A stretch of 64,000 nucleotides of DNA, taken from contig JAIUOX010000005.1 in the NCBI GenBank assembly GCA_020160955.1, positions 1 through 64,000 of the forward strand, given 5' to 3'. Numbering within the stretch: position 1 is the first letter of the stretch; each line of letters starts with the position of its first letter. The notes beneath the pieces were generated by a model. That model ran no database searches and had not been told where the DNA came from. It worked only from the letters and a program-made list of their open reading frames with translations. A program made the position numbers and the translations under genes. Positions 1-64,000 of this stretch are shown piece after piece. The DNA comes from Pseudomonadota bacterium. GTDB lineage: Bacteria; Pseudomonadota; Alphaproteobacteria; Reyranellales; Reyranellaceae.

Positions 1-707
1 GCGTGTGCTTCGACACCGGCGGCATCTCGCTGAAGCCGGCCGGCGGCATGGAAGACATGAAGTGGGACATGGGCGGCGCCGGCGCCGTCGTCGGCGCGAT
101 GCGCGCCCTGGCCGGCCGCAAGGCGCGGGTCAACGTGGTCGGCATCTGCGCCCTGGTCGAGAATATGCCGGACGGCAACGCGCAGCGGCCGGGCGACGTG
201 GTCAAGAGCATGTCGGGCCAGACCGTCGAGGTGATCAACACCGACGCCGAGGGCCGCCTGATCCTGTGCGACGCGATGTGGTACGTGCAGGAGAAGTTCA
301 AGCCGCAGGCGATGGTCGAGCTGTCGACCCTGACCGGCGCGATCATCATCTCGCTCGGCCACGAGCGGGCTGGCCTGTTCAGCAACAACACGCCGCTGTC
401 GAACAAGCTGCGCGCCGCCGGCGCCGGAATCGGCGAGAAGCTGTGGCGCATGCCGCTCGGGTCGGCCTACGACAAGCTGATCGACTCCGAGATCGCCGAC
501 ATGAAGAACGTGAGCAATGGCCGCGACGGTGGGTCGATCACCGCCGCGCAGTTCCTCCAGCGCTTCGTGCAGCCCGGCGTCGCCTGGGCGCACATCGACA
601 TCGCGGGCGTCGCCTGGTCGAGCAAGGGCTCGAGCACGGCGCCCAAGGGCGCGACCGCCTTCGGCGTGCGCCTGCTCGACACCTGGATCGCCGAGAACTA
701 CGGCTGA
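1..707 (+). CDS. pepA: Leucyl aminopeptidase PepA, C-terminal part (5' end outside window)
   Basis: Cytosolic M17 leucyl aminopeptidase, which removes N-terminal residues from peptides with a two-metal centre. The frame is open from the window edge, with codons in phase with base 3, so about half of the roughly 500-residue protein is missing. The metal and active-site segment [10 protein letters not shown] lies at the start, and the family signature NTDAEGRL follows about 75 residues later. The C-terminus is normal (ENYG, then TGA). holC begins 17 bases downstream behind its own GGGGAG site, a pairing seen widely in Proteobacteria. Family identification is secure; the true start cannot be seen. 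Confidence 0.95.
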
Positions 708-724
708 TCCCGGTAGGGGAGACG

Positions 725-1177
725 ATGGCGACCGAGGTCAACTTCTACCACCTGACCGTCTCGAACCTCGAGGACGCGCTGCCGAAGCTGCTGGCCAAGA
801 CGCTGCAAGCCGGGGCCCGGGCGGTGGTGATGCTGGGCTCGCCCGAGCGCGTCGACGCGCTCAACACGCACCTCTGGACCTTCGACCCGGGCAGCTTCCT
901 GCCGCACGGGTCGGAGCGCGACGGCGACGCGGCGCGCCAGCCGATCTGGCTGACGCATCGCGACGAGAACCCGAATGGCGCGAAGTTCCTGTTCCTGGCG
1001 GACCGCGCCAGTTCGGGGCAGGTGGCGGCCTTCGATCGCTGCTTCGAACTGTTCGACGGCCGCGACGACGCGGCGGTGACCGAGAGCCGGGTGCGCTGGA
1101 AGGCCTACAAGGAAGCCGGCCACGCGGTGTCGTACTACCAGCAGACGCCGTCCGGCGGCTGGGAGAAGAAGGCCTGA
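725..1177 (+). CDS. holC: DNA polymerase III subunit chi
   Basis: Chi subunit of the DNA polymerase III clamp-loader complex; in known systems it links the loader to single-strand-binding protein. The product has 150 residues, normal for the family, and begins with the typical ATEVNFYHL beta strand. The conserved HxxE/R-type surface and the C-terminal SYYQQTPSGGWEKKA end are present. ATG 725 was chosen because GGGGAG lies seven bases upstream and the upstream part of the same open frame is only antisense-like coding noise inside pepA. It is probably co-transcribed with pepA. It converges on the methyltransferase gene, whose stop lies one base beyond the holC stop. Confidence 0.93.
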   Translation: MATEVNFYHLTVSNLEDALPKLLAKTLQAGARAVVMLGSPERVDALNTHLWTFDPGSFLPHGSERDGDAARQPIWLTHRDENPNGAKFLFLADRASSGQVAAFDRCFELFDGRDDAAVTESRVRWKAYKEAGHAVSYYQQTPSGGWEKKA

Positions 1178-1178
1178 C

Positions 1179-2276
1179 CTAGAGGCGCTTCTCGCGCGGG
1201 TGCCAGTAACCGCGCCACGCCGACTTCAGCCTCTCCCACATCGGGATCGAGCCTTCCGGCCGGTAGAAGCCGGGCTGGTCTTCCTCGAACGTCGCCATGT
1301 AGTCGCGGTAACGCAGCGGCCGGCGGCGCTGCGACTGGGTCTGGGCGGCGAGCAGGTCGAGGCCGGCATCGACGTCGAACAGCGTCGCCATCGTCTCGCG
1401 CCGGGCGAGCAACAGCTCGGCCGCGGCATCCGGGACATCCCACGACGCCAGCACGGCGGCGATCTTGGCCAGCTTCTCCGGGCCGAGGGCGGTGGCCGCG
1501 GCGGTGCGGTGCGAGGCCAGCACGTCGCGCGTGTAGTAGGCCTCGCCCTGGAACGGCCGGCCCGACACCGTCTCGGCCGGGGTCGGCCAGATGTAGCGGG
1601 CCGGGAGCGCGCGCGAGGAGAAGTTGCGGACGTCGAGGCGGAACAGGTCGAAGCCCTGGGCCCGCAGGAACCGGTCGGTGTTGTGGAAGGTGTGCTCGTC
1701 GGCACCGTCGGTGCCGACGAAGTTGACCTCGAGCTGCACCGCGATCACGCGCAGCGGGTCGAAGCGGCCGGCGAACGATCGCAGGATGTCGAAGTCGGCG
1801 CCGTCGACGTCGAGCTTCAGGTAGTCGAGATCGGTCCAGCCGCGCTCGGCCAGCAGGTCGGGGGCGACCAGCGGACGCTCCGGGTCGGCGAGGCCCGTCA
1901 TCTCCCACGCATTGTTGCGCAGCAGCTCGACGGTCGAGGCCTGCCTGAGCCGGGCCTCGCGGATCTCGCGCGTGCGCATGAAGCTCATGCGGTCGCGCAT
2001 CTCCATGATCAGCGGCGCCGCCGGGCCGGCCGACAGGTCGATCCTGCGGTCCGCCGACGGGGCCACGAAGCCCGGCACGTAGGCGATGTCGGGATTGCGC
2101 TCCAGCCCGGCCAGGCGCTGGCACTCGGTCACGCTGGCGTCGATGCCGATTGCCTGCAGGCGCGGCTCGAACGACCGCCAGACGGGGTCGAGGCCGCCCG
2201 AACAACCGATGTCGAGCAGCCTGAACTTTTCCGTGGCGAGACCGCGCGCGACGAGGGCCGGGAAGGGCAGGGCCAT
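1179..2276 (-). CDS. FkbM-family SAM-dependent methyltransferase
   Basis: Predicted S-adenosylmethionine-dependent methyltransferase of the FkbM type, 365 residues. The SAM-binding glycine loop appears as LLDIGCSGGLDPVW near residue 20, followed by the acidic strand IGIDAS. A second conserved block, LKLDVDGADFDIL, lies near residue 155 and is typical of FkbM proteins. The C-terminal half (about residues 250-365) has no motif I recognise. The substrate is unknown; FkbM enzymes methylate O-groups on sugars, polyketides and other molecules. The gene lies ten bases downstream of the cyclase-family gene on the same strand, so the two are probably co-transcribed. Confidence 0.8.
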   Translation of the reverse strand: MALPFPALVARGLATEKFRLLDIGCSGGLDPVWRSFEPRLQAIGIDASVTECQRLAGLERNPDIAYVPGFVAPSADRRIDLSAGPAAPLIMEMRDRMSFMRTREIREARLRQASTVELLRNNAWEMTGLADPERPLVAPDLLAERGWTDLDYLKLDVDGADFDILRSFAGRFDPLRVIAVQLEVNFVGTDGADEHTFHNTDRFLRAQGFDLFRLDVRNFSSRALPARYIWPTPAETVSGRPFQGEAYYTRDVLASHRTAAATALGPEKLAKIAAVLASWDVPDAAAELLLARRETMATLFDVDAGLDLLAAQTQSQRRRPLRYRDYMATFEEDQPGFYRPEGSIPMWERLKSAWRGYWHPREKRL

Positions 2277-2286
2277 GCCCGGCAGA

Positions 2287-3324
2287 CTACACCGTCGCGA
2301 CGGGCGTGGCAGGGGAACCGACGGCGCCCGGAAGTCGCAGCGGCGGGGCGGTCAGCAGGAAACGCGAGCGCTTGTGCTCGCGCAGCCACAAGGCGAGGTC
2401 CTTCAGCCACCAGATCTCGCCCAGGTTCAGGCCAAGCTTGAACAGGCAGTGGTTGTGCAGCGGCAGGGACGGGTGCTCGGCATCGTCCGGACCCGGCCGG
2501 GCCGGCACCGCCTCGACGCCGTAGTTGTCGGCGATCAGGGCCGAGATCTGGCTGTCGGTGATCCACTGCAGCAGCTTCCTGTCGCGGCCGTCGAGCACGC
2601 AGCACATGGCATGCGCCCGCTCCGGGTCGACCTGCTTGTTCATCTTCATGATCTCGTCGGTGAAGCCGGTGTAGAGCAGCAGCATGTCGCCCGGCTCGAC
2701 CGTCACCTTGTCGGCGTCCAGCACCTTGCGCAGGTCGTCGTAGCTCACGTAGCGATGGTCGCGGCCATAGTGCTTCTCGAGATCGACCATTACGGCACGG
2801 CCCTGGATCGCCTTGGCCGCCATGTTCTCGACCCCCAGCTTGTGGGCGTAGGAGAGGTGGCCGCAGCCGTCGCGGCCGGCATCGGGCTGCGGGCCGACCA
2901 CGTCGGAACCGGCCTTGAAACCGTTGTAGTACAGCGCCTCGGGAACGCCGTCGCCGTCGGCGTCGAACAGGCCGCCGACATGGGCCAGCGTGTCCCACTG
3001 CGTCGAGTACTGCAGGGTCAGGATCACGCGGTCGTCGCTCGCGACGTCGACGAACAGCGGGTTGAGCGAGCGGGTGTGGAAGTTGAAGCGCCAGCCGTTC
3101 TCGTCGCCGGTCGGCGACAGCACCGGCGGCAGGCGGCGCGGATTGAGGACGTTGCCGCCGGGGAAGTCGAGCGGCAGGCTGAGGCAGAACGACAGGCCTT
3201 CCTTAACCTCGGCGATGCCCTCCTTCACCTTCTGCGGCGTGATGAGGTTGAGCCGGCCGAGCTGGTCGTCGTCGCCCCAGTCGCCCCAGGTGGATCCCTC
3301 CGGGCGGTGCTTCCAGCGCTTCAT
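2287..3324 (-). CDS. Cyclase-family metal-dependent hydrolase (PF04199-like)
   Basis: A 345-residue member of the cyclase / kynurenine-formamidase-like hydrolase family. The metal-site region is STQWDTLAHVGGLFD near residue 100, a variant of the canonical HxGTHxD motif in which Gln replaces His but the Asp and later His remain; this variant occurs in the longer branch of the family. I chose ATG 3324 rather than TTG 3330 because GGGAG lies seven bases before ATG but only one base before TTG. The substrate is unknown, perhaps an amide or lactone. It is transcribed toward the FkbM methyltransferase gene and diverges from the MFS gene at 3442. Confidence 0.78.
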   Translation of the reverse strand: MKRWKHRPEGSTWGDWGDDDQLGRLNLITPQKVKEGIAEVKEGLSFCLSLPLDFPGGNVLNPRRLPPVLSPTGDENGWRFNFHTRSLNPLFVDVASDDRVILTLQYSTQWDTLAHVGGLFDADGDGVPEALYYNGFKAGSDVVGPQPDAGRDGCGHLSYAHKLGVENMAAKAIQGRAVMVDLEKHYGRDHRYVSYDDLRKVLDADKVTVEPGDMLLLYTGFTDEIMKMNKQVDPERAHAMCCVLDGRDRKLLQWITDSQISALIADNYGVEAVPARPGPDDAEHPSLPLHNHCLFKLGLNLGEIWWLKDLALWLREHKRSRFLLTAPPLRLPGAVGSPATPVATV

Positions 3325-3441
3325 TGGCAATCTCCCTTTGCTGGGCGGGGAGACTATCGTGCAGCGCGTCGTCTTGCACGCATGGCTCCCGCGCGGAATT
3401 CCGCAGTTGCGCCCCGCGCGGGTTGGCCATCATCCTTGGCC

Positions 3442-4664
3442 ATGACCGCAGCTGCCGTTCCCGCCTCGCGCGACGTTCGCGTCATCAGCCTGATCGGCGC
3501 CGCCCACGGCGCCAGCCACTACTACCAGCTCGCCTTCGCGACCATGCTGCTGATCGTGCGCGAGGAGGCGGGCCTGAGCTTCGCCGACGTCGGCCTGCTG
3601 GCCGGCACCTTTTACGGCGTCTCCGGGTTGGCGCAGACGGCGGCCGGCTTCGCGGTGGATCGCTTCGGGGCGCGGCCGATCCTGGCCGGCGGATTGCTGC
3701 TGGTCGGCATCGGGCTGGCGCTGACCTCGATGGCCCATTCCTTCGCCGCCTTCGCCGCGATCGCGGTGGTCGCCGGCCTGGGCAACTCGGTCTTTCACCC
3801 GGCCGACTTCGCGCTCCTCAACTCGTCGGTGAACCCGGCGCGGCTGGGCCGGGCCTACAGCATCCACGGCGTCGGTGGCTCGCTCGGCTGGGCGGCGGCA
3901 CCGGTCATGTATTTCCTCGACAGCCTGTTCGGCCAGGTCGGCGCGGCGCTCACCGGCGCTCTGCCGGGCGTGGTGCTGGCGGTCCTGGTGTGGATGCATC
4001 GCGGCGACCTCGTCGATCACCGGGCCAAGGACCGTGCGGCCGCGGCCGCGCGCGGCGGTGCGCCCGCCCTGTCGCTGTTCCTGCAGCCGGCCATCCTGCT
4101 CTGCCTCGTCTACTTCGCGCTGATCGCGGCCAACACCGTCGGCATCCAGCAATTCGCGGTGCCGGCCTGGGTCAGCATGTTCGGGCTGAGCGAGAACTTC
4201 GCCGCGCTGTGCCTGATCGTCTTCATCGTCGGCTCGGCGGCCGGCGTGCTGGTCGGCGGCCTGTTCGCCGACCGGGTGCGCCGCCACGACCGGGTGGCGT
4301 CGATCGGGCTGGCGGTCGCCGCCCTCCTGACGGTGCCGATCGCCACCCAGTCGGTACCGCCGACGCTGCTGCTGCCGTTGCTGGCGCTGGCCGGCGCCGC
4401 GGGCGGCGTGACGGGACCGTCGCGCGACATGATCGTGCGCGGCGCGACGCCGCCGGGTGCGTCCGGCAAGGTGTTCGGCTTCGTCTACTCGGGCCTCGAC
4501 ATCGGCTCGTTCCTGGCCCCGCCGCTGTTCGGCTTCCTGATGGGCAAGGGCCTGCCGGCCGCGATCTTCTGGATCGCCGTCGCGCTCTACGTGATCAACG
4601 CCTTCCTGGTGATGGTGATCCGCCAGAGCACGGCGCCCGCGACGCCGAGCGCCGCCGCCGCCGA

Positions 4665-4668
<4 letters not shown>
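3442..4668 (+). CDS. MFS transporter
   Basis: Inner-membrane carrier of the major facilitator superfamily, 408 residues with about twelve hydrophobic segments. The loop between segments 2 and 3 reads GFAVDRFGARP, matching the MFS signature; the equivalent in the second half is GGLFADRVRRHDR. The substrate cannot be deduced. It diverges from the cyclase/methyltransferase pair across 117 bases. Its TAG stop overlaps the stop of the convergent ABC-F gene: the palindrome CTAG at 4665-4668 supplies both stop codons. ATG 3442 was chosen because the open frame upstream is antisense to the cyclase gene. Confidence 0.85.
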
Positions 4669-6584
<1,916 letters not shown>

Positions 6585-6695
6585 GGGGCCGCGGCGTTTA
6601 GCACGCTGGGCGGGGCGGTCCAACCGGCTTGCCGCCCCCGGACCCCCCGTCTATAAGGCCCGCCCACGCGCAAAAGCACGCGAAAAGAGGAATTT

Positions 6696-7118
<423 letters not shown>

Positions 7119-7141
7119 GCCGACGGTCCCTCGCGGACAAC

Positions 7142-7174
7142 AAAAAAGCGGCCCCGCGGGGCCGCTTTTCTTTT
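7142..7174 (+). terminator. Bidirectional rho-independent terminator after ndk
   Basis: A perfect inverted repeat, GCGGCCCC-GC-GGGGCCGC, flanked by A6 on the left and TTTTCTTTT on the right. The flanking tracts let the hairpin terminate both ndk (plus strand) and the convergent cytochrome oxidase subunit gene (minus strand). Confidence 0.93.
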
Positions 7175-7201
7175 GGGGCTCGGAGCCGGCGTGGGCCGCC
7201 G

Positions 7202-7405
7202 TCACTCCATGATCGCGGCGGCCACCAGCAGGACGACCGAGCCGGCGATGCCGACCAGCAGGGCGAACACGCCCATGCCGCCGACCAGGCCCAGCGCCAT
7301 GCAGGCCAGCAGCAGGATGACGAACAGGATCCCGAACAGCACCAGCTTGTTGAAGGCGTTGTAGGTGGCGAGATGGGCGGAGATGTCGTCCTGAGCGTCG
7401 GCCAT
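7202..7405 (-). CDS. aa3-type cytochrome c oxidase subunit IV-like protein
   Basis: A 67-residue protein with an N-terminal HLATYNAF motif (11-18) followed by two hydrophobic segments (about 20-41 and 45-65). This matches the small bacterial COX4_pro_2 family, which is associated with aa3-type oxidase in Alphaproteobacteria. AGGAA lies five bases before the ATG at 7405. No other oxidase gene is nearby, so assignment rests on the HxxTYxxF motif and size. It lies downstream of purM-purN on the same strand in reverse order, ending at the ndk terminator. Confidence 0.75.
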   Translation of the reverse strand: MADAQDDISAHLATYNAFNKLVLFGILFVILLLACMALGLVGGMGVFALLVGIAGSVVLLVAAAIME

Positions 7406-7441
7406 GGTGGTTCCTCGTGAAAGTCGGGTTCTTATAGCGAA

Positions 7442-8079
7442 CTAGGGTTCGGGCGAGAAGAGGAGGGTAGCGCCGGCCGGCAAGCCCTCGACCGCGACGC
7501 GCTGACCGTCGACCCGCAGCCGGCCCTCGGCGAACCAGCGCACGACCTCGGGGTAGAGCCGGTGCTCCTGGCGCAGGATGCGGGCCGCCAGCCGGTCGGC
7601 GTCGTCCCCCGGCAACACCGGCACGGCGGCCTGGGCGACGATCGGCCCGGCATCCAGCTCGGCGGTGACGAAGTGCACGGTGCAGCCGCTCAGCCGCACC
7701 CCGGCATCGAGCGCCTGCTGCTGGACGTGCAGCCCCGGGAAGGACGGCAGGAGCGACGGGTGGATGTTGAGGATGCGGTCCTTCCAATGGGCGGGGAACC
7801 ACGGGCTCTGGATGCGCAGGAAGCCGGCCAGCGCGACCAGCCCGACGCCGTGCCGTTCCAGTTCGGCCGAGACGGCGCGGTCGAAGCTCTCGCGGTCGGG
7901 GTAGCCCTTGTGCGGGATCGCGACCGCCGGGATGCCGGCCTGCCGGGCGGTCTCGAGGCCGCCGGCCGTCGCGACGTTGCTGATCACGACGGCGATCTCG
8001 GCCGGGTAGCCGGGCGACCGGGCGGCCTCGATCAGCGCGGCCATGTTGCTGCCGCGCCCCGAGATCAGGACGCCGACCT

Positions 8080-8092
<13 letters not shown>
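7442..8092 (-). CDS. purN: Phosphoribosylglycinamide formyltransferase
   Basis: Third step of purine synthesis: formyl transfer from 10-formyl-THF to GAR. 216 residues. The substrate loop GRGSNM is at the N-terminus, the catalytic Asn and His lie in [14 protein letters not shown], and the catalytic Asp is in ELDAGPI. The start is taken as GTG 8092 (V-A-K-L-K-V-G), which overlaps the end of purM by 13 bases and indicates translational coupling; no better start lies in frame. The open frame upstream is antisense-type noise within purM. Confidence 0.95.
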
Positions 8093-9171
<1,079 letters not shown>

Positions 9172-9230
9172 GCCGGGCTCATTCGTGCTAAACAGGTGGC
9201 GCGAACATAGCCAAAAACTGGACCCCCGCA

Positions 9231-10340
9231 ATGCTGCCCCACGGCAGGTTTTCCACCCGCTGGCGCCCGCGCTGGCTCTTGTCGATCCTCGCCGGGCTGG
9301 CCGCGGTGCTGGCCGTGGCCGAGGTTTCGGCCCCGGTTTGGGCCCAGGGCAGCAGCACCTACACGGTCACCGGCGTCGATGTCGACGTGTCGGCCCCCGA
9401 CGCCGTGCAGGCCCGCCAGCAGGGCCTCGCCGAGGCGCGGCGCAAGGCCGCGCGTGCCCTGATCGAGCGCGTGGTCGCCCCCGACGAGCGCTCCCGCGTG
9501 TCGGTCCCGGCCGATCCGGCGCTGGAAGGCATGGTCCATGGCATCGAGTTCGTGCGCGAGCGCTCGGCGCCCGGCCGCTACATCGCGACGCTGAACGTGG
9601 TCTTCCAGCCCGAGGCCGTGAAGTCGTGGCTGGGCGCCGCCGGCGTCAAGATCGCCGAGACCGTGTCGCGGCCCGCCCTGGTGATCCCGCTGTGGAAGGG
9701 GCCCTCGGGCGTCGAGCCGCTCGACGATCGCAACGCCTGGCGCGAGGCGTGGCGGGCGCTCGATACCTCGGGCAGCTCGGTCCCCGTGACCATCCTGCGC
9801 GGCGACCAGATCGATCAGTCGGCGGTCACCGCCGAACAGCTCTACGTCGGTGACGTCGCGGCGCTGGCCCGCCTCAACGAACGCTACCGCGCGCCGACCA
9901 TCGTGGTCGCGGTGGTCGAGGGCGACAAGGAGAACGGCCCGCTGACGGTCGGCGGCCTGCGCTACGACGCGCAGACCGGGGCCCGCAGCGAGATCGCGCG
10001 CGTGCCGGTGGCCGGCGCGGCGCAGTTGCCGGAAGCGGCCCGCCAGGTCCATTCGCGAATCGACGAGCAGTGGCGCAGCGTCGCCACGGTGCGCCGCGAT
10101 TCCCAGGACGCCATCGAGGTCTACGTGCCGATCCGCGCGCTGGGCGACTGGGTCCAGGTGCGGCAGCGGCTGGGCGGCGTGCCGGCGGTCAAGGGCGTCA
10201 CCGTGCGCAGCCTCGAGACCGACCGCGCCGATCTCCGGCTCGAGTACTTCGGCACCACCGAGGACCTGCAGCGGACGCTGGCCACGGTCGGGCTGAGCCT
10301 CGACAAGGAAGCCGACAAGTGGCGCCTGCAGCCTCGCTGA
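9231..10340 (+). CDS. Exported DUF2066 domain protein
   Basis: A 369-residue protein with an N-terminal signal (hydrophobic stretch about 16-31, cleavage likely after VWAQ), so it is probably periplasmic. The body matches the DUF2066 family. The first part starts [20 protein letters not shown], followed by an Ala/Arg helix, a fold that resembles small secretion or lipid-transfer domains. The biochemical role is unknown. It lies 22 bases upstream of a PerM-type permease gene and then Hda, an order common in Rhodospirillales. The ATG overlaps the upstream open end of the divergent purM frame. Confidence 0.8.
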
Positions 10341-10362
10341 CCGGCGCGACCGGGCGGCATCG

Positions 10363-11445
10363 ATGACCGAGGCTGACCGCGCCCTGCGCTGGCGCTTCTG
10401 GGCGGTGCTGGCCGCCCTGTTCGTTCTCCTGCTGTGGCTGCTGAACAACATCCTGCTGCCGTTCGTGGTCGGCATGGTCGTGGCCTACTTCCTCGACCCG
10501 GTCGTGCTGCGCCTGCAGCGTCTCGGCCTGTCGCGGGCCTGGGCGACCACGGCGGTCACCATCGTCGCGGCGTTGCTGGCGATCGGCGCGGTGATGGCGG
10601 TGCTGCCGCCGCTGCTCGGCCAGGTGCAGTCGCTGATCGTCAACGCGCCGGACTTCATGGCCAAGGCGGTGATGCGGCTGCAGCCGCTGGTCGACCCGCT
10701 GCGCCAGCGCTTCGGGCTGGCGCCGTTCACGCTGCCGGAGATCCAGAACGAGGTGACGCAGTGGGCCGGGCAGGGGCTGGGCGTCGCCGGCACCATCGCC
10801 GGCAAGGTGGCGCAGGGCGGTATCGCCTTCTTCAACCTGATGGCGCTGCTGTTCATCACGCCGGTCGTCACCTTCTACCTGCTGCGCGACTTCGAGAAGA
10901 TCGTGGCGGCGGTCGACGGCGCCCTGCCGCGGGACAGCGCCGACACGATCCGCGAACTGGCGCGCGAGGCCAACGCGGCGATCGGCGGGTACTTCCGCGG
11001 CCAGGCCCTGGTCTGCCTCGCGCTCGCGTCGATCTACGGCATCGGACTGACGCTGGTCGGGCTGCAGTTCGGGCTGGTGATCGGCCTGATCGCCGGTGCG
11101 ATCTCGTTCATTCCGTTCGTCGGCACGTTCGTCGGCGCCGTGATGGCGCTCGGCATGGCGCTGGCCCAGTTCCCGCCCGAGTGGATGGGCGTGGTCAAGG
11201 TCGCCGCCGTGTTCCTGTTCGGCCAGACGATGGAGGGCAACGTGCTCTCGCCGAACCTGGTGGGCGACCGCACCGGCCTGCACCCGGTCTGGATCATGTT
11301 CGCCCTGCTGGCCGGCGGCGCGCTGTTCGGCTTCGTCGGGGTGCTGATCGCCGTGCCGGTCGCCGCCGTGATGGGCGTGATCGTGCGCTACCTGATCCGG
11401 CGTTACCACGACAGCCCGATCTACCGCGGTCGCAGCGGCGCCTAG
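10363..11445 (+). CDS. AI-2E/PerM family permease
   Basis: Polytopic membrane protein of 360 residues. Hydrophobic segments pair at the N-terminus (about 12-32 and 33-50), with a soluble region (about 85-150) and a cluster of four to five segments in the C-terminal half. A conserved GNVLSPNLVGDRTGLHP motif near residue 290 is typical of the family. Members have been linked to AI-2 export, ion antiport or no defined substrate, so the substrate is left open. It lies between the DUF2066 gene and hda, two bases before the hda start. Confidence 0.88.
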   Translation: MTEADRALRWRFWAVLAALFVLLLWLLNNILLPFVVGMVVAYFLDPVVLRLQRLGLSRAWATTAVTIVAALLAIGAVMAVLPPLLGQVQSLIVNAPDFMAKAVMRLQPLVDPLRQRFGLAPFTLPEIQNEVTQWAGQGLGVAGTIAGKVAQGGIAFFNLMALLFITPVVTFYLLRDFEKIVAAVDGALPRDSADTIRELAREANAAIGGYFRGQALVCLALASIYGIGLTLVGLQFGLVIGLIAGAISFIPFVGTFVGAVMALGMALAQFPPEWMGVVKVAAVFLFGQTMEGNVLSPNLVGDRTGLHPVWIMFALLAGGALFGFVGVLIAVPVAAVMGVIVRYLIRRYHDSPIYRGRSGA

Positions 11446-11447
11446 CC

Positions 11448-12125
11448 ATGGCCCGCCAGCTCACGCTCGACCTCGCGCTGCCGCCGCCGACCTATGCCCG
11501 CGAGGACTTCGTGGTGGCGCCGGGCAACCGCGAGGCGCTGGCCTGGATCGACCGCTGGCCGGACTGGCCGGCGCCGGCCCTGTCGCTGGGCGGCCCGCCG
11601 GGCAGCGGCAAGACCCACCTGGCGCAGATCTGGGCGCGCGCCGCCGGCGCGGCCGTGGTCGAGGGACCCGGGCTCGACGGCAAGTCGGTCGCCGATCTCA
11701 CCGACCTGGTCGCGGCCTCGCCGGCGCTGGTCGTCGAGCAGGCCGACCGCGCGCCCGAACGCGCCCTGTTCCATCTCTACAATCTCGCGCGCGAGCATCG
11801 CGGCTGGCTGCTGCTGGTCGCCGAGGCGCTGCCGGCGCACTGGTCGATCGCCTTGCCCGACCTCGCGTCCCGCCTGCGCGCTGCACCGGCGGTGGCGGTG
11901 TCGCCGCCCGACGACGAACTGCTGGGCTCGATCATCCTGAAACAGCTGGCCGACCGGCAATTGCACGCCGCGCCGGGCGTCGTGCACTATCTGGTCGCCC
12001 ACATGGAGCGCTCCGGCGAGGCGGCGCGGCACGTGGTGGCGGCGTTGGACCGGCGGGCGCTGGCCGAGCGGCGCGAGATCGATCGACGCCTGGCGGCCGA
12101 CGTGCTGGCCGAGCTGGCGAGCTGA
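11448..12125 (+). CDS. hda: DnaA regulatory inactivator Hda-like protein
   Basis: A short AAA+ protein of 225 residues homologous to the ATPase domain of DnaA. The N-terminal QLTLDL (4-9) fits a beta-clamp-binding peptide. Walker A is GGPPGSGKTH (48-57). The Walker B strand is VVEQAD, divergent from classical DE as in alphaproteobacterial HdaA. A C-terminal lid domain follows. Hda with the DNA-loaded clamp stimulates DnaA-ATP hydrolysis and prevents re-initiation. It starts two bases after the permease stop, so the pair is probably co-transcribed. It has no DnaA-type DNA-binding domain IV, so it is not dnaA. Confidence 0.88.
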   Translation: MARQLTLDLALPPPTYAREDFVVAPGNREALAWIDRWPDWPAPALSLGGPPGSGKTHLAQIWARAAGAAVVEGPGLDGKSVADLTDLVAASPALVVEQADRAPERALFHLYNLAREHRGWLLLVAEALPAHWSIALPDLASRLRAAPAVAVSPPDDELLGSIILKQLADRQLHAAPGVVHYLVAHMERSGEAARHVVAALDRRALAERREIDRRLAADVLAELAS

Positions 12126-12135
12126 GGAGGGGACG

Positions 12136-12600
12136 ATGAAGGCAATCGTGGCAGGGTTCGCGCTGATGCTGGCGCTGGCGGGCGGCGCGTCGGCGCAGCA
12201 GGGCTCGGTGATGGGGACCTGGCTGATCGCGTCGGGCAAGGCGGAGGTCCGCATCCAGCCCTGCAGCGATCCCTCGGCCGGCGCGGTGTGCGGCTACATC
12301 GCCACGCTGATCAACCCGACCGGCCCGGACGGCAAGGTGGTGCCGCCGCAGGACGCGACCGACTGGCGCAACACCGATCCGGCGCTGCGCGGCCGCAAGG
12401 TTCTGGGCATGCCGCTGATCTGGGGCTTCAAGAAGACGTCCGACCCGAACACGTTCGAGGACGGCCAGATCTACAACGGCGAGAACGGCAAGATCTACAA
12501 CGCCAACATCAGCCTGCAGCCCGACGGCAAGCTGCGCCTGCGCGGCTACGTCGGCACGCCGCTGTTCGGCGAGACGCAGGTGTGGACGCGCGTGAACTGA
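12136..12600 (+). CDS. Secreted DUF2147 protein
   Basis: A 154-residue exported protein. Residues 1-21 form a signal peptide ending GGASA; the mature part starts QQGSVMGTWL and continues with DUF2147 features: IQPC, a CGYIATL block, and a GKIYNANISL strand near the middle. Two cysteines (in IQPC and VCGY) could pair. DUF2147 proteins are beta-rich envelope proteins of unknown role. GAGGAGGGG lies just upstream of ATG 12136, and the gene follows hda by ten bases. Confidence 0.8.
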   Translation: MKAIVAGFALMLALAGGASAQQGSVMGTWLIASGKAEVRIQPCSDPSAGAVCGYIATLINPTGPDGKVVPPQDATDWRNTDPALRGRKVLGMPLIWGFKKTSDPNTFEDGQIYNGENGKIYNANISLQPDGKLRLRGYVGTPLFGETQVWTRVN

Positions 12601-12630
12601 CAACGACGACGAACAGGGGAGAGTGACGCG

Positions 12631-13410
12631 ATGGACATGGGCATCAAGGGCCGCAAGGCGATCGTCTGCGCCGCGAGCAAGGGGCTGGGCAAGGGCTGCG
12701 CGATGGCGTTGGCACGCGAAGGCGTCGAGCTGGTGATCAACGCGCGCACCAAGGCCGAGCTCGAGGCGACCGCGGCCGAGATCGCCGCCAAGACCGGCGT
12801 GAAGGTGACGCCGATCGCGGTCGACGTCACGACCGAGGCCGGCCGGCGCCAGGTGCTCGATGCCTGTCCCGAGCCCGACATCATCGTCAACAACGCCGGC
12901 GGCCCGCCGCCGGGCGACTTCCGCGACTGGACGCGCGACGACTGGATCAAGGCGGTCGACGCCAACATGCTGACGCCGATCGAGTTCATCAAGGCGACGG
13001 TCGACGGCATGATGAAGCGCGGCTTCGGGCGCATCGTGAACATCACCTCGAGCTCGGTGAAGGCGCCGATCGACATCCTCGGCCTGAGCAACGGCGCGCG
13101 CAGCGGCCTGACCGGCTTCGTCGCCGGCGTCGCCCGCGTGACGGTGCGCCACGGCGTGACGATCAACGGCCTGCTGCCGGGCCCGTTCGACACCGACCGC
13201 CTGCGCGGCACCTACAAGGCGCGCGCCGCCAAGAGCGGCAAGAGCTTCGAGGACGAGTACAACGCCGGCGCCCGGGCCAACCCGGCCGGCCGCTTCGGCA
13301 CGCCCGATGAGTTCGGCGCGGCCTGCGCCTTCCTGTGCAGTGTCCATGCCGGCTACATCACCGGCCAGAACCTGCTGATGGACGGCGGCCAGTACCCCGG
13401 GACTTACTGA
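12631..13410 (+). CDS. Atypical short-chain dehydrogenase-like protein lacking the catalytic Tyr/Lys
   Basis: A 259-residue SDR-fold protein. The usual TGxxxGIG loop reads CAASKGLGKG (13-22), and the NNAG strand is present (87-90). The catalytic block that should read S-x12-Y-x3-K instead gives S140 ... S153-N-G-A-R157, so Tyr is Ser and Lys is Arg. This resembles the BKR-like SDR subgroup described as having an imperfect tetrad. It may bind NAD(P) or an acyl ligand without normal reductase chemistry. GGGGAGAG precedes the ATG. The stop codon lies inside a short tandem repeat shared with the next, convergent gene. Confidence 0.8.
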   Translation: MDMGIKGRKAIVCAASKGLGKGCAMALAREGVELVINARTKAELEATAAEIAAKTGVKVTPIAVDVTTEAGRRQVLDACPEPDIIVNNAGGPPPGDFRDWTRDDWIKAVDANMLTPIEFIKATVDGMMKRGFGRIVNITSSSVKAPIDILGLSNGARSGLTGFVAGVARVTVRHGVTINGLLPGPFDTDRLRGTYKARAAKSGKSFEDEYNAGARANPAGRFGTPDEFGAACAFLCSVHAGYITGQNLLMDGGQYPGTY

Positions 13411-13449
13411 TCCCGGACCTACTGACCCGGGAGCCTGCTGACCCGGGTC
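13396..13449. repeat. Short tandem repeat spanning two convergent stop codons
   Basis: About three and a half imperfect copies of a 15-17 base unit, roughly CCCGGGAGCCTGCTGAC. The array starts in the last codons of the SDR gene, covers the 37-base gap and ends at the phosphatase stop. The last copy contains the 12-base palindrome TGACCCGGGTCA at 13438-13449. Confidence 0.7.
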
Positions 13450-13972
13450 AGGCGACGGCGAGGTCGCGCGGCCGCGTGAACTCGAGCAGCTGCGCTCTGC
13501 CGGGCGCGAGATCGCGCCACGAGTCGCCCGGCACGGCGAAGACGGCCAGCGTGCCGGTCGGGTACTTCTCGTGCAGCCGGTCGAGCGCCTCGGCCGGGCC
13601 GCTGCCGGCCAAGGCCACCGCGAGGTCGCCGATGCCGTCGTTGTGGGCGACCAGCAGCACCGTCGACACCGCGTCCGCGACCGCGTGCAGGTGGTCCAGC
13701 AGCCGCGCCTGCGAGGCGAGGTAGAGGCTCTTCTCGAGTGAGATCGGCGGCGCCGGCGGCGGCAGCCGGTCGACCAGCGCGGCCAGCGTCTGGCGCGTCC
13801 GCAGGGCTGTCGAGCACAGGACCAGGTCGGGGCGCCACGCCGACGCCGCGAGGTGGTCCGCCATCGCCTTGGCGGCCCGCTCGCCGCGCTTGTTCAGCGG
13901 GCGATCGTGATCGGCCAGCCGGGCGTCGCTCCAGGCCGATTTCGCGTGTCGCAGCAGGAGCAGTATCTTCAC
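13448..13972 (-). CDS. SixA-like histidine phosphatase
   Basis: A 174-residue branch-2 histidine phosphatase. The phosphoacceptor motif is LLRHAKSAW at residues 6-14, with His8. Other family marks are [13 protein letters not shown], the [10 protein letters not shown] arginine block, and the second catalytic His in VAHNDG. The size and HAKSAW form match SixA, which dephosphorylates His-phosphotransfer domains or, in the NPr/PTS-Ntr context, NPr. The target here is unknown. It is divergent from ppk1, with 84 bases between the starts. Confidence 0.85.
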
Positions 13973-14016
13973 GGGGCGATCGGGGAAAACTGGAGGAAAA
14001 ACAAGGGCTTATGGAA

Positions 14017-14034
14017 TTGCCATGACTCCGTCAT
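14017..14034 (+). promoter_or_regulatory. Candidate PhoB box upstream of ppk1
   Basis: TTGCCAT-GACT-CCGTCAT: two 7-base direct repeats separated by four bases, matching 11 of 14 positions of the CTGTCAT-N4-CTGTCAT Pho box. An overlapping dyad CATGAC-TCC-GTCATG occupies 14021-14035. A poor -10-like GATACC at 14043-14048 sits about ten bases downstream, which would put the transcript start at the ppk1 ATG 14057. This is inference from spacing; no phosphate regulator is in the window. Confidence 0.4.
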
Positions 14035-14056
14035 GCCGAGCGGATACCGTTTCCGC

Positions 14057-16225
14057 ATGGATTCCCTCAATCATGGCACGAGCGACGACGCGGCGGGAAC
14101 GGGCATAGCATCCGACAGCCCGCAGCGCTTCATCAATCGGGAACTCTCGTGGCTCGCCTTCAACCTGCGGGTCCTCGAGGAGGCGAGCAACAAGTACCAC
14201 CCGCTGCTCGAGCGGGTGCGCTTCCTGTCGATCTCGGCCGACATCCTCGACGAGTTCTACATGGTGCGCGTCGCCGGCCTGGTCGACATGCTGCCGACGC
14301 GCTCGACGATGCTGAGCGACGACGGCCTGACGCCGGCCGAGCAGCTGGCGGCGATCCGCGAGCGGGTCTCGACCCTGATGGCGCGGCAGCAGGACGTCTG
14401 GGCGTCGCTGCAGGACGAGCTGCGCGAGGCCGGCATCGCGGTGGTCGAGCCGCCGGAACTGACCGAGGCCGAACGCATCTGGCTCGACCAGTACTTCATC
14501 GACCAGGTGTTCCCGATCCTGACGCCGCTGGCGATCGACCCGGCGCACCCGTTCCCGTTCATTCCCAACGGTGGCTTCTCGGCGATCCTCAAGCTGCACC
14601 GCACCGACGACCGCCGGCCGCTGATGGCGCTCTTGCCACTGCCGCCGCAGGTCGACCGCTTCGTGCGCCTGCCGGGGGCGGCGATCCGATTCCTGTCGCT
14701 CGAGGATCTCGTCGACATCTACCTGCCGCGCCTGTTCCCGGGCTACGAGGTGATCGAGCGCGGCGTGTTCCGCCTGATCCGCGACTCCGACGTCGAGATC
14801 AACGAGGAGGCCGAGGATCTCGTCCTGCTCTACGAGAGCGCGCTGAAGCGGCGCCGCCGCGGCGACCTGATCTCGATCTCGGTCAACTCGGCGATGCCGG
14901 CCGAGCTGCGCGAGTTCCTGTTCGACCAGCTCGAGATCCCGGCCCAGACCCAGACGGTGCATGTCTTCCACCTCGACCGCATGCTCAACATCGGCGACGT
15001 CAAGGCGGTGATCGTCGACGACCGGCCCGACCTCAAGTTCGCGCCCTACGCGGTGCGCTTTCCCGAGCGCATCCGCGACTTCGGCGGCGACTGCTTCGCG
15101 GCGATCCGGGCCAAGGACATCGTCGTCCACCATCCCTACGAGAGCTTCGACGTCGTGGTGCAGTTCCTGCGCCAGGCGGCGCGCGATCCGGCGGTTGTGG
15201 CGATCAAGCAGACGCTGTACCGCACCTCGGCCAACTCGCCGATCGTCAAGGAACTGATCGCCGCCGCCGAGGCGGGCAAGACGGTGACGGCGCTGGTCGA
15301 GCTCAAGGCGCGCTTCGACGAGGAAGCCAACATCCGCTGGGCGCGCGACCTCGAGCGCGCCGGCGTCCAGGTCGTGTACGGCTTCATCGACCTCAAGACC
15401 CACGCCAAGGTGTCGATGGTAGTGCGGCGCGAGGCGCAGGTGACGCGCACCTACGTTCATTTCGGCACCGGCAACTACCACCCGATCACCGCCCGCATCT
15501 ACACCGACCTGTCGTTCTTCACCTGCGACCCGGTGATGGGCCGCGACGCCGCGCGCCTGTTCAACTACATGACGGGCTACGCGCGGCCGGAGCGGATGGA
15601 GAAGATCGCCTTCGCGCCGGTGACGCTGCGGCCGACCCTGTACGAGCTGATCGACGCCGAGATCGAAAACGCCCGCGCCAAGCGGCCGGCCGCGATCTGG
15701 GCCAAGCTGAACTCGCTGGTCGATCCGGCGCTGATCGACCGGCTGTACGCCGCCTCCAAGGCCGGCGTGCAGATCGATCTCGTGGTGCGCGGCATCTGCT
15801 GCCTGCGGCCGGGCGTGCCCGGCCTGTCGGACCATATCCGGGTGAAGAGCATCATCGGCCGCTTCCTCGAGCATGCCCGCATCATCTGCTTCGCCAACGG
15901 CCGGCCGCTACCGTCGCCGGAGGCCAAGGTGTTCATCTCGTCGGCCGACTGGATGCCGCGCAACCTCGACCGCCGCGTCGAGCTGCTCTGCCCGGTCGAG
16001 AACCCGACGGTGCACGAGCAGGTGCTCGACCAGATCATGGTCGCCAACCTCAAGGACGATGCGCAGAGCTGGGTGCTCCGCCCGGACGGTTCCTACGGCC
16101 GGCCGGCGATCGGCAAGGAGCCGTTCATCGCGCACCAGTACTTCATGACCAACCCGTCGCTGTCGGGCCGCGGCAGCGCCCTGAAGCTGAGCGGCGCGGT
16201 GCCGCGGCTGGTGCTGAAGTCCTGA
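14057..16225 (+). CDS. ppk1: Polyphosphate kinase 1
   Basis: Reversibly polymerises the gamma-phosphate of ATP into inorganic polyphosphate, usually membrane-associated. 722 residues, family-typical. The N-terminal block [20 protein letters not shown] is diagnostic. The catalytic phosphohistidine is His449 in [14 protein letters not shown] (H435 in E. coli), and the second conserved His is in [16 protein letters not shown] 14057 was chosen; ATG 14033 is also in frame, and neither has a good Shine-Dalgarno. A GGAGG at 13992-13996 instead serves a four-codon reading frame, ATG 14011 to TGA 14025 (M-E-L-P), whose role is unknown. ppx follows 83 bases downstream, so the two opposing polyphosphate enzymes are neighbours. 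Confidence 0.96.
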
Positions 16226-16308
16226 GGGGCGGGTCCCGGTGTCGCAGGCAGCGGCGCCCGCCGGTTCGTCGCTGAAATTCCGTGCGGTTTCGTCTAGAGG
16301 GGACGCGC

Positions 16309-17811
16309 ATGGACGGTGAGACATCCGTGGTTCCCGGCGCCGACGGCGCGCTCGGCAAGGGTCGTGTCGGCATCATCGACGTCGGCTCCAACTCGATCCG
16401 GCTCGTTGTCTACGAGCGGGCGAGCCGCGCCCCGCTGCCGGTGTTCAACGAGAAGGTGCTGTGCGGTCTCGCGCGCGGCCTCGACGCGACCGGGCGACTC
16501 AATCCCGAGGGCGTCGAGATGGCGCTGGCCAACATCGACCGCTTCACGACGCTGGCCCGCAACATGAAGGTCACGTCGCTCGACCTGTTGGCCACCGCCG
16601 CGGTGCGCGACGCCGCCGACGGGGCGTCGTTCATGAACGAGCTGTCGAGCCGGCCGGGCATCCAGGCGCACATCGTGAGCGGCCAGGACGAGGCGCGCTA
16701 TTCCGGCTACGGCGTGATGTGCGGCATTCCCGACGCCGCCGGCGTGATGGGCGACCTCGGCGGCGGCAGCCTCGAGCTGGTGGCGCTGGGCGAGGGCCGG
16801 CTGGGCGAGTCGAGCACGCTGCCGATCGGGTCGCTGCGCCTGATGTCGTCGGGCAAGGGCGACCCGAAGAAGACGGTGGTCGAGGCGATCGAGGGCGTGC
16901 GCTGGCTGCGCGAGCAGGGCGGCCGGAACTTCTACGCGGTCGGCGGGGCGTGGCGCTCGTTCGCCCGGCTGCACATGGAGCAGGCGGGCTACCCGCTGCA
17001 CATCATCCACCACTACGAGATCCCGGCCGAGGAGGCGCGCGCGGTGGCGCGGCTGATCGCCGTGCAAAGCCCCAAGTCGCTCGAGAAGATGCCGGGCGTG
17101 TCGCGCCGGCGCATCGACACGCTGCCGCTCGCCTGCCTCGCGCTCGACCGGCTGCTGGGCGTGCTCAAGCCGCGCAACGTGGTGTTTTCGGCGTTCGGCC
17201 TGCGCGAGGGCTTCTACTATTCGCGGCTGGGCGAGGCCGAGCGCAACCGCCACCCGCTGATCGCCTTCGCCGAGGAGCAGGGCGCGGGCTGGCGCCGCTT
17301 CGACCTGTCGCCGTCTGAGATCTTCGACTGGCTGACGCCGGCCTTCACCGGCGAGAGCGAGGCCGACCGGCTGCTGCGCATCGCCGCCTGCCACCTGAGC
17401 GACATCGCCTGGAACGACCACCCCGACTACCGCGCCGAGCAGGCCTACGTGCGCGTCCTGCACCTGCCGTCGCCGGGCATGAGCCACCGCGACCGCGCCG
17501 TGCTCGCGATGGCGATGGCCTACCGCTACAAGAGCGATCCCAAGGCGGCGATGATCGATACCGCGCTGCACCTCGCCGACGGCAAGGGCAGGGCCTACGC
17601 CCGGCGTCTCGGCGCCTGCCTGCGGCTGGCCTACAACCTGTCCGGCGGCGCGCCGGGGCTGCTCACCCAGGTCCAGCTGCGCCGCACCGAGCGGCAATTG
17701 CGCCTCCTGGTGCCGCCGAGCGCCAAGGGCAGCCTGGGCGACGTCACGGCGCGGCGGCTCGAGACGGTCGCGGAGGCGTTCGGGCTCGAACCGGTGATCG
17801 TGGCGGGCTGA
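16309..17811 (+). CDS. ppx: Exopolyphosphatase / pppGpp phosphohydrolase family
   Basis: Hydrolyses terminal phosphate from polyphosphate and possibly pppGpp. 500 residues with the actin-like ATPase fold: IIDVGSNSIRLVVYE phosphate loop 1 near residue 20 and GDLGGGSLELVAL loop 2 near residue 145. The C-terminal half (about 310-500) is the helical HD-type extension of the long Ppx forms. AGAGGGG precedes ATG 16309 by five bases; a GTG 27 bases earlier (16282) is less likely. It sits behind ppk1 on the same strand and converges on rnd with 15 bases between the stops. Confidence 0.92.
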   Translation: MDGETSVVPGADGALGKGRVGIIDVGSNSIRLVVYERASRAPLPVFNEKVLCGLARGLDATGRLNPEGVEMALANIDRFTTLARNMKVTSLDLLATAAVRDAADGASFMNELSSRPGIQAHIVSGQDEARYSGYGVMCGIPDAAGVMGDLGGGSLELVALGEGRLGESSTLPIGSLRLMSSGKGDPKKTVVEAIEGVRWLREQGGRNFYAVGGAWRSFARLHMEQAGYPLHIIHHYEIPAEEARAVARLIAVQSPKSLEKMPGVSRRRIDTLPLACLALDRLLGVLKPRNVVFSAFGLREGFYYSRLGEAERNRHPLIAFAEEQGAGWRRFDLSPSEIFDWLTPAFTGESEADRLLRIAACHLSDIAWNDHPDYRAEQAYVRVLHLPSPGMSHRDRAVLAMAMAYRYKSDPKAAMIDTALHLADGKGRAYARRLGACLRLAYNLSGGAPGLLTQVQLRRTERQLRLLVPPSAKGSLGDVTARRLETVAEAFGLEPVIVAG

Positions 17812-17826
17812 GCCCGACGCGGGCCG

Positions 17827-19014
17827 TCAGCCGGCCGCCGGGGCGACCGACTCGGCGGGGGCAGGGGCCTCGATCCGGATCAGGCGGGGATGCTCGCCGT
17901 CGAGCGCCAGCGCCAGCCGGCCCTCGATCAGGTCGACCGCGTCGGCGCCGAACACCTCGTGCCGCCAGCCCTTCAGCACCGCGACGTCGCGCTTGCCGGC
18001 GGCCAGCCGGTCGAGATCCTCGGCGTTGGCCACCAGCCGGCCGGCGACGCCGGCCTGCTCGGCCTTGAGCCGCAGCAGGGTGCGCAGAAGGTCGACCACG
18101 GCGCCGGGAGCGCGCAGCTGCTCGGGGGCGCGGTCGCGCACCGGCAGCTCCGACTCCGGCAGGTTGCGGGCCTTCTCGATCGCTTCGAGGAGTTCGCGGC
18201 CCTGCCAGCCCTCGGCGAAGCCGCGGCCGAGGCCGCGGGTCGCCCCGAGCTCCTCGGTGGTCTTGGGCGCATGGCTGGCGATTTCCAGCAGCTGCTCGTC
18301 GCGCAGCAGGCGCTGGCGGGGAATGTCGATTCGCTGGGCGGTGCGCTCGCGCCACGCCGCGACCTCGCGCAGCACCGCCAGCAGGCGCGGCGAGGCGCCG
18401 CGCGGCTTGAGCCGGCGCCACGCCAGCTCGGGGTCGGCGCGGTAGGTGCCGGGCTCGTTCAGGACGGCCATTTCCTCGGCGATCCACGACAGCCGGCCGG
18501 TCTTGTCGAGCTGGCGCTTCAGCTTCTCGTAGACCATCCGCAGGTGGGTCACGTCGGACAGGGCGTAGGTGATCTGCCGTTCGCTGAGCGGACGGCGGCT
18601 CCAGTCGGTGAAGCGGCTGGACTTGTCGATCTTGGCCTTGGCCAGCTTGGTGGCCAGCGATTCGTAGGAGGCAGCCTCGCCGTGGCCGCAGACCATCGCC
18701 GCGACCTGGGTGTCAAACAGGGGCGCCGGCACCTTGTTCATGCGCAGGTAGAAAATCTCGAGGTCCTGCCGGGCGGCGTGGAAGACCTTGAGGACCCGCG
18801 GGTTGGCCATCAGCTCGTCCAGCGGGGACAGGTCGATGCCCTCGGCGAGGGCGTCGATCGCCGCTGCGTCCTCCGGGCCGGCCACCTGCGCCAGGCAGAG
18901 CTTGGGCCAATAGGTCCGCTCGCGCATGAACTCGGTGTCGACCGTGATGAATTCGGCGTCCGCCAGGGGCTTGCAGAAGGCCGCCAGCGCGTCGGTCGTG
19001 GTGATCAACTTCAT
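17827..19014 (-). CDS. rnd: Ribonuclease D
   Basis: 3'-5' exoribonuclease for tRNA and small-RNA maturation. 395 residues. DEDD-family exonuclease: ExoI motif with D26 and E28 in TVDTEF, ExoII near FHAARQDLEIF with Asp, and ExoIII YALSDVTHL containing Tyr and Asp, i.e. the DEDDy type. The C-terminal HRDC region begins near residue 205. ATG 19014 was chosen over an open frame to 19110, which would put a Pro/Arg-rich leader before MKLITTTD. It is transcribed divergently from aspS; the stop faces ppx. Confidence 0.94.
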   Translation of the reverse strand: MKLITTTDALAAFCKPLADAEFITVDTEFMRERTYWPKLCLAQVAGPEDAAAIDALAEGIDLSPLDELMANPRVLKVFHAARQDLEIFYLRMNKVPAPLFDTQVAAMVCGHGEAASYESLATKLAKAKIDKSSRFTDWSRRPLSERQITYALSDVTHLRMVYEKLKRQLDKTGRLSWIAEEMAVLNEPGTYRADPELAWRRLKPRGASPRLLAVLREVAAWRERTAQRIDIPRQRLLRDEQLLEIASHAPKTTEELGATRGLGRGFAEGWQGRELLEAIEKARNLPESELPVRDRAPEQLRAPGAVVDLLRTLLRLKAEQAGVAGRLVANAEDLDRLAAGKRDVAVLKGWRHEVFGADAVDLIEGRLALALDGEHPRLIRIEAPAPAESVAPAAG

Positions 19015-19151
19015 TGCGGGTGGTTCTATAGCGGTCGGGACGGCAGGGGGCAAAGGCGACGGTGTCCGACCGGGGCGGAATCGGTCCGTTTGCTTGACTT
19101 GGCCGCACATTCCGTGCCTTTTGCCGCCCCGTCGAGCCCCGGAAAATCGAG

Positions 19152-20957
19152 ATGACCTCCGTTTATCGTACCCATACGTGCGGCCAGTTGAGGCCCGAGC
19201 ATGTCGGCCAGCAGGCCCGCCTTTCGGGCTGGGTCCAGCGCAAGCGCGACCACGGCAACCTGCTGTTCATCGACCTGCGCGATCACTACGGCGTGACCCA
19301 GGTGGTGGTCGACGTCTCGAGCCCGGTCTTCAAGACCGCCGAGGCGGTCCGCAACGAGAGCGTGATTACCGTGACCGGCAAGGTGGTGGCCCGCGAGGCC
19401 GCGACCGTGAACACCCGGCTGGCGACCGGCCAGGTCGAACTCGACGCCGCCGAGATGGTGGTCCAGTCGATGGCCGACACGCTGCCCATCCCGGTCCATG
19501 TCGAGAACGACACGACGCCCGAGGAACTGCGGCTGAAGTACCGCTTCCTCGACCTGCGAAAGGACAAGCTGCACCGCAACATCATGCTGCGCAGCCAGGT
19601 CATCGCCAGCCTGCGCCGGCGCATGATCGAGCAGGGCTTCATGGAGTTCCAGACGCCGATCCTGACCGCCGACAGCCCGGAGGGCGCGCGGTCCTACGTC
19701 GTGCCCAGCCGCCTGCACCCCGGCAAGTTCTACGCGCTGCCGCAGGCGCCGCAGATGTTCAAGCAGCTGCTGATGGTGTCGGGCTTCGACCGCTACTTCC
19801 AGATCGCGCCGTGCTTCCGCGACGAGGACGCGAGGGCCGACCGCGCGCCGGGCGAGTTCTACCAGCTCGACTTCGAGATGAGCTTCGTCACCCAGGACGA
19901 CGTGTTCGCCGCGATCGAACCGGTGCTGGGCGGCGTGTTCCAGGAATTCGCGAGCTTCAACCGCGAGACGCCGCGCCAGGTCACGAACTGGCCGTTCCCG
20001 CGGATTCCCTATGCCGAGGCGCTGCTGACCTACGGCACCGACAAGCCGGACCTGCGCAACCCGCTGCGCATCGTCGATGCCGGCGAGGTGTTCGCCGGCT
20101 CCGACTTCAAGGTGTTCGCCGGCATCGTCGCGGCGGGCGGCGTGGTCCGCGCGCTGCGCGCGCCGGGCGCGGGCAGCCAGCCGCGCAGCTTCTTCGACAA
20201 GCTGAACTCGTGGGCCCAGGGCGAGGGCAAGCCGGGCCTCGGCTACATCGTGCTCGAGGGCGGGGCGGGCAAGGGCCCGATCGCCAAGTTCGTGGCCGGC
20301 GACCGGCTGGACAAGCTCAAGGCGCTGACCGGCGCGGTCGACGGCGACGCGGTGTTCTTCGTCGCCGACAAGCCGGAAGCGGCGTGGAAGTTCGCCGGCC
20401 AGGTCCGCACCAAGGTCGGCCAGGAGATGGGGCTGATCGCCGAGGACGCGTTCGAGTTCTGCTGGATCGTCGACTTCCCGATGTTCGAGTACGACGAGAC
20501 GGCCAAGAAGATCGACTTCAGCCACAACCCGTTCTCGATGCCGCAGGGTGGGCTCGAGGCGCTCGAGACCCAGGATCCGCTGACCATCAAGGCGTGGCAG
20601 TACGACATCGTCTGCAACGGCATCGAGCTGTGCTCGGGCGCGATCCGCAACCATCGCCCCGAGATCATGTACAAGGCGTTCGGCATCGCCGGGTACAGCA
20701 AGGAAGAGGTCGAGCTGCGCTTCGGCGGCATGCTCAACGCCTTCCGCTTCGGCGCGCCGCCGCACGGCGGCGCCGCGCCGGGCGTCGACCGCATCGTCAT
20801 GCTGCTGGCCGACGAGCCGAACATCCGCGAGGTCATCACCTTCCCGATGAACCAGCAGGCGGTCGACCTGATGATGGACGCGCCGACCGAGCTGCCGGCC
20901 ACCAAGCTGCGCGAGCTGCATATCGGCCTGCGCCTGCCGCCCGCCAAGAAGGACTAG
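19152..20957 (+). CDS. aspS: Aspartyl-tRNA synthetase
   Basis: Class IIb aminoacyl-tRNA synthetase of the bacterial long type, 601 residues. The N-terminal OB-fold anticodon-binding region starts [20 protein letters not shown]. Motif 2 is [22 protein letters not shown] (split about 220-241), and motif 3 contains [13 protein letters not shown] near residue 540. A GAD insertion typical of bacterial AspRS lies between. gatC and gatA later in the window suggest that this AspRS is non-discriminating, with misacylated Asp-tRNA(Asn) repaired by GatCAB; that is inference. No strong terminator is visible, but a hairpin lies downstream. Confidence 0.97.
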
Positions 20958-20984
20958 CGCGCCCGTCCCAGGGGCGGCGCGACG

Positions 20985-21028
20985 CCACGATGGCTAGTCC
21001 GGGGAGGGTTCCCCGGGCCTAGCCGTGG
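20985..21028. other. Long imperfect hairpin downstream of aspS
   Basis: An inverted repeat, CCACG..GGCTAG.CCGGGGA / TCCCCGG..CTAGCC..GG, with a three- to four-base loop and arms of about 20 bases containing a few mismatches. It has no run of T on either side. It may be a factor-assisted terminator for aspS or a REP-like element; a single copy is seen in the window. Confidence 0.5.
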
Positions 21029-21045
21029 TGTGTCTTGCGTTCAGG

Positions 21046-21074
21046 TTGACTGCATGAAGAAACGCAATTACCAT
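21046..21074 (+). promoter_or_regulatory. Candidate sigma-70-type promoter for the lipoprotein gene
   Basis: TTGACT at 21046-21051, a 17-base spacer, then TACCAT at 21069-21074. The following stretch to the ATG (21081-21106) is unusually AT-rich for this window and holds a second -10-like TATAAA at 21094-21099. No Shine-Dalgarno is visible before ATG 21107. Confidence 0.5.
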
Positions 21075-21106
21075 CAAGGGGTTATTTTAAGAATATAAAG
21101 TAATTT

Positions 21107-21688
21107 ATGAGCACCCTTCGGCTCGCCTTTATTACTTTTCCGCTCCTCGCCGGACTGGCCCTGGCGACCTCCGCCTGTGGCGTGCCGCTGGCGGTGTCGG
21201 GCGCCAGTTACGCGGCCGACGGTGGTCTCCTGGCCGAGACCCACAAGACGTCCACCGACCACCTGATCTCGATGGTCTCCAAGCAGGATTGCGCGCTGTG
21301 GCGCGTCATCAAGGGCCGCAAGGTCTGCCAGGAGCGGGTCGGGACCTCGGACCCCTACAAGGTCGACTACAACGACCCGCAGCGCACGGTCTCGGAAGAC
21401 GGCGTCCAGTACACGCCGCCGTTGCGCCCTGCGGCCGACGCACCGGCCACCAGCTGGGATGCCGCCGCTTACCGTCCGGAAACCGCGCCGGCCCCCACGC
21501 CAGGCCCAGCGCCTGCCCGTCCGGCCGAGCCGACCACCGCGGTCGCCGAAGTGCCGGAGCCGGCACCGGCCACCGCCACCGCCGCGCCGCCCGCCAAGGC
21601 GGCCACTGCCGCGCCGGCCAAGCCCGCCAAGGCCAAGGCGCGGTCTGTCAGGAAGCCTTCACCGCGTCCGGCGCCGGCTGCTTCCTGA
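21107..21688 (+). CDS. Putative lipoprotein with Ala/Pro/Lys-rich tail
   Basis: A 193-residue protein with a lipoprotein signal: hydrophobic residues 6-22 ending in ATSAC, so Cys24 is the likely lipidation site. Residues 40-75 contain a conserved-looking segment, STDHLISMVSKQDCALWRVI, then KGRKVCQE; similar segments recur in small alphaproteobacterial lipoproteins of unknown function. From about residue 105 on, the chain is Pro/Ala/Lys repeats, which could span or bind the cell wall. Expression appears to rely on an AT-rich promoter region (21046-21106). The 3' end overlaps the convergent dehydrogenase gene by 41 bases. No function can be assigned. Confidence 0.75.
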   Translation: MSTLRLAFITFPLLAGLALATSACGVPLAVSGASYAADGGLLAETHKTSTDHLISMVSKQDCALWRVIKGRKVCQERVGTSDPYKVDYNDPQRTVSEDGVQYTPPLRPAADAPATSWDAAAYRPETAPAPTPGPAPARPAEPTTAVAEVPEPAPATATAAPPAKAATAAPAKPAKAKARSVRKPSPRPAPAAS

Positions 21689-22625
21689 GCAGGACGGCCT
21701 CGAGGTTGTCGAGCGCCCGGAACCCCATGGCGTTGCGCGTCTCGACGGTCGCCGAGCCCATGTGGGGCAGCAGGAACGCGTTGGCGAGGTCGTAGTAGCC
21801 CTGGTGGATCTTCGGCTCGCCGTCGAACACGTCGAGCCCGGCCGCCGCCAGCCGGCCGCTCTTCAGCGCGGCGATCAGGGCCTCGTCGTCGACCACGCCG
21901 CCGCGCGCCGTGTTGACCACGACGGAGCCCTTGGGAAGCTTGGCGATGCGCTCGGCATTGACCCACTTGCGGGTCGCCGGGGTCATCGGCGCGTTGATCG
22001 ACAGGAAGTCGCAATGGGCCAGCATGTCGTCGGGATCGGCGTGGAACACCGCGCCCTTCTCGAGGTCGGGGGCCAGCCGCGTGCGGTTGCTGTAGTGGAT
22101 CTGCATGCGGAAGGCGCGGGCCCGGTCGGCCATCGCCTGGCCGATCCGGCCCATGCCCAGGATGCCCAGCCGCTTGCCAGTAACGTGCACGCCCATCAGC
22201 TGGGTCGGGCTCCAGCCCACCCAGTTGTGGGTGCGCAGCATCTGGATGCCTTCCTGGGCCCGGCGGGCGGCGCCCAGCAGGCACAGCATGGCGATGTCGG
22301 CGGTGGCGTCGGTCAGGACGTCCGGCGTGTTCGAGACCACGATGCCCTTGCGGGCGGCCGCGGCCACGTCGATGTGCTCGTAGCCGACCGAGAAGGTCGC
22401 GATCATCCGCACCGAGGCGGGCAGGGCGGCCACGGTCTCGGCCGACATGACGTCGCCCGCGGCGCACATGATGGCGTCGCAGCCGGCGGCGGCGGCCACC
22501 AGGGCGGGGCCGTCGAACAGCCGGTCGTCGGGGTTGAGGACGGCGTCGAAATTGGCCGCCAGCCGGGCCTCGACGTCGGGCGGGAAATGGCGCGTCGCCA
22601 GTACCCTCGGCTTGCGTGCGGTCAT
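21648..22625 (-). CDS. D-isomer 2-hydroxyacid dehydrogenase (glyoxylate/hydroxypyruvate reductase-like)
   Basis: A 325-residue NAD(P)-dependent oxidoreductase. The dinucleotide-binding loop is LGILGMGRIGQ near residue 155. Catalytic residues are in VVNTARGG (Arg), LDVFDGEP (Glu) and LLPHMGSAT (His). This arrangement fits glyoxylate or hydroxypyruvate reductase, but the exact 2-keto acid is not certain. The end overlaps the 3' end of the lipoprotein gene on the other strand by 41 bases. It is transcribed away from the EipB-type genes. Confidence 0.88.
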   Translation of the reverse strand: MTARKPRVLATRHFPPDVEARLAANFDAVLNPDDRLFDGPALVAAAAGCDAIMCAAGDVMSAETVAALPASVRMIATFSVGYEHIDVAAAARKGIVVSNTPDVLTDATADIAMLCLLGAARRAQEGIQMLRTHNWVGWSPTQLMGVHVTGKRLGILGMGRIGQAMADRARAFRMQIHYSNRTRLAPDLEKGAVFHADPDDMLAHCDFLSINAPMTPATRKWVNAERIAKLPKGSVVVNTARGGVVDDEALIAALKSGRLAAAGLDVFDGEPKIHQGYYDLANAFLLPHMGSATVETRNAMGFRALDNLEAVLLRKQPAPDAVKAS

Positions 22626-22739
22626 CTAACTTTCCTCCCCCGTCGCGGCGTTTTGACCACGATGATTCTGGCAATCCGCCCGCATGGATATTACGCTTGG
22701 ACGCCCGGCTACAAGGCCTAGCCCCCTGCCAGTTGTCCG

Positions 22740-23603
22740 TTGATCACGCATAGCTTTCGCCGTTCCCGCGTCCGGATCGCGGCACCCGTTGCCGCCGTCG
22801 GCGCCCTCCTGTTGCTGGGGCTGTGGATAAACGGCGCCGGTGCGCAGCAGCAGGCGTCGGACGTCGTGCTCGTGCCGCACCGGGCGACATACGACATGAA
22901 GCTCGCCGCCGCCCGTCCCAACAGCGGCATCGTCGAGGTCAACGGCCGGATGGTGCTGGAGATGGTCGATTCCTGCGACGCCTGGGAGGTCAAGCAGCGG
23001 ATCAAGCTCAAGTTCCTGCGCACCGAGGGCGACGAGTTCGACACCGACTCGAGCTTCACCAGCTACGAAACCAAGGACGGCCTCGGGCTGCGGTTCAGCG
23101 TGCGCAACATCCAGGACCAGGAGGTCGAGGAGGAGCTGCGCGGCCATGCCGACCTCGAGGCACCGGGCGGCAAGGGACGGGCCTCGTTCACGCTGCCGGA
23201 GGCCCGCAACTTCGAACTGCCGGCCGGAACCCTGTTCCCGACCACCCACCTCGCGCTGATCATTCGCCACGCGAGGGACGGCGACAAGTCGGTGTCCTAC
23301 AGCGTGTTCGACGGCGCCCGGCTGGACGGCGCCTTCCAGGTCAACGCCGTGATCGGCAAGCCGCCGCGCGCCACCGGCCCGGCGGTCCGCGGAGACGTCG
23401 GGCTGCTGCGCAACCAGCCGTCGTGGGGCGTGCGCCTGGCCTTCTTCGCCGCCGGCGACCAGGGGACCGCCAACCCGGAGTACGAGTTGGCGCTCGACCT
23501 GCTGGGCAACGGCATTTCCCGCTCGATGATGCTCGACTACGGCGAGTTCGCCGTCGATGCCCGTCTCGTTCAACTCCAAGCCCTGCCGAGGCCGCGATGC
23601 TGA
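22740..23603 (+). CDS. EipB-type envelope integrity protein, copy 1 (DUF1849)
   Basis: A periplasmic beta-spiral protein of 287 residues. The signal sequence runs to about residue 35 (GAGAQ). The family start PHRATYDMKL follows. Cys79 (in VDSC) and the C-terminal Cys287 match the disulfide pair known in Brucella EipB, a cell-envelope-integrity factor. The start is a TTG at 22740; no ATG or GTG is in frame nearby and no clear Shine-Dalgarno is present. The stop overlaps the start of the second copy by seven bases (ATGCTGA), so the two are translationally coupled. Confidence 0.82.
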   Translation: MITHSFRRSRVRIAAPVAAVGALLLLGLWINGAGAQQQASDVVLVPHRATYDMKLAAARPNSGIVEVNGRMVLEMVDSCDAWEVKQRIKLKFLRTEGDEFDTDSSFTSYETKDGLGLRFSVRNIQDQEVEEELRGHADLEAPGGKGRASFTLPEARNFELPAGTLFPTTHLALIIRHARDGDKSVSYSVFDGARLDGAFQVNAVIGKPPRATGPAVRGDVGLLRNQPSWGVRLAFFAAGDQGTANPEYELALDLLGNGISRSMMLDYGEFAVDARLVQLQALPRPRC

Positions 23604-24412
23604 CCCTTCGACTGCTCCCGCCGCTGGCTGCCGTGGCCGTGGTGGCCTTCGTCGCTCCGCTCGCCGCGCAGGACTTCGCGCCGCATCGCGCGGTCTACTC
23701 GGTCTCCAGCCTCGAGCGAGGCAAGCCGGGCCCGTCGACCTCCGGCACCTACGCCTACGAGCTGCGCCTGACCTGCGACGGCTACGTGATCAACCAGCGC
23801 CTGCGCCTCGAGGCCGGCGGCCGCGCCCCGGTGGCCAGCGAGCAGCAGTCGCAGCTGAGCGAGAGCCGCGACGGCCGCAAGCTGAAGTTCGAGCACCGGA
23901 CCGCGGCCGGGGGCCGGCAGGTCAGCCTGTACAAGGGCGAGGCGACGATCGACGACGATGGCAAGGGCGAGGCGCGGTTCAGCGAGCCGGCCGGCCAGTC
24001 GGTCGGGCTGCCGGTGGGGACGCTGTTCCCGGTCGGCATCGCACGCGAGACGGTGCGGCTGGCCAAGGCGGGCGAGAACGGTTTCGACGCCAAGTTCTTC
24101 TTCGGCGACAAGGTGAAGCCGCCGCAGTCGGTCAACGTGCTGATCGGCCGGGTGCCGAAGCGGCTGGCCGACATCAAGACGCCGGAAGGCGGTGGCGAGC
24201 AGCTGGTCGAGGGCCGGACGCGCATCTACTACCGTGCCGGCTTCTTCGAAAGCGGGGCGGACAGCAAGGCGCAGGGCGAGCCGGCCTACGAGATGAGCAG
24301 CGTCACCCTCGACAACGGCATCGAGCTGTACGGCACGCACGAGGAGAACGACGCGGCGATCGAGTACCGCATCACGCGGCTGGAGCCGCTGCCCCGGCCC
24401 GAGTGCAAGTGA
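23597..24412 (+). CDS. EipB-type envelope integrity protein, copy 2 (DUF1849)
   Basis: A 271-residue paralogue of the preceding gene. Signal peptide to about residue 24 (APLAA), then PHRAVYSVSSL aligned with the PHRATYDMKL of copy 1. Cys60 (LTC) and Cys270 (PRPEC) again occupy the positions of the EipB disulfide. The C-terminal end LEPLPRPECK parallels LQALPRPRC of copy 1. The rest of the sequence is clearly diverged, so the duplication is old. ATG 23597 lies inside the last codons of copy 1. It converges on the ROK kinase gene with seven bases between the stops. Confidence 0.82.
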   Translation: MLTLRLLPPLAAVAVVAFVAPLAAQDFAPHRAVYSVSSLERGKPGPSTSGTYAYELRLTCDGYVINQRLRLEAGGRAPVASEQQSQLSESRDGRKLKFEHRTAAGGRQVSLYKGEATIDDDGKGEARFSEPAGQSVGLPVGTLFPVGIARETVRLAKAGENGFDAKFFFGDKVKPPQSVNVLIGRVPKRLADIKTPEGGGEQLVEGRTRIYYRAGFFESGADSKAQGEPAYEMSSVTLDNGIELYGTHEENDAAIEYRITRLEPLPRPECK

Positions 24413-24419
24413 GCCTTCG

Positions 24420-25328
24420 CTAGGCCGCCGGCCAGAGCCACGCCGCGCCGCGCACGCCGCTCGAATCGCCGTGACGCGGCGGCAGCAGCCGGGTGGCGAT
24501 GTGGTCCGGCTCCGAGAACACGTAGTCCCGCCACAGCACGGGCACCCGCCGGTACAGCGCCTCGATCCGCGACAGGCCGCCGCCCAGCACCACGACGTGC
24601 GGGTCGAGCAGGTTGACGACGTTGGCCAGCGCGCGGGCCAGCCGGTCGCAGTAGAGCTCGATCATGGACGCGGCGTCGCGGTCGCCTTGCGTCGCCGCGT
24701 CGGCGATCTCGGTGGCGCGCAGGTCGCGGCCGGTGCGGGCCTGGAACTGGGCCTGGACGGCGGGGCCGCTCAGCCACGCCTCGACGCAGCCGTGGCGGCC
24801 GCAGTAGCAGGCCGGCCCGGGACGCTCGTCGTCGCGCGGCAGCGGCAGCGCGTTGTGCCCCCATTCGCCGGCGACCGCCTGCGCCCCCGTCAGCGGCCGG
24901 CCGTCGATCACGATGCCGCCGCCGACCCCGGTGCCGAGGATCACGCCGAACACCACCGGGGCGCCGCGGCCGGCGCCGTCGGCGGCTTCCGACACGGCGA
25001 AGCAGTTGGCGTCGTTGGCCAGCCGGATCTCGTCGCGCTGCAGGGCGGCGCGCAGGTCGCGGTCGAGCGGGCGGCCGTTGAGCACGGTCGAGTTGGCGTT
25101 CTTGACCAGCCCGGTGGCGGGCGAGAGCGCGCCGGGATGGCCGACGCCGACCCGGCAGCGCGCGCCGACCCGGGTCTCGAGGTCACGCACCACGCCGGCC
25201 ACTGCCCGCAGCGTGCCGGGATAGTCGCCCTGCGGCGTCGCCACGCGCAGCCGGGCGCGCTCGCCGCCCGCTTCGTCGAGCACGAGGCCTTCGATCTTGG
25301 TGCCGCCGAGGTCGATGCCGATCCGCAT
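24420..25328 (-). CDS. ROK family sugar kinase (fructokinase-like)
   Basis: A 302-residue cytosolic kinase. The phosphate-binding DLGGTKIEG is at residues 5-13, the ROK zinc motif CYCGRHGCVEAWLSG near residue 175, and the catalytic Asp lies in ANDANCFA. GHPGALSP and GTGVGGGIV complete the ROK signature. The C-terminus is normal. It phosphorylates a hexose or N-acetylhexosamine; fructose or glucose is likely but unproven. GAAGGGAAGAC precedes ATG 25328. It diverges from an MFS gene; whether the two act together is not evident. Confidence 0.9.
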   Translation of the reverse strand: MRIGIDLGGTKIEGLVLDEAGGERARLRVATPQGDYPGTLRAVAGVVRDLETRVGARCRVGVGHPGALSPATGLVKNANSTVLNGRPLDRDLRAALQRDEIRLANDANCFAVSEAADGAGRGAPVVFGVILGTGVGGGIVIDGRPLTGAQAVAGEWGHNALPLPRDDERPGPACYCGRHGCVEAWLSGPAVQAQFQARTGRDLRATEIADAATQGDRDAASMIELYCDRLARALANVVNLLDPHVVVLGGGLSRIEALYRRVPVLWRDYVFSEPDHIATRLLPPRHGDSSGVRGAAWLWPAA

Positions 25329-25420
25329 GTCTTCCCTTCGCAGAAACCCGGTGGGGCTGTCGACTGCCGCGTCGAGGCGGTATCGTGCGCCGACCAGGAA
25401 CCGGTGAGGGTAGCGTCGGC

Positions 25421-26659
25421 ATGGCCGGGGAAGGCGAGGGCAGCGGGACGACCACGCCATGGCGCCGGCGTCCGCCGACCATCCTGTGGATGCTGTCGCT
25501 CGGCCAGCTGATCTCGTGGGGCCTCGTCTACTACACGTTCCCGCTGTTCGTGGTGCCGATGACCCAGGAACTCGGCTGGTCGCGCAGCGCCCTGTTCGGC
25601 GCCCTGTCGGCCGGCCTGCTGGTCGCCGGCCTGTCGTCGATCCCGGTCGGCGCGCTGATCGACCGCGGCCATGGCCGCCTGCTGATGACCGGCGGTTCGC
25701 TGCTGGCGGCGGCGCTGCTGCTGCTGTGGAGCCGGGTCGGCTCGCTGCCGGTGTTCTATGCCCTGTGGATCGGGCTGGGCGCCTGCCAGGCGGTGCTCCT
25801 GTACGAGCCGGCCTTCGCGGTGATCACCCGCGTCTACGGTCCGCGCTACAAGCAGGCGATCCTGTTCATGACCTTCGTCGGCGGGCTGGCCAGCACCTTC
25901 GGCATCCCGTTCACGCAGTTCCTGGTCGAGCGCGTCGGCTGGCGGCCGAGCCTCGAGGTGCTGGCGGCGATCAATGTCGGCGTGGCGCTGATCCATGCCC
26001 TGTTCGTGCCGCCGCGCAGCGTCGCGCCGCTGGCGATCGGCGAGCCGCGGCCGGTGCGCGACACGCGCCACCGCAGCCCGCTCGCCGCGGCGGTGCGCCT
26101 GCCGACCTTCTGGGGACTGGTGGTCGCCTTCGCCGGCTACGGGCTCGCCTTCTCGGCCATGAGCTTCCACCTGATCCCGCTGCTCGACGACCGCCAGGTG
26201 CCGACCGGCGTGGTGATGGCGATCATCGCCCTGATCGGGCCGATGCAGGTGGTCGGCCGCGTGCTCCTGATGGTCGGGCAGCGGCACATCACGGTGATCC
26301 AGCTGGGGGCCGGCATCTACTTCGCCTTCCCGGTGGCGATGGCGATGCTGGCGATGGGCATCAGCGACGTCTACGGCCTGATCCTGTTCGCGATCATCTA
26401 CGGCGTGGCCAACGGTCTGGTCACCATCCTGCGCGGCATGGCGGTGCCGGAATTCATCGGCCCGGAGGGTTACGGCGTCGTCAACGGCGCGCTGACCATG
26501 CCGACCAACACGATGCGGGCAGCGGGGCCGCTGCTGGCCTCGCTCGCCTGGGGCGCCTTCGGCGGCTACACGCCGGTGCTGTGGGGCCTCGCGGCGATCA
26601 TGCTGGTCGCCGCCGCGGGATTCGCGGCGGCGGCGGTGATGGCGTCGCGGACGCGCTGA
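25421..26659 (+). CDS. MFS transporter
   Basis: A 412-residue integral membrane protein with about twelve hydrophobic segments; it starts with a charged leader ending TPWRRRPP. The 2-3 loop reads GALIDRGHGRLL and is MFS-like. It is similar in layout to oxalate/monocarboxylate-type permeases, but the substrate is unknown. ATG 25421 is taken; a GTG at 25385 would add twelve residues. It diverges from the ROK kinase and converges on the luciferase-like gene with directly abutting stops. Confidence 0.82.
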   Translation: MAGEGEGSGTTTPWRRRPPTILWMLSLGQLISWGLVYYTFPLFVVPMTQELGWSRSALFGALSAGLLVAGLSSIPVGALIDRGHGRLLMTGGSLLAAALLLLWSRVGSLPVFYALWIGLGACQAVLLYEPAFAVITRVYGPRYKQAILFMTFVGGLASTFGIPFTQFLVERVGWRPSLEVLAAINVGVALIHALFVPPRSVAPLAIGEPRPVRDTRHRSPLAAAVRLPTFWGLVVAFAGYGLAFSAMSFHLIPLLDDRQVPTGVVMAIIALIGPMQVVGRVLLMVGQRHITVIQLGAGIYFAFPVAMAMLAMGISDVYGLILFAIIYGVANGLVTILRGMAVPEFIGPEGYGVVNGALTMPTNTMRAAGPLLASLAWGAFGGYTPVLWGLAAIMLVAAAGFAAAAVMASRTR

Positions 26660-27769
26660 CTACTCGGCCGCGAGGCGCTTGGCGCCGCCCGGCACGAGAT
26701 GCTTCACGCGCGGCATGACCTCGGTGGAGAGCAGCTCGAGCGAGCGCCGCCATGCCTGCGGGTTCTCGACGTAGTCGAAACCGAACACCAGCAGCTGACC
26801 GAAGCCGCCGACCTCGTGGTAGATGCGCTCGATCTTCTCGACCACGGTGTCGGGCGAGCCGACGATCCAATTGTGCTCGGCGCAGTACTCCGGGGTGACG
26901 TCGGAGTCGGCTACCGCGGCATCGTGCTTCAGGTACTCGAAGAAGCCGAACTGGGCGAGCAGCGGCAGGAAGTACTCGCGCATCATGCGGCCCATGTGCG
27001 AGCCGACCGACAGCTTCATCGCCTCGGCATCGGTGTCGGCGACGTAGACCTCGCGGACCAGCCGCCACTGGTTGCGATCGGGCGTGCGGCCGACCTTGGC
27101 GGCGCCGATCTCGACCGCTTCCCAGTGGCTCGCGACGTAGGCCGGGTTGAGGTTGAGGCTCATCGGCAGGAAGCCCTTCTCGCCGGCCAGCTTCAGCGTG
27201 TCGGAGTTCTTGCTGAGGCCGGCGACGCCGATCGGCGGGTGGGGCTGCTGCAGCGGCCGGATGTGCGGCTTCAGGAAGCCGAACATCGTGTCGGGCTTGG
27301 TGACGTGCCAGTACTTGCCCTTGAAGTCGAAGGGCTCGGGCGAGCTCCACAGCTTGAGGATGATCTCCAGCGCCTCGCGGGTCATGTCGCGGTTCACGCC
27401 CGACATGCCGTCGACGTTGAACATCGCCCAGTCGCTCGGCAGGCCGGACGCGGCGATGCCGAAGTTGAGGCGGCCGCCCGAGATGTTGTCGAGCATGGCG
27501 ACGCGGTTCGCGAGCTCCGCGGGGTGGTGGTAGGGCAGCAGGAAGCCGCCCGGCCCGAGGCGGATGTTCCTGGTCTGCATCAGCGCCTGCGCGACCAGCA
27601 GGTCGGGCGAGGGATGCGGCTCCCACGGGGCGGTGTGGTGTTCGCCGATCCAGCATTCGGCGTAGCCCAGCTCGTCCAGCCAGCGGATGACCTGGAGATC
27701 CCACTCGTGGCCGTCCTTGAGGGACCGCTCCGGTGGATGCGACGGCATCGTGAAGTACCCGAACTGCAT
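26660..27769 (-). CDS. LLM-class flavin-dependent oxidoreductase
   Basis: A 369-residue TIM-barrel monooxygenase of the luciferase-like family. The N-terminus MQFGYFTMPSH and the motif CWIGEHHTAPWEP (about 42-54) are typical of bacterial LLM enzymes; the glycine-rich FGIAASGLPSDW region follows. It uses reduced FMN from a separate reductase; substrates range from alkanes to sulfonates and aminopolycarboxylates, none identifiable here. AGGAGGAAACG sits directly before ATG 27769. It is divergent from the phosphatase-superfamily gene. Confidence 0.9.
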   Translation of the reverse strand: MQFGYFTMPSHPPERSLKDGHEWDLQVIRWLDELGYAECWIGEHHTAPWEPHPSPDLLVAQALMQTRNIRLGPGGFLLPYHHPAELANRVAMLDNISGGRLNFGIAASGLPSDWAMFNVDGMSGVNRDMTREALEIILKLWSSPEPFDFKGKYWHVTKPDTMFGFLKPHIRPLQQPHPPIGVAGLSKNSDTLKLAGEKGFLPMSLNLNPAYVASHWEAVEIGAAKVGRTPDRNQWRLVREVYVADTDAEAMKLSVGSHMGRMMREYFLPLLAQFGFFEYLKHDAAVADSDVTPEYCAEHNWIVGSPDTVVEKIERIYHEVGGFGQLLVFGFDYVENPQAWRRSLELLSTEVMPRVKHLVPGGAKRLAAE

Positions 27770-27885
27770 CGTTTCCTCCTGAGTTATTGCGAAAAGTCGA
27801 CTACCATCGCCGCGGCGGCACAAGCTCCCATGCGTGCATGGCTGGCTGACCGCCAAGGGTGATCCAACGCTGCAGGAAGGTCAGG

Positions 27886-29139
27886 ATGGCCATGTCTCGA
27901 CGGGCGGTGTTCGTGTGCTGCGACGGGCTGGGCCGCGACTGGGTGCGGCCGGACAAGACCCCGGTGCTCGAGGGACTGAAGCGCCGCGCGGCCTGGTGCG
28001 AGGACCACAACGGCGTCTTCCCGTCGGTCACCCGCGTGTCGGCCGCCTCGATCGCCACCGGCTGCCAGCCGGCGCGGCACGGCCTGCAGGGCAACCGCAT
28101 GGGGCTGCTGGAAGGCGAGCGCATCGTGGTGCGCGACGTCGGCGCTCCCGACTTCCGCACCCACCTGCGACGCGCCACCGGCCGAACGCTGCGCACGCCG
28201 ACCCTGGCGCAGCGGGTCGCCGATGCCGGCGGCTGCATCGCCTACTCGAACGTCTCGCCCGGGGCGGCCTACTTCCTCGACCCGGACAACCACGGCCACG
28301 TGCACCATCGCGACGGCTCCTTCGCGCCGGGCGGGGCTTCGCTCGACGCGCTCGCGGTCACGCACGATGCGGCCGGCGACTGGGCCATGACCGAGCGCTT
28401 CTGCGAGGATGTGCTGGGCCGTGCCCGGCCGGCCGTGGCCATGCTGTGGCTATGCGACCCCGACCACACGCTGCACGGCGTGCCGCTCGGCTCGCCCGAC
28501 CACGACCAGGCGTTGCGCGGCGCCGAGCGCTGCGTCGAGGCCGTCGTGCGCGCGGTCGACCGGCTGCGCGCGGCGGGCGACGACATCCTGATGATGGTCG
28601 GCTCGGATCACGGGCACGAGACGATCGGCGACGTGATCGACGTCGAGGCGTGGCTGTCGGCCAACGGCCTCGCCGACCTCGTCGAGTCGGGCGATGTCGC
28701 CTCGGCCGGGCAGGGCACCTCGGCGCTGCTCTACGCGACGGAACGCGGTCGGGGGCGCCTGCTCGGCGTGCTCGACGCCATTGCCCGCCAGCCGTGGGCC
28801 GGCGCGGTGCTGACCGACGCGGCGCTGGCGGCGGCCGGCTTCGCCGCGCAGGACGGCGTCGTGGCCGCGGTCGACCTGGCGCGCGATCCCGCGCCCAACC
28901 CGTTCGGCGTCCCGGGTCGGCGCTGGGTCGCCTACGAGGGCAAGCCGGTGCCGGTCGGCAGCGGCCAGCATGGCGGCCGCGGTCCCGACGAGACCCGGCC
29001 GTTCCTGCTGGTCGACGACGGCGGTGGCGCCGGCCGGGTCGGCCGCGCCACCAGCCTGGTCGACATCGCGCCGACCATCGCCCGCCACCTCGGGCTGTCG
29101 CTCGACGGCTTCGACGGCCGGCCGCTCGAGCGCTCCTGA
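27886..29139 (+). CDS. Alkaline phosphatase superfamily / nucleotide-pyrophosphatase-like protein
   Basis: A 417-residue metal-dependent hydrolase. N-terminal VFVCCDGLGRDW supplies the first metal Asp, and GVFPSVTRVSAAS holds the likely nucleophile Thr. GSDHGHETIGD near residue 235 gives further metal ligands, and QHGG near residue 365 provides a distal His. No signal peptide is evident, so it may be cytosolic. It could act on phosphonate, phosphodiester or phosphosugar substrates. ATG 27886 has AGGAAGG five bases upstream; ATG 27892 (two codons later) is possible. It ends before a terminator shared with the aldehyde dehydrogenase. Confidence 0.82.
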   Translation: MAMSRRAVFVCCDGLGRDWVRPDKTPVLEGLKRRAAWCEDHNGVFPSVTRVSAASIATGCQPARHGLQGNRMGLLEGERIVVRDVGAPDFRTHLRRATGRTLRTPTLAQRVADAGGCIAYSNVSPGAAYFLDPDNHGHVHHRDGSFAPGGASLDALAVTHDAAGDWAMTERFCEDVLGRARPAVAMLWLCDPDHTLHGVPLGSPDHDQALRGAERCVEAVVRAVDRLRAAGDDILMMVGSDHGHETIGDVIDVEAWLSANGLADLVESGDVASAGQGTSALLYATERGRGRLLGVLDAIARQPWAGAVLTDAALAAAGFAAQDGVVAAVDLARDPAPNPFGVPGRRWVAYEGKPVPVGSGQHGGRGPDETRPFLLVDDGGGAGRVGRATSLVDIAPTIARHLGLSLDGFDGRPLERS

Positions 29140-29147
29140 AACGAAAA

Positions 29148-29173
29148 GGGCCGGGGCATCGCTGCCCCGGCCC
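29148..29173 (-). terminator. Terminator between convergent genes
   Basis: GGGCCGGGGCA-TCGC-TGCCCCGGCCC, an 11-base perfect stem. Read on the minus strand, the hairpin is followed by TTTTCGTTTC, so it fits best as a terminator of the aldehyde dehydrogenase. It can also slow plus-strand transcription of the phosphatase-like gene. Confidence 0.85.
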
Positions 29174-29197
29174 GGTTCGATCGGTTGGATCCGCGGC

Positions 29198-30697
29198 TCA
29201 GCCGAGCTGGATCCAGGTCGTCTTCAGCTGGGTGAACTTGTCGAAGGCGTGCAGCGACTTGTCCCGGCCGTTGCCCGACTGCTTGTAGCCGCCGAACGGG
29301 GTGGTGATGTCGCCGCCGTCGTAGGTGTTGACCCACACCGAGCCGGTGCGCAGCCCCTTGGCGAACTTGAACGCCTTGTTGATGTCGGCGGTGAAGATCG
29401 CCGAGGCGAGGCCGTAGATCGTGTCGTTGGCCACGGTCAGCGCCTGCTCCGGGTCCTTGACCGGGATGACCGACAGAACCGGTCCGAAGATCTCCTCGCG
29501 GGCGATCTTCATGTTGTTGTTCACCTCGTCGAACACGGTCGGCTGGATGAACGAGCCGGCGTTGTCGATGTGGACCTGCTTGCCGCCGTAGGCGAGCTTG
29601 GCGCCTTCCTTCTGACCGGCCTCGATGTAGCCCATGACGCGCTTGGTCTGGGTCTCGTCGACCATCGCTCCCATCTGGGTCTTGGGGTCGAGCGGGTCGC
29701 CCGGCTGCATCTTCTGGCCGATCGCCATGACCTTCTCGAGGAACTGGTCCTTGATCTTGTCCTCGATGATCAGGCGGCTGCCGGCGGTGCAGACCTCGCC
29801 CTGGTTGAACCAGATGCCGAAGGCGGTGCGGCGCGCCGCTACGTCGAGGTTCGGGGCATCGCCCAGCACGATGTTCGGCGACTTGCCGCCGCACTCGAGC
29901 CAGACCTGCTTCATGTTCGACTCGCCCGAGTAGCGCAGGAAGTACTTGCCCACCTCGGTCGAGCCGGTGAAGGCCAGCACGTCGACGTCCATGTGGCGGC
30001 CGAGCGCCTGCCCGGCGGTCTCGCCGAAGCCCGGCAGCACGTTGAACACGCCCTCGGGGATGCCGGCCTCGGCGGCCAGCTCGGCCAGCCGGATGGCGGT
30101 CAGCGGCGACTGCTCGGCCGGCTTCAGGATCACCGAGTTGCCGGCGGCCAGCGCCGGGGCGATCTTCCAGCAGGCCATCAGCAGCGGGAAGTTCCACGGC
30201 ACGACGCAGGCGACGACGCCGGCGGCCTCGCGGGTGATCATCGCGACGACGTTGCCCGGGGTCGGGGCGACCTCGTCGTAGATCTTGTCGATCGCCTCGG
30301 CGAACCACTGGATGGTGTTGGCCGAGCCCGGGATGTCGACCGTCGTCGAGAAGGCGATCGGCTTGCCCATGTCGAGCGTCTCGAGCAGCGCCAGCTCCTC
30401 GCGGTTCTTCATCATGAGGTCGGCGAGCTTCAGCATGATGCGCTTGCGGTTGGCCGGCGGCATGGTCGCCCACGTGCCCTTTTCGAAGGCGGCGCGGGCG
30501 GCCTTCACGGCGGCGTCGACGTCGCCCTGCTCGCAGGCGGCGACCTTGGTCAGCACCTGGCCGGTCGCCGGGTTGACGCAATCGAAGGTCTTGCCGGTGA
30601 CCGAGGCCACGAACTTGCCGCCGATGAAGGCCTGGTTGCGGTAGCTCAGGCCGCCGGCCCGGCCTTTCCAATCGTCGCGCGAAAGCTGGGCGCTCAT
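29198..30697 (-). CDS. NAD(P)-dependent aldehyde dehydrogenase (PuuC/BetB-like)
   Basis: Oxidises an aldehyde to its acid. About 499 residues. The NAD-binding ACVVPWNFPLLM lies near residue 160, the catalytic Glu is in LECGGKSPNIV and the catalytic Cys in FNQGEVCTAGSR. The C-terminal YDGGDITTPFGGYKQSGNGRD motif (split) resembles gamma-glutamyl-aminobutyraldehyde dehydrogenases. The start is set at ATG 30697, eight bases after GGAGG; ATG 30703 is only two bases from it. No metabolic neighbours reveal the substrate. A terminator follows the stop. Confidence 0.93.
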   Translation of the reverse strand: MSAQLSRDDWKGRAGGLSYRNQAFIGGKFVASVTGKTFDCVNPATGQVLTKVAACEQGDVDAAVKAARAAFEKGTWATMPPANRKRIMLKLADLMMKNREELALLETLDMGKPIAFSTTVDIPGSANTIQWFAEAIDKIYDEVAPTPGNVVAMITREAAGVVACVVPWNFPLLMACWKIAPALAAGNSVILKPAEQSPLTAIRLAELAAEAGIPEGVFNVLPGFGETAGQALGRHMDVDVLAFTGSTEVGKYFLRYSGESNMKQVWLECGGKSPNIVLGDAPNLDVAARRTAFGIWFNQGEVCTAGSRLIIEDKIKDQFLEKVMAIGQKMQPGDPLDPKTQMGAMVDETQTKRVMGYIEAGQKEGAKLAYGGKQVHIDNAGSFIQPTVFDEVNNNMKIAREEIFGPVLSVIPVKDPEQALTVANDTIYGLASAIFTADINKAFKFAKGLRTGSVWVNTYDGGDITTPFGGYKQSGNGRDKSLHAFDKFTQLKTTWIQLG

Positions 30698-30738
30698 GTT
30701 CATTTCCTCCAGAAGTGAGGGCCGGACAGTAGCCCAGC

Positions 30739-30762
30739 AAAAAGCCGCCCGGAAGGGCGGCT
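30739..30762 (-). terminator. Terminator downstream of rpmG
   Basis: On the minus strand AGCCGCCC-TTCC-GGGCGGCT is followed by TTTTTG. It lies 55 bases after the rpmG stop and separates it from the aldehyde dehydrogenase. Confidence 0.92.
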
Positions 30763-30816
30763 CGTCGCTGACGATCCCGCGCGTTTCGCGCCGGGTCGCG
30801 GTCCCGGAAGGGGACG

Positions 30817-30984
30817 CTACTTGATCTTCGATTCCTTGAAGACGACGTGCTTGCGCGCGACCGGGTCGTACTTCTTGAGCTCCAGCTTCTCGGTCTTGGT
30901 GCGCGGGTTCTTGCGCGTCACGTAGAAGAAGCCGGTGTCGGCGCTGGACACCATCTTGATGAGGATCGAGGTCGGCTTGGCCAT
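30817..30984 (-). CDS. rpmG: 50S ribosomal protein L33
   Basis: A 55-residue ribosomal protein. The start [18 protein letters not shown] and the end FKESKIK are characteristic, with the [20 protein letters not shown] core (split). It belongs to the zinc-free form, since it has no CxxC pairs. AGGGAA lies six bases before ATG 30984. It is followed by a terminator at 30739-30762. rpmG commonly sits at the end of the topA-rnr-DUF983 region in Alphaproteobacteria, which agrees with its position here. Confidence 0.97.
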
Positions 30985-31090
30985 GACGAGTTCCCTATGC
31001 CCGGACGGGCGAAATCTTGGAAGGGCGGCAAACTAGTCGCCCGCCCGGTTATGTCAAGCCTCCCCGGAACCGGCCGGGGAGCCACAAGGG

Positions 31091-32683
31091 CTAGTGGCGG
31101 GAGGCCTGCTGGGTCGCTGCCTGCACGGCATGGGCATAAAGGCCGCGGTCGCGCAGCAGCCGCAGGGCGATCTCGACGTCCTGTTCCGGGCTGTTGTCGC
31201 CCGGCGGGCAGATCTTGCGCAGGTCGGTGACCTCCTGCTGGGTCGGGTTGCGCAGCGCGTGCCAGCGCATCAGCGTGCCCTGGCTGGAATCGACCGAGCT
31301 GGCGTTCAGCTGGCCGGGCCCGCCGACCTTGGAGGTGCAGATGTTGGGCAGCACGCCCAGCTCGTTCCAGGTGTAGCCCGACGGCGCCTGCAGGCGGGAC
31401 CAGGTCAGGATCAGCTCGCCCTCGTTGGCCAGCCGAACCACCGTCTGGACCGTGCCCTTGCCATAGCTGGTGCTGCCGACGACCACGGCGCGGCCGCGGT
31501 CCTGCAGGGCGGCCGCGACGATCTCGGCGGCCGAGGCCGAGCCGCCGTTCATCAGCACGACGATCGGCAGTTCGGCGGTCTTGCCGCTGGCCGCGCTGCG
31601 GTAGGTCCGGCGGCTGTCTGGGTGGCGGCCGTTGGTCGAGAAGATCGTGCCGTTGTTGATGAACAGCTCCGACACCGTCTGGGCCTGGTCGAGCAGGCCG
31701 CCGCGGTTCGAGCGCATGTCGATGATCACGCCGGCGAGGTCCTTGCCGATCTCGGCCCGGGCCTTGTCCATCGCCGACTTGAGGTTGTCGGTCGTGGCGC
31801 TGTTGAAGCCGGTGAGGTGGATCAGCGCGATGTCGCCGCGGCGCTCGTAGACCACCGTCGTGGGGATGATGCGGCTGCGCTTCATGGCCAGCACCGCCTC
31901 GCTGCCATTCTCGCGGCGCACCGCCACCGAGACCGGCGCGCCGATGGCGCCGCGCAGCCGGTTCACGACGTCGCCCAGCGAGCGGTCGGCCATCGATTCG
32001 CCGTCGATCGCCACGATCTGGTCGCCGACCTGGACACCGGCCTTGCTGGCCGGCGAGCCGTCCTGGACAGCGCGGATCACGATCCTGCGGTCGTCGGTCC
32101 GCTCGACGGTGATGCCGACGCCGCCACCACCGTCGCGCTGGAAGCGGTTGTCGCGGGCCTCCTCGGGATCGGCGTAGCGGCTGTTGCGGTCGAGCTGCTT
32201 GGTCGTGGCCGTCATGGCCTCGCGGATCAGGGCCTGGCGGTCGCTGGCCTGCAGGGCCGGGGAGGCTTCGATCGAGCCGGCCATCAGCTCGGCCATCAGG
32301 GTGCCCCAGGCGCGGCCGTCGGCCGGGTCGGCCGGCGTCGGCCGGCTCAGGACCTCGCGGCCGTCGCGCTTGACGGTGAAGGTGCGGTCCGAGGTCTCCA
32401 GCGACATCGACGGGTCGGCGCTGGCGAAGCCGCGGTAGGTCTCGTTCGACAGGTTCCGGAAGTTCGGCTCGAACAGGTGCCGGTCACCGATCGCCCGGTA
32501 GGCCTGCAGCACGACCCGCTCGATGTTGGCGTCGGCGGCGGTCGAGGGATTGCGGGGCGCGCTGGCGCTCGCCTGCGGCGTCTCGGTCGAGGTGGCGCAG
32601 GAAACGACGAGACAGGACGCGACCAGGGCAGCTGCCGCGCGGGGCAGCGACTTCAGGATCAAAGGGATAAGCGACACTTCCAT
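31091..32683 (-). CDS. S41 family C-terminal-processing protease, lipoprotein
   Basis: A 530-residue serine protease of the CtpA/Tsp family. Signal with lipobox LVVSC, Cys29, suggests anchoring in the envelope. A PDZ domain begins near VGITVERTDD (189) and includes VQVGDQIVAIDGES. The protease core contains the catalytic dyad: Ser384 in NGGSASAAEI and Lys409 in TSYGKGTVQT, 25 residues apart as in Tsp. Likely role: trimming of periplasmic proteins. Lower-case features such as long N-terminal helical region (50-180) suggest partner binding. It lies 50 bases after the DUF983 gene on the same strand. Confidence 0.9.
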   Translation of the reverse strand: MEVSLIPLILKSLPRAAAALVASCLVVSCATSTETPQASASAPRNPSTAADANIERVVLQAYRAIGDRHLFEPNFRNLSNETYRGFASADPSMSLETSDRTFTVKRDGREVLSRPTPADPADGRAWGTLMAELMAGSIEASPALQASDRQALIREAMTATTKQLDRNSRYADPEEARDNRFQRDGGGGVGITVERTDDRRIVIRAVQDGSPASKAGVQVGDQIVAIDGESMADRSLGDVVNRLRGAIGAPVSVAVRRENGSEAVLAMKRSRIIPTTVVYERRGDIALIHLTGFNSATTDNLKSAMDKARAEIGKDLAGVIIDMRSNRGGLLDQAQTVSELFINNGTIFSTNGRHPDSRRTYRSAASGKTAELPIVVLMNGGSASAAEIVAAALQDRGRAVVVGSTSYGKGTVQTVVRLANEGELILTWSRLQAPSGYTWNELGVLPNICTSKVGGPGQLNASSVDSSQGTLMRWHALRNPTQQEVTDLRKICPPGDNSPEQDVEIALRLLRDRGLYAHAVQAATQQASRH

Positions 32684-32733
32684 ACCCAGCGGCGGCAAGC
32701 TTAGCACAGGCCGTCGGCGGGCGGCCACGACTC

Positions 32734-33132
32734 TCAGGCTGAAGGGTCGAAACTCCCGGTGGAAGGCTTGGGAGCGGCAATGCGATGCGCCCACAGCAGG
32801 GCGATCACGGCGCCCTTTATCCGCGGGAGAAGGAACAGGGCAAGGCCGACCGACAGGGGAAGCCACAACGCCGCATGCAGCCACAGCGGCGGCTCGCTGC
32901 CGTACTTCTCGAAGGCCAGCACCATCGGGACGACGATGTGGCCGACGATGAAGATCGTGAAGTAGGCGGGGGCGTCGTCGGCCCGGTAGGGCTCCAGCCC
33001 GAGGTCGCAGACCGGGCAGTGGCTGCGCATCTTGAGGAAGCTGCTGAACAGGGTGCCCTCGCCGCAGCGCGGGCACTTGCCGCGCCAGCCGCGCCAGATG
33101 CAGGTCCAGAAATCGGGGCGTTCCTCGTTCAT
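32734..33132 (-). CDS. DUF983 zinc-ribbon membrane protein
   Basis: A 132-residue protein. The N-terminal zinc ribbon has Cys20-x2-Cys23 (CPRCGEGTLF) and Cys39-x2-Cys42 (CPVCDLG). Two hydrophobic segments follow (about 55-75 and 80-105). The family is widespread beside rnr in Alphaproteobacteria; its function is unknown. Start is uncertain: ATG 33132 or GTG 33138, neither with an ideal Shine-Dalgarno. It follows rnr by 22 bases and is probably in the same transcript. Confidence 0.88.
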   Translation of the reverse strand: MNEERPDFWTCIWRGWRGKCPRCGEGTLFSSFLKMRSHCPVCDLGLEPYRADDAPAYFTIFIVGHIVVPMVLAFEKYGSEPPLWLHAALWLPLSVGLALFLLPRIKGAVIALLWAHRIAAPKPSTGSFDPSA

Positions 33133-33154
33133 CGGCACAGCATGGAGACTCCCC

Positions 33155-35425
33155 TCAGCGCCGTCGTCGCGACCCTTTGTCCTTCGGCCCCTTGCGGTGC
33201 GCGACCGGACGCCGCGGCGGCGCGCGCCCGGGACGCCCGTGGTGGACGCCGCGCGGCAGGGCCTGGCGCTCGACCCGCTCGATCACGTCGACGATCTCGA
33301 ACAGCAGCCCGCCAGTGGCGACGTCGGCCTCGACCAGCTTGAAACGCAGCCGGTCGCCCAGCCCGAAGGTCTCGCCGGTCCGTTCGCCGACCAGCATCTG
33401 GCGGCCCTCGTCGTGGCGGAAGAATTCCTGCCCGAGCGAGCGGATGGGGACCAGCCCGTCGGCGCCGGTGGCGTCGAGGGCGGCGAACAGGCCGAACCGG
33501 GTGACGCTGGTGACGCGCCCGGGGAAGGTCGCGCCGACATGGCCAGCCATGAAGGCGGCGACATAACGGTCCATGGCGCCGCGCTCGGCGGCGACGGCGC
33601 GGCGCTCGCACATCGACAGGTGCTCGCCGAACTCGTGGAAGCGACCCTTGTCGGCGTCCGGCAGGCCGCCGTCGCCCAGCCCGTAGGCCGAGATCAGCGC
33701 CCGGTGCACGACGAGGTCGGGGTAGCGGCGGATCGGCGACGTGAAGTGGGCGTAGCGCGACAGGGCGAGGCCGAAGTGGCCGAGATTGTCCGGGCTGTAG
33801 ACCGCCTGGCTCTGGCTGCGCAGCATGGTCTCGTTGACCAGCCGCGCCACCGGCTTGTCGGCGACCTGGTGCAGGATGCGGTTGAGGTCGCCCGGCCGGA
33901 CCCGCGGACCGGGCGGCAGGCCGACGCCCAGCGTGCCGAGGAACTCGCGCAGCCCCTCGATCTTGGCAGCGTCAGGCTGGTCGTGGACGCGGTACAGGCA
34001 GGGCTGGTGGCGCTGCTCCAGCGCCTGAGCCGCGGCGACGTTGGCCAGCACCATGAATTCCTCGATCAGCTTGTGGCTGTCGAGCCGCTCGCGGGTGCCG
34101 ATCTCGGCGATCCGGCCGTCCTCGCCCAGCGTCACCTTGCGCTCCGGCAGGTCGAGGTCGAGGGCGCCGCGCTGCTCGCGCGCCGCCAGCAGGACGTGGA
34201 AGGCGGCGTAGAGCGGTCGCACCACGTCGTTCATCAGCGGCGCGATCTCGGCGTCGGGCCAGCCGTCCTGCGCCCGCTGGATACGGTTGTAGGTGAGGCG
34301 CGCGGCCGAGCGGATCAGGGCGCGGTGGAAGCGGTGACGCTTGAGGCTGCCGGACCCGTCGATCCACATCTCGGCGACCAGCACCGGCCGGTCCTCGTGC
34401 GGCACCAGCGAGCACCAGTGGTTGGACAGCGCCTCGGGCAGCATCGGCACGACGCGGTCGGGAAAGTAGACCGAGGTGCCGCGGCGGTAGGCGGCGCGGT
34501 CGAGCGGGCGGTCCGGGCGCACGTACCAGGCGACATCGGCGATCGCCACGAGGATGCGCCAGCCGCCGGGATGGCCGGGGTCGGGCTCGGCGAACACCGC
34601 GTCGTCGAAATCGCGGGCGTCCTCGCCGTCGATCGTGACCAGCGGCGTGTCGCGCAGGTCGAGCCGGTCGCCGAGCGGCGCGGCGCGCGAGCGTTCGGCC
34701 TCCTCCAGGGCGGCGGCCGGGAACTCGACCGGGATGTCGTTGGCGGCGATCGAGATCAGGCTGACGGTGCGCGGGTCGCTCATCGCGCCGACGACCTCGA
34801 GCACGCGGGCGCGCCGCGACAGCGCGGTCCCGGTCGCCTCGACCCAGACGATGTCGCCCGGCCGAGCGTCGTTGCGGTCGGCGGCGCGGATGTCGAACGA
34901 CTGGCGCAGCTTGCGGTCGGTCGGCGTCACGAGGCCGAGGCCGCCGCGGCCCGGCGGCTCCTCGTACAGGCCTAGGATGCGCCGCGCGCCGCTGCCGAGC
35001 CGGCGGATGATCCGTGCCTCGTAGGTCGCCTTGCCGCGCCGCTTGAGCGAGGCCAGCACGCGGTCGCCGACGGCGGGGGCGGGGACGCCGCGGGTCGCCT
35101 GCGGCACGATCTCGATGCGCGGCGCGGGGCCGTCGGTCTCCTCGTCGTGCTTGCGCGGCACGGCGAGCAGGTGGCCGTCGTCGTCGACCGAGACGATCTC
35201 GAGCACCGCGATGTCGGTCAGCGCCTGCGGGTCCTTGAAGGTCTTGGCGCGGTCGGCGGCGATGTCGCCCGAGTCGCGCAGGTCGCGCAGCAGTTCCTTG
35301 AGCTCGATGCGCTGGTCGCCCTTCAGCCCGTAGGCCCGCGCGATCTCGCGCTTGCCCACCGGAGTGGCGCTTTCCCTGATGAAGGCCAGCAGTTCGTCGC
35401 GGGTCGGGACGCGGCCCTTAGCCAT
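33155..35425 (-). CDS. rnr: Ribonuclease R
   Basis: Processive 3'-5' exoribonuclease for structured RNA. 756 residues: a short N-terminal helix-turn-helix region, cold-shock domains, the RNB catalytic domain with TIDGEDARDFDDAVFAE (metal Asp residues) near residue 265, and a C-terminal S1 domain starting around residue 640. The end is Arg/Lys-rich. The gene overlaps topA by eight bases: rnr ATG 35425 lies in the last codons of topA, so the two are translationally coupled. Confidence 0.96.
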   Translation of the reverse strand: MAKGRVPTRDELLAFIRESATPVGKREIARAYGLKGDQRIELKELLRDLRDSGDIAADRAKTFKDPQALTDIAVLEIVSVDDDGHLLAVPRKHDEETDGPAPRIEIVPQATRGVPAPAVGDRVLASLKRRGKATYEARIIRRLGSGARRILGLYEEPPGRGGLGLVTPTDRKLRQSFDIRAADRNDARPGDIVWVEATGTALSRRARVLEVVGAMSDPRTVSLISIAANDIPVEFPAAALEEAERSRAAPLGDRLDLRDTPLVTIDGEDARDFDDAVFAEPDPGHPGGWRILVAIADVAWYVRPDRPLDRAAYRRGTSVYFPDRVVPMLPEALSNHWCSLVPHEDRPVLVAEMWIDGSGSLKRHRFHRALIRSAARLTYNRIQRAQDGWPDAEIAPLMNDVVRPLYAAFHVLLAAREQRGALDLDLPERKVTLGEDGRIAEIGTRERLDSHKLIEEFMVLANVAAAQALEQRHQPCLYRVHDQPDAAKIEGLREFLGTLGVGLPPGPRVRPGDLNRILHQVADKPVARLVNETMLRSQSQAVYSPDNLGHFGLALSRYAHFTSPIRRYPDLVVHRALISAYGLGDGGLPDADKGRFHEFGEHLSMCERRAVAAERGAMDRYVAAFMAGHVGATFPGRVTSVTRFGLFAALDATGADGLVPIRSLGQEFFRHDEGRQMLVGERTGETFGLGDRLRFKLVEADVATGGLLFEIVDVIERVERQALPRGVHHGRPGRAPPRRPVAHRKGPKDKGSRRRR

Positions 35426-38117
35426 CGGTGCCGGTGCGCGGCGGCGGCTCGCCGCCGTCGGCCTTCCTGGCCTTGGGGGCAGCCTTCTTCTTCGCGGCCG
35501 CCTTCTTGCGCGCCGGCTTGGCGGGCTTGGCCGCGTCGTTGGCGGCGGCGGGCGCGGCCTTGCGGGCGCGCGCCGGCGCCTTCTTCTTGCCCCCGCCCTT
35601 GGCGGCCCGCTCGGCGAGCAGCGCGACCGCCTGCTCGAGCGTCAGCTCGTCCGGCTTGAGGTCGCGCGGCACCGTGGCGTTGACGCCGCCGTGCTTGACG
35701 TAGGGACCGTAGCGACCCTCGAACAGCTCGACCGGCGCCTCGTCGGCGGGGTGCTTGCCGATGGTGCGCAGCGCCTTGGCGGCGGCGCGGCCGCGGCCCG
35801 GCGCCTTGGCCTCGGCCAGCAGCGCCACGGCGCGGTTCATGCCGATCTCGAGCACGCTCTCGTCCGGCGGGATCGTCTTGTACTTGGCGCCGTGCCGGAC
35901 GTAGGGGCCGAAGCGGCCGACGCCGGCCAGGATCGGTTCTCCGTCGTCGGGATGCGGGCCGAGCTCGCGCGGCAGCGCGAGGATCGCCAGCGCCTTCTCG
36001 AGCGTGACGTCGTCCGGCGTCATGCCCTTGAGCAGCGACGCGCGCTTGGGCTTCTCCTTGCCCTCCGGCTCGCCGAGCTGGATGTACAGGCCGTACGGGC
36101 CGTTGCGCAGCGTGACGTCCTTGCCGGTGACCGGGTCGGTGCCCAGCAGCTTCGGGCCTTCGAGATTGGCGCCCGACGTGTCGTTGGGATCGACGATGCC
36201 GAGCTTCCGGGTGAAGCGGCACTCCGGGTAGTTCGAGCAGCCGATGAAGGCGCCGAACTTGCCGAGCTTCAGGCCGAGCCGGCCGTCGGCGCAGGACGGG
36301 CAGACGCGCGGGCTCTTGCCGCCGTTGTCGTTGGCCGGAAAGAAGTGGGGGCCGAGCTCCTCGTCGAGCTTGTCGAGCACTTCCTTGACGCGCAGTTCCT
36401 TGGTCTCGCCGACCGCCGCCGAGAAGGCCTTCCAGAACTCGCGCAGGACCTGGCGCCAGTCGATCTTGCCGTCCGAGATCTCGTCCAGCTCGTCCTCGAG
36501 GTGGGCGGTGAAGTTGTACTCGACGTAGCGCGGGAAGTAGGTCTGCAGGAACGCCGTGACGATGCGGCCGCGGTCCTCGGGCACGAAGCGCTTGCGGTCG
36601 ATGCGGACGTAGCTGCGGCGCTGCAGGACCTCGATGATCGAGGCGTAGGTCGAGGGCCGGCCGATGCCGAGCTCCTCGAGCTTCTTGACGAGGCTGGCCT
36701 CGGAGTAGCGCGGCGGCGGCTCGGTGAAGTGCTGCTCGGGCAGCACCTCGCGGCGCTCCAGCCCCTCGTCCTGCTGGACGTCCGGCAGGATCGTGGCGCC
36801 GTCCTCGCCGTCTTCCGCCTGCTCGTCCTTGCCCTCGTCGTACAAGGTGAGGAAGCCGTTGAACCTGATCACCGAGCCGGTGGCGCGCAGCTGCACGGTC
36901 TTGTCGGCGCTGGCGATGTCGACCGTCACCTGGTCGAGCACGGCGCTTTCCATCTGGCTGGCGACGGTGCGCTTCCAGATCAGCTCGTAGAGGCCGAGCT
37001 GGTCGCGGTCGAGGTAGGGGGCCACGTCCTGCGGCAGGCGGAACAGGTCGGTCGGGCGGATCGCCTCGTGGGCTTCCTGCGCGTTCTTGGCCTTCGACGT
37101 GTAGACGCGCGGCTGCGCCGGCCGGTAGTTCGCGCCGTAGCGCTGCTCGATCAGCTGCCGGGTCTGGCCGATCGCCTCCGGCGCCAGCTGCACGCCGTCG
37201 GTTCGCATGTAGGTGATCAGGCCGACCGTCTCGCCGCCGATGTCGACGCCCTCGTACAGCTTCTGCGCGATGCGCATGGCGGTGGCGGCGCCGAGGCCGA
37301 GCTTGCGGCTGGCCTCCTGCTGCAGGGTCGAGGTGATGAAGGGCGGCGGCGGGTTGCGGCGGACCTGGCGGCGGTCGATCGACGCCACCTGGAAGGCGCG
37401 GCGCTCGATCTCTCGCTGCGCCTGCTCGGCGCGCTCGCGGGTGTCGAGGTCGAACTTGTCGAGCTTGCGGCCGTCGAGGTGGGTGAGGCGGGCCTTCAGG
37501 GTCTGCTTCTTGGCCGTGCCGAACACGACGTCGACCGTCCAGTACTCGCGGCTCTTGAAGACCTCGATCTCGGCCTCGCGCTCGCAGATCAGGCGCAGCG
37601 CCACCGACTGGACGCGGCCGGCCGAGCGGCTGCCCGGCAGCTTGCGCCACAGCACCGGCGACAGGGTGAAGCCGACCAGGTAGTCGAGCGCACGGCGGGC
37701 CATGTAGGCGTCGATGAGGTCCTGGTCGAGGTCGCGCGGGTGGGCGACGGCGTCGAGCACGGACTGCTTGGTGATGGCGTTGAAGGTGACGCGCTTCACG
37801 TCGACCCCGTCCAGCACCTTCTTCTTCTTGAGGATGTCACGGACGTGCCAGGAGATCGCCTCGCCCTCGCGATCCGGGTCGGTGGCGAGGTAGAGCCGGC
37901 CGCCCTGCTTCAGGGCCTGGGCGATGGCGTCGATGCGCTTCTGCGACTGGGAGTCGACCTCCCAGTCCATCGCGAAGTCCTCGTCCGGGCGGACCGAGCC
38001 ATCCTTGGGCGGCAGGTCGCGGACATGGCCGTACGAGGCCAGCACGGTGTAGCCGGGGCCGAGGTACTTCCCAATGGTCTTCGCCTTGGCCGGGGACTCG
38101 ACGACCAGCACGTCCAT
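35418..38117 (-). CDS. topA: DNA topoisomerase I
   Basis: Relaxes negative supercoils via a 5'-phosphotyrosine. 899 residues. TOPRIM domain begins VLVVESPAKAKTIGKYLG, with TDPDREGEAISWH. Catalytic Tyr303 lies in LITYMRTDG. A four-Cys zinc finger follows near residue 590 (CPSC ... CSNYPEC), then several short topo_C_Zn-like repeats with GxFGPYVKHG elements. The last 50 residues are Ala/Lys-rich. The region between dprA and topA (38118-38167) is AT-rich by local standards and may carry its own promoter. Confidence 0.97.
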   Translation of the reverse strand: MDVLVVESPAKAKTIGKYLGPGYTVLASYGHVRDLPPKDGSVRPDEDFAMDWEVDSQSQKRIDAIAQALKQGGRLYLATDPDREGEAISWHVRDILKKKKVLDGVDVKRVTFNAITKQSVLDAVAHPRDLDQDLIDAYMARRALDYLVGFTLSPVLWRKLPGSRSAGRVQSVALRLICEREAEIEVFKSREYWTVDVVFGTAKKQTLKARLTHLDGRKLDKFDLDTRERAEQAQREIERRAFQVASIDRRQVRRNPPPPFITSTLQQEASRKLGLGAATAMRIAQKLYEGVDIGGETVGLITYMRTDGVQLAPEAIGQTRQLIEQRYGANYRPAQPRVYTSKAKNAQEAHEAIRPTDLFRLPQDVAPYLDRDQLGLYELIWKRTVASQMESAVLDQVTVDIASADKTVQLRATGSVIRFNGFLTLYDEGKDEQAEDGEDGATILPDVQQDEGLERREVLPEQHFTEPPPRYSEASLVKKLEELGIGRPSTYASIIEVLQRRSYVRIDRKRFVPEDRGRIVTAFLQTYFPRYVEYNFTAHLEDELDEISDGKIDWRQVLREFWKAFSAAVGETKELRVKEVLDKLDEELGPHFFPANDNGGKSPRVCPSCADGRLGLKLGKFGAFIGCSNYPECRFTRKLGIVDPNDTSGANLEGPKLLGTDPVTGKDVTLRNGPYGLYIQLGEPEGKEKPKRASLLKGMTPDDVTLEKALAILALPRELGPHPDDGEPILAGVGRFGPYVRHGAKYKTIPPDESVLEIGMNRAVALLAEAKAPGRGRAAAKALRTIGKHPADEAPVELFEGRYGPYVKHGGVNATVPRDLKPDELTLEQAVALLAERAAKGGGKKKAPARARKAAPAAANDAAKPAKPARKKAAAKKKAAPKARKADGGEPPPRTGTDG

Positions 38118-38162
38118 CGTCGGATCTGCTCCAGTAAAACTTTAAGAACCGGAGCTAAATCA

Positions 38163-38176
38163 CTGATCTAGATCAG
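38163..38176. promoter_or_regulatory. Perfect 14-base palindrome at the dprA-topA junction
   Basis: CTGATCTAGATCAG, self-complementary over its whole length. It includes the dprA stop codon and lies 46 bases before the topA start. It could be an operator for topA, but no second copy or matched regulator is visible. Confidence 0.35.
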
Positions 38177-39190
38177 AGATACTCGGTTACCCCGGTGCCT
38201 TTCGAGGCGGCCCTCCAGCTCGAGGGCCAGCAGGACCTCCGCGACGGAGGCGGCGGACACTTGGCACCGGCGTACCAGTTCGTCAACCGGGGTGGGCACC
38301 GCGCCGAGCGCGGCGAGGACCTCGGCGGCTCCCGGAAGGCTTGGCTTTTCCCGTTGTTTTACAGGGACTTGAGAGACGGTTCGGGACGCGCCGAGCACGC
38401 TGAGAATATCGTTCAGGTCCCGGGTCAGGATGGCCCCATCGCGGATCAGGGTATTCGAACCGGCGTAGCGCGGGTCGGCCGGGGAGCCGGGAATGACGAA
38501 GACCTCGCGCCCCTGCTCGGCGGCCCGGTGGGCGGTGATCAGCGAGCCCGAGCGGGCGGCCGCCTCGATCACGACGATGCCGCGCGACAGGCCGCTGACG
38601 ATCCGGTTGCGGCGTGGAAAGGCCCGGGCGACCGGCGGCGCTCCCCACGGCTGCTCGGCCAGCAGCAGCCCGGTACGGGCGATCTCGCGATGCAGGGCGG
38701 CGTTCTGCGGCGGGTAGACCTGGTCGATGCCGCCGGCCAGCACCGCCACCGTGCCCGTCGGCAGCGCCGCCTGGTGGGCGGCGGCGTCGATGCCGCGGGC
38801 GAGCCCCGAGGCGACGACGAACCCGGCCGCGCCCAGGCCGCGCGCCAGTTCGGTCGCGAACCGGCAGCCGACCACCGAGGCTTGCCGGGCGCCGACGATG
38901 GCCACCGCCGGGCGGGCGAGCAGGGCGGGATCGCCGATCGCCGACAGGACCGGCGGGGTGTCGGGCAGGGCGGCCAGCGCCGGCGGGTAGTCCGGATCGC
39001 CCAGCACCAGGAAGCGGCCGCCCGCCGCCGCCAGCCGGTCGTGCTCCTGCTCGACGTCGCGGACGCTGGCGACGGGCAGGCCGGCGCAGGCCGCAACGGC
39101 CGATCCGAAATGGGCCAGTGCCTCCTGGAACGCGACGGCGCCGACCCGGGGCGCGCGGGCGAGACGCAGGCGGGCAAGACGTTCGGGCAT
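38168..39190 (-). CDS. dprA: DNA-processing protein DprA
   Basis: Loads RecA onto incoming single-stranded DNA during transformation. 340 residues. The Rossmann-like core has VAIVGARQASVVGCRFA, ASGLARGIDAAAHQAAL and VLAGGIDQVYPPQN. A C-terminal winged helix starts near residue 280 (VPTPVDELVRRCQVSAASVAEVLL). ATG 39190 is the only good start; no start codon lies further upstream in frame before the open frame runs into the permease gene, and the Shine-Dalgarno is weak. It is first in the dprA-topA-rnr-DUF983 run. Confidence 0.95.
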   Translation of the reverse strand: MPERLARLRLARAPRVGAVAFQEALAHFGSAVAACAGLPVASVRDVEQEHDRLAAAGGRFLVLGDPDYPPALAALPDTPPVLSAIGDPALLARPAVAIVGARQASVVGCRFATELARGLGAAGFVVASGLARGIDAAAHQAALPTGTVAVLAGGIDQVYPPQNAALHREIARTGLLLAEQPWGAPPVARAFPRRNRIVSGLSRGIVVIEAAARSGSLITAHRAAEQGREVFVIPGSPADPRYAGSNTLIRDGAILTRDLNDILSVLGASRTVSQVPVKQREKPSLPGAAEVLAALGAVPTPVDELVRRCQVSAASVAEVLLALELEGRLERHRGNRVSLI

Positions 39191-39240
39191 GCCCGACAGT
39201 AGGACTGTGCCGGCGGACGGTAAATCAACCGGAAGTTGAA

Positions 39241-40161
39241 TCAGCGCAGCTTGGGATTGAGCGCGTCGCGCAGCCAGTCGCCCAGCAGGTTCACCGCCAG
39301 CGACAGGATCACCAGCGCCGCCGCCGGGAAGATCGCGATCCACCATTCGCCGGAGAACAGGAAGGCGTTGCCGATGCGGATCAGCGTGCCGAGCGACGGC
39401 TGGGTCGGCGGCATGCCGACGCCGAGGTAGGACAGCGACGCCTCGGCGATGATTGCCAGCGCCAGCTCGATGGTGGCGATCACCAGCACCGGCCCCCAGG
39501 CGTTGGGCAGGACGTGGGCCAGCGCGATCCGCGCGCCGGGCACGCCGATGATGCGCGCGGCGTTGACGTAGTCCTTGTTCTTCTCGGCCAGCGTGGTGGC
39601 GCGGGTGACGCGCGCGAATTGCGGCCAGTAGGCGAAGCCGATCGCCAGCACCAGCACCCAGATCGCGATTTCCTCGTGGACGTTCTTCGGCAGCGCGGCC
39701 CGCGCCACGCCGTCGAGCGTCAGGGCGATCAGGATTGCCGGCACCGTCAGCTGGATGTCGGCGAGGCGCATGACGATGGCGTCGGCCCAGCCGCCGCGGA
39801 AGCCGGCCAGCAGGCCGAGCAGCACGCCGGTGGTCACCGACAGCACGATCGCCGCCAGCCCGATCATCAGCGAGACGCGGGTGCCGTACAGGATCGCCGA
39901 CAGCACATCGCGTCCCTGGTTGTCGGTGCCGAGCAGGTGGGCCGTGCTGCCGCCCGAGGCCCAGGCCGGCGGCGTGAAGGCATCCATCAGGTTGAGCGAC
40001 TTCACGTCGAACGGATTGTAGGGCGCGACCCACGGCGCGAAGACCGCGCCGCCGAAGAACAGCAGGGTCACGACCGCGGCGCCGACCGTCAGCGGCGAGC
40101 GCCGGAAGCTCCACCACAGGTCGGACTCGCGCAGCCGCGAGAACAGGGTCGTGTCGCTCAT
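39241..40161 (-). CDS. ABC transporter permease, DppC/OppC type
   Basis: A 306-residue inner-membrane subunit of a dipeptide/oligopeptide-class importer. A cytoplasmic N-terminal helix, then six hydrophobic segments. The DppC-typical HLLGTDNQGRDVLSAILYGTR lies near residues 75-95, and the ATPase-contact EAA-type loop ARIIGVPGARIALAHVLPN near 195-213. It belongs with the DppB-type permease at 41353 and the binding protein at 42432, but an MFS gene separates the two permeases. It starts ten bases after the MFS stop. Confidence 0.93.
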   Translation of the reverse strand: MSDTTLFSRLRESDLWWSFRRSPLTVGAAVVTLLFFGGAVFAPWVAPYNPFDVKSLNLMDAFTPPAWASGGSTAHLLGTDNQGRDVLSAILYGTRVSLMIGLAAIVLSVTTGVLLGLLAGFRGGWADAIVMRLADIQLTVPAILIALTLDGVARAALPKNVHEEIAIWVLVLAIGFAYWPQFARVTRATTLAEKNKDYVNAARIIGVPGARIALAHVLPNAWGPVLVIATIELALAIIAEASLSYLGVGMPPTQPSLGTLIRIGNAFLFSGEWWIAIFPAAALVILSLAVNLLGDWLRDALNPKLR

Positions 40162-40171
40162 CGCGGCGCCC

Positions 40172-41350
40172 TCACGCTGGCCTCCGGCGGCCGAGCACGC
40201 CGCCCAGCGCGGCCAGCAGGGCGAGCGCAGCGGCCAGCGGGCCGAACCCCTCGAAGCCGGTCCAGCCGATCATCGCGGCGCCCAGCGCGGCGGCGCCGAC
40301 CCAGCCGACGCTGGCCGAGGTGCCGTTGAGACCCAGCACGGTGCCGCGGATGTCCTCGGGGACCGCCGCCAGCGCCGCCATGTAGGACGGCCGGCCGAGC
40401 GCGTTCAGCAGCACGTAGACGAAGCCCAGCGCCACCGAGACGGCGGGGCTGGGGTGCCACAGGAAGAGGACGAGCGCGGCGCCGCCCGACAGCGCCATGG
40501 CGACGGCGAAGGTCAGCAGCCGGTCGCGCACGCGGTCGGCGACCTGGCCGCCGAGGACGGTGCCGCCCATGTTGCCGGCGGCGAACAGGGCCAGCGGGAT
40601 CGCGAGTTCGCCGAGCGACAGGCCGTAGGTCGATTGCAGGAAGGCGGCGAAGTAGACGGCCGCCAGCCCGTAGCAAATGCGCTCGGCGACGCCGATGCCG
40701 AGCAGGCCGAGCACGCGGCCGGTCAGCGCCTTGCGCATCGAGGTGCGCGGTCCGCCGCGGCCGTGTCCCGCCGAGCCGCGCCCGACCGTCAGCAGCATGC
40801 CGAGGCTGCCGGCCAGCGCGAGGGCGCCGACGCAGACCAGCCAGCCGCGCCAGCCGATCAGCGAGCCGACCGCGGCGGCCATCGGCACGCCGACCAGCAG
40901 GGTGAGCGACTGGCCGCTCATCACCCAGCCCAGCGCGCGGCCGCGCTGGCTGTCGGGGACGCGGCCGGCGACCTCGGTGTAGACGGTGCCGGTGAACGCG
41001 CCGCAGCAGGCGCCGCCGGCGGTGGCCCACACCGCGACCCAGAGGAAGGAGCCGGCCATCGCCTGCGCCACCAGGGTCGCGGCGAGGCCGAGCAGCGTCA
41101 CGATCAGCACGAGGCGCCGGCCGACGCGGTCGGCCATCCAGCCGGCGGCGGCCGAGGAGGTGCCCCAGGCGGTCGCGGTCAGCGACACGAGGTTGGCGAC
41201 CAGCGGCATCGAGACCGAGAGGTCGGCCGACATCTCGAGCAGGAAGGGCGCGCGCGTCGTGCCGCTCGAGGTGGCGGCGAACGAGCCGAGGCAGGCGGCG
41301 CCGATCAGGGCCCACGGAAGCGCCGCGGCGGGAACCGGCTTGGCGGTCAT
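40172..41350 (-). CDS. MFS transporter within the ABC importer operon
   Basis: A 392-residue carrier with about twelve hydrophobic segments. The MFS loop between segments 2 and 3 reads AGWMADRVGRRLVL, and the half-repeat reads GGQVADRVRDRLLT. It belongs to the sugar-efflux/drug-resistance-like branch by general look; the substrate is unknown. The start lies two bases after the stop of the DppB-type permease, and the stop ten bases before the DppC-type one, so it is embedded in the operon and surely co-transcribed. Confidence 0.85.
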   Translation of the reverse strand: MTAKPVPAAALPWALIGAACLGSFAATSSGTTRAPFLLEMSADLSVSMPLVANLVSLTATAWGTSSAAAGWMADRVGRRLVLIVTLLGLAATLVAQAMAGSFLWVAVWATAGGACCGAFTGTVYTEVAGRVPDSQRGRALGWVMSGQSLTLLVGVPMAAAVGSLIGWRGWLVCVGALALAGSLGMLLTVGRGSAGHGRGGPRTSMRKALTGRVLGLLGIGVAERICYGLAAVYFAAFLQSTYGLSLGELAIPLALFAAGNMGGTVLGGQVADRVRDRLLTFAVAMALSGGAALVLFLWHPSPAVSVALGFVYVLLNALGRPSYMAALAAVPEDIRGTVLGLNGTSASVGWVGAAALGAAMIGWTGFEGFGPLAAALALLAALGGVLGRRRPA

Positions 41351-41352
41351 GG

Positions 41353-42381
41353 TCAGCCGCCCGCCGTGCCGAGCCGGGCGCGGTCGACGCGCAGGCGCGG
41401 ATCGATCGTGACGTACAGCAGGTCGACCAGGAAATTGATCGAGACGAAGATCAGCGAGACCATCACGAGGTAGGCGGCCATCACCGGGATGTCGGCGAAC
41501 TGCACCGACTGGATGAACAGCTGGCCCATGCCGGGCCACTGGAACACCGTCTCGGTGATGATCGAGAAGGCGATCAGGCCGCCGACCTGGATGCCGATCA
41601 CGGTGATCACCGGCAGCAGCGTGTTCTTGAGTGCGTGCCGGAAATGCACCGCGCGGTTGGTCAGGCCGCGGGCGCGGGCGAACTTGATGTAGTCGGTGCG
41701 CAGCACCTCCAGCATCTGCGAGCGCACCAGCCGCAGCACCAGCGTCATCTGGAACAGCGACAGCGTGAAGGCCGGAAGCACCAGCGCCTTCAGCCCGCTG
41801 GCGGTCAGCAGCCCGGTGCTCCAGCCGCCGACATTGACGGTCTCGCCGCGGCCGAACGACGGGAAGCACCAGTCGCCGGCGAGGCCAATCGCCGGCGCCC
41901 AGCTCTTGCACTCGACCGAGAAGACGTAGATCAGCAGGATGCCGATGACGAAGGTCGGCATGGCGACGCCGGCCAGCGAGAAGGTCATCACCACGGTGCT
42001 GTCGGGCGTGTTGCGCCGCAGCGCCGTCAGCACGCCGAGCGGCAGGCCCATCGCCAGCGCCAGCAGCGCCGCCGCGGCGACCAGCTCGAGCGTCGCCGGC
42101 ATGCGCTCGACGATCAGGTCCGAGACCGGCCGGGCGAGGCGGTAGCTCTTGCCGAAGTTGCCGCGCACGGCGTTTCCGAGGAAGCGGGCGAACTGCACCG
42201 GCACCGCGTCCTCGAGCCCGAGCTCGTGGCGCATCTCGGCGCGCTCGGCGGCCGTCGCTTCCTGGCCGACCATGTTGCTCACCGGGTCGCCCACGAAGTT
42301 GAACAGCACGAAGCACAGGAACGCGACCGCCAGCATGACGGCAACGGACTGGAGCAGGCGGGAGACGACGAACGACAGCAT
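41353..42381 (-). CDS. ABC transporter permease, DppB/OppB type
   Basis: A 342-residue inner-membrane permease. The N-terminal RLLQSVAVMLAVAFLCFVLF segment, a large periplasmic loop with VQFARFLGNAVRGNFGKSY, and five further hydrophobic segments fit DppB. The EAA loop is ARARGLTNRAVHFRHALKN near residue 240. An unusual Cys-containing periplasmic stretch (VECKSW ... DWCFPSF) lies near residue 165-190. It follows the binding-protein gene, from which it is separated by a stem-loop. Confidence 0.93.
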   Translation of the reverse strand: MLSFVVSRLLQSVAVMLAVAFLCFVLFNFVGDPVSNMVGQEATAAERAEMRHELGLEDAVPVQFARFLGNAVRGNFGKSYRLARPVSDLIVERMPATLELVAAAALLALAMGLPLGVLTALRRNTPDSTVVMTFSLAGVAMPTFVIGILLIYVFSVECKSWAPAIGLAGDWCFPSFGRGETVNVGGWSTGLLTASGLKALVLPAFTLSLFQMTLVLRLVRSQMLEVLRTDYIKFARARGLTNRAVHFRHALKNTLLPVITVIGIQVGGLIAFSIITETVFQWPGMGQLFIQSVQFADIPVMAAYLVMVSLIFVSINFLVDLLYVTIDPRLRVDRARLGTAGG

Positions 42382-42386
42382 CTGGA

Positions 42387-42425
42387 CCTTCGCCTCCCCA
42401 TCCTATGGCGGCGGGGAGGCGAAGG
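42387..42425 (-). other. Intercistronic stem-loop between binding protein and permease genes
   Basis: CCTTCGCCTCCCC (42387-42399) pairs perfectly with GGGGAGGCGAAGG (42413-42425) across a 13-base loop. On the transcript it lies seven bases after the binding-protein stop and immediately before the permease Shine-Dalgarno region. It has no U-run, so it is more likely an mRNA-stabilising or translation-controlling element than a full terminator. Confidence 0.75.
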
Positions 42426-42431
42426 ATCAAC

Positions 42432-44012
42432 TCACTTGATCTTCGCGTACTTGAAGTTCGGCGAGTCGTTGGCGAAGATCGGCATCGTCACCTTGTCGCT
42501 CATCGCCCAGACGATGACCTGGTGATGCAGCGGCAGGTAGGGCATGTCCTCGACCGCGATCTTCCAGGCGTCGGCGATCATCTGGTCGCGCTTGGCCTGG
42601 TCGACCTCCTTCAGCATCGCGTCGGTCAGCTCGTCCATCTTCGGGTTGCTGTAGCCGATGAAGTTCCAGCTGCCGACCTTCTTGGCGGCGTCGTTGGTCT
42701 GGTACAGGAAAGTGAAGACGTAGTGCGAATCGAGCGTCGGCACGCCCCAGCCGACCAGGAAGAAGCTGGAATCCTTCTTCTGGACCTTCGGGAAGTGCAG
42801 GGTCTTCGACCGCGACTGCAGGTCGACCTTGATGCCGATCTGGGCGAGCATGCCGGTGACCGCCTGGCAGATCTGCTCGTCGTTGTTGTAGCGGTCGTTC
42901 GAGCAGTCGAGGGTGACCGTGAAGCCGTTGGGATAGCCTGCCTCGGCCATCAGCTTCTTCGCCGCCGCGACGTCGTACTTCAGGCGCTTGTCGAGTTCCT
43001 TGGTGTAGCCGTGCACGCCCGGCGAGGTGACGAGGCCGGCCGGCGACGAGTAGTTGCGCATGACCTTCGACTTGATCGCCTCGATGTCGATCGCCTGGTA
43101 CATCGCCTGGCGCACGCGCTTGTCGGCGAACGGGTTCTTGCCCTTGACGTCGGAGTACTTGAGCTCGGCCGAGCCCATGTCGACGCCTAGGAAGATCGAG
43201 CGGACCTGCGCGGTCTCCTCGGTCTTGAGGCCGGGCGTCTGGCGGATGCGCGCGATGTCCTGCAGCGGCGCGTCGAGCACGAAGTCGACCTGGCCGGAGA
43301 TCAGTGCCGCAACGCGCGTCGCCGGCTCCTTGATCGGCGTGTAGACCAGCTCGTCGGGATAGTCGGGGAATTCCTTGGCGCCCCAGTAGGTCGGGTTCTT
43401 GGTCAGCACGGTGCGCACGTCGGGGTCGCGCTGCTTGACGACGTAGGGACCGGTGCCCATCGCGTTGCGCACCGCGAAGGTCTCTTCCTTGTCCTTGTAG
43501 CTCTGCGGCTTGGTGACGTTGTGCTTCTCGGACCACGCCTTCGACATGATCAGGATCGAGGTCGCGTAGTCGGGCAGGATCGGGTTCGGCCCGTTGGTGA
43601 CGATGTGCACCGTCAGCGGGTCGATTGCCTTCACCTCCTTGATCGAGGAGATGTAAGAGCGGAAGTCGGAGGTCGGCGCCAGCGCGCGGGTGTAGCTGAA
43701 CGCCACGTCCTCGGCGGTGAACGGCGTGCCGTCGCTGAACTTGACGTCGGGCCGCAGCTTGAATTCCCAGGTGTCGGGCGCCACCGGCTTCCACGACAGC
43801 GCCAGCGTCGGCACCTTGGCCAGCTTCGGATCGCGGCCGATCAGCGGCTCGTAGACGTGAAGGTTCATGGCCGTGGTCGGCCCCTCGTTCTGCGAGTGCG
43901 GGTCGAGGGTCAGGGCATCGCCCTGGCTGGCCCAGCGCAGCGTCTTGGCTTCGACCGCCGTCGTGACGCAGAGCGCCGCCGCGGCGAGGGCCGCCATACG
44001 CGCAATCAACAT
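42432..44012 (-). CDS. ABC transporter substrate-binding protein, family 5
   Basis: A 526-residue periplasmic peptide/nickel-type binding protein (SBP_bac_5). Signal peptide to VEAKT (about 22). The typical start is LRWASQGDALTLDPHSQNEG; the PLIGRDPK and WEFKLRPDVKFSDGTPFTAE motifs follow. The ligand is unknown; family members bind oligopeptides, nickel, glutathione or opines. It is first in the operon with both permeases. No ATPase genes are present in the block, so the importer must borrow ATPases from elsewhere or they are encoded at another locus. Confidence 0.93.
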   Translation of the reverse strand: MLIARMAALAAAALCVTTAVEAKTLRWASQGDALTLDPHSQNEGPTTAMNLHVYEPLIGRDPKLAKVPTLALSWKPVAPDTWEFKLRPDVKFSDGTPFTAEDVAFSYTRALAPTSDFRSYISSIKEVKAIDPLTVHIVTNGPNPILPDYATSILIMSKAWSEKHNVTKPQSYKDKEETFAVRNAMGTGPYVVKQRDPDVRTVLTKNPTYWGAKEFPDYPDELVYTPIKEPATRVAALISGQVDFVLDAPLQDIARIRQTPGLKTEETAQVRSIFLGVDMGSAELKYSDVKGKNPFADKRVRQAMYQAIDIEAIKSKVMRNYSSPAGLVTSPGVHGYTKELDKRLKYDVAAAKKLMAEAGYPNGFTVTLDCSNDRYNNDEQICQAVTGMLAQIGIKVDLQSRSKTLHFPKVQKKDSSFFLVGWGVPTLDSHYVFTFLYQTNDAAKKVGSWNFIGYSNPKMDELTDAMLKEVDQAKRDQMIADAWKIAVEDMPYLPLHHQVIVWAMSDKVTMPIFANDSPNFKYAKIK

Positions 44013-44114
44013 GAAACTGCCTCCTGCAGTTGTTATGTATCGACCCTAGCCAGCGTCTCCCGGCCGATCAATGCCGCGTCGGTCGGCGCGGCCGGATCGT
44101 GCTAGGAAAGGGAC

Positions 44115-45146
44115 ATGATCAGGACCCTGACCGCCGGCTGGCTGGCCGGCCTGCTGGTGCTGCTGGCCGGCGCCGCCGCCGACGCCCAGCAGCGGACCCG
44201 CCTCGAGGTCTACTCGACGCTGGAGATCGAGAACCTCAACGACTTCAAGAAGCTGTTCGAGGCCGAGAATCGCGATCTCGAGATCCAGTGGATCAACGAC
44301 GCCACCGGTGTCGTGACCGCCCGCCTGCTGGCCGAGCAGGGCAACCAGCGCGGCGACGCGATCTGGGGGCTGGCGGTGACCTCGATGCTGCAACTGGAGA
44401 AGCGCGGCCTGCTGGAGCCCTACGCGCCGAAGAACCTCGCCGCGCTCAAGCCGGGCTTCCGCGACCCCGCCGACCCGCCGTCGTGGGTCGGGCTGATGGC
44501 CTGGGTGGCGGCGGTCTGCTTCAACACCGCGGAGGCGGAAAAACTCGGCCTGCCGAAGCCGGCCTCGTGGAAGGACCTGCTCGATCCGCGCTTCAAGGGC
44601 AAGCTGACCATGCCGCACCCCGCCTCGTCGGGCACCGGCTACTTCCACGTCGCGGCGTGGATCCAGATGTTCGGCGAGGCCGAGGCCTGGGCCTTCATGG
44701 ACCGGCTGCACGAGAACATCGCCCTGTACGAGCACTCCGGCACGCGGCCGTGCCGGCAGGCCGCCGCCGGCGAGTTCCCGGTCGGCATCTCCGCCGAACT
44801 GGCGGCCGCCAGCGCACGCCAGAAGGGCGCCCCGGTCGAGGGCCTACTGATGAAGGAGGGCGGCGGCTGGGACATGGATACGGCGGCGATCCTGAAAGGC
44901 ACGCGCAAGCCGGAGGCGGCGCGCCGCCTGATCGACTTCGCGACCAGCCGCAAGGCCAACGAGTTCTACGCCACCTTCATCAGCCAGGTCGCGATCCCGG
45001 GCATCGCCACCACCATTCCGTTCTATCCGGCGGGTGTCGCCGACTCGATGATCAAGAACGACTTCGCGTGGTCGTCCGACAACCGGGCCCGCATCCTCGC
45101 CGAGTGGACGCGGCGTTACGAGGGCAAGGCGGCCAAGAAGAACTAG
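44115..45146 (+). CDS. Periplasmic binding protein, 2-aminoethylphosphonate/iron-type (SBP_bac_1-like)
   Basis: A 343-residue binding protein with a signal peptide (to about residue 24, ADAQQ). The N-terminal LEVYSTLEIENLNDFKKLFE, the WINDATGVVTARLLAEQGNQ region and GDAIWGLAVTSMLQLEKRGL resemble the putative 2-aminoethylphosphonate-binding family. It is followed eight bases later by a flavoprotein gene whose Shine-Dalgarno overlaps its TAG stop, so the two are coupled. No permease or ATPase lies beside it, and it is divergent from the peptide-type binding protein. Confidence 0.82.
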   Translation: MIRTLTAGWLAGLLVLLAGAAADAQQRTRLEVYSTLEIENLNDFKKLFEAENRDLEIQWINDATGVVTARLLAEQGNQRGDAIWGLAVTSMLQLEKRGLLEPYAPKNLAALKPGFRDPADPPSWVGLMAWVAAVCFNTAEAEKLGLPKPASWKDLLDPRFKGKLTMPHPASSGTGYFHVAAWIQMFGEAEAWAFMDRLHENIALYEHSGTRPCRQAAAGEFPVGISAELAAASARQKGAPVEGLLMKEGGGWDMDTAAILKGTRKPEAARRLIDFATSRKANEFYATFISQVAIPGIATTIPFYPAGVADSMIKNDFAWSSDNRARILAEWTRRYEGKAAKKN

Positions 45147-45154
45147 GAGGCCGG

Positions 45155-46939
45155 ATGAAGCGACGCGAGATCATCGCGGCGGCGGCACTGGCGGCGCTCG
45201 CATCGCCGCTGCGGGCGCAGGATCGGCCCTTTCGACGCGTCCTGCCGGGCGATCCCGGCTGGCCCTCGGCCGCCGAGTGGCAGGCCCTGTCCGATCGCGT
45301 CGGTGGCCAGCTCGTCGCGCCGCGCTCCCCGCTCGACGCTTGCCGCGCCGCCCCGGACGGCGAGGCCTGCGCGCGCTTCTTCCGCGAGATGAAGAACCCT
45401 TGGGCGATCGGCGACAACGTGGCGCTGACCCAGACCAGCGGGTGGGCCGACGCCTGGACCTCGCAGCCGAGCGCCTGGGCGGTCGCCGCGCGCCACGCCG
45501 GCGACGTCGCCGCCGCGGTCGACTTCGCGCGCCGGCATCGCCTGCGCCTCGTGGTCAAGGGCGGCGGCCATTCCTACCAGGGCACGTCCAACGCGGCGGG
45601 CTCGCTCCTCGTCTGGACGCGGCCGATGAACCGCGTCGAGCTGCACGATTCCTTCGTGCCCCAGGGCTGCAGCGTCGCGCCGCAGCCGGCGATCTCGCTG
45701 GGCGCCGGCACGGTATGGCTGCACGCCTACGCCGCCGCGGCGAAGGCCGGCCGCTACGTGCAGGGCGGCGGCTGCGCCACGGTGGGTGTCGCGGGACTGA
45801 TCCAGAGCGGCGGCTTCGGCACCTTCTCCAAGCAGTTCGGCATGGCCGCGGCAGGGCTGCTCGAAGCCGAGGTCGTGACCGCCGACGGCAGCGTGCGGGT
45901 GGTGAATGCGTGCCGCGAGCCCGACCTGTTCTGGGCGCTGAAGGGCGGGGGCGGCGGCGGTTTCGGCGTCGTCACGCGGATCACGCTCCGCACGCACCCG
46001 TTGCCCGAGACGTTCGGCGGCATCTTTGCCACCGTGCGCGCGACGTCCGACGACGCCTTTCGCCGGCTGATCGCCCGCTTCGTCGCGTTCTACCGCGAGC
46101 GCCTGTTCAACCCGGCATGGGGCGAACAGGCAACGGTGCGGCCCGACAACACGCTCGAGATCGCGATGGTGTTCCAGGGCATCGACGAGGCGGCGGCCCG
46201 CGCGGCGTGGCAGCCTTTCTTCGCGGCGGTCGCGGCCGACCCGTCGTCCTCCGCGATGGCGGAGCCGCCGCTGTTCGCGGCCGTTCCGGCACGCCATTTC
46301 TGGGACGCCGCCTGGATGAAGGCCAATGCGCGGCCGTTCGTGCTCGACGACGACCGGCCGGGCGCGCCGGGCGACAACATCTTCTGGCGCGGCAACCTCG
46401 GCGAGACCGGCTGGACCCTGCACGGCTACGAATCGGCGTGGCTGCCGGCCTCGCTGATCGAACCCGCGGCGCAGGCGCGGCTGGTCGAGGCGCTGTTCGC
46501 GGGGTCACGCCACTGGCGGATCGGCCTGCACGTCAACAAGGGGCTGGCGGGTGGCCCGGCGATCAACCAGGCCGAGGCGCGCGACACGGCGACCAACCCG
46601 GCGGTGGCCGACGCCTTCGCGCTGGCGATCAGCGCGGCCTCGGGGCCGCCGTCCTTCCCGGGGATCGCCGGCCACGAACCCGACCTCGCCAGGGCCCGCG
46701 CCGAGGCGCGCCGCGTCACCGCGGCGATGGACGAGATGCGCCGGCTGCAGCCGCGGCCGGCGTCCTACGTGTCGGAGGCGAGCTTCTTCGGCGACGACTG
46801 GCGCGCGGCCTACTGGGGCGACAACTACGCGCGGCTGCGCGCGGTGAAGCAGCGCGTCGACCCGGAGGGATTGTTCTTCGTCCACCACGGCGTCGGCAGC
46901 GAGGACTGGAGCCCCGACGGGCTCACGCGGCTGAAGTAG
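45155..46939 (+). CDS. Berberine-bridge-type FAD-linked oxidase, exported
   Basis: A 594-residue FAD-binding PCMH-type oxidoreductase. MKRREIIAAAALAALASPLRA looks like a twin-arginine-style signal (split about 1-21), so it is likely periplasmic. His139 in KGGGHSYQGTSN and Cys207 in GGGCATVGVAG fit a bicovalently bound FAD. The C-terminal BBE segment contains YWGDNYARLRAVKQRVDPEG, ending in FFVHHGVGSED. Such enzymes oxidise carbohydrates, alkaloids or other alcohols with O2; the substrate is unknown. The last 17 bases overlap plsY on the opposite strand. Confidence 0.9.
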   Translation: MKRREIIAAAALAALASPLRAQDRPFRRVLPGDPGWPSAAEWQALSDRVGGQLVAPRSPLDACRAAPDGEACARFFREMKNPWAIGDNVALTQTSGWADAWTSQPSAWAVAARHAGDVAAAVDFARRHRLRLVVKGGGHSYQGTSNAAGSLLVWTRPMNRVELHDSFVPQGCSVAPQPAISLGAGTVWLHAYAAAAKAGRYVQGGGCATVGVAGLIQSGGFGTFSKQFGMAAAGLLEAEVVTADGSVRVVNACREPDLFWALKGGGGGGFGVVTRITLRTHPLPETFGGIFATVRATSDDAFRRLIARFVAFYRERLFNPAWGEQATVRPDNTLEIAMVFQGIDEAAARAAWQPFFAAVAADPSSSAMAEPPLFAAVPARHFWDAAWMKANARPFVLDDDRPGAPGDNIFWRGNLGETGWTLHGYESAWLPASLIEPAAQARLVEALFAGSRHWRIGLHVNKGLAGGPAINQAEARDTATNPAVADAFALAISAASGPPSFPGIAGHEPDLARARAEARRVTAAMDEMRRLQPRPASYVSEASFFGDDWRAAYWGDNYARLRAVKQRVDPEGLFFVHHGVGSEDWSPDGLTRLK

Positions 46940-47540
46940 GCCCCTCGGCGCGCTGGCCGATCTTCGACTCGGTGCCCTTCAGCAGGCGCGCGATGTTCTC
47001 GTGGTGCTTCACCCAGACCAGCGGCACCAGCAGCGTGAGGAGCCACGCCGCGCGCTGATCGAGCAGGAACCACGCGGCGATCGCGGCGATCACGACGCAG
47101 AGCAGCGCTGCCAGCGACGAGAAGCGGAAGAGGGCGGCGAACACCAGCCAGGCGGCGCAGGCGATCGCGCCGACCATCCACGACAGGCCCCACATGATGC
47201 CGAGCGTGGTCGCCACGCCCTTGCCGCCACGGAAGCCCAGCCACACCGGGAACATGTGCCCGAGCACCGCGCCGGCCGCGGCGGCGACCGGGTCCCAGCC
47301 GAGCGCGCGGGCGACCAGCACGGCGGCCACGCCCTTCAGCGCGTCGAGCAGCAGGGTGGCCGCCGCCAGTCCCTTGCGGCCGGTGCGCAGCACGTTGGTG
47401 GCGCCGATGTTGCCCGAGCCGACCTTGCGGATGTCGCCCAGCCCCGCGGCGCGGGTCAGCAGCAGGCCGAACGGGATCGAGCCCAGCAGGTAACCGAGCC
47501 CCAGGGCGAGCAGCAGGCCGGTGATCAGGGGCGTGACCAT
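46923..47540 (-). CDS. plsY: Glycerol-3-phosphate acyltransferase PlsY
   Basis: Integral membrane enzyme that acylates glycerol-3-phosphate with acyl-phosphate in phospholipid synthesis. 205 residues with five or so hydrophobic segments. Motif 1 is GSIPFGLLLTR; motif 2 VGSGNIGATNVLR; motif 3 has FRGGKGVATTLG. In many Alphaproteobacteria plsY stands between pyrC and dprA; here an exported hypothetical gene lies on the pyrC side and about 7.7 kb of other genes lie on the dprA side. Confidence 0.95.
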   Translation of the reverse strand: MVTPLITGLLLALGLGYLLGSIPFGLLLTRAAGLGDIRKVGSGNIGATNVLRTGRKGLAAATLLLDALKGVAAVLVARALGWDPVAAAAGAVLGHMFPVWLGFRGGKGVATTLGIMWGLSWMVGAIACAAWLVFAALFRFSSLAALLCVVIAAIAAWFLLDQRAAWLLTLLVPLVWVKHHENIARLLKGTESKIGQRAEGPTSAA

Positions 47541-47547
47541 GGATGCC

Positions 47548-48357
47548 TCAGGGGCTCAGCAGCTTGCAGTTGGTCGAATCGATGTAGGCCGTGGTCGGCG
47601 GGCCGATCAGCTCGCTGGTGATCTGCTCGCCCGGCTGGATGGTGATCGGGCCGAAGTAGTCGGTCGAGACCGGCTGGCCGGCATTCATGAAGGTGCATTC
47701 GGCGCGCGTGGTCACCGGGTTGCGCGTGTTCGAGGTCAGCGTGACCGTGACCTGCCAGTAGCGCGACTCGCCGTAGGTGAGGTTGGCGGCGCCCAGCACG
47801 ACCAGCGGCTGCGGCGTCGAGAAGTTCGGCACGGCGCGGGGACCGGTGCGGCGCACGCTCGGCGTCGGCTTCGGTCCCAGCACCTCGGGCGGCCGGTAGC
47901 CGCTGCTGCGCGGATCGAACGCGGCGTCGGGATCGCGCGGCGCGGGGGCCGGCTGGGTGCCGCCGCCGCCCAGCGTCGCGACGCCGCCGCCGGGCACGCC
48001 GAGCGGCTGCGGCGACAGCGGTTGCGCGTTGATCGAGCCACCGGAGCTGCCGCCGGCCGGCGGTTGCAGCGGCGTCGGGGTCAGGGTCTGCGGCGGCGCC
48101 GGCGCGGGTGTCGGCGCGGCCTGCAGCGGGGTCGGCGTCGGGGCCGGCGTGGCGGCGCCGGCCGGCGGCGCGACGCCGCCGATCTGCGTCTGCAGCCGGT
48201 CGTAGCAGGACAGGCGGGCCTGGGTTTCCGTCATCTCGCCGCAGATCTGGATGTGCCGGGTCAGCGCGTCGAGCAGGTCGTCGCGGCGCTGCTGGGCGTG
48301 GCCGGCGCCGGCGAAGGCGGTGACCGCGACGCCGATAAGGAGAGACTGTCGAAGCAT
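47548..48357 (-). CDS. Exported Pro/Thr/Gly-rich protein of unknown function
   Basis: A 269-residue protein with a signal peptide (to about residue 21, AGHAQ). Residues 25-60 contain an ICGEMTETQARLSCYDRL segment with two cysteines; the RLxCYD type of motif recurs in many small alphaproteobacterial secreted proteins. A long linker (about 65-165) is made of Pro, Thr, Ala and Gly. The C-terminal part (about 185-269) starts PQPLVVLGAANLTYG and looks like a folded beta domain, with cysteines at CTFMN and NCKLL. I assign no function. It sits between pyrC and plsY on the same strand. Confidence 0.72.
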   Translation of the reverse strand: MLRQSLLIGVAVTAFAGAGHAQQRRDDLLDALTRHIQICGEMTETQARLSCYDRLQTQIGGVAPPAGAATPAPTPTPLQAAPTPAPAPPQTLTPTPLQPPAGGSSGGSINAQPLSPQPLGVPGGGVATLGGGGTQPAPAPRDPDAAFDPRSSGYRPPEVLGPKPTPSVRRTGPRAVPNFSTPQPLVVLGAANLTYGESRYWQVTVTLTSNTRNPVTTRAECTFMNAGQPVSTDYFGPITIQPGEQITSELIGPPTTAYIDSTNCKLLSP

Positions 48358-48436
48358 CGAGCTGCGTCCTGGAAGGGGGAACGGCGCGACCATAGCAGAC
48401 GAAGCGGCCGTTTGAAGGCAGGGTTTCGGGCGCCCG

Positions 48437-49786
48437 CTAGGCCGCCCGGGCGGCCGCCGCGAAGTGGTCGTCGCAGTAGATGGTGCGGCCGCCGACGATG
48501 GTCGCCATGGCGCGGCCCTGGACCGGCCGCTCGTCGAACGGCGTGTTCTTGGTCTTGCTCGACAACTCGTAGCGATCGATCTTCCACGCGGTGTCGGCGT
48601 CGAACACCACGAGGTCGGCCGGCGCGCCCTTGGCAAGCTTGCCGCCGGGCAGGCCGAACAGCCGGGCCGGGTTGCTGGCCAGCAACTGGAACAGCCGCGG
48701 CAGGGTGAGGTGGCCGTTGTGCACCAGTTCCAGCGAGATCGGCAGCAAGGTCTCGAGGCCGATGCCGCCGGGCTCGGCCTGCGCGAACGGCACCCGCTTG
48801 CTGTCCTGGTCCTGCGGCCGGTGGTCCGAGACGATGGCGTCGATCACGCCGGTCCGGAGGCCCTCGACCACGGCCTGGCGGTCGGCTTCCGAGCGCAGCG
48901 GCGGCACCAGCTTGCCGAAGGTCCTGTAGTCGCCGACCGCGAGGTCGTTCAGCGCGAAGTAGGGGGCGGCGGTGTCACAGGTGATCTTCAGCCCGCGCGC
49001 CTTGGCGGCGGCGATCGCCTTCACCGCCTCGGCGGTCGAGATCTTGGCGAGGTGCAGCCGGCCGCCGGTCATCTCGGCGAGCCGGATGTCGCGCTCGACC
49101 AGCATGACCTCGGCCAGCGGCGGGTTGCCCGACAGGCCGAGCCGCGTCGCCATCTCGCCGCTGGTCATGTGGCCGCCCGACAGGGTCGGCTCCTGCGGCA
49201 GGTGGACGATCAGCGCGTCGAAGGCCTTGGCGTAGTACAGCGCGCGGCGCAGCACCTGGGCGTTGCCGACGGCATGGTCGGCGTCGGTGAAGGCCACCGC
49301 GCCGGCCTCGGCCAGCAGGCCGATCTCGGCCAGTTCCTTGCCCTCCAGCCCGACCGTCAGCGCGCCGAAGGCATACATGTTGACCAGCTTGATCTGGCGC
49401 GCCCGGCGGGCCACGAACTCGATCAGCGAGGCGTCGTCGAACGGCGGCTCGTTGTCGGGCAGCAGCACCAGCGAGGTGATGCCGCCGGCCGCGGCGGCGG
49501 CGGCGGCGCTGGCCAGCGTCTCCTTGTGCTCCTCGCCCGGCTCGCCGGTATGGACGCGCGTGTCGACCACGCCGGGCGCGAGGTAGAGCCCGCCGCAATC
49601 GACCGACTCGATGCCGTAGGGCGCGCCCGAGGCGAACAGGTTGGGACCGAAGTCGGCGATCTTGCCGTCGCTGATCAGCACGGCGCCGCGGTAGACCGTG
49701 TCGGCCGTCGGATCGATGATCTGGGCGTTGATGTAGGCGGTCGAGCCGCTGTGCGGCGGCGCCAGCCGGTCGATGGTGCCGCTCAT
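48437..49786 (-). CDS. pyrC: Dihydroorotase-like protein, probably non-catalytic PyrC'
   Basis: A 449-residue amidohydrolase of the class I dihydroorotase type. The metal motif normally DxHVHLREPG reads [10 protein letters not shown]: the first His is Arg and the substrate-binding Arg is Gly. The later metal His of HVSTAEA is Lys in [10 protein letters not shown]. The Asp/His segment IVSDHRPQ and VHLPQEP remain. Loss of ligands is as in known pseudo-dihydroorotases that act as scaffold of aspartate transcarbamoylase. It overlaps pyrB by four bases (ATGA), a coupled pair. If it is inactive, a second, true dihydroorotase must lie elsewhere in the genome. Confidence 0.9.
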
Positions 49787-50751
49787 CTCGCCGCTCCCGG
49801 GTCGGCGTTGCGCCGGCCGCCGATCAGCGCGTCGAGGCAGGCCATGCGCACCGCGACGCCCATCTCGACCTGCTCGTGGATCACCGAGCGGTCGATGTCG
49901 TCGGCCATCTCCGAGTCGATCTCGACGCCGCGGTTCATCGGGCCGGGATGCATGATCAGCGCGTCCGGCTTGGCCGCCTTCATCTTCTCGCCGTCGAGCC
50001 CGAAGAAGCGGAAATACTCGCTGATCGACGGCACGAAGGAGCCTTGCATGCGCTCGGTCTGGAGGCGCAGCATCATCACGATGTCGACGTCCTTCAGGCC
50101 GGTCCTCATGTTGTAGTGGACCTCGACGCCCAGCCGGTCGATGTCGGTCGGCATCAGGGTCGGCGGCCCGACGACGCGGACCCGCGCGCCCATGATCTGC
50201 AGCAGGTGGATGTTCGAGCGGGCGACCCGGCTGTGCATGATGTCGCCGCAGATGGCGACCAGCAGCCCCTGCAGGCTGCCGCGGCGGCGGCGGATGGTGA
50301 GGGCGTCGAGCAGCGCCTGGGTCGGGTGCTCGTGCTGGCCGTCGCCGGCATTGATGACCGCGCAGTTGACCTTCTGCGACAGCAGGCTGACCGCGCCCGA
50401 CTCGCTGTGCCGCACCACGATCGAGTCCGGCCGCATGGCGTTCAGGGTCATCGCGGTGTCGAGCAGCGTCTCGCCCTTGCGCACCGACGAGGTGGCGACG
50501 TCCATGTTGATGACGTCGGCGCCCAGCCGCTTGGCGGCGACCTCGAAGCTCGTGCGCGTGCGCGTCGAGTTCTCGAAGAACAGGTTGATGACGGTGCGGC
50601 CGGCGAGCACGTCGCGCCGCTTGTCGATCGACCGGTTCTGGTCGATGTACGTTTCGGAAAGATCGAGCAGGCCCGAAATGGCTTCGGGCGAGAGTCCCTC
50701 GATGCCGAGAAGGTGGGGCAACCTCGGCAGGCCCGCGCGTTCTGTTGTCAC
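49783..50751 (-). CDS. pyrB: Aspartate carbamoyltransferase catalytic subunit
   Basis: Catalyses carbamoyl phosphate + aspartate to carbamoyl aspartate in pyrimidine synthesis. 322 residues. Carbamoyl-phosphate loop [12 protein letters not shown] near residue 60; HPTQALLD near residue 140; the aspartate-binding MLRLQTERM and HPGPMNRG near the C-terminus. The start is a GTG at 50751 with no clear Shine-Dalgarno; a shorter TTG start downstream is possible. The stop overlaps the pyrC start. No pyrI is seen; the pyrC-like product is the likely partner. Confidence 0.95.
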
Positions 50752-50821
50752 TAAAGCGCGACGTTAAGCACGCCGGCCGACTCCTCGCAAGGAAACGCTG
50801 AGGTGGATAACCGTCCCGCGC

Positions 50822-52042
50822 TCAGGCCGGCGACGCGCCGGTCGCGGGACGCGGCCCGACGTAGCGCGCACGCGGGCGGATCAGTGCCCCGGTCTCGGCC
50901 TGTTCCAGGGCGTGCGCGATCCAGCCGACGGTGCGGCCGAGCAGGAAGAGGGCGAGCGCCGACTCGCGCGGCAGGCCGAGCGCCCGCTCGACGGTGACGG
51001 TGGCGAAGTCGATGTTCGGCTTGCGGTCGATCAGGCGTTCGACCGAGTGCGCCAGGCGCTCGGCGAAGGCCAGCTCGGCCGAGCGCGGCAGGGCCTCGCG
51101 CAGCATCGCGAACAGCGTCGCCGCCCGCACGTCGCCGTCGGGATAGAGCTGGTGGCCGAAGCCCGGGATGTAGACGCGGTCGCGCACCCGGCGCGCCAGT
51201 TCGGCGTCGAGGTCGCGCACCTCCCGCAGGTCGTCGAACAGCTGCGCCACGCGCCGCGTCAGGCCGCCATGGCGTGGGCCGTTGAGGGCGGCGAGACCGG
51301 CCGTGACCGCGCCGTAGAGGTTGGCGCCGGTCGAGGCGACGACCCGGGCGGCGAAGGCGGAGGCGTTGAACTCGTGGTCCGCCGACAGGACCAGCGCGGC
51401 GCGCAGCACGCCGGCCCGCGCCGGCGGCACCTTCCAGGCAGCGGCGAGCTGTTCGTGCACCGGGGCGGCGGACAGAGGCTGCGCCGTCACCGCCGCCGCC
51501 AGCAGGCGCAGCACGCGCGCGCCGGTCTCCAGCAGGGCCGGACGGTCCTCGACCCAGCCCTGGTGATCGAGCGCCGCCGCGGCCGGCAGCAGGACGAGGC
51601 AGCGGTCGACCGGCCCGAGCGTCGCGGCGGCCAGCCAGGCGCGGCGCAGCGGGTCGTTCAGGGGCGGCAGGTTGGCCGCGGCGAACGGCCTTCCGTCGCA
51701 GTTCCACAGCAGCCGCGCGACATCCTCGAGCGACGAAGTCCGCGCCAGCGCGGTGGCGTCCTGGCCGCGATAGAAGAGGCGATTGTCCTCGATCAGGGTG
51801 AGGCCGGACTCCAGGACCGGCGTGCCGAAGTCGAGCGCGTGGGTGGCGATCGACTCGGCCTTGCGGCCGACCTCGCGCCGTTTCTTCAGGCGGGCCACGT
51901 CGTCGACGCGGTAGCGGCGCTGGCGCTGGCCGTCGACCGGCTCGGAGCGCAGCAGGCCGCGACTGACGTAGGCGTAGAGCGTGGCCGCCGAGACGTTGAG
52001 ACGGCGAGCGGCTTCCCGCGAGCTCAACCATTGATTGGACAT
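50822..52042 (-). CDS. Helix-turn-helix/citrate synthase fusion protein, putative regulator
   Basis: A 406-residue protein in two parts. Residues 1-60 hold a MerR-like helix-turn-helix: WLSSREAARRLNVSAATLYA, then YVSRGLLRSE and YRVDDVARLKKRREV. Residues about 70-406 are a citrate-synthase-type domain with NGPRHGGLTRRV and GFGHQLYPDGD (His residues kept) and KPNIDFATV (catalytic Asp kept). This combination suggests a transcription factor whose ligand pocket is a citrate synthase fold. It diverges from a stand-alone citrate synthase gene; two palindromic sites fill the gap and one lies seven bases before its ATG. The start ATG 52042 has no Shine-Dalgarno. Confidence 0.88.
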   Translation of the reverse strand: MSNQWLSSREAARRLNVSAATLYAYVSRGLLRSEPVDGQRQRRYRVDDVARLKKRREVGRKAESIATHALDFGTPVLESGLTLIEDNRLFYRGQDATALARTSSLEDVARLLWNCDGRPFAAANLPPLNDPLRRAWLAAATLGPVDRCLVLLPAAAALDHQGWVEDRPALLETGARVLRLLAAAVTAQPLSAAPVHEQLAAAWKVPPARAGVLRAALVLSADHEFNASAFAARVVASTGANLYGAVTAGLAALNGPRHGGLTRRVAQLFDDLREVRDLDAELARRVRDRVYIPGFGHQLYPDGDVRAATLFAMLREALPRSAELAFAERLAHSVERLIDRKPNIDFATVTVERALGLPRESALALFLLGRTVGWIAHALEQAETGALIRPRARYVGPRPATGASPA

Positions 52043-52048
52043 TTCAGT

Positions 52049-52062
52049 ATATTGATCAATAT
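52049..52062. promoter_or_regulatory. Palindromic operator candidate 1
   Basis: ATATTGATCAATAT, a perfect 14-base palindrome in an AT-rich gap between the two divergent citrate-synthase-like genes. It is placed seven bases upstream of the fusion gene start, where a bound regulator could block its own translation or transcription start. Confidence 0.6.
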
Positions 52063-52063
52063 G

Positions 52064-52075
52064 GTCAAGATTGAC
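52064..52075. promoter_or_regulatory. Palindromic operator candidate 2
   Basis: GTCAA-GA-TTGAC, inverted 5-base arms with a two-base spacer. It shares the TTGA/TCAA half-site with candidate 1 two bases away. An outer TATTG/CAATA pair (52050-52054 and 52075-52079) brackets the two. Confidence 0.5.
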
Positions 52076-52124
52076 AATAGGAGGCTGAGGCATCGACTTT
52101 CCCCGCGGATCAACGGAGGAACGG

Positions 52125-53204
52125 ATGCTCCTGACACGGGTGAATAGCGGGCTCGACGGCGTGGTCGTGGCCGACACGGCGATGAGCGAGGTCGACGGCG
52201 AGTCCGGGCGGCTGATCGTGCGCGGCGCCGCCATCGAGACGCTGGTGGCGACGCGCGGCTTCGAAGGCGTCGCCGCGCTGCTGTGGGACGGCCAGGCGGA
52301 AGGCGGCGGCGACGAGGCGGCGGTGCGGCGCGGGCTCGGGGCAGCCCGCCGCGCCGCCTTCGAGCGGGTGCCGCGGCTGCTCGCCGCCAGCGCCGGCCTG
52401 ACCCCGGTCGAGGCGTTGCGCGTCGGGCTGGCGATGCTGCCGGACGCCGAGCCGATGCCGCACCACTTCGCGGTGTGCGGCGCCTTGCCGGTGTTCCTTG
52501 CCGCGCTGCTGCGGGCGCCGGACGCGGCACCGGTCGCGCCCGATCCGTCGTTGACCACGGCGCAGGACCTGCTGCGGATGCTGCGCGGCCGGCGGGCCGA
52601 GCCGGCCTTCGAGCAGGCGCTCGACGCCTACCTCGCGACCGTCGCCGACCACGGCTTCAACGCCTCGACCTTCACCGCGCGCGTCGTCGCCTCGACGCGG
52701 GCCGGGCTGGTGTCGTCGGTGCTGGCGGCGCTGTGCGCCCTCAAGGGCCCGCTGCACGGCGGCGCGCCGGGGCCGGTGCTCGACATGCTGGACGAGATCG
52801 GCGAGCCGTCGCGGGCCGAGGCATGGTTCGACGCGGCGTTCGCGAACGGCACCACGCTGATGGGCTTCGGGCACCGCATCTACAAGGTGCGCGACCCGCG
52901 CGCCGACGTGCTCAAGGCGGCGGTGGCGACGCTGCCGGCGACGGCGGGGCGGCTGTCGTTCGCGGCGGCGGTCGAGCAGGGCGCGATCGCCGCGCTGCGC
53001 CGGCACAAGCCCGGTCGGCGGCTCGATACCAACGTCGAGTACTACACGGCGCTGCTGCTCGAGGCGCTGGAGATCCCGCGCGCCGCCTTCACCGCGCTGT
53101 TCGCGGTCGGCCGCGCCGCCGGCTGGTGCGCGCACGTGTTCGAACAGGAGCGCGGCGGCCGCATCATCCGGCCACAGTCGAACTACGTGGGGCCGCGCCC
53201 CTGA
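52125..53204 (+). CDS. Citrate synthase / 2-methylcitrate synthase-like protein
   Basis: A 359-residue protein. GPLHGGAPGPV and MGFGHRIYKVRDPRAD carry the two catalytic His residues. The position of the catalytic Asp (NVDFY in most citrate synthases) is Glu in TNVEYYTALLLEAL; the substitution occurs in part of the family and may alter catalysis. It could condense acetyl-CoA or propionyl-CoA with oxaloacetate. GGAGG lies five bases before ATG 52125. It diverges from the regulatory fusion gene and is likely its target. Confidence 0.88.
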   Translation: MLLTRVNSGLDGVVVADTAMSEVDGESGRLIVRGAAIETLVATRGFEGVAALLWDGQAEGGGDEAAVRRGLGAARRAAFERVPRLLAASAGLTPVEALRVGLAMLPDAEPMPHHFAVCGALPVFLAALLRAPDAAPVAPDPSLTTAQDLLRMLRGRRAEPAFEQALDAYLATVADHGFNASTFTARVVASTRAGLVSSVLAALCALKGPLHGGAPGPVLDMLDEIGEPSRAEAWFDAAFANGTTLMGFGHRIYKVRDPRADVLKAAVATLPATAGRLSFAAAVEQGAIAALRRHKPGRRLDTNVEYYTALLLEALEIPRAAFTALFAVGRAAGWCAHVFEQERGGRIIRPQSNYVGPRP

Positions 53205-53308
53205 GGGCCAAAGACCCTGCGGAACAAGGGATGCTCCGCGGGTTTCCCGGCGGGCGGGGGACGCTACTATGGCTTCATAGCGTCTCCTCCCATCGAAGGA
53301 ATTCGAGC

Positions 53309-54184
53309 ATGAGCAGTTCTTCCGAGTACGTGCCGCCCAAGGTCTGGACCTGGAACAAGGCCAGCGGCGGCCGGTTCGCCAACATCAACCGGCCGATCGC
53401 CGGCCCGACCCACGACCACGAGTTGCCGGTCGGCAAGCACCCGATGCAGCTCTACTCCCTCGGCACGCCGAACGGCCAGAAGGTCACGGTGATGCTCGAG
53501 GAGCTGCTGGCGCTCGGCCACAAGGGCGCCGAGTACGATGCCTGGCTGATCAAGATCGGCGAGGGCCAGCAGTTCGGCAGCGGCTTCGTGGCGATCAACC
53601 CGAATTCGAAGATCCCGGCGCTGCTCGACCGCAGCGAGCCCAAGCCGGTCCGCGTCTTCGAATCCGGCGCGATCCTCCAGTACCTCGCCGAGAAGTTCGG
53701 CGCCTTCCTGCCGACCGAGCGCGCGGCGCGCGCCGAATGCCTGTCGTGGCTGTTCTGGCAGATGGGCAGCGCGCCCTACCTCGGCGGCGGCTTCGGTCAC
53801 TTCTATGCCTACGCGCCGGTCAAGATCGAGTACGCGATCGACCGCTTCGCCATGGAGACCAAGCGGCAGCTCGACGTGCTCGACCGGCGGCTGGCCGAGA
53901 GCCGCTTCCTGGCCGGCGACGACTACACCATCGCCGACATCGCGGTGTGGCCGTGGTACGGCGGCCTCGCCAAGGGCCTGCTCTACGGCGCCGGCGAGTT
54001 CCTCGCGGTGCACGAGTACAAGAACGTCAACCGCTGGGCCGACGAGATCCTCGCGCGCCCGGCCGTGAAGCGCGGACGCATCGTCAACCGCCTGCAGGGC
54101 GACCCGGCGCAGCAGCTGCACGAGCGGCACGACGCCAGCGACTTCGACCTGCGCACGCAGGACAAGCTCGCGGCCAAGGCCTGA
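53309..54184 (+). CDS. YghU-type glutathione S-transferase
   Basis: A 291-residue GST-fold protein, close in layout to E. coli YghU. Before the thioredoxin domain sits an extension (residues 1-45) with PPKVWTWNKASGG. The N-domain then has LYSLGTPNGQKVTVMLEEL (about 49-67), where YghU proteins use Thr/Asn to bind glutathione; INPNSKIPALLD and FESGAILQYLAEKFG follow. The C-terminal helical domain ends ERHDASDF. Known homologues reduce disulfides or peroxides using two glutathiones. It is transcribed alone; neighbours give no hint of substrate. Confidence 0.9.
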   Translation: MSSSSEYVPPKVWTWNKASGGRFANINRPIAGPTHDHELPVGKHPMQLYSLGTPNGQKVTVMLEELLALGHKGAEYDAWLIKIGEGQQFGSGFVAINPNSKIPALLDRSEPKPVRVFESGAILQYLAEKFGAFLPTERAARAECLSWLFWQMGSAPYLGGGFGHFYAYAPVKIEYAIDRFAMETKRQLDVLDRRLAESRFLAGDDYTIADIAVWPWYGGLAKGLLYGAGEFLAVHEYKNVNRWADEILARPAVKRGRIVNRLQGDPAQQLHERHDASDFDLRTQDKLAAKA

Positions 54185-54187
54185 TCG

Positions 54188-54757
54188 CTAGCGGTTGGCC
54201 TTCACCGCGGTCCCGCGCCACGTGCGGGCCCGCGTGCCGGCGGCGTCGAAGATCCACAGGATCAGGTCGCCGCCGGTCTCGGTGAAGCGCACCGTGAAGT
54301 GCCGCCGCCAGAAGCTGCCGTCGGCATGGGCGAACAGCGCCTCGGTGCCGAGCAGGTCGCGGCCAACCGTCAGCGTCGCCGAGCGCGGCCCGTAGGGGCC
54401 GAGGCTGGCGAGCAGGGGCGCGACGCCGCCGAACGGCGTGGCGAAGCGCAGGATCTCGCCGCTGTCGGCGGTCTGCATCGGCCCGCCGTCGATGCGCAGG
54501 CGCACCTCCGGCCGCTCGTCGACCAGCCCCAGTTCGAAATGCACGGCGAACGGCGCGGGATCGTCGCGGTCGACGTGCGGTTCCTTCGGCGGCGGGTAGA
54601 TGTCCTCGAGCGGGATCGAGCGATAGAAGCGCGCGGCGCCGTCGTAGCGGCCCAGCCACGCGGCGGGGATCGGCGTCAGTTGTGCCCGGGCGCGGCGCGT
54701 CGACGCGACGCCGGCCAGCCCGGTTCCGACGACGAGCAGGGCGCGCCGGTGCATCAT
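54188..54757 (-). CDS. Exported protein of unknown function
   Basis: A 189-residue protein. MMHRRALLVVGTGLAGVA (1-18) followed by ARAQ is a signal, with a twin Arg that could indicate Tat export. The rest is beta-rich by appearance: a VHFELGLVDERPEVRLRID stretch and DGSFWRRHFTVRFTETGGD. No cysteines or catalytic motifs are seen. I cannot name a family. It lies between the GST gene (convergent, three bases) and the divergent oxygenase gene of the next cluster, with 45 bases between starts. Confidence 0.7.
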   Translation of the reverse strand: MMHRRALLVVGTGLAGVASTRRARAQLTPIPAAWLGRYDGAARFYRSIPLEDIYPPPKEPHVDRDDPAPFAVHFELGLVDERPEVRLRIDGGPMQTADSGEILRFATPFGGVAPLLASLGPYGPRSATLTVGRDLLGTEALFAHADGSFWRRHFTVRFTETGGDLILWIFDAAGTRARTWRGTAVKANR

Positions 54758-54802
54758 GGTTCAGTCGTAGCACGGCCGCGCCGGCTGGCCGATAATCGTC
54801 CG

Positions 54803-55447
54803 ATGTCGACCCGAACCCTTTTCCCGACCCTGATCTACCGCCACGCCCTGGCCGGCGCCGGGCAAGGACGCCTCAACCAGGACCTCGAGGACGAGTGCCG
54901 CTCGCTGGCGCTGTCCGACGCGGCCGGTCGCCGCTGGTCGGCGACCCACTACCTCGGCGGCTACACCTCCTACGGGTCGCTCGACCGGCTGCACCTCGTG
55001 TCGTCGCTGTTCGCGCGCCTGAAGCGGCGGATCGATCCGCATGTCCGCGCCTACGCCAAGGCCTTGCACTACGACCTGTCGGGCATCTCGCTGGACATGA
55101 CCGATTGCTGGGCCAACGTCATGCCGGCCGGCGTCGTCCACTCGCTGCACCTGCACCCGACCTCGTTCGTGAGCGGCACCTACTACGTGGCGGTGCCGCG
55201 CGGCGCGGGCGCGATCAAGTTCGAGGACCCGCGGCTCGGCCTGATGATGGCGACGCCGCCCCGCCGGTCGAACGCGCCGGCCGCCGTTCACGCTTTCGTC
55301 AGCCAGCCGGCGAAGCCCGGTGAAATCGTGCTTTTCGAGTCGTGGCTGCGCCACGAGGTGCCGCCGGCCCGCTTCTCGGGGGAACGCATCTCGATTAGCT
55401 TCAACTACGTATGGAGGGAGGCCGCGCGTCGCGGCCGTCGGGGATGA
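54803..55447 (+). CDS. 2-oxoglutarate/Fe(II) oxygenase-like protein (TIGR02466-type)
   Basis: A 214-residue protein with a double-stranded beta-helix layout. The metal region is SLHLHPTSFVSGTYYVAV near residue 115, the distal His is in SWLRHEVPP, and the 2-oxoglutarate Arg in GERISISFNY. No signal peptide, hence cytosolic. It matches the short putative 2OG-Fe(II) oxygenase family. Its TGA overlaps the ATG of the next gene (ATGA), which makes it first in a four-gene coupled set. ATG 54803 was chosen because upstream the frame is antisense to the preceding gene. Confidence 0.8.
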   Translation: MSTRTLFPTLIYRHALAGAGQGRLNQDLEDECRSLALSDAAGRRWSATHYLGGYTSYGSLDRLHLVSSLFARLKRRIDPHVRAYAKALHYDLSGISLDMTDCWANVMPAGVVHSLHLHPTSFVSGTYYVAVPRGAGAIKFEDPRLGLMMATPPRRSNAPAAVHAFVSQPAKPGEIVLFESWLRHEVPPARFSGERISISFNYVWREAARRGRRG

Positions 55448-56268
55448 ACCACATGCGCGCACTGCTGATTTCGCTGGCCCTAGTGACCGCCGCCGTGCCG
55501 GCCGCCGCGGCCGACCAGGAGTTGCCGATCTTCGACGCGCACATGCACTACAGCCACGACGCCTGGTCGGTCGTGCCGCCGGCCCAGGTCGTCGAGATCC
55601 TCAAGAAGGCCGGCGTGAAGCGGGCCATGGTGTCGAGCTCGAACAACGAGGGCACCAGGATGCTGCAGGACGCGGCGCCCGGGGTGATCGTGCCGGAACT
55701 GCGTCCCTACCGCTCGCGCGGCGAGATCTCGACCTGGGCGCGCGACCCCACCGTCGTGCCGTTCCTCGAGGACATGCTGGCCAAGCGCAAGTACGTCGCG
55801 ATCGGCGAGTTCCACATCTACGGCGCCGACGCCGACCTGCCGAACGTGCGTCGCGTCGTCGAGCTGGCGAAGAAGTACGGGCTGTTCCTCCATTCCCACT
55901 CCGACGCCGACGCCGTCACCCGCCACTTCCAGCAGGACCCCTCGGCGCGCGTGCTGTGGGCGCACTCGGGCTTCGAGCGGCCCGAGAACATCCGCGAGAT
56001 GCTGCGCCGCTACCCGACGCTGTGGTGCGATCTCGCCTTCCTGACCTCGCACGCCTCGAACGGAAAGGTGGCGCCGGGATGGCGCGAGCTGTTCATCGAG
56101 TTCCCGGACCGCTTCGTGCTCGGCACCGACACTTTCACGCCGGAGCGCTGGCACTACGTCGTCGAGCACGCGCGCTGGTCGCGCCAGTGGCTGGCCGACC
56201 TTCCGCCCGACGTGGCGCGCAAGATCGCCTACGAGAACGGCGACCGGCTGTTCGGCGGCGCCCCGTGA
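55444..56268 (+). CDS. Exported amidohydrolase-family protein
   Basis: A 274-residue TIM-barrel metal-dependent hydrolase with a signal peptide (about 1-22, VPAAAAD). The HxH metal motif is IFDAHMHYSHD near residue 28; other ligands are in LFLHSHSDAD, VLWAHSGFE and VLGTDTFTP. This is the layout of the amidohydrolase_2-like superfamily. Substrate unknown. It starts inside the stop of the oxygenase gene and its own TGA overlaps the GTG of the next gene, so all are coupled. ATG 55453 (three codons later) is an alternative start. Confidence 0.82.
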   Translation: MNHMRALLISLALVTAAVPAAAADQELPIFDAHMHYSHDAWSVVPPAQVVEILKKAGVKRAMVSSSNNEGTRMLQDAAPGVIVPELRPYRSRGEISTWARDPTVVPFLEDMLAKRKYVAIGEFHIYGADADLPNVRRVVELAKKYGLFLHSHSDADAVTRHFQQDPSARVLWAHSGFERPENIREMLRRYPTLWCDLAFLTSHASNGKVAPGWRELFIEFPDRFVLGTDTFTPERWHYVVEHARWSRQWLADLPPDVARKIAYENGDRLFGGAP

Positions 56269-56681
56269 GGCCACTCGCCGCGCTGCTGGCGCTGCTGGTC
56301 GCGATCCCGGCCTTGTCGCGGCCGGCATGGGCCGACTGCCCGCTCGACCTCGGGCGCGCCACCGGCCTCGTGGTGTTCTCGAGCCATTACCTCGTGGCGT
56401 TCCGCGCCGAGCCGCTGCGCATCGAGGTCGGGGAGCCGTTCTCGCTGCTGGTCAACGTCTGCACGCGCACCAACAAGCCGGCCGAGCTGGTCGCGGTCGA
56501 CGCCCAGATGCCCGACCACCGGCACGGCATGAACTACCGGCCGACCATCGTGTCGATGGGCGACGGCCGGTTCCGCGTCGACGGCATGATCTTCCACATG
56601 CCCGGCCGCTGGGAGCTCAACCTCGACGTCCGCGACGGCGAGGAGAGCGAGCGGCTGAGCCACGAGTTCATGATCAAGTAG
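56265..56681 (+). CDS. Small exported YtkA/FixH-like protein, Met/His-rich
   Basis: A 138-residue protein with a signal peptide cleaved near AWA-D (about residue 23). The mature chain is a short Ig-like beta domain similar to YtkA. Met/His clusters QMPDHRHGMN (81-90) and DGMIFHMPGRW (107-116), plus Cys25 and Cys66, suggest metal (copper) binding; this is inference. The start is GTG 56265, overlapping the amidohydrolase stop (GTGA). The di-haem peroxidase gene follows after seven bases. Confidence 0.78.
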   Translation: MRPLAALLALLVAIPALSRPAWADCPLDLGRATGLVVFSSHYLVAFRAEPLRIEVGEPFSLLVNVCTRTNKPAELVAVDAQMPDHRHGMNYRPTIVSMGDGRFRVDGMIFHMPGRWELNLDVRDGEESERLSHEFMIK

Positions 56682-56688
56682 GCGCGCC

Positions 56689-57855
56689 GTGAAGCGCTGG
56701 TTGTTCGCCGTCGTCGCGGCCGTGCTGGTAGCAGTGCCGGCGGCGGCCGACGAGTTGCTGCTGTGGCTCGAGGACGAGGTGCAGGCGGTGGCGGCGCACG
56801 GGCCGTGGCCGCCGCCGGTGCCGCGCGATCCCAGCAACCGGGTGGCCGGCAACGCCGCCGCCGCGCGGCTGGGCGAGGTGCTGTTCAACGATCCGCGCCT
56901 GTCGGCCGATGGGCAGATGAGCTGCGCGAGCTGCCATGTCCCGGGCCGCGACTGGGTCGACGGACGGGCGCGCGGCGTGGGCCGAGTCGAGCTCGACCGG
57001 CGCACGCCGTCGCTGTGGAACGTCGGCTACGGCCACTGGTTCGGCTGGGACGGCGCGTCCGACTCGCTGTGGGCGCAGTCGATCCGGCCGATCCTCGATC
57101 CGCGCGAGATGGCGGGCGACGCGTCCCGGGTGGCGGCGCTGCTGCGCGACGACAAGCAGCTCGCCTGCGGCTACGCGCGGGCCTTCGGTGCGGCGCCGGG
57201 CAAGGACGACGAGGCGCTGCTGGTCGACGCGGCCAAGGCGATGGCGGCGTTCCAGGCGACGCTGGTCAGCCCGCGCTCCCCGTTCGACGATTTCCGCGAC
57301 GCCCTGCTCGCCGGCGACAAGGCCGCCGCTTCGCGCTACCCGGTCGACGCCCAGCGCGGGCTCAAGATCTTCGTCCGGGTCGGCTGCGCCAACTGCCACT
57401 TCGGCCCGCGCTTCACCAACGGCGAGTTCGGCGACGTCGGCGTGCCGTTCTTCACGCGGCCCGGCGAGGTCGATGCCGGCCGGCTGGACGGTCTCGGCAA
57501 GCTGGCGGCCAGCGCCTACAACCTGCTCGGCCGCTACAACGACGATCCGACCGGCAGGAGCGGCCTGCGCACCCGCCACGTCCAGCGCCTGCACAGCAAC
57601 TTCGGCGAGTTCCGCGTGCCGTCGCTGCGCCAGCCGGGGCCGGGTCCCTTCATGCACAATGGCCAGATGGCGACGCTGGAAGAGGTGGTGAAGCACTATT
57701 CCGAGGTCAGCCCGGACCGGCTGCACAGCGATGGCGTCCCGCTGGTCCGCCAGCTCGGCCTGACGCCGCGGCAGAGCGACGACATGGTGGCCTTCCTGCG
57801 CACGCTGTCGGTCGACGTGCCGCCGCGGCCGCAACCCGGTCCGCTCTGCCCCTGA
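56689..57855 (+). CDS. Di-haem cytochrome c peroxidase / MauG-family protein
   Basis: A 388-residue periplasmic protein with a signal peptide (1-20, VPAAA). Two haem c sites: CASCH at 79-83 and CANCH at 233-237. The FNDPRLSADGQMSC start and the WFGWDGASDSLWAQS and RPILDPREM blocks are family-typical, as is FMHNGQMATLEEVV near the C-terminus. Members either reduce H2O2 or, as in MauG and MbnH, oxidise residues of a partner protein. I cannot tell which from the sequence; the distal ligand was not resolved. GTG start at 56689. It closes the four-gene set. Confidence 0.88.
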   Translation: MKRWLFAVVAAVLVAVPAAADELLLWLEDEVQAVAAHGPWPPPVPRDPSNRVAGNAAAARLGEVLFNDPRLSADGQMSCASCHVPGRDWVDGRARGVGRVELDRRTPSLWNVGYGHWFGWDGASDSLWAQSIRPILDPREMAGDASRVAALLRDDKQLACGYARAFGAAPGKDDEALLVDAAKAMAAFQATLVSPRSPFDDFRDALLAGDKAAASRYPVDAQRGLKIFVRVGCANCHFGPRFTNGEFGDVGVPFFTRPGEVDAGRLDGLGKLAASAYNLLGRYNDDPTGRSGLRTRHVQRLHSNFGEFRVPSLRQPGPGPFMHNGQMATLEEVVKHYSEVSPDRLHSDGVPLVRQLGLTPRQSDDMVAFLRTLSVDVPPRPQPGPLCP

Positions 57856-57868
57856 CGGTGGGGCGGCG

Positions 57869-58342
57869 CTACTTCAGCCGGCCGAGGGCGCTCTCGAGGA
57901 TCCAGGCCGCCGCCGCCGCATCGACGCGCTCGGCCCGCTTGGCGCGGCTCATGTCGTAGTCGTCGATCATGCCGCGCGTCACCGCGGCGGTGCTGAGCCG
58001 CTCGTCCTGGAACAGCACCGGCAGCGCGGCGAGGGCAGGCGGTGCGTGCCGCTCGATGTTGGCCGCGAACTGGCGCACCGATTGGCAGCGCGGTCCCTCG
58101 GTGCCGTCCATGTTGAGCGGCAGGCCGATCACCAGGCCGCGGATCTCGTGACGGGCCACCAGTTCGGCCAGTCCCGCGAGATCGGCCGCCAGCTTGCCGC
58201 GCTTCACCGTCAGCAGCGGCGTCGCCAGCATGCGCAGCGCGTCGCAGGTGGCGAGGCCCACGGTCTTGGTGCCGACATCCAGCGCCATCAGGCGGCCGGT
58301 GGGCACGGTCGTGCGAAAGGCATCGAAGTCGATCACCGCCAT
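57869..58342 (-). CDS. ruvX: Holliday-junction resolvase-like protein RuvX (YqgF)
   Basis: A 157-residue RNase H-like nuclease of the YqgF family, implicated in pre-16S rRNA processing. The start LMALDVGTKTVGLATCD carries the first Asp, GLVIGLPLNMDGTEGPRC the middle block, and QDERLSTAAV the Glu and C-terminal catalytic region. In many Alphaproteobacteria it neighbours gatC-gatA, as here. It converges with the peroxidase gene, with 13 bases between stops. Confidence 0.92.
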   Translation of the reverse strand: MAVIDFDAFRTTVPTGRLMALDVGTKTVGLATCDALRMLATPLLTVKRGKLAADLAGLAELVARHEIRGLVIGLPLNMDGTEGPRCQSVRQFAANIERHAPPALAALPVLFQDERLSTAAVTRGMIDDYDMSRAKRAERVDAAAAAWILESALGRLK

Positions 58343-58363
58343 GTCATGTCGCCTTCATGTGCC

Positions 58364-59164
58364 TCATGCCGCTTGCCGGCGGTCGATGCCGTCGAGCCAG
58401 TCGAGGGCGTCCGTCGCGACCTCTTGCCAGCCCGGTTGGCCGGGGACCCAGTGTCCCTGGCCGGGATACTCGCGCCGTTCGGCGACGTGGCCGAACCGTT
58501 CGGCGGTGCGGCGGACCACGCTGGCCGGCACCAGCCGGTCGCTTGCGCAGCCGACGAACAGCAACGGTACGGTAACGCGCCGAGGATCGACCGTCGCGGC
58601 GTGCCGCGGGTCGAGGAAGGGCAGGCCGATCTCGAGCAGCGCGCGGCCGGAGTCGGGAACGAAGGCGGCATGCTCGCGCGCGCCGTCGGCCGGATCGGTG
58701 GTGTTGAAGGTGTGCCACAGCGCCTCGGCGCGGGTCGCGCAGTGCGGCTTGCGCCACCAGCCCCAACGCGTCTCGATGCGCAGGAAGGCCAGCAGGTTCG
58801 ACAGGCGCAGCGCCAGTACGCCGGCCGGCGGGGCGGGCGTCAGCAGCACGGCGGCTCGCGCGACGCCGCGGGCGGCCAGCATCAGCGCCAGCAGGCCGCC
58901 CATCGAGTGGCCGACCAGGACCGGCTTGTCTGCCGCCGATGGCGTACGGTCCAGGATGAAGGCCTCGAGGTCGGCGGCGTAGTCGAGCAGGCTCACGATG
59001 CCAATGCCGGGATCGGACGACGACGCATCGGTCCAGGCCGGGGCGTGGTGTCGCAGCGCTGGCGCGTCGGTCTGCCAGCCGCGCGCCTCGAAGGCCGGCC
59101 GCCAGTTTCGCCAGACGCCCGGCGTTCCCCACATGCCGTGAATGAAGACTGCCACCTTGGCCAT
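58364..59164 (-). CDS. Alpha/beta hydrolase
   Basis: A 266-residue alpha/beta-fold hydrolase. The nucleophile elbow is LVGHSMGGLLAL (Ser near residue 84), with AVFIHGMWGTPG forming the oxyanion region. The later acid is likely in CASDRLVP, and the catalytic His in GQGHWVPG. No signal peptide. Substrate unknown; ester, amide or lactone are all possible. The ATG at 59164 was chosen: the frame extends upstream to 59221 with a low-quality leader. It is upstream of ruvX on the same strand by 21 bases and divergent from the antiporter gene. Confidence 0.85.
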   Translation of the reverse strand: MAKVAVFIHGMWGTPGVWRNWRPAFEARGWQTDAPALRHHAPAWTDASSSDPGIGIVSLLDYAADLEAFILDRTPSAADKPVLVGHSMGGLLALMLAARGVARAAVLLTPAPPAGVLALRLSNLLAFLRIETRWGWWRKPHCATRAEALWHTFNTTDPADGAREHAAFVPDSGRALLEIGLPFLDPRHAATVDPRRVTVPLLFVGCASDRLVPASVVRRTAERFGHVAERREYPGQGHWVPGQPGWQEVATDALDWLDGIDRRQAA

Positions 59165-59247
59165 GGTCGAGGTTATAAGGCGAGGGGGGCGGGCGGTCGA
59201 CCTGGCCTCGGGCCGAGACATCGTTACGGGGCAGGACGGGTTCCAGA

Positions 59248-61755
59248 GTGTCCGACACCTTCTACGCCTTGCTCGCCATCTCCATGGTGCTGGTGGTGGT
59301 CAGCCTGCTTGTGCCGGTGGCGGAGCGCTTCCGCCTGCCGCACACGGTGCTGCTGGCCATCGCGGGCATGGCGATGGGATTCCTCGGCTCTTGGGTGGTC
59401 TCCAGCGGCCTGCATCTCGGCGCCGTAGGCGACGCCTTCGTCGGCCTCGACAAGCTCGAGGTCAGCGCCGAGCTCTTCCTGCCGCTGTTCCTGCCACCGC
59501 TGCTGTTCACTGCCGGCCTGAACATCGAGGTCCGGCGCTTGATGGACGAGATCTCGGCCGTCCTGCTGCTCGCCATCGTCGCGGTCGTGGTCTGCATCGC
59601 CTGCGTCGGCCTGGTCGTCCACTGGGCGACCGGCATGAACCTCGTGGTCTGCCTGCTGCTCGGCGCCGTCGTCTCGACGACCGACCCGGCCGCCGTGATC
59701 GGCATCTTCCGCGATGTCGGCGCGCCCAAGCGCCTGTCGATCCTGGCCGAGGGCGAGTCGCTGCTCAACGACGCCGTGGCGATCGCCGCCTTCGGCCTGT
59801 TCGTGGGCATCCTGGTCGGCGGCGACGGCAGCGGGCACGGGTCCGACGGCGGCGGCGCGGTCGTGCTGGTGTTCCTGCGCGAGTTCATCGGCGGCCTGGT
59901 CGCGGGCTACCTGATGGCCCGCGCCACCATGTTCATCCTGCCGCGGCTGGGCGAGTCCGAGCCGGCGATCGCCTCGGTGACCGTGGCGCTCACCTACGTG
60001 TCGTTCGTGGTCGCCGACCGCTACCTCCACGTCTCGGGCGTGGTGTCGACGGTGATGGCGGCGCTCACGGTGGCGGCCTACGGCCCGACCCACCTCCATC
60101 CGCACCAGTGGTCTTCCCTGAAGCGGCTGTGGGAACAGCTGGAGTTCTGGGCCAGCTGCCTGATCTTCGTGCTGGCCTCGATGCTGGCCGCCAACGTGCT
60201 GGTGCGCATCACCTGGCTCTACGCGGTCGCGGTGCTGGCCGTCGCCTTCGGCGCCTTCTTCGCGCGGGCCATCGTGGTGTTCGGCATGCTGCCGGTGCTG
60301 GAGAAGGTCAAGCTCGTCCAGCCCGTCAACAACCGGTACAAGGCGGTGCTCGTGTGGGGCGGCCTGCGCGGGGCCGTGACCATCGTGCTGGGCATGGTGG
60401 TGGCGGGCAACGACCAGCTGCCGGAGGAGATGCGCGAGTTCGTCGCCCTGTCGGCGACCCTGTTCGTGCTCCTGACGCTGTTCGTGAATGCCACGACGCT
60501 CGGCCTGTTCATGCACGGGCTCGGGCTCGACAAGCTGTCGCGGCTCGAACTGGCGCTGCGCGACCGCGTGCTGGCCCTGTCCAAGGCCAATGTCGGGCGT
60601 CACCTCCAGCAGATCATGCGGCGCCGCAACGTCGCCGCCGAGGCGCTGCCGGTCGACCCGGCATCGGCCGGCGAGGAGGAGATCGCCGGCGCGCCGCCCG
60701 AACTGGCGCTCGACCTCGAGGAGCGCGTCAGGGTCGGGCTGGTCACGCTGTGCACCCGCGAGAAGGAACTCTATCTCGAGCAGTTCGAGCAGCAGATCCT
60801 GTCGCGCCGCATGGTCGCCGTGCTGGCGGCCGACGCCGACCGCCTGATCGACAGCGTGCGCGACAAGGGCGTGGCCGGCTACGAGCAGTGGATGAGCGAG
60901 ATCTCGCGGCCGGGCCGCGGCTTTCGCGCCGCGCTGTGGCTGCACCGGCGGCTCGGCGCCGAGGGCCCCCTCAAGCAGCAGTTGGCCGACCGCTTCGAAA
61001 TTCTGATGGTGACCCAGAGCGTGCTGGCCGAGCTGGCGGCCTTCAACGTGAAGTCCGTCTCCGATCTCCTCGGCATGGACGCCGAGCACGCGCTGGAGGC
61101 GGTGATCGGCAAGCGGCAGGACGCGGTCGATGCCGCGCTCAAGGCGCTGTCGCTGCAGTACCCCGGCTACGCCGAATCGATCCAGAGCCGCCAGCTCGAG
61201 CGGGCGGCCATCCGCTTCGAATCGGCCGAATACACGCGCCGGCTGCGCGAGGGCATCATCAGCCGCGAGGTTTACAAGAACCTGCGCGAGGAGCTGGCCC
61301 GCCGCCGCGGCGCGATCAGCCAGCGTCCGCCGCTCGACCTCGGCCTGGAACTGGCCAAGATGATCGAGCGGGTGCCGATGTTCGGGGCGCTGGACCGCGC
61401 CGCCGTGATCGAGATGAGCAAGCGGCTGCGCGCCGTCGTGGCGCTGCCGGGGGAGAAAATCATCGAGATCGGCGGCCCGCCCGACTCGATGTACTTCATC
61501 GCGGCGGGCGAGCTGACCGTGAAGGGACCCGGCTTCGAGGTCGTGCTGAAGGAGGGCAACTGCGTCGGCGAGATGGGGCTGGTGAGCGACAGCCCGCGCA
61601 GCGCCGACGTGATCGCCAACGGCTATTGCCACCTTCTGGCGCTCGACCGGCGCGACTTCCGGGCCATGCTGGCCAAGCGGCCGGCGGTCCTGGCCGAGAT
61701 CGAGGCGGTGGCCAGCCAGCGCACCGCCCAGAACCGGGGGCAGGCGGCGTCCTGA
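59248..61755 (+). CDS. Na+/H+ antiporter (CPA1/NhaP-type) fused to a cyclic-nucleotide-binding domain
   Basis: An 835-residue protein. About residues 1-430 hold some twelve membrane segments with TTDPAAVIGIFRDVGAP (about 145-160), the ion-binding NDAVAIAAFG, and WGGLRGAVTIVLG near 370-382, as in NhaP-type antiporters. A soluble helical region follows (430-690). Residues about 705-830 look like a CNBD: IERVPMFGALDRAAVIEMSK, GEKIIEIGGPPDSMYFIAAG, then GEMGLVSDSPRSADVIANG. The domain may gate transport by cAMP or c-di-nucleotide. The start is GTG 59248. It sits upstream of gatC. Confidence 0.9.
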   Translation: MSDTFYALLAISMVLVVVSLLVPVAERFRLPHTVLLAIAGMAMGFLGSWVVSSGLHLGAVGDAFVGLDKLEVSAELFLPLFLPPLLFTAGLNIEVRRLMDEISAVLLLAIVAVVVCIACVGLVVHWATGMNLVVCLLLGAVVSTTDPAAVIGIFRDVGAPKRLSILAEGESLLNDAVAIAAFGLFVGILVGGDGSGHGSDGGGAVVLVFLREFIGGLVAGYLMARATMFILPRLGESEPAIASVTVALTYVSFVVADRYLHVSGVVSTVMAALTVAAYGPTHLHPHQWSSLKRLWEQLEFWASCLIFVLASMLAANVLVRITWLYAVAVLAVAFGAFFARAIVVFGMLPVLEKVKLVQPVNNRYKAVLVWGGLRGAVTIVLGMVVAGNDQLPEEMREFVALSATLFVLLTLFVNATTLGLFMHGLGLDKLSRLELALRDRVLALSKANVGRHLQQIMRRRNVAAEALPVDPASAGEEEIAGAPPELALDLEERVRVGLVTLCTREKELYLEQFEQQILSRRMVAVLAADADRLIDSVRDKGVAGYEQWMSEISRPGRGFRAALWLHRRLGAEGPLKQQLADRFEILMVTQSVLAELAAFNVKSVSDLLGMDAEHALEAVIGKRQDAVDAALKALSLQYPGYAESIQSRQLERAAIRFESAEYTRRLREGIISREVYKNLREELARRRGAISQRPPLDLGLELAKMIERVPMFGALDRAAVIEMSKRLRAVVALPGEKIIEIGGPPDSMYFIAAGELTVKGPGFEVVLKEGNCVGEMGLVSDSPRSADVIANGYCHLLALDRRDFRAMLAKRPAVLAEIEAVASQRTAQNRGQAAS

Positions 61756-61833
61756 CCCGGTCGACGGCGGGGTGACAGGGCCGGGCAAAACGGCTACCAA
61801 CCGCGCCATTCAAGCGTTTCTGGAGCTAGAGGG

Positions 61834-62151
61834 ATGTCGCTCGACAAGGACACCGTGGCACGTATCGCGCGTCTCGCGCGGCTCAAGGTGCCGGATGAGG
61901 AACTGGCACCGCTGGCCGGCGAGCTGTCGGGCATCCTCGCCTGGATCGAGCAGTTGAACGAGGTCGACACCAAGAACGTCGAGCCGCTGTCGTCGGTCTC
62001 GGACGTCGTGCTGCCGCAGCGCGCCGACAAGGTCACCGACGGCGGGATCGCCGCCCGGGTGCTGGCCAACGCGCCGGGCGGCGCGGTCTACGTCGATCGC
62101 ACGGACAAGGCGGCCGGCGGCTTCTTCACGGTTCCGAAGGTGGTGGAGTAG
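61834..62151 (+). CDS. gatC: Asp/Glu-tRNA amidotransferase subunit GatC
   Basis: A 105-residue stabilising subunit of the GatCAB amidotransferase. Characteristic ARLARLKVPDEELAPLAGEL near residues 9-28 and a LPQRADKVTDGG stretch near residue 60. The gene ends three bases before gatA, which it supports as scaffold. GGAG and GAGGG sit in the 12 bases before ATG 61834. Confidence 0.96.
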   Translation: MSLDKDTVARIARLARLKVPDEELAPLAGELSGILAWIEQLNEVDTKNVEPLSSVSDVVLPQRADKVTDGGIAARVLANAPGGAVYVDRTDKAAGGFFTVPKVVE

Positions 62152-62154
62152 GCG

Positions 62155-63627
62155 ATGGCGGCCCTGACCGAACTCACGCTGGCCGCGCTCAAGGCGACGC
62201 TGGACAAGAAGGAAGCGAGCGCCGCCGAGGTGGCTGACGCGCACCTCGCGAAGCTCGACGCGCACCGCGCGCTCAACGCCTTCATCACCGAGACGCCCGA
62301 CAAGGCGCGCGAGATGGCCAAGGCCTCGGACGCGCGCCGCGCGCGCGGCGAGGGCGGCCTGCTCGAGGGCATCCCGCTGGCCATCAAGGACCTGTTCTGC
62401 ACCGAGGGCGTGCAGACCACGGCGGCGAGCCACATCCTCGAGGGCTTCGTGCCGCCGTACGAGAGCACGGTGACGGCCAACCTGTGGAAGGCCGGCGCCG
62501 TGATGGTCGGCAAGACCAACCTCGACGAGTTCGCGATGGGCTCGTCGAACATGACCAGCTACTTCGGCGGCGTCGAGAACCCGTGGAAGCGCCGCGGCGA
62601 CAACCGCAAGCTGGTGCCTGGTGGCTCGTCGGGCGGCTCGGCCGCCGCCGTCGCCGCCTACATGGTGCCCGGCAGCACCGGCACCGACACCGGCGGCTCG
62701 ATCCGCCAGCCGGCGGCGTTCTGCGGCATCGTCGGCCTGAAGCCGACCTATGGGCGCTGCTCGCGCTGGGGCGTCGTGGCGTTCGCCAGCTCGCTCGACC
62801 AGCCCGGCCCGTTCGCGCGCACCGTCGAGGACTGCGCCCTGATGCTGCAGGCGATGGCTGGCCACGACCCCAAGGACTCGACCTCGGCGCCGCTCGCCGT
62901 GCCGGACTTCGCGGCGGCCGCGCGCAATCCCGACATCCGCGGCCTCAAGGTCGGCATCCCGCGCGAGTACCGCGTCGACGGCACCTCGCCGGAGATCGTG
63001 GCGCTGTGGGACAGGGGCATGGAGATGCTGAAGGCGGCCGGCGCCGTGCCGGTCGAGGTCTCGCTGCCTCACACCAAGTACGCGCTGCCGGCCTACTACA
63101 TCGTCGCGCCGGCCGAGTGCTCGTCGAACCTCGCGCGCTACGACGGCGTGCGCTTCGGACTCAGGGTCCCCGGCAAGGACCTGATCGACATGTACCAGAA
63201 CACGCGCGGCGCCGGCTTCGGCAAGGAAGTGCGCCGGCGCATCATGATCGGCACCTACGTCCTGTCAGCCGGCTACTACGACGCCTACTACAAGAAGGCG
63301 CAGCAGGTGCGGGCGCTGATCGCGCGCGACTTCAAGCAGGCCTTCGAGCAGTGCGACGTGCTGCTGACGCCGACCGCGCCGACCGCCGCCTTCGCCGCCG
63401 GCGAGAAGATGGACGACCCGGTGACCATGTACCTCAACGACATGTTCACCATCCCGGCCTCGATGGCCGGGCTGCCCGGCATCTCGGTGCCGGCGGGCCT
63501 CGACAAGGACGGGCTGCCGCTCGGCCTGCAGCTGATCGGCCGCGCCTTCGACGAGGAGACGCTGCTGCGCACCGCCGCGGCGCTCGAGAAGGCGGCCGCC
63601 TTCACTGCGAAACCGGCCGGCTACTAG
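62155..63627 (+). CDS. gatA: Asp/Glu-tRNA amidotransferase subunit GatA
   Basis: Glutaminase subunit of GatCAB, which amidates mischarged Glu-tRNA(Gln) and Asp-tRNA(Asn). 490 residues, normal length. Amidase signature with Lys78 (AIKDLF), Ser158 ([10 protein letters not shown]) and Ser182 ([10 protein letters not shown]) forming the triad. No gatB is in the window; it may follow elsewhere. Cotranscribed with gatC, three bases apart. Confidence 0.97.
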
Positions 63628-63697
63628 GCCCGGCCGGCTCGCGACAGCCGCCGCCCGGCGTGGCACTCTCCCGCAAAAGAAGCGGAGGGAGAGGGAC

Positions 63698-64000
63698 ATG
63701 CCGGGACCTGCAACGATCGGCCGGAGAGGCCTGCTGGCGAGCGCCGCCGTGGTGGGACTGGCGCCCGGCGTCGCGCGTGCCGAGACCTAGCCGTCGCGGC
63801 CGGTCACGCTGGTCGTGCCGTTCGCCCCGGGCGGCGGCACCGACACCTTCGCCCGGCCGTTCGCGGCGCGCCTGTCGCAGCAATTGGGCCAGCAGGTCGT
63901 GATCGACAACCGCGCCGGCGCGGGCGGCACGCTGGGCGCCGGCCTCGTCGCCAAGGCGAAGCCCGACGGCTACACGATCCTGCTGGGCGCCATCCACCAC
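63698..64000 (+). pseudogene. Bug-family (TctC-type) binding protein broken by an in-frame TAG; continues past the window
   Basis: A tripartite tricarboxylate-type periplasmic binding protein. ATG 63698 lies six bases after GGGAGAGG and opens a Tat-like signal GRRGLLASAAVVG ending AET. Codon 31 is TAG (63788-63790); the same frame then continues [20 protein letters not shown], the normal start of a mature Bug protein. Most homologues have Trp (TGG) at this position, so TGG-to-TAG is a one-base change. No alternative start would retain the signal. It could be a real nonsense mutation, recoding, or a sequencing error. The frame is open to the window end. Confidence 0.8.

Follow-up and report, generated by a model that had tools for sequence, protein, structure and literature searches.

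Four consecutive genes occupy positions 54803-57855 on the + strand of a 64,000-nt stretch (hereafter the window) of contig JAIUOX010000005.1 from assembly GCA_020160955.1 (Reyranellaceae), a genome that, judging from its relatives, appears to belong to the Reyranella group. The first gene, OXY (54803-55447), encodes a putative 2OG-Fe(II) oxygenase of 214 aa without an export signal, which scores 221.7 bits against TIGR02466 (cut-off 62.5) and also matches PF13759. AMID (55444-56268; 274 aa) overlaps OXY by the four bases ATGA, and its product passes the threshold of the Amidohydro_2 family (PF04909; 48.7 bits, gathering score 26.4). YTKA (56265-56681; 138 aa) overlaps AMID by GTGA and encodes a protein with a predicted beta-sandwich of the CrdA/YtkA type, and PEROX (56689-57855; 388 aa), which follows after a gap of 7 bases, encodes a di-haem protein of the MauG/MbnH type. 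The open reading frames and junctions were checked, and they lie as described in an earlier note made on this DNA from the sequence alone. The export signals which that note ascribed to AMID, YTKA, and PEROX were likewise recognized by eye, and relatives in some lineages carry a Tat-type signal (AMID) or a lipobox (YTKA). The Met/His clusters (residues 81-90 and 107-112) and W116 are also present in the YTKA product. Promoter, terminator, and Rfam scans gave no match.

A divergently oriented gene for an exported 189-aa protein (P0005; window positions 54188-54757, - strand), which matches no Pfam or NCBIfam family, is found upstream of the set in most loci of the Reyranella group (52-73% identity) at a variable distance, outside the operon.

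Conservation of the gene set

The comparison took in ~130 loci, many of them from metagenome assemblies and some mislabelled. The first sample consisted of 80 YTKA relatives found by a motif pattern in 84,980 species genomes, in which the other three genes were then checked. AMID, YTKA, and PEROX occur in this constant order in Reyranella, in betaproteobacteria, and in further Alpha- and Gammaproteobacteria, partly associated with sponges, while YTKA and PEROX without AMID were found in Planctomycetota, Acidobacteriota, Myxococcota, and many Pseudomonadota. In the AMID-free genomes of Planctomycetota, Acidobacteriota, and Myxococcota that were tested, AMID is absent genome-wide.

The bias of a motif-based sample was countered by separate searches with AMID, PEROX, and a YTKA profile. 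With AMID as the query against 142 genomes of the class, three other genomes gave matches of >420 bits, each with YTKA and PEROX directly downstream, while weaker matches were without them; intact YTKA, AMID, and PEROX are each present in four genomes of this sample, the same four for all three genes. Among 299 genomes of the phylum, YTKA preceded PEROX at all four places inspected after a PEROX search, and in a phylum sample of the same size the YTKA profile found 14 homologues, 13 of which have the HxH...M motif, all 13 directly upstream of PEROX. The remaining homologue belongs to a Reyranella genome that has lost both the motif and the enzyme. The two betaproteobacterial genomes L043 and L048 have all three genes, though on separate contigs. 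No plasmid matched PEROX at E<=1e-40.

The four-base overlap is the commonest junction, seen between AMID and YTKA in 37 loci and between YTKA and PEROX in 50 loci. Because the same order is found in Alpha-, Beta-, and Gammaproteobacteria and these overlaps recur, the association of AMID, YTKA, and PEROX is far above chance. An all-against-all comparison of neighbours detected no other gene conserved across clades, which rules out a wider conserved operon. The only exceptions, in some Planctomycetota, are an NHL-repeat protein and one of the LVIVD type. In three of these loci (L078, L081, and L067), examined by eye, the NHL-repeat protein is encoded upstream and a choice-of-anchor/LVIVD-like protein downstream of YTKA-PEROX; a further locus (L080) has an additional, second peroxidase upstream.

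Judging from these gene orders, the core of the system is the pair in which YTKA lies directly upstream of PEROX, and AMID and OXY would have been added in sub-lineages. The OXY gene was found only in the Reyranella group and is absent from the AMID-YTKA-PEROX loci outside the genus, which excludes it as a member of the general system; it was probably acquired by Reyranella as an accessory. Most genomes of this group have 1-3 additional oxygenase paralogues of the TIGR02466 type (36-43% identity), sometimes in tandem.

In the PEROX tree all AMID-bearing systems form one clade, indicating that AMID joined, or was lost, once, and on this phylogeny we regard it as an addition of single origin to the YTKA-PEROX core in one proteobacterial clade. 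Its presumed metal ligands (H33, H35, E122, H152, H174, and D229) are invariant in 14 of 14 members. A sequence search of the PDB with AMID gave no match, and the only hits of a fold search were amidohydrolases that are uncharacterised or generic. In two loci (L046 and L071) AMID and YTKA are a single in-frame open reading frame that has no signal peptide where the two parts meet. One genome (G107) carries a solitary gene of the AMID family (L085; 374 bits) with no adjoining YTKA or PEROX.

The earlier note took the four genes as one system, an idea that was to fall if relatives carried them separately. When the four-gene order was sought in other genomes, AMID, YTKA, and PEROX proved to be linked in relatives and to recur together, so this part of the idea stands; it does not extend to OXY, which is confined to Reyranella, and the core is smaller than proposed.

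PEROX, a di-haem enzyme of the MauG/MbnH type

PEROX belongs to the Pfam family CCP_MauG. Both of its haem-binding CxxCH motifs, CASCH (residues 79-83; 56923-56937) and CANCH (residues 233-237; 57385-57399), and Y337 (57697-57699) are invariant in 20 of 20 diverse members. Y337 aligns with the axial ligand Y294 of MauG and with the corresponding Tyr of MbnH, a position at which classical peroxidases have Met, and the alignment of the 20 members has no conserved His at the position equivalent to the loop His of bacterial cytochrome c peroxidase (bCCP). PEROX therefore has neither the distal Met nor the loop His of a canonical bCCP. The earlier note had held that a distal Met, with simple H2O2-reducing activity, would speak against a joint system, and the residue found there is Tyr. 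W93, P107, and E113 of MauG align with W120, P134, and E140 of PEROX, of which P134 and E140 are conserved.

The scores of PEROX against the MbnH family TIGR04039 (127.3 bits) and the MauG equivalog TIGR03791 (172.8 bits) are below the curated cut-offs of 362.85 and 443.85, respectively. In the PDB, the PEROX profile matched MbnH (6e1c) best, and BthA more weakly than MbnH or MauG. Taken from these alignments and scores, PEROX is best classified as a subfamily of its own of the MauG/MbnH type, and the combination of Y337 with the missing loop His points to chemistry of the MauG type rather than to the removal of peroxide. The window genome encodes a second, distant protein of the CCP_MauG type (40% identity) elsewhere (G000:C44:28927-29877).

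YTKA and its presumed copper site

YTKA, a YtkA/FixH-like protein, scores 25.0 bits against the Pfam YtkA-like family, just under the cut-off of 25.9, and matches no NCBIfam family at E<=1. Its structure model has a mean pLDDT of 88.9 (89-98 across the domain), and the closest solved fold is that of Helicobacter pylori CrdA (9ll4; Z 12.7, rmsd 1.8 over 98 residues), followed by folds with Z of 9.2 and lower, with the P19/FetP copper proteins and filamin-type folds at ~8. CrdA was also the first match of the YTKA sequence profile (E 2e-5) and matched the model in Foldseek (E 3e-5). We therefore assign YTKA, as modelled, to the CrdA/YtkA type of copper-protein fold.

The methionines proposed to bind copper in CrdA include residues 69, 72, 75, and 99 (PMC9182242). 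In the profile alignment these correspond to M82, H85, M89, and M112 of YTKA, so that four of the five proposed positions are matched. The presumed site of YTKA would consist of a first half in residues 82-91 (MPDHRHGMNY; 56508-56537), with M82, H85, H87, and M89 followed by N90-Y91, and a second half in H111-M112 (56595-56600). On this correspondence the metal is probably copper.

W116 (56610-56612) is the only aromatic residue present in all partners of PEROX, and a Trp is aligned with it in H. pylori CrdA. N90 is found in 79 of 79 and Y91 in 77 of 79 YTKA proteins of the AMID-bearing clade, while none of the 23 AMID-free partners has an aromatic residue at position 91; since the AMID-positive systems are one clade, this link between Y91 and AMID represents one evolutionary event. 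H111 is replaced by S, T, Q, or N in part of the AMID-free clade. Two cysteines, C25 (56337-56339) and C66 (56460-56462), are conserved together in the AMID-bearing clade, are kept in genomes that have lost the enzymes, and are absent from most AMID-free partners; they likely form a disulfide.

Loss of the enzymes and decay of the His/Met motif

Among 37 genomes of the Reyranella group, YTKA and OXY were found in 36, AMID in 27, and PEROX in 26, all of these among the 27 with AMID. Nine of the 37 have neither AMID nor PEROX, yet retain OXY and YTKA. In these nine and in two further enzyme-less genomes (L015 and L037) YTKA is still an open frame, but H85 and H111 are gone in 11 of 11, together with most of M82, H87, M89, N90, Y91, and M112, while G114 and W116 are kept in all 11. 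L015 is not an artefact of a contig end, as AMID and PEROX are absent from that genome altogether. Because the residues that decay align with the copper methionines of CrdA, what is lost without the enzyme would be the presumed copper ligands.

A tree of OXY plus YTKA, from which the motif columns were left out, gave at least three independent losses, each with decay of the motif, although with three tree-independent losses a sign test is unable to reach 0.05. The full AMID-YTKA-PEROX set is present in the outgroups (L082-L084 and L102), which makes loss, not gain, the natural reading. An intermediate is represented by G163: its PEROX remnant (L101:5400-5720) is interrupted by an in-frame stop and lacks a large internal part, whereas AMID, YTKA, and the motif are intact; here the loss of the enzyme preceded the decay of the motif. 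Since loss of the enzyme was followed by decay of the His/Met residues, YTKA and PEROX very probably work together as a joint functional system.

The earlier note mentioned a modified Trp in the partners of related enzymes and pointed to W116 here. The conservation of W116 lends no support to a modification, because it is independent of the peroxidase and is thus no mark of modification; it is the His/Met motif that tracks PEROX.

Comparison with known systems

A partner protein encoded next to a MauG-like di-haem enzyme is known from MbnP/MbnH (TIGR04052/TIGR04039; PMC3621798), a pair associated with methanobactin but also widespread outside Mbn operons. YTKA and PEROX share this arrangement, but PEROX is below the MbnH cut-off, YTKA is not recognized by the MbnP model, and AMID does not figure in MbnP/MbnH as described. 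The view of the small protein as an MbnP-like partner thus holds insofar as it accompanies a MauG/MbnH-like enzyme, but not for its fold, which is of the CrdA/YtkA type. In methanotrophs, CorA has a copper site with two His and a Trp converted to kynurenine near the copper, and is co-transcribed with the MauG-like CorB (PMC3912023). The CorA/CorB and MopE/SACCP systems resemble the present one in having a copper-binding partner and a MauG-like protein; judging from their descriptions, they differ from YTKA with its CrdA/YtkA fold and His/Met site, and they are known from methanotrophs, whereas the present set occurs in Reyranella, betaproteobacteria, Planctomycetota, and others. Although it fails the curated thresholds of the MbnP/MbnH families, the YTKA-PEROX pair would most likely work like MbnP/MbnH or CorA/CorB.

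PEROX shares with the MauG of methylamine dehydrogenase the Tyr at the axial ligand position, the Trp between the haems, and the equivalents of P107 and E113, but not membership of the MauG equivalog, and because the related loci have no other conserved neighbour, there is no mau-type cluster here. BthA of Burkholderia is another MauG-like di-haem enzyme encoded apart from a mau operon, and its description mentions neither an amidohydrolase nor FixH (PMC6405878). Among the relatives of YTKA, CrdA shares the fold and the placement of the copper Met cluster, and Bacillus CtaK and the YtkA domain of YcnJ belong to the same domain family; YTKA differs from CrdA in having His for Met at position 85 and further His at 87 and 111. 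To our knowledge, none of CrdA, CtaK, and YcnJ is paired with a di-haem enzyme. A literature search for YtkA or FixH with MauG, with most subscription journals outside its coverage, found no description of the YTKA-PEROX pair.

Possible roles of the pair

We propose that YTKA is a periplasmic copper-binding protein whose site is formed by M82, H85, H87, M89, H111, and M112, and that PEROX, a periplasmic di-haem oxidant of the MauG type with a Tyr-ligated second haem, acts on YTKA, its dedicated partner. Most likely, PEROX would use H2O2 to oxidise a residue of YTKA in or close to the copper site and so make the site competent, as proposed for CorB and CorA. In one proteobacterial clade AMID would act on the same YTKA, physically tethered to it in some species, and may process the product of PEROX; one guess is that it deformylates an oxidised Trp. 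We infer here copper as the metal, YTKA as the substrate of PEROX, the residue that is oxidised, and the target hydrolysed by AMID. For this reading as a whole we would give a probability of about 0.45, and its central step, oxidation of YTKA itself by PEROX, is proposed just as tentatively. No YTKA residue has the signature of a modified side chain: W116 may be considered a candidate for conversion to kynurenine, though it is conserved regardless of the enzyme, and Y91 would qualify only within the AMID clade. That the three His (H85, H87, and H111) and the Met residues beside Asn-Tyr hold a Tyr-copper or kynurenine-copper cofactor in that clade, built by the MauG-like enzyme and finished by AMID, is a conjecture to which we give little credence; if true, the genes would form a cofactor-making set of a new kind. 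The suggestion of the earlier note that the set makes or matures a periplasmic metal-binding product thus survives for the small partner and its MauG/MbnH-like enzyme, on which the functional set is centred, but without OXY.

The lack of such a signature is also in keeping with a partnership without modification, in which the copper of YTKA and PEROX exchange electrons, to remove H2O2 or to oxidise toxic Cu(I) to Cu(II), and the site decays because it is useless without the enzyme. The joint loss of enzyme and motif fits this equally well, as do the independence of W116 from PEROX and the absence of Y91 from AMID-free systems, and Met-rich sites of the CrdA type were proposed to hold Cu(I) (PMC9182242). 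The distal Tyr and the missing loop His count against such an exchange, which also leaves the AMID-YTKA fusions unexplained, and we consider it a less likely, if serious, competitor. It is further weakened in that CrdA-type sites are known as copper carriers, not as electron carriers.

A smaller share of the probability falls to the idea that the substrate of AMID and PEROX is a small molecule or a different periplasmic protein, YTKA merely supplying copper to one of them or binding the product. AMID appears from its invariant ligands to be an intact hydrolase and is fused to YTKA in places, and CtaK and YcnJ, the latter through its YtkA domain, have a supporting role in assembling the CuA site in cytochrome oxidase (PMC13344008); but the set has no further neighbour conserved across clades, and the pair exists without AMID in several phyla, which makes this account unlikely. 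Simple linkage, in which an H2O2-reducing cytochrome c peroxidase is co-regulated with a general copper chaperone with no direct contact, would agree with the Pfam assignment of PEROX and with the set's resemblance to a single operon. Against it speak the distal Tyr, a strict pairing over a very wide range, and the decay of the partner's site once the enzyme is lost, and we regard it as very improbable.

Of the many MauG-like enzymes, only a few can be matched with a substrate, and for a large group of these enzymes the YTKA-PEROX pair supplies a specific partner. The repeated loss of the enzyme, followed by decay of the His/Met residues of YTKA, is a natural experiment indicating that the site is dependent upon PEROX. 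This takes the concept of a copper protein with a di-haem enzyme at its service beyond methanotrophs and the MbnP/CorA families, and because the YTKA proteins are small, soluble, and found in culturable Reyranella, the concept is open to direct test.
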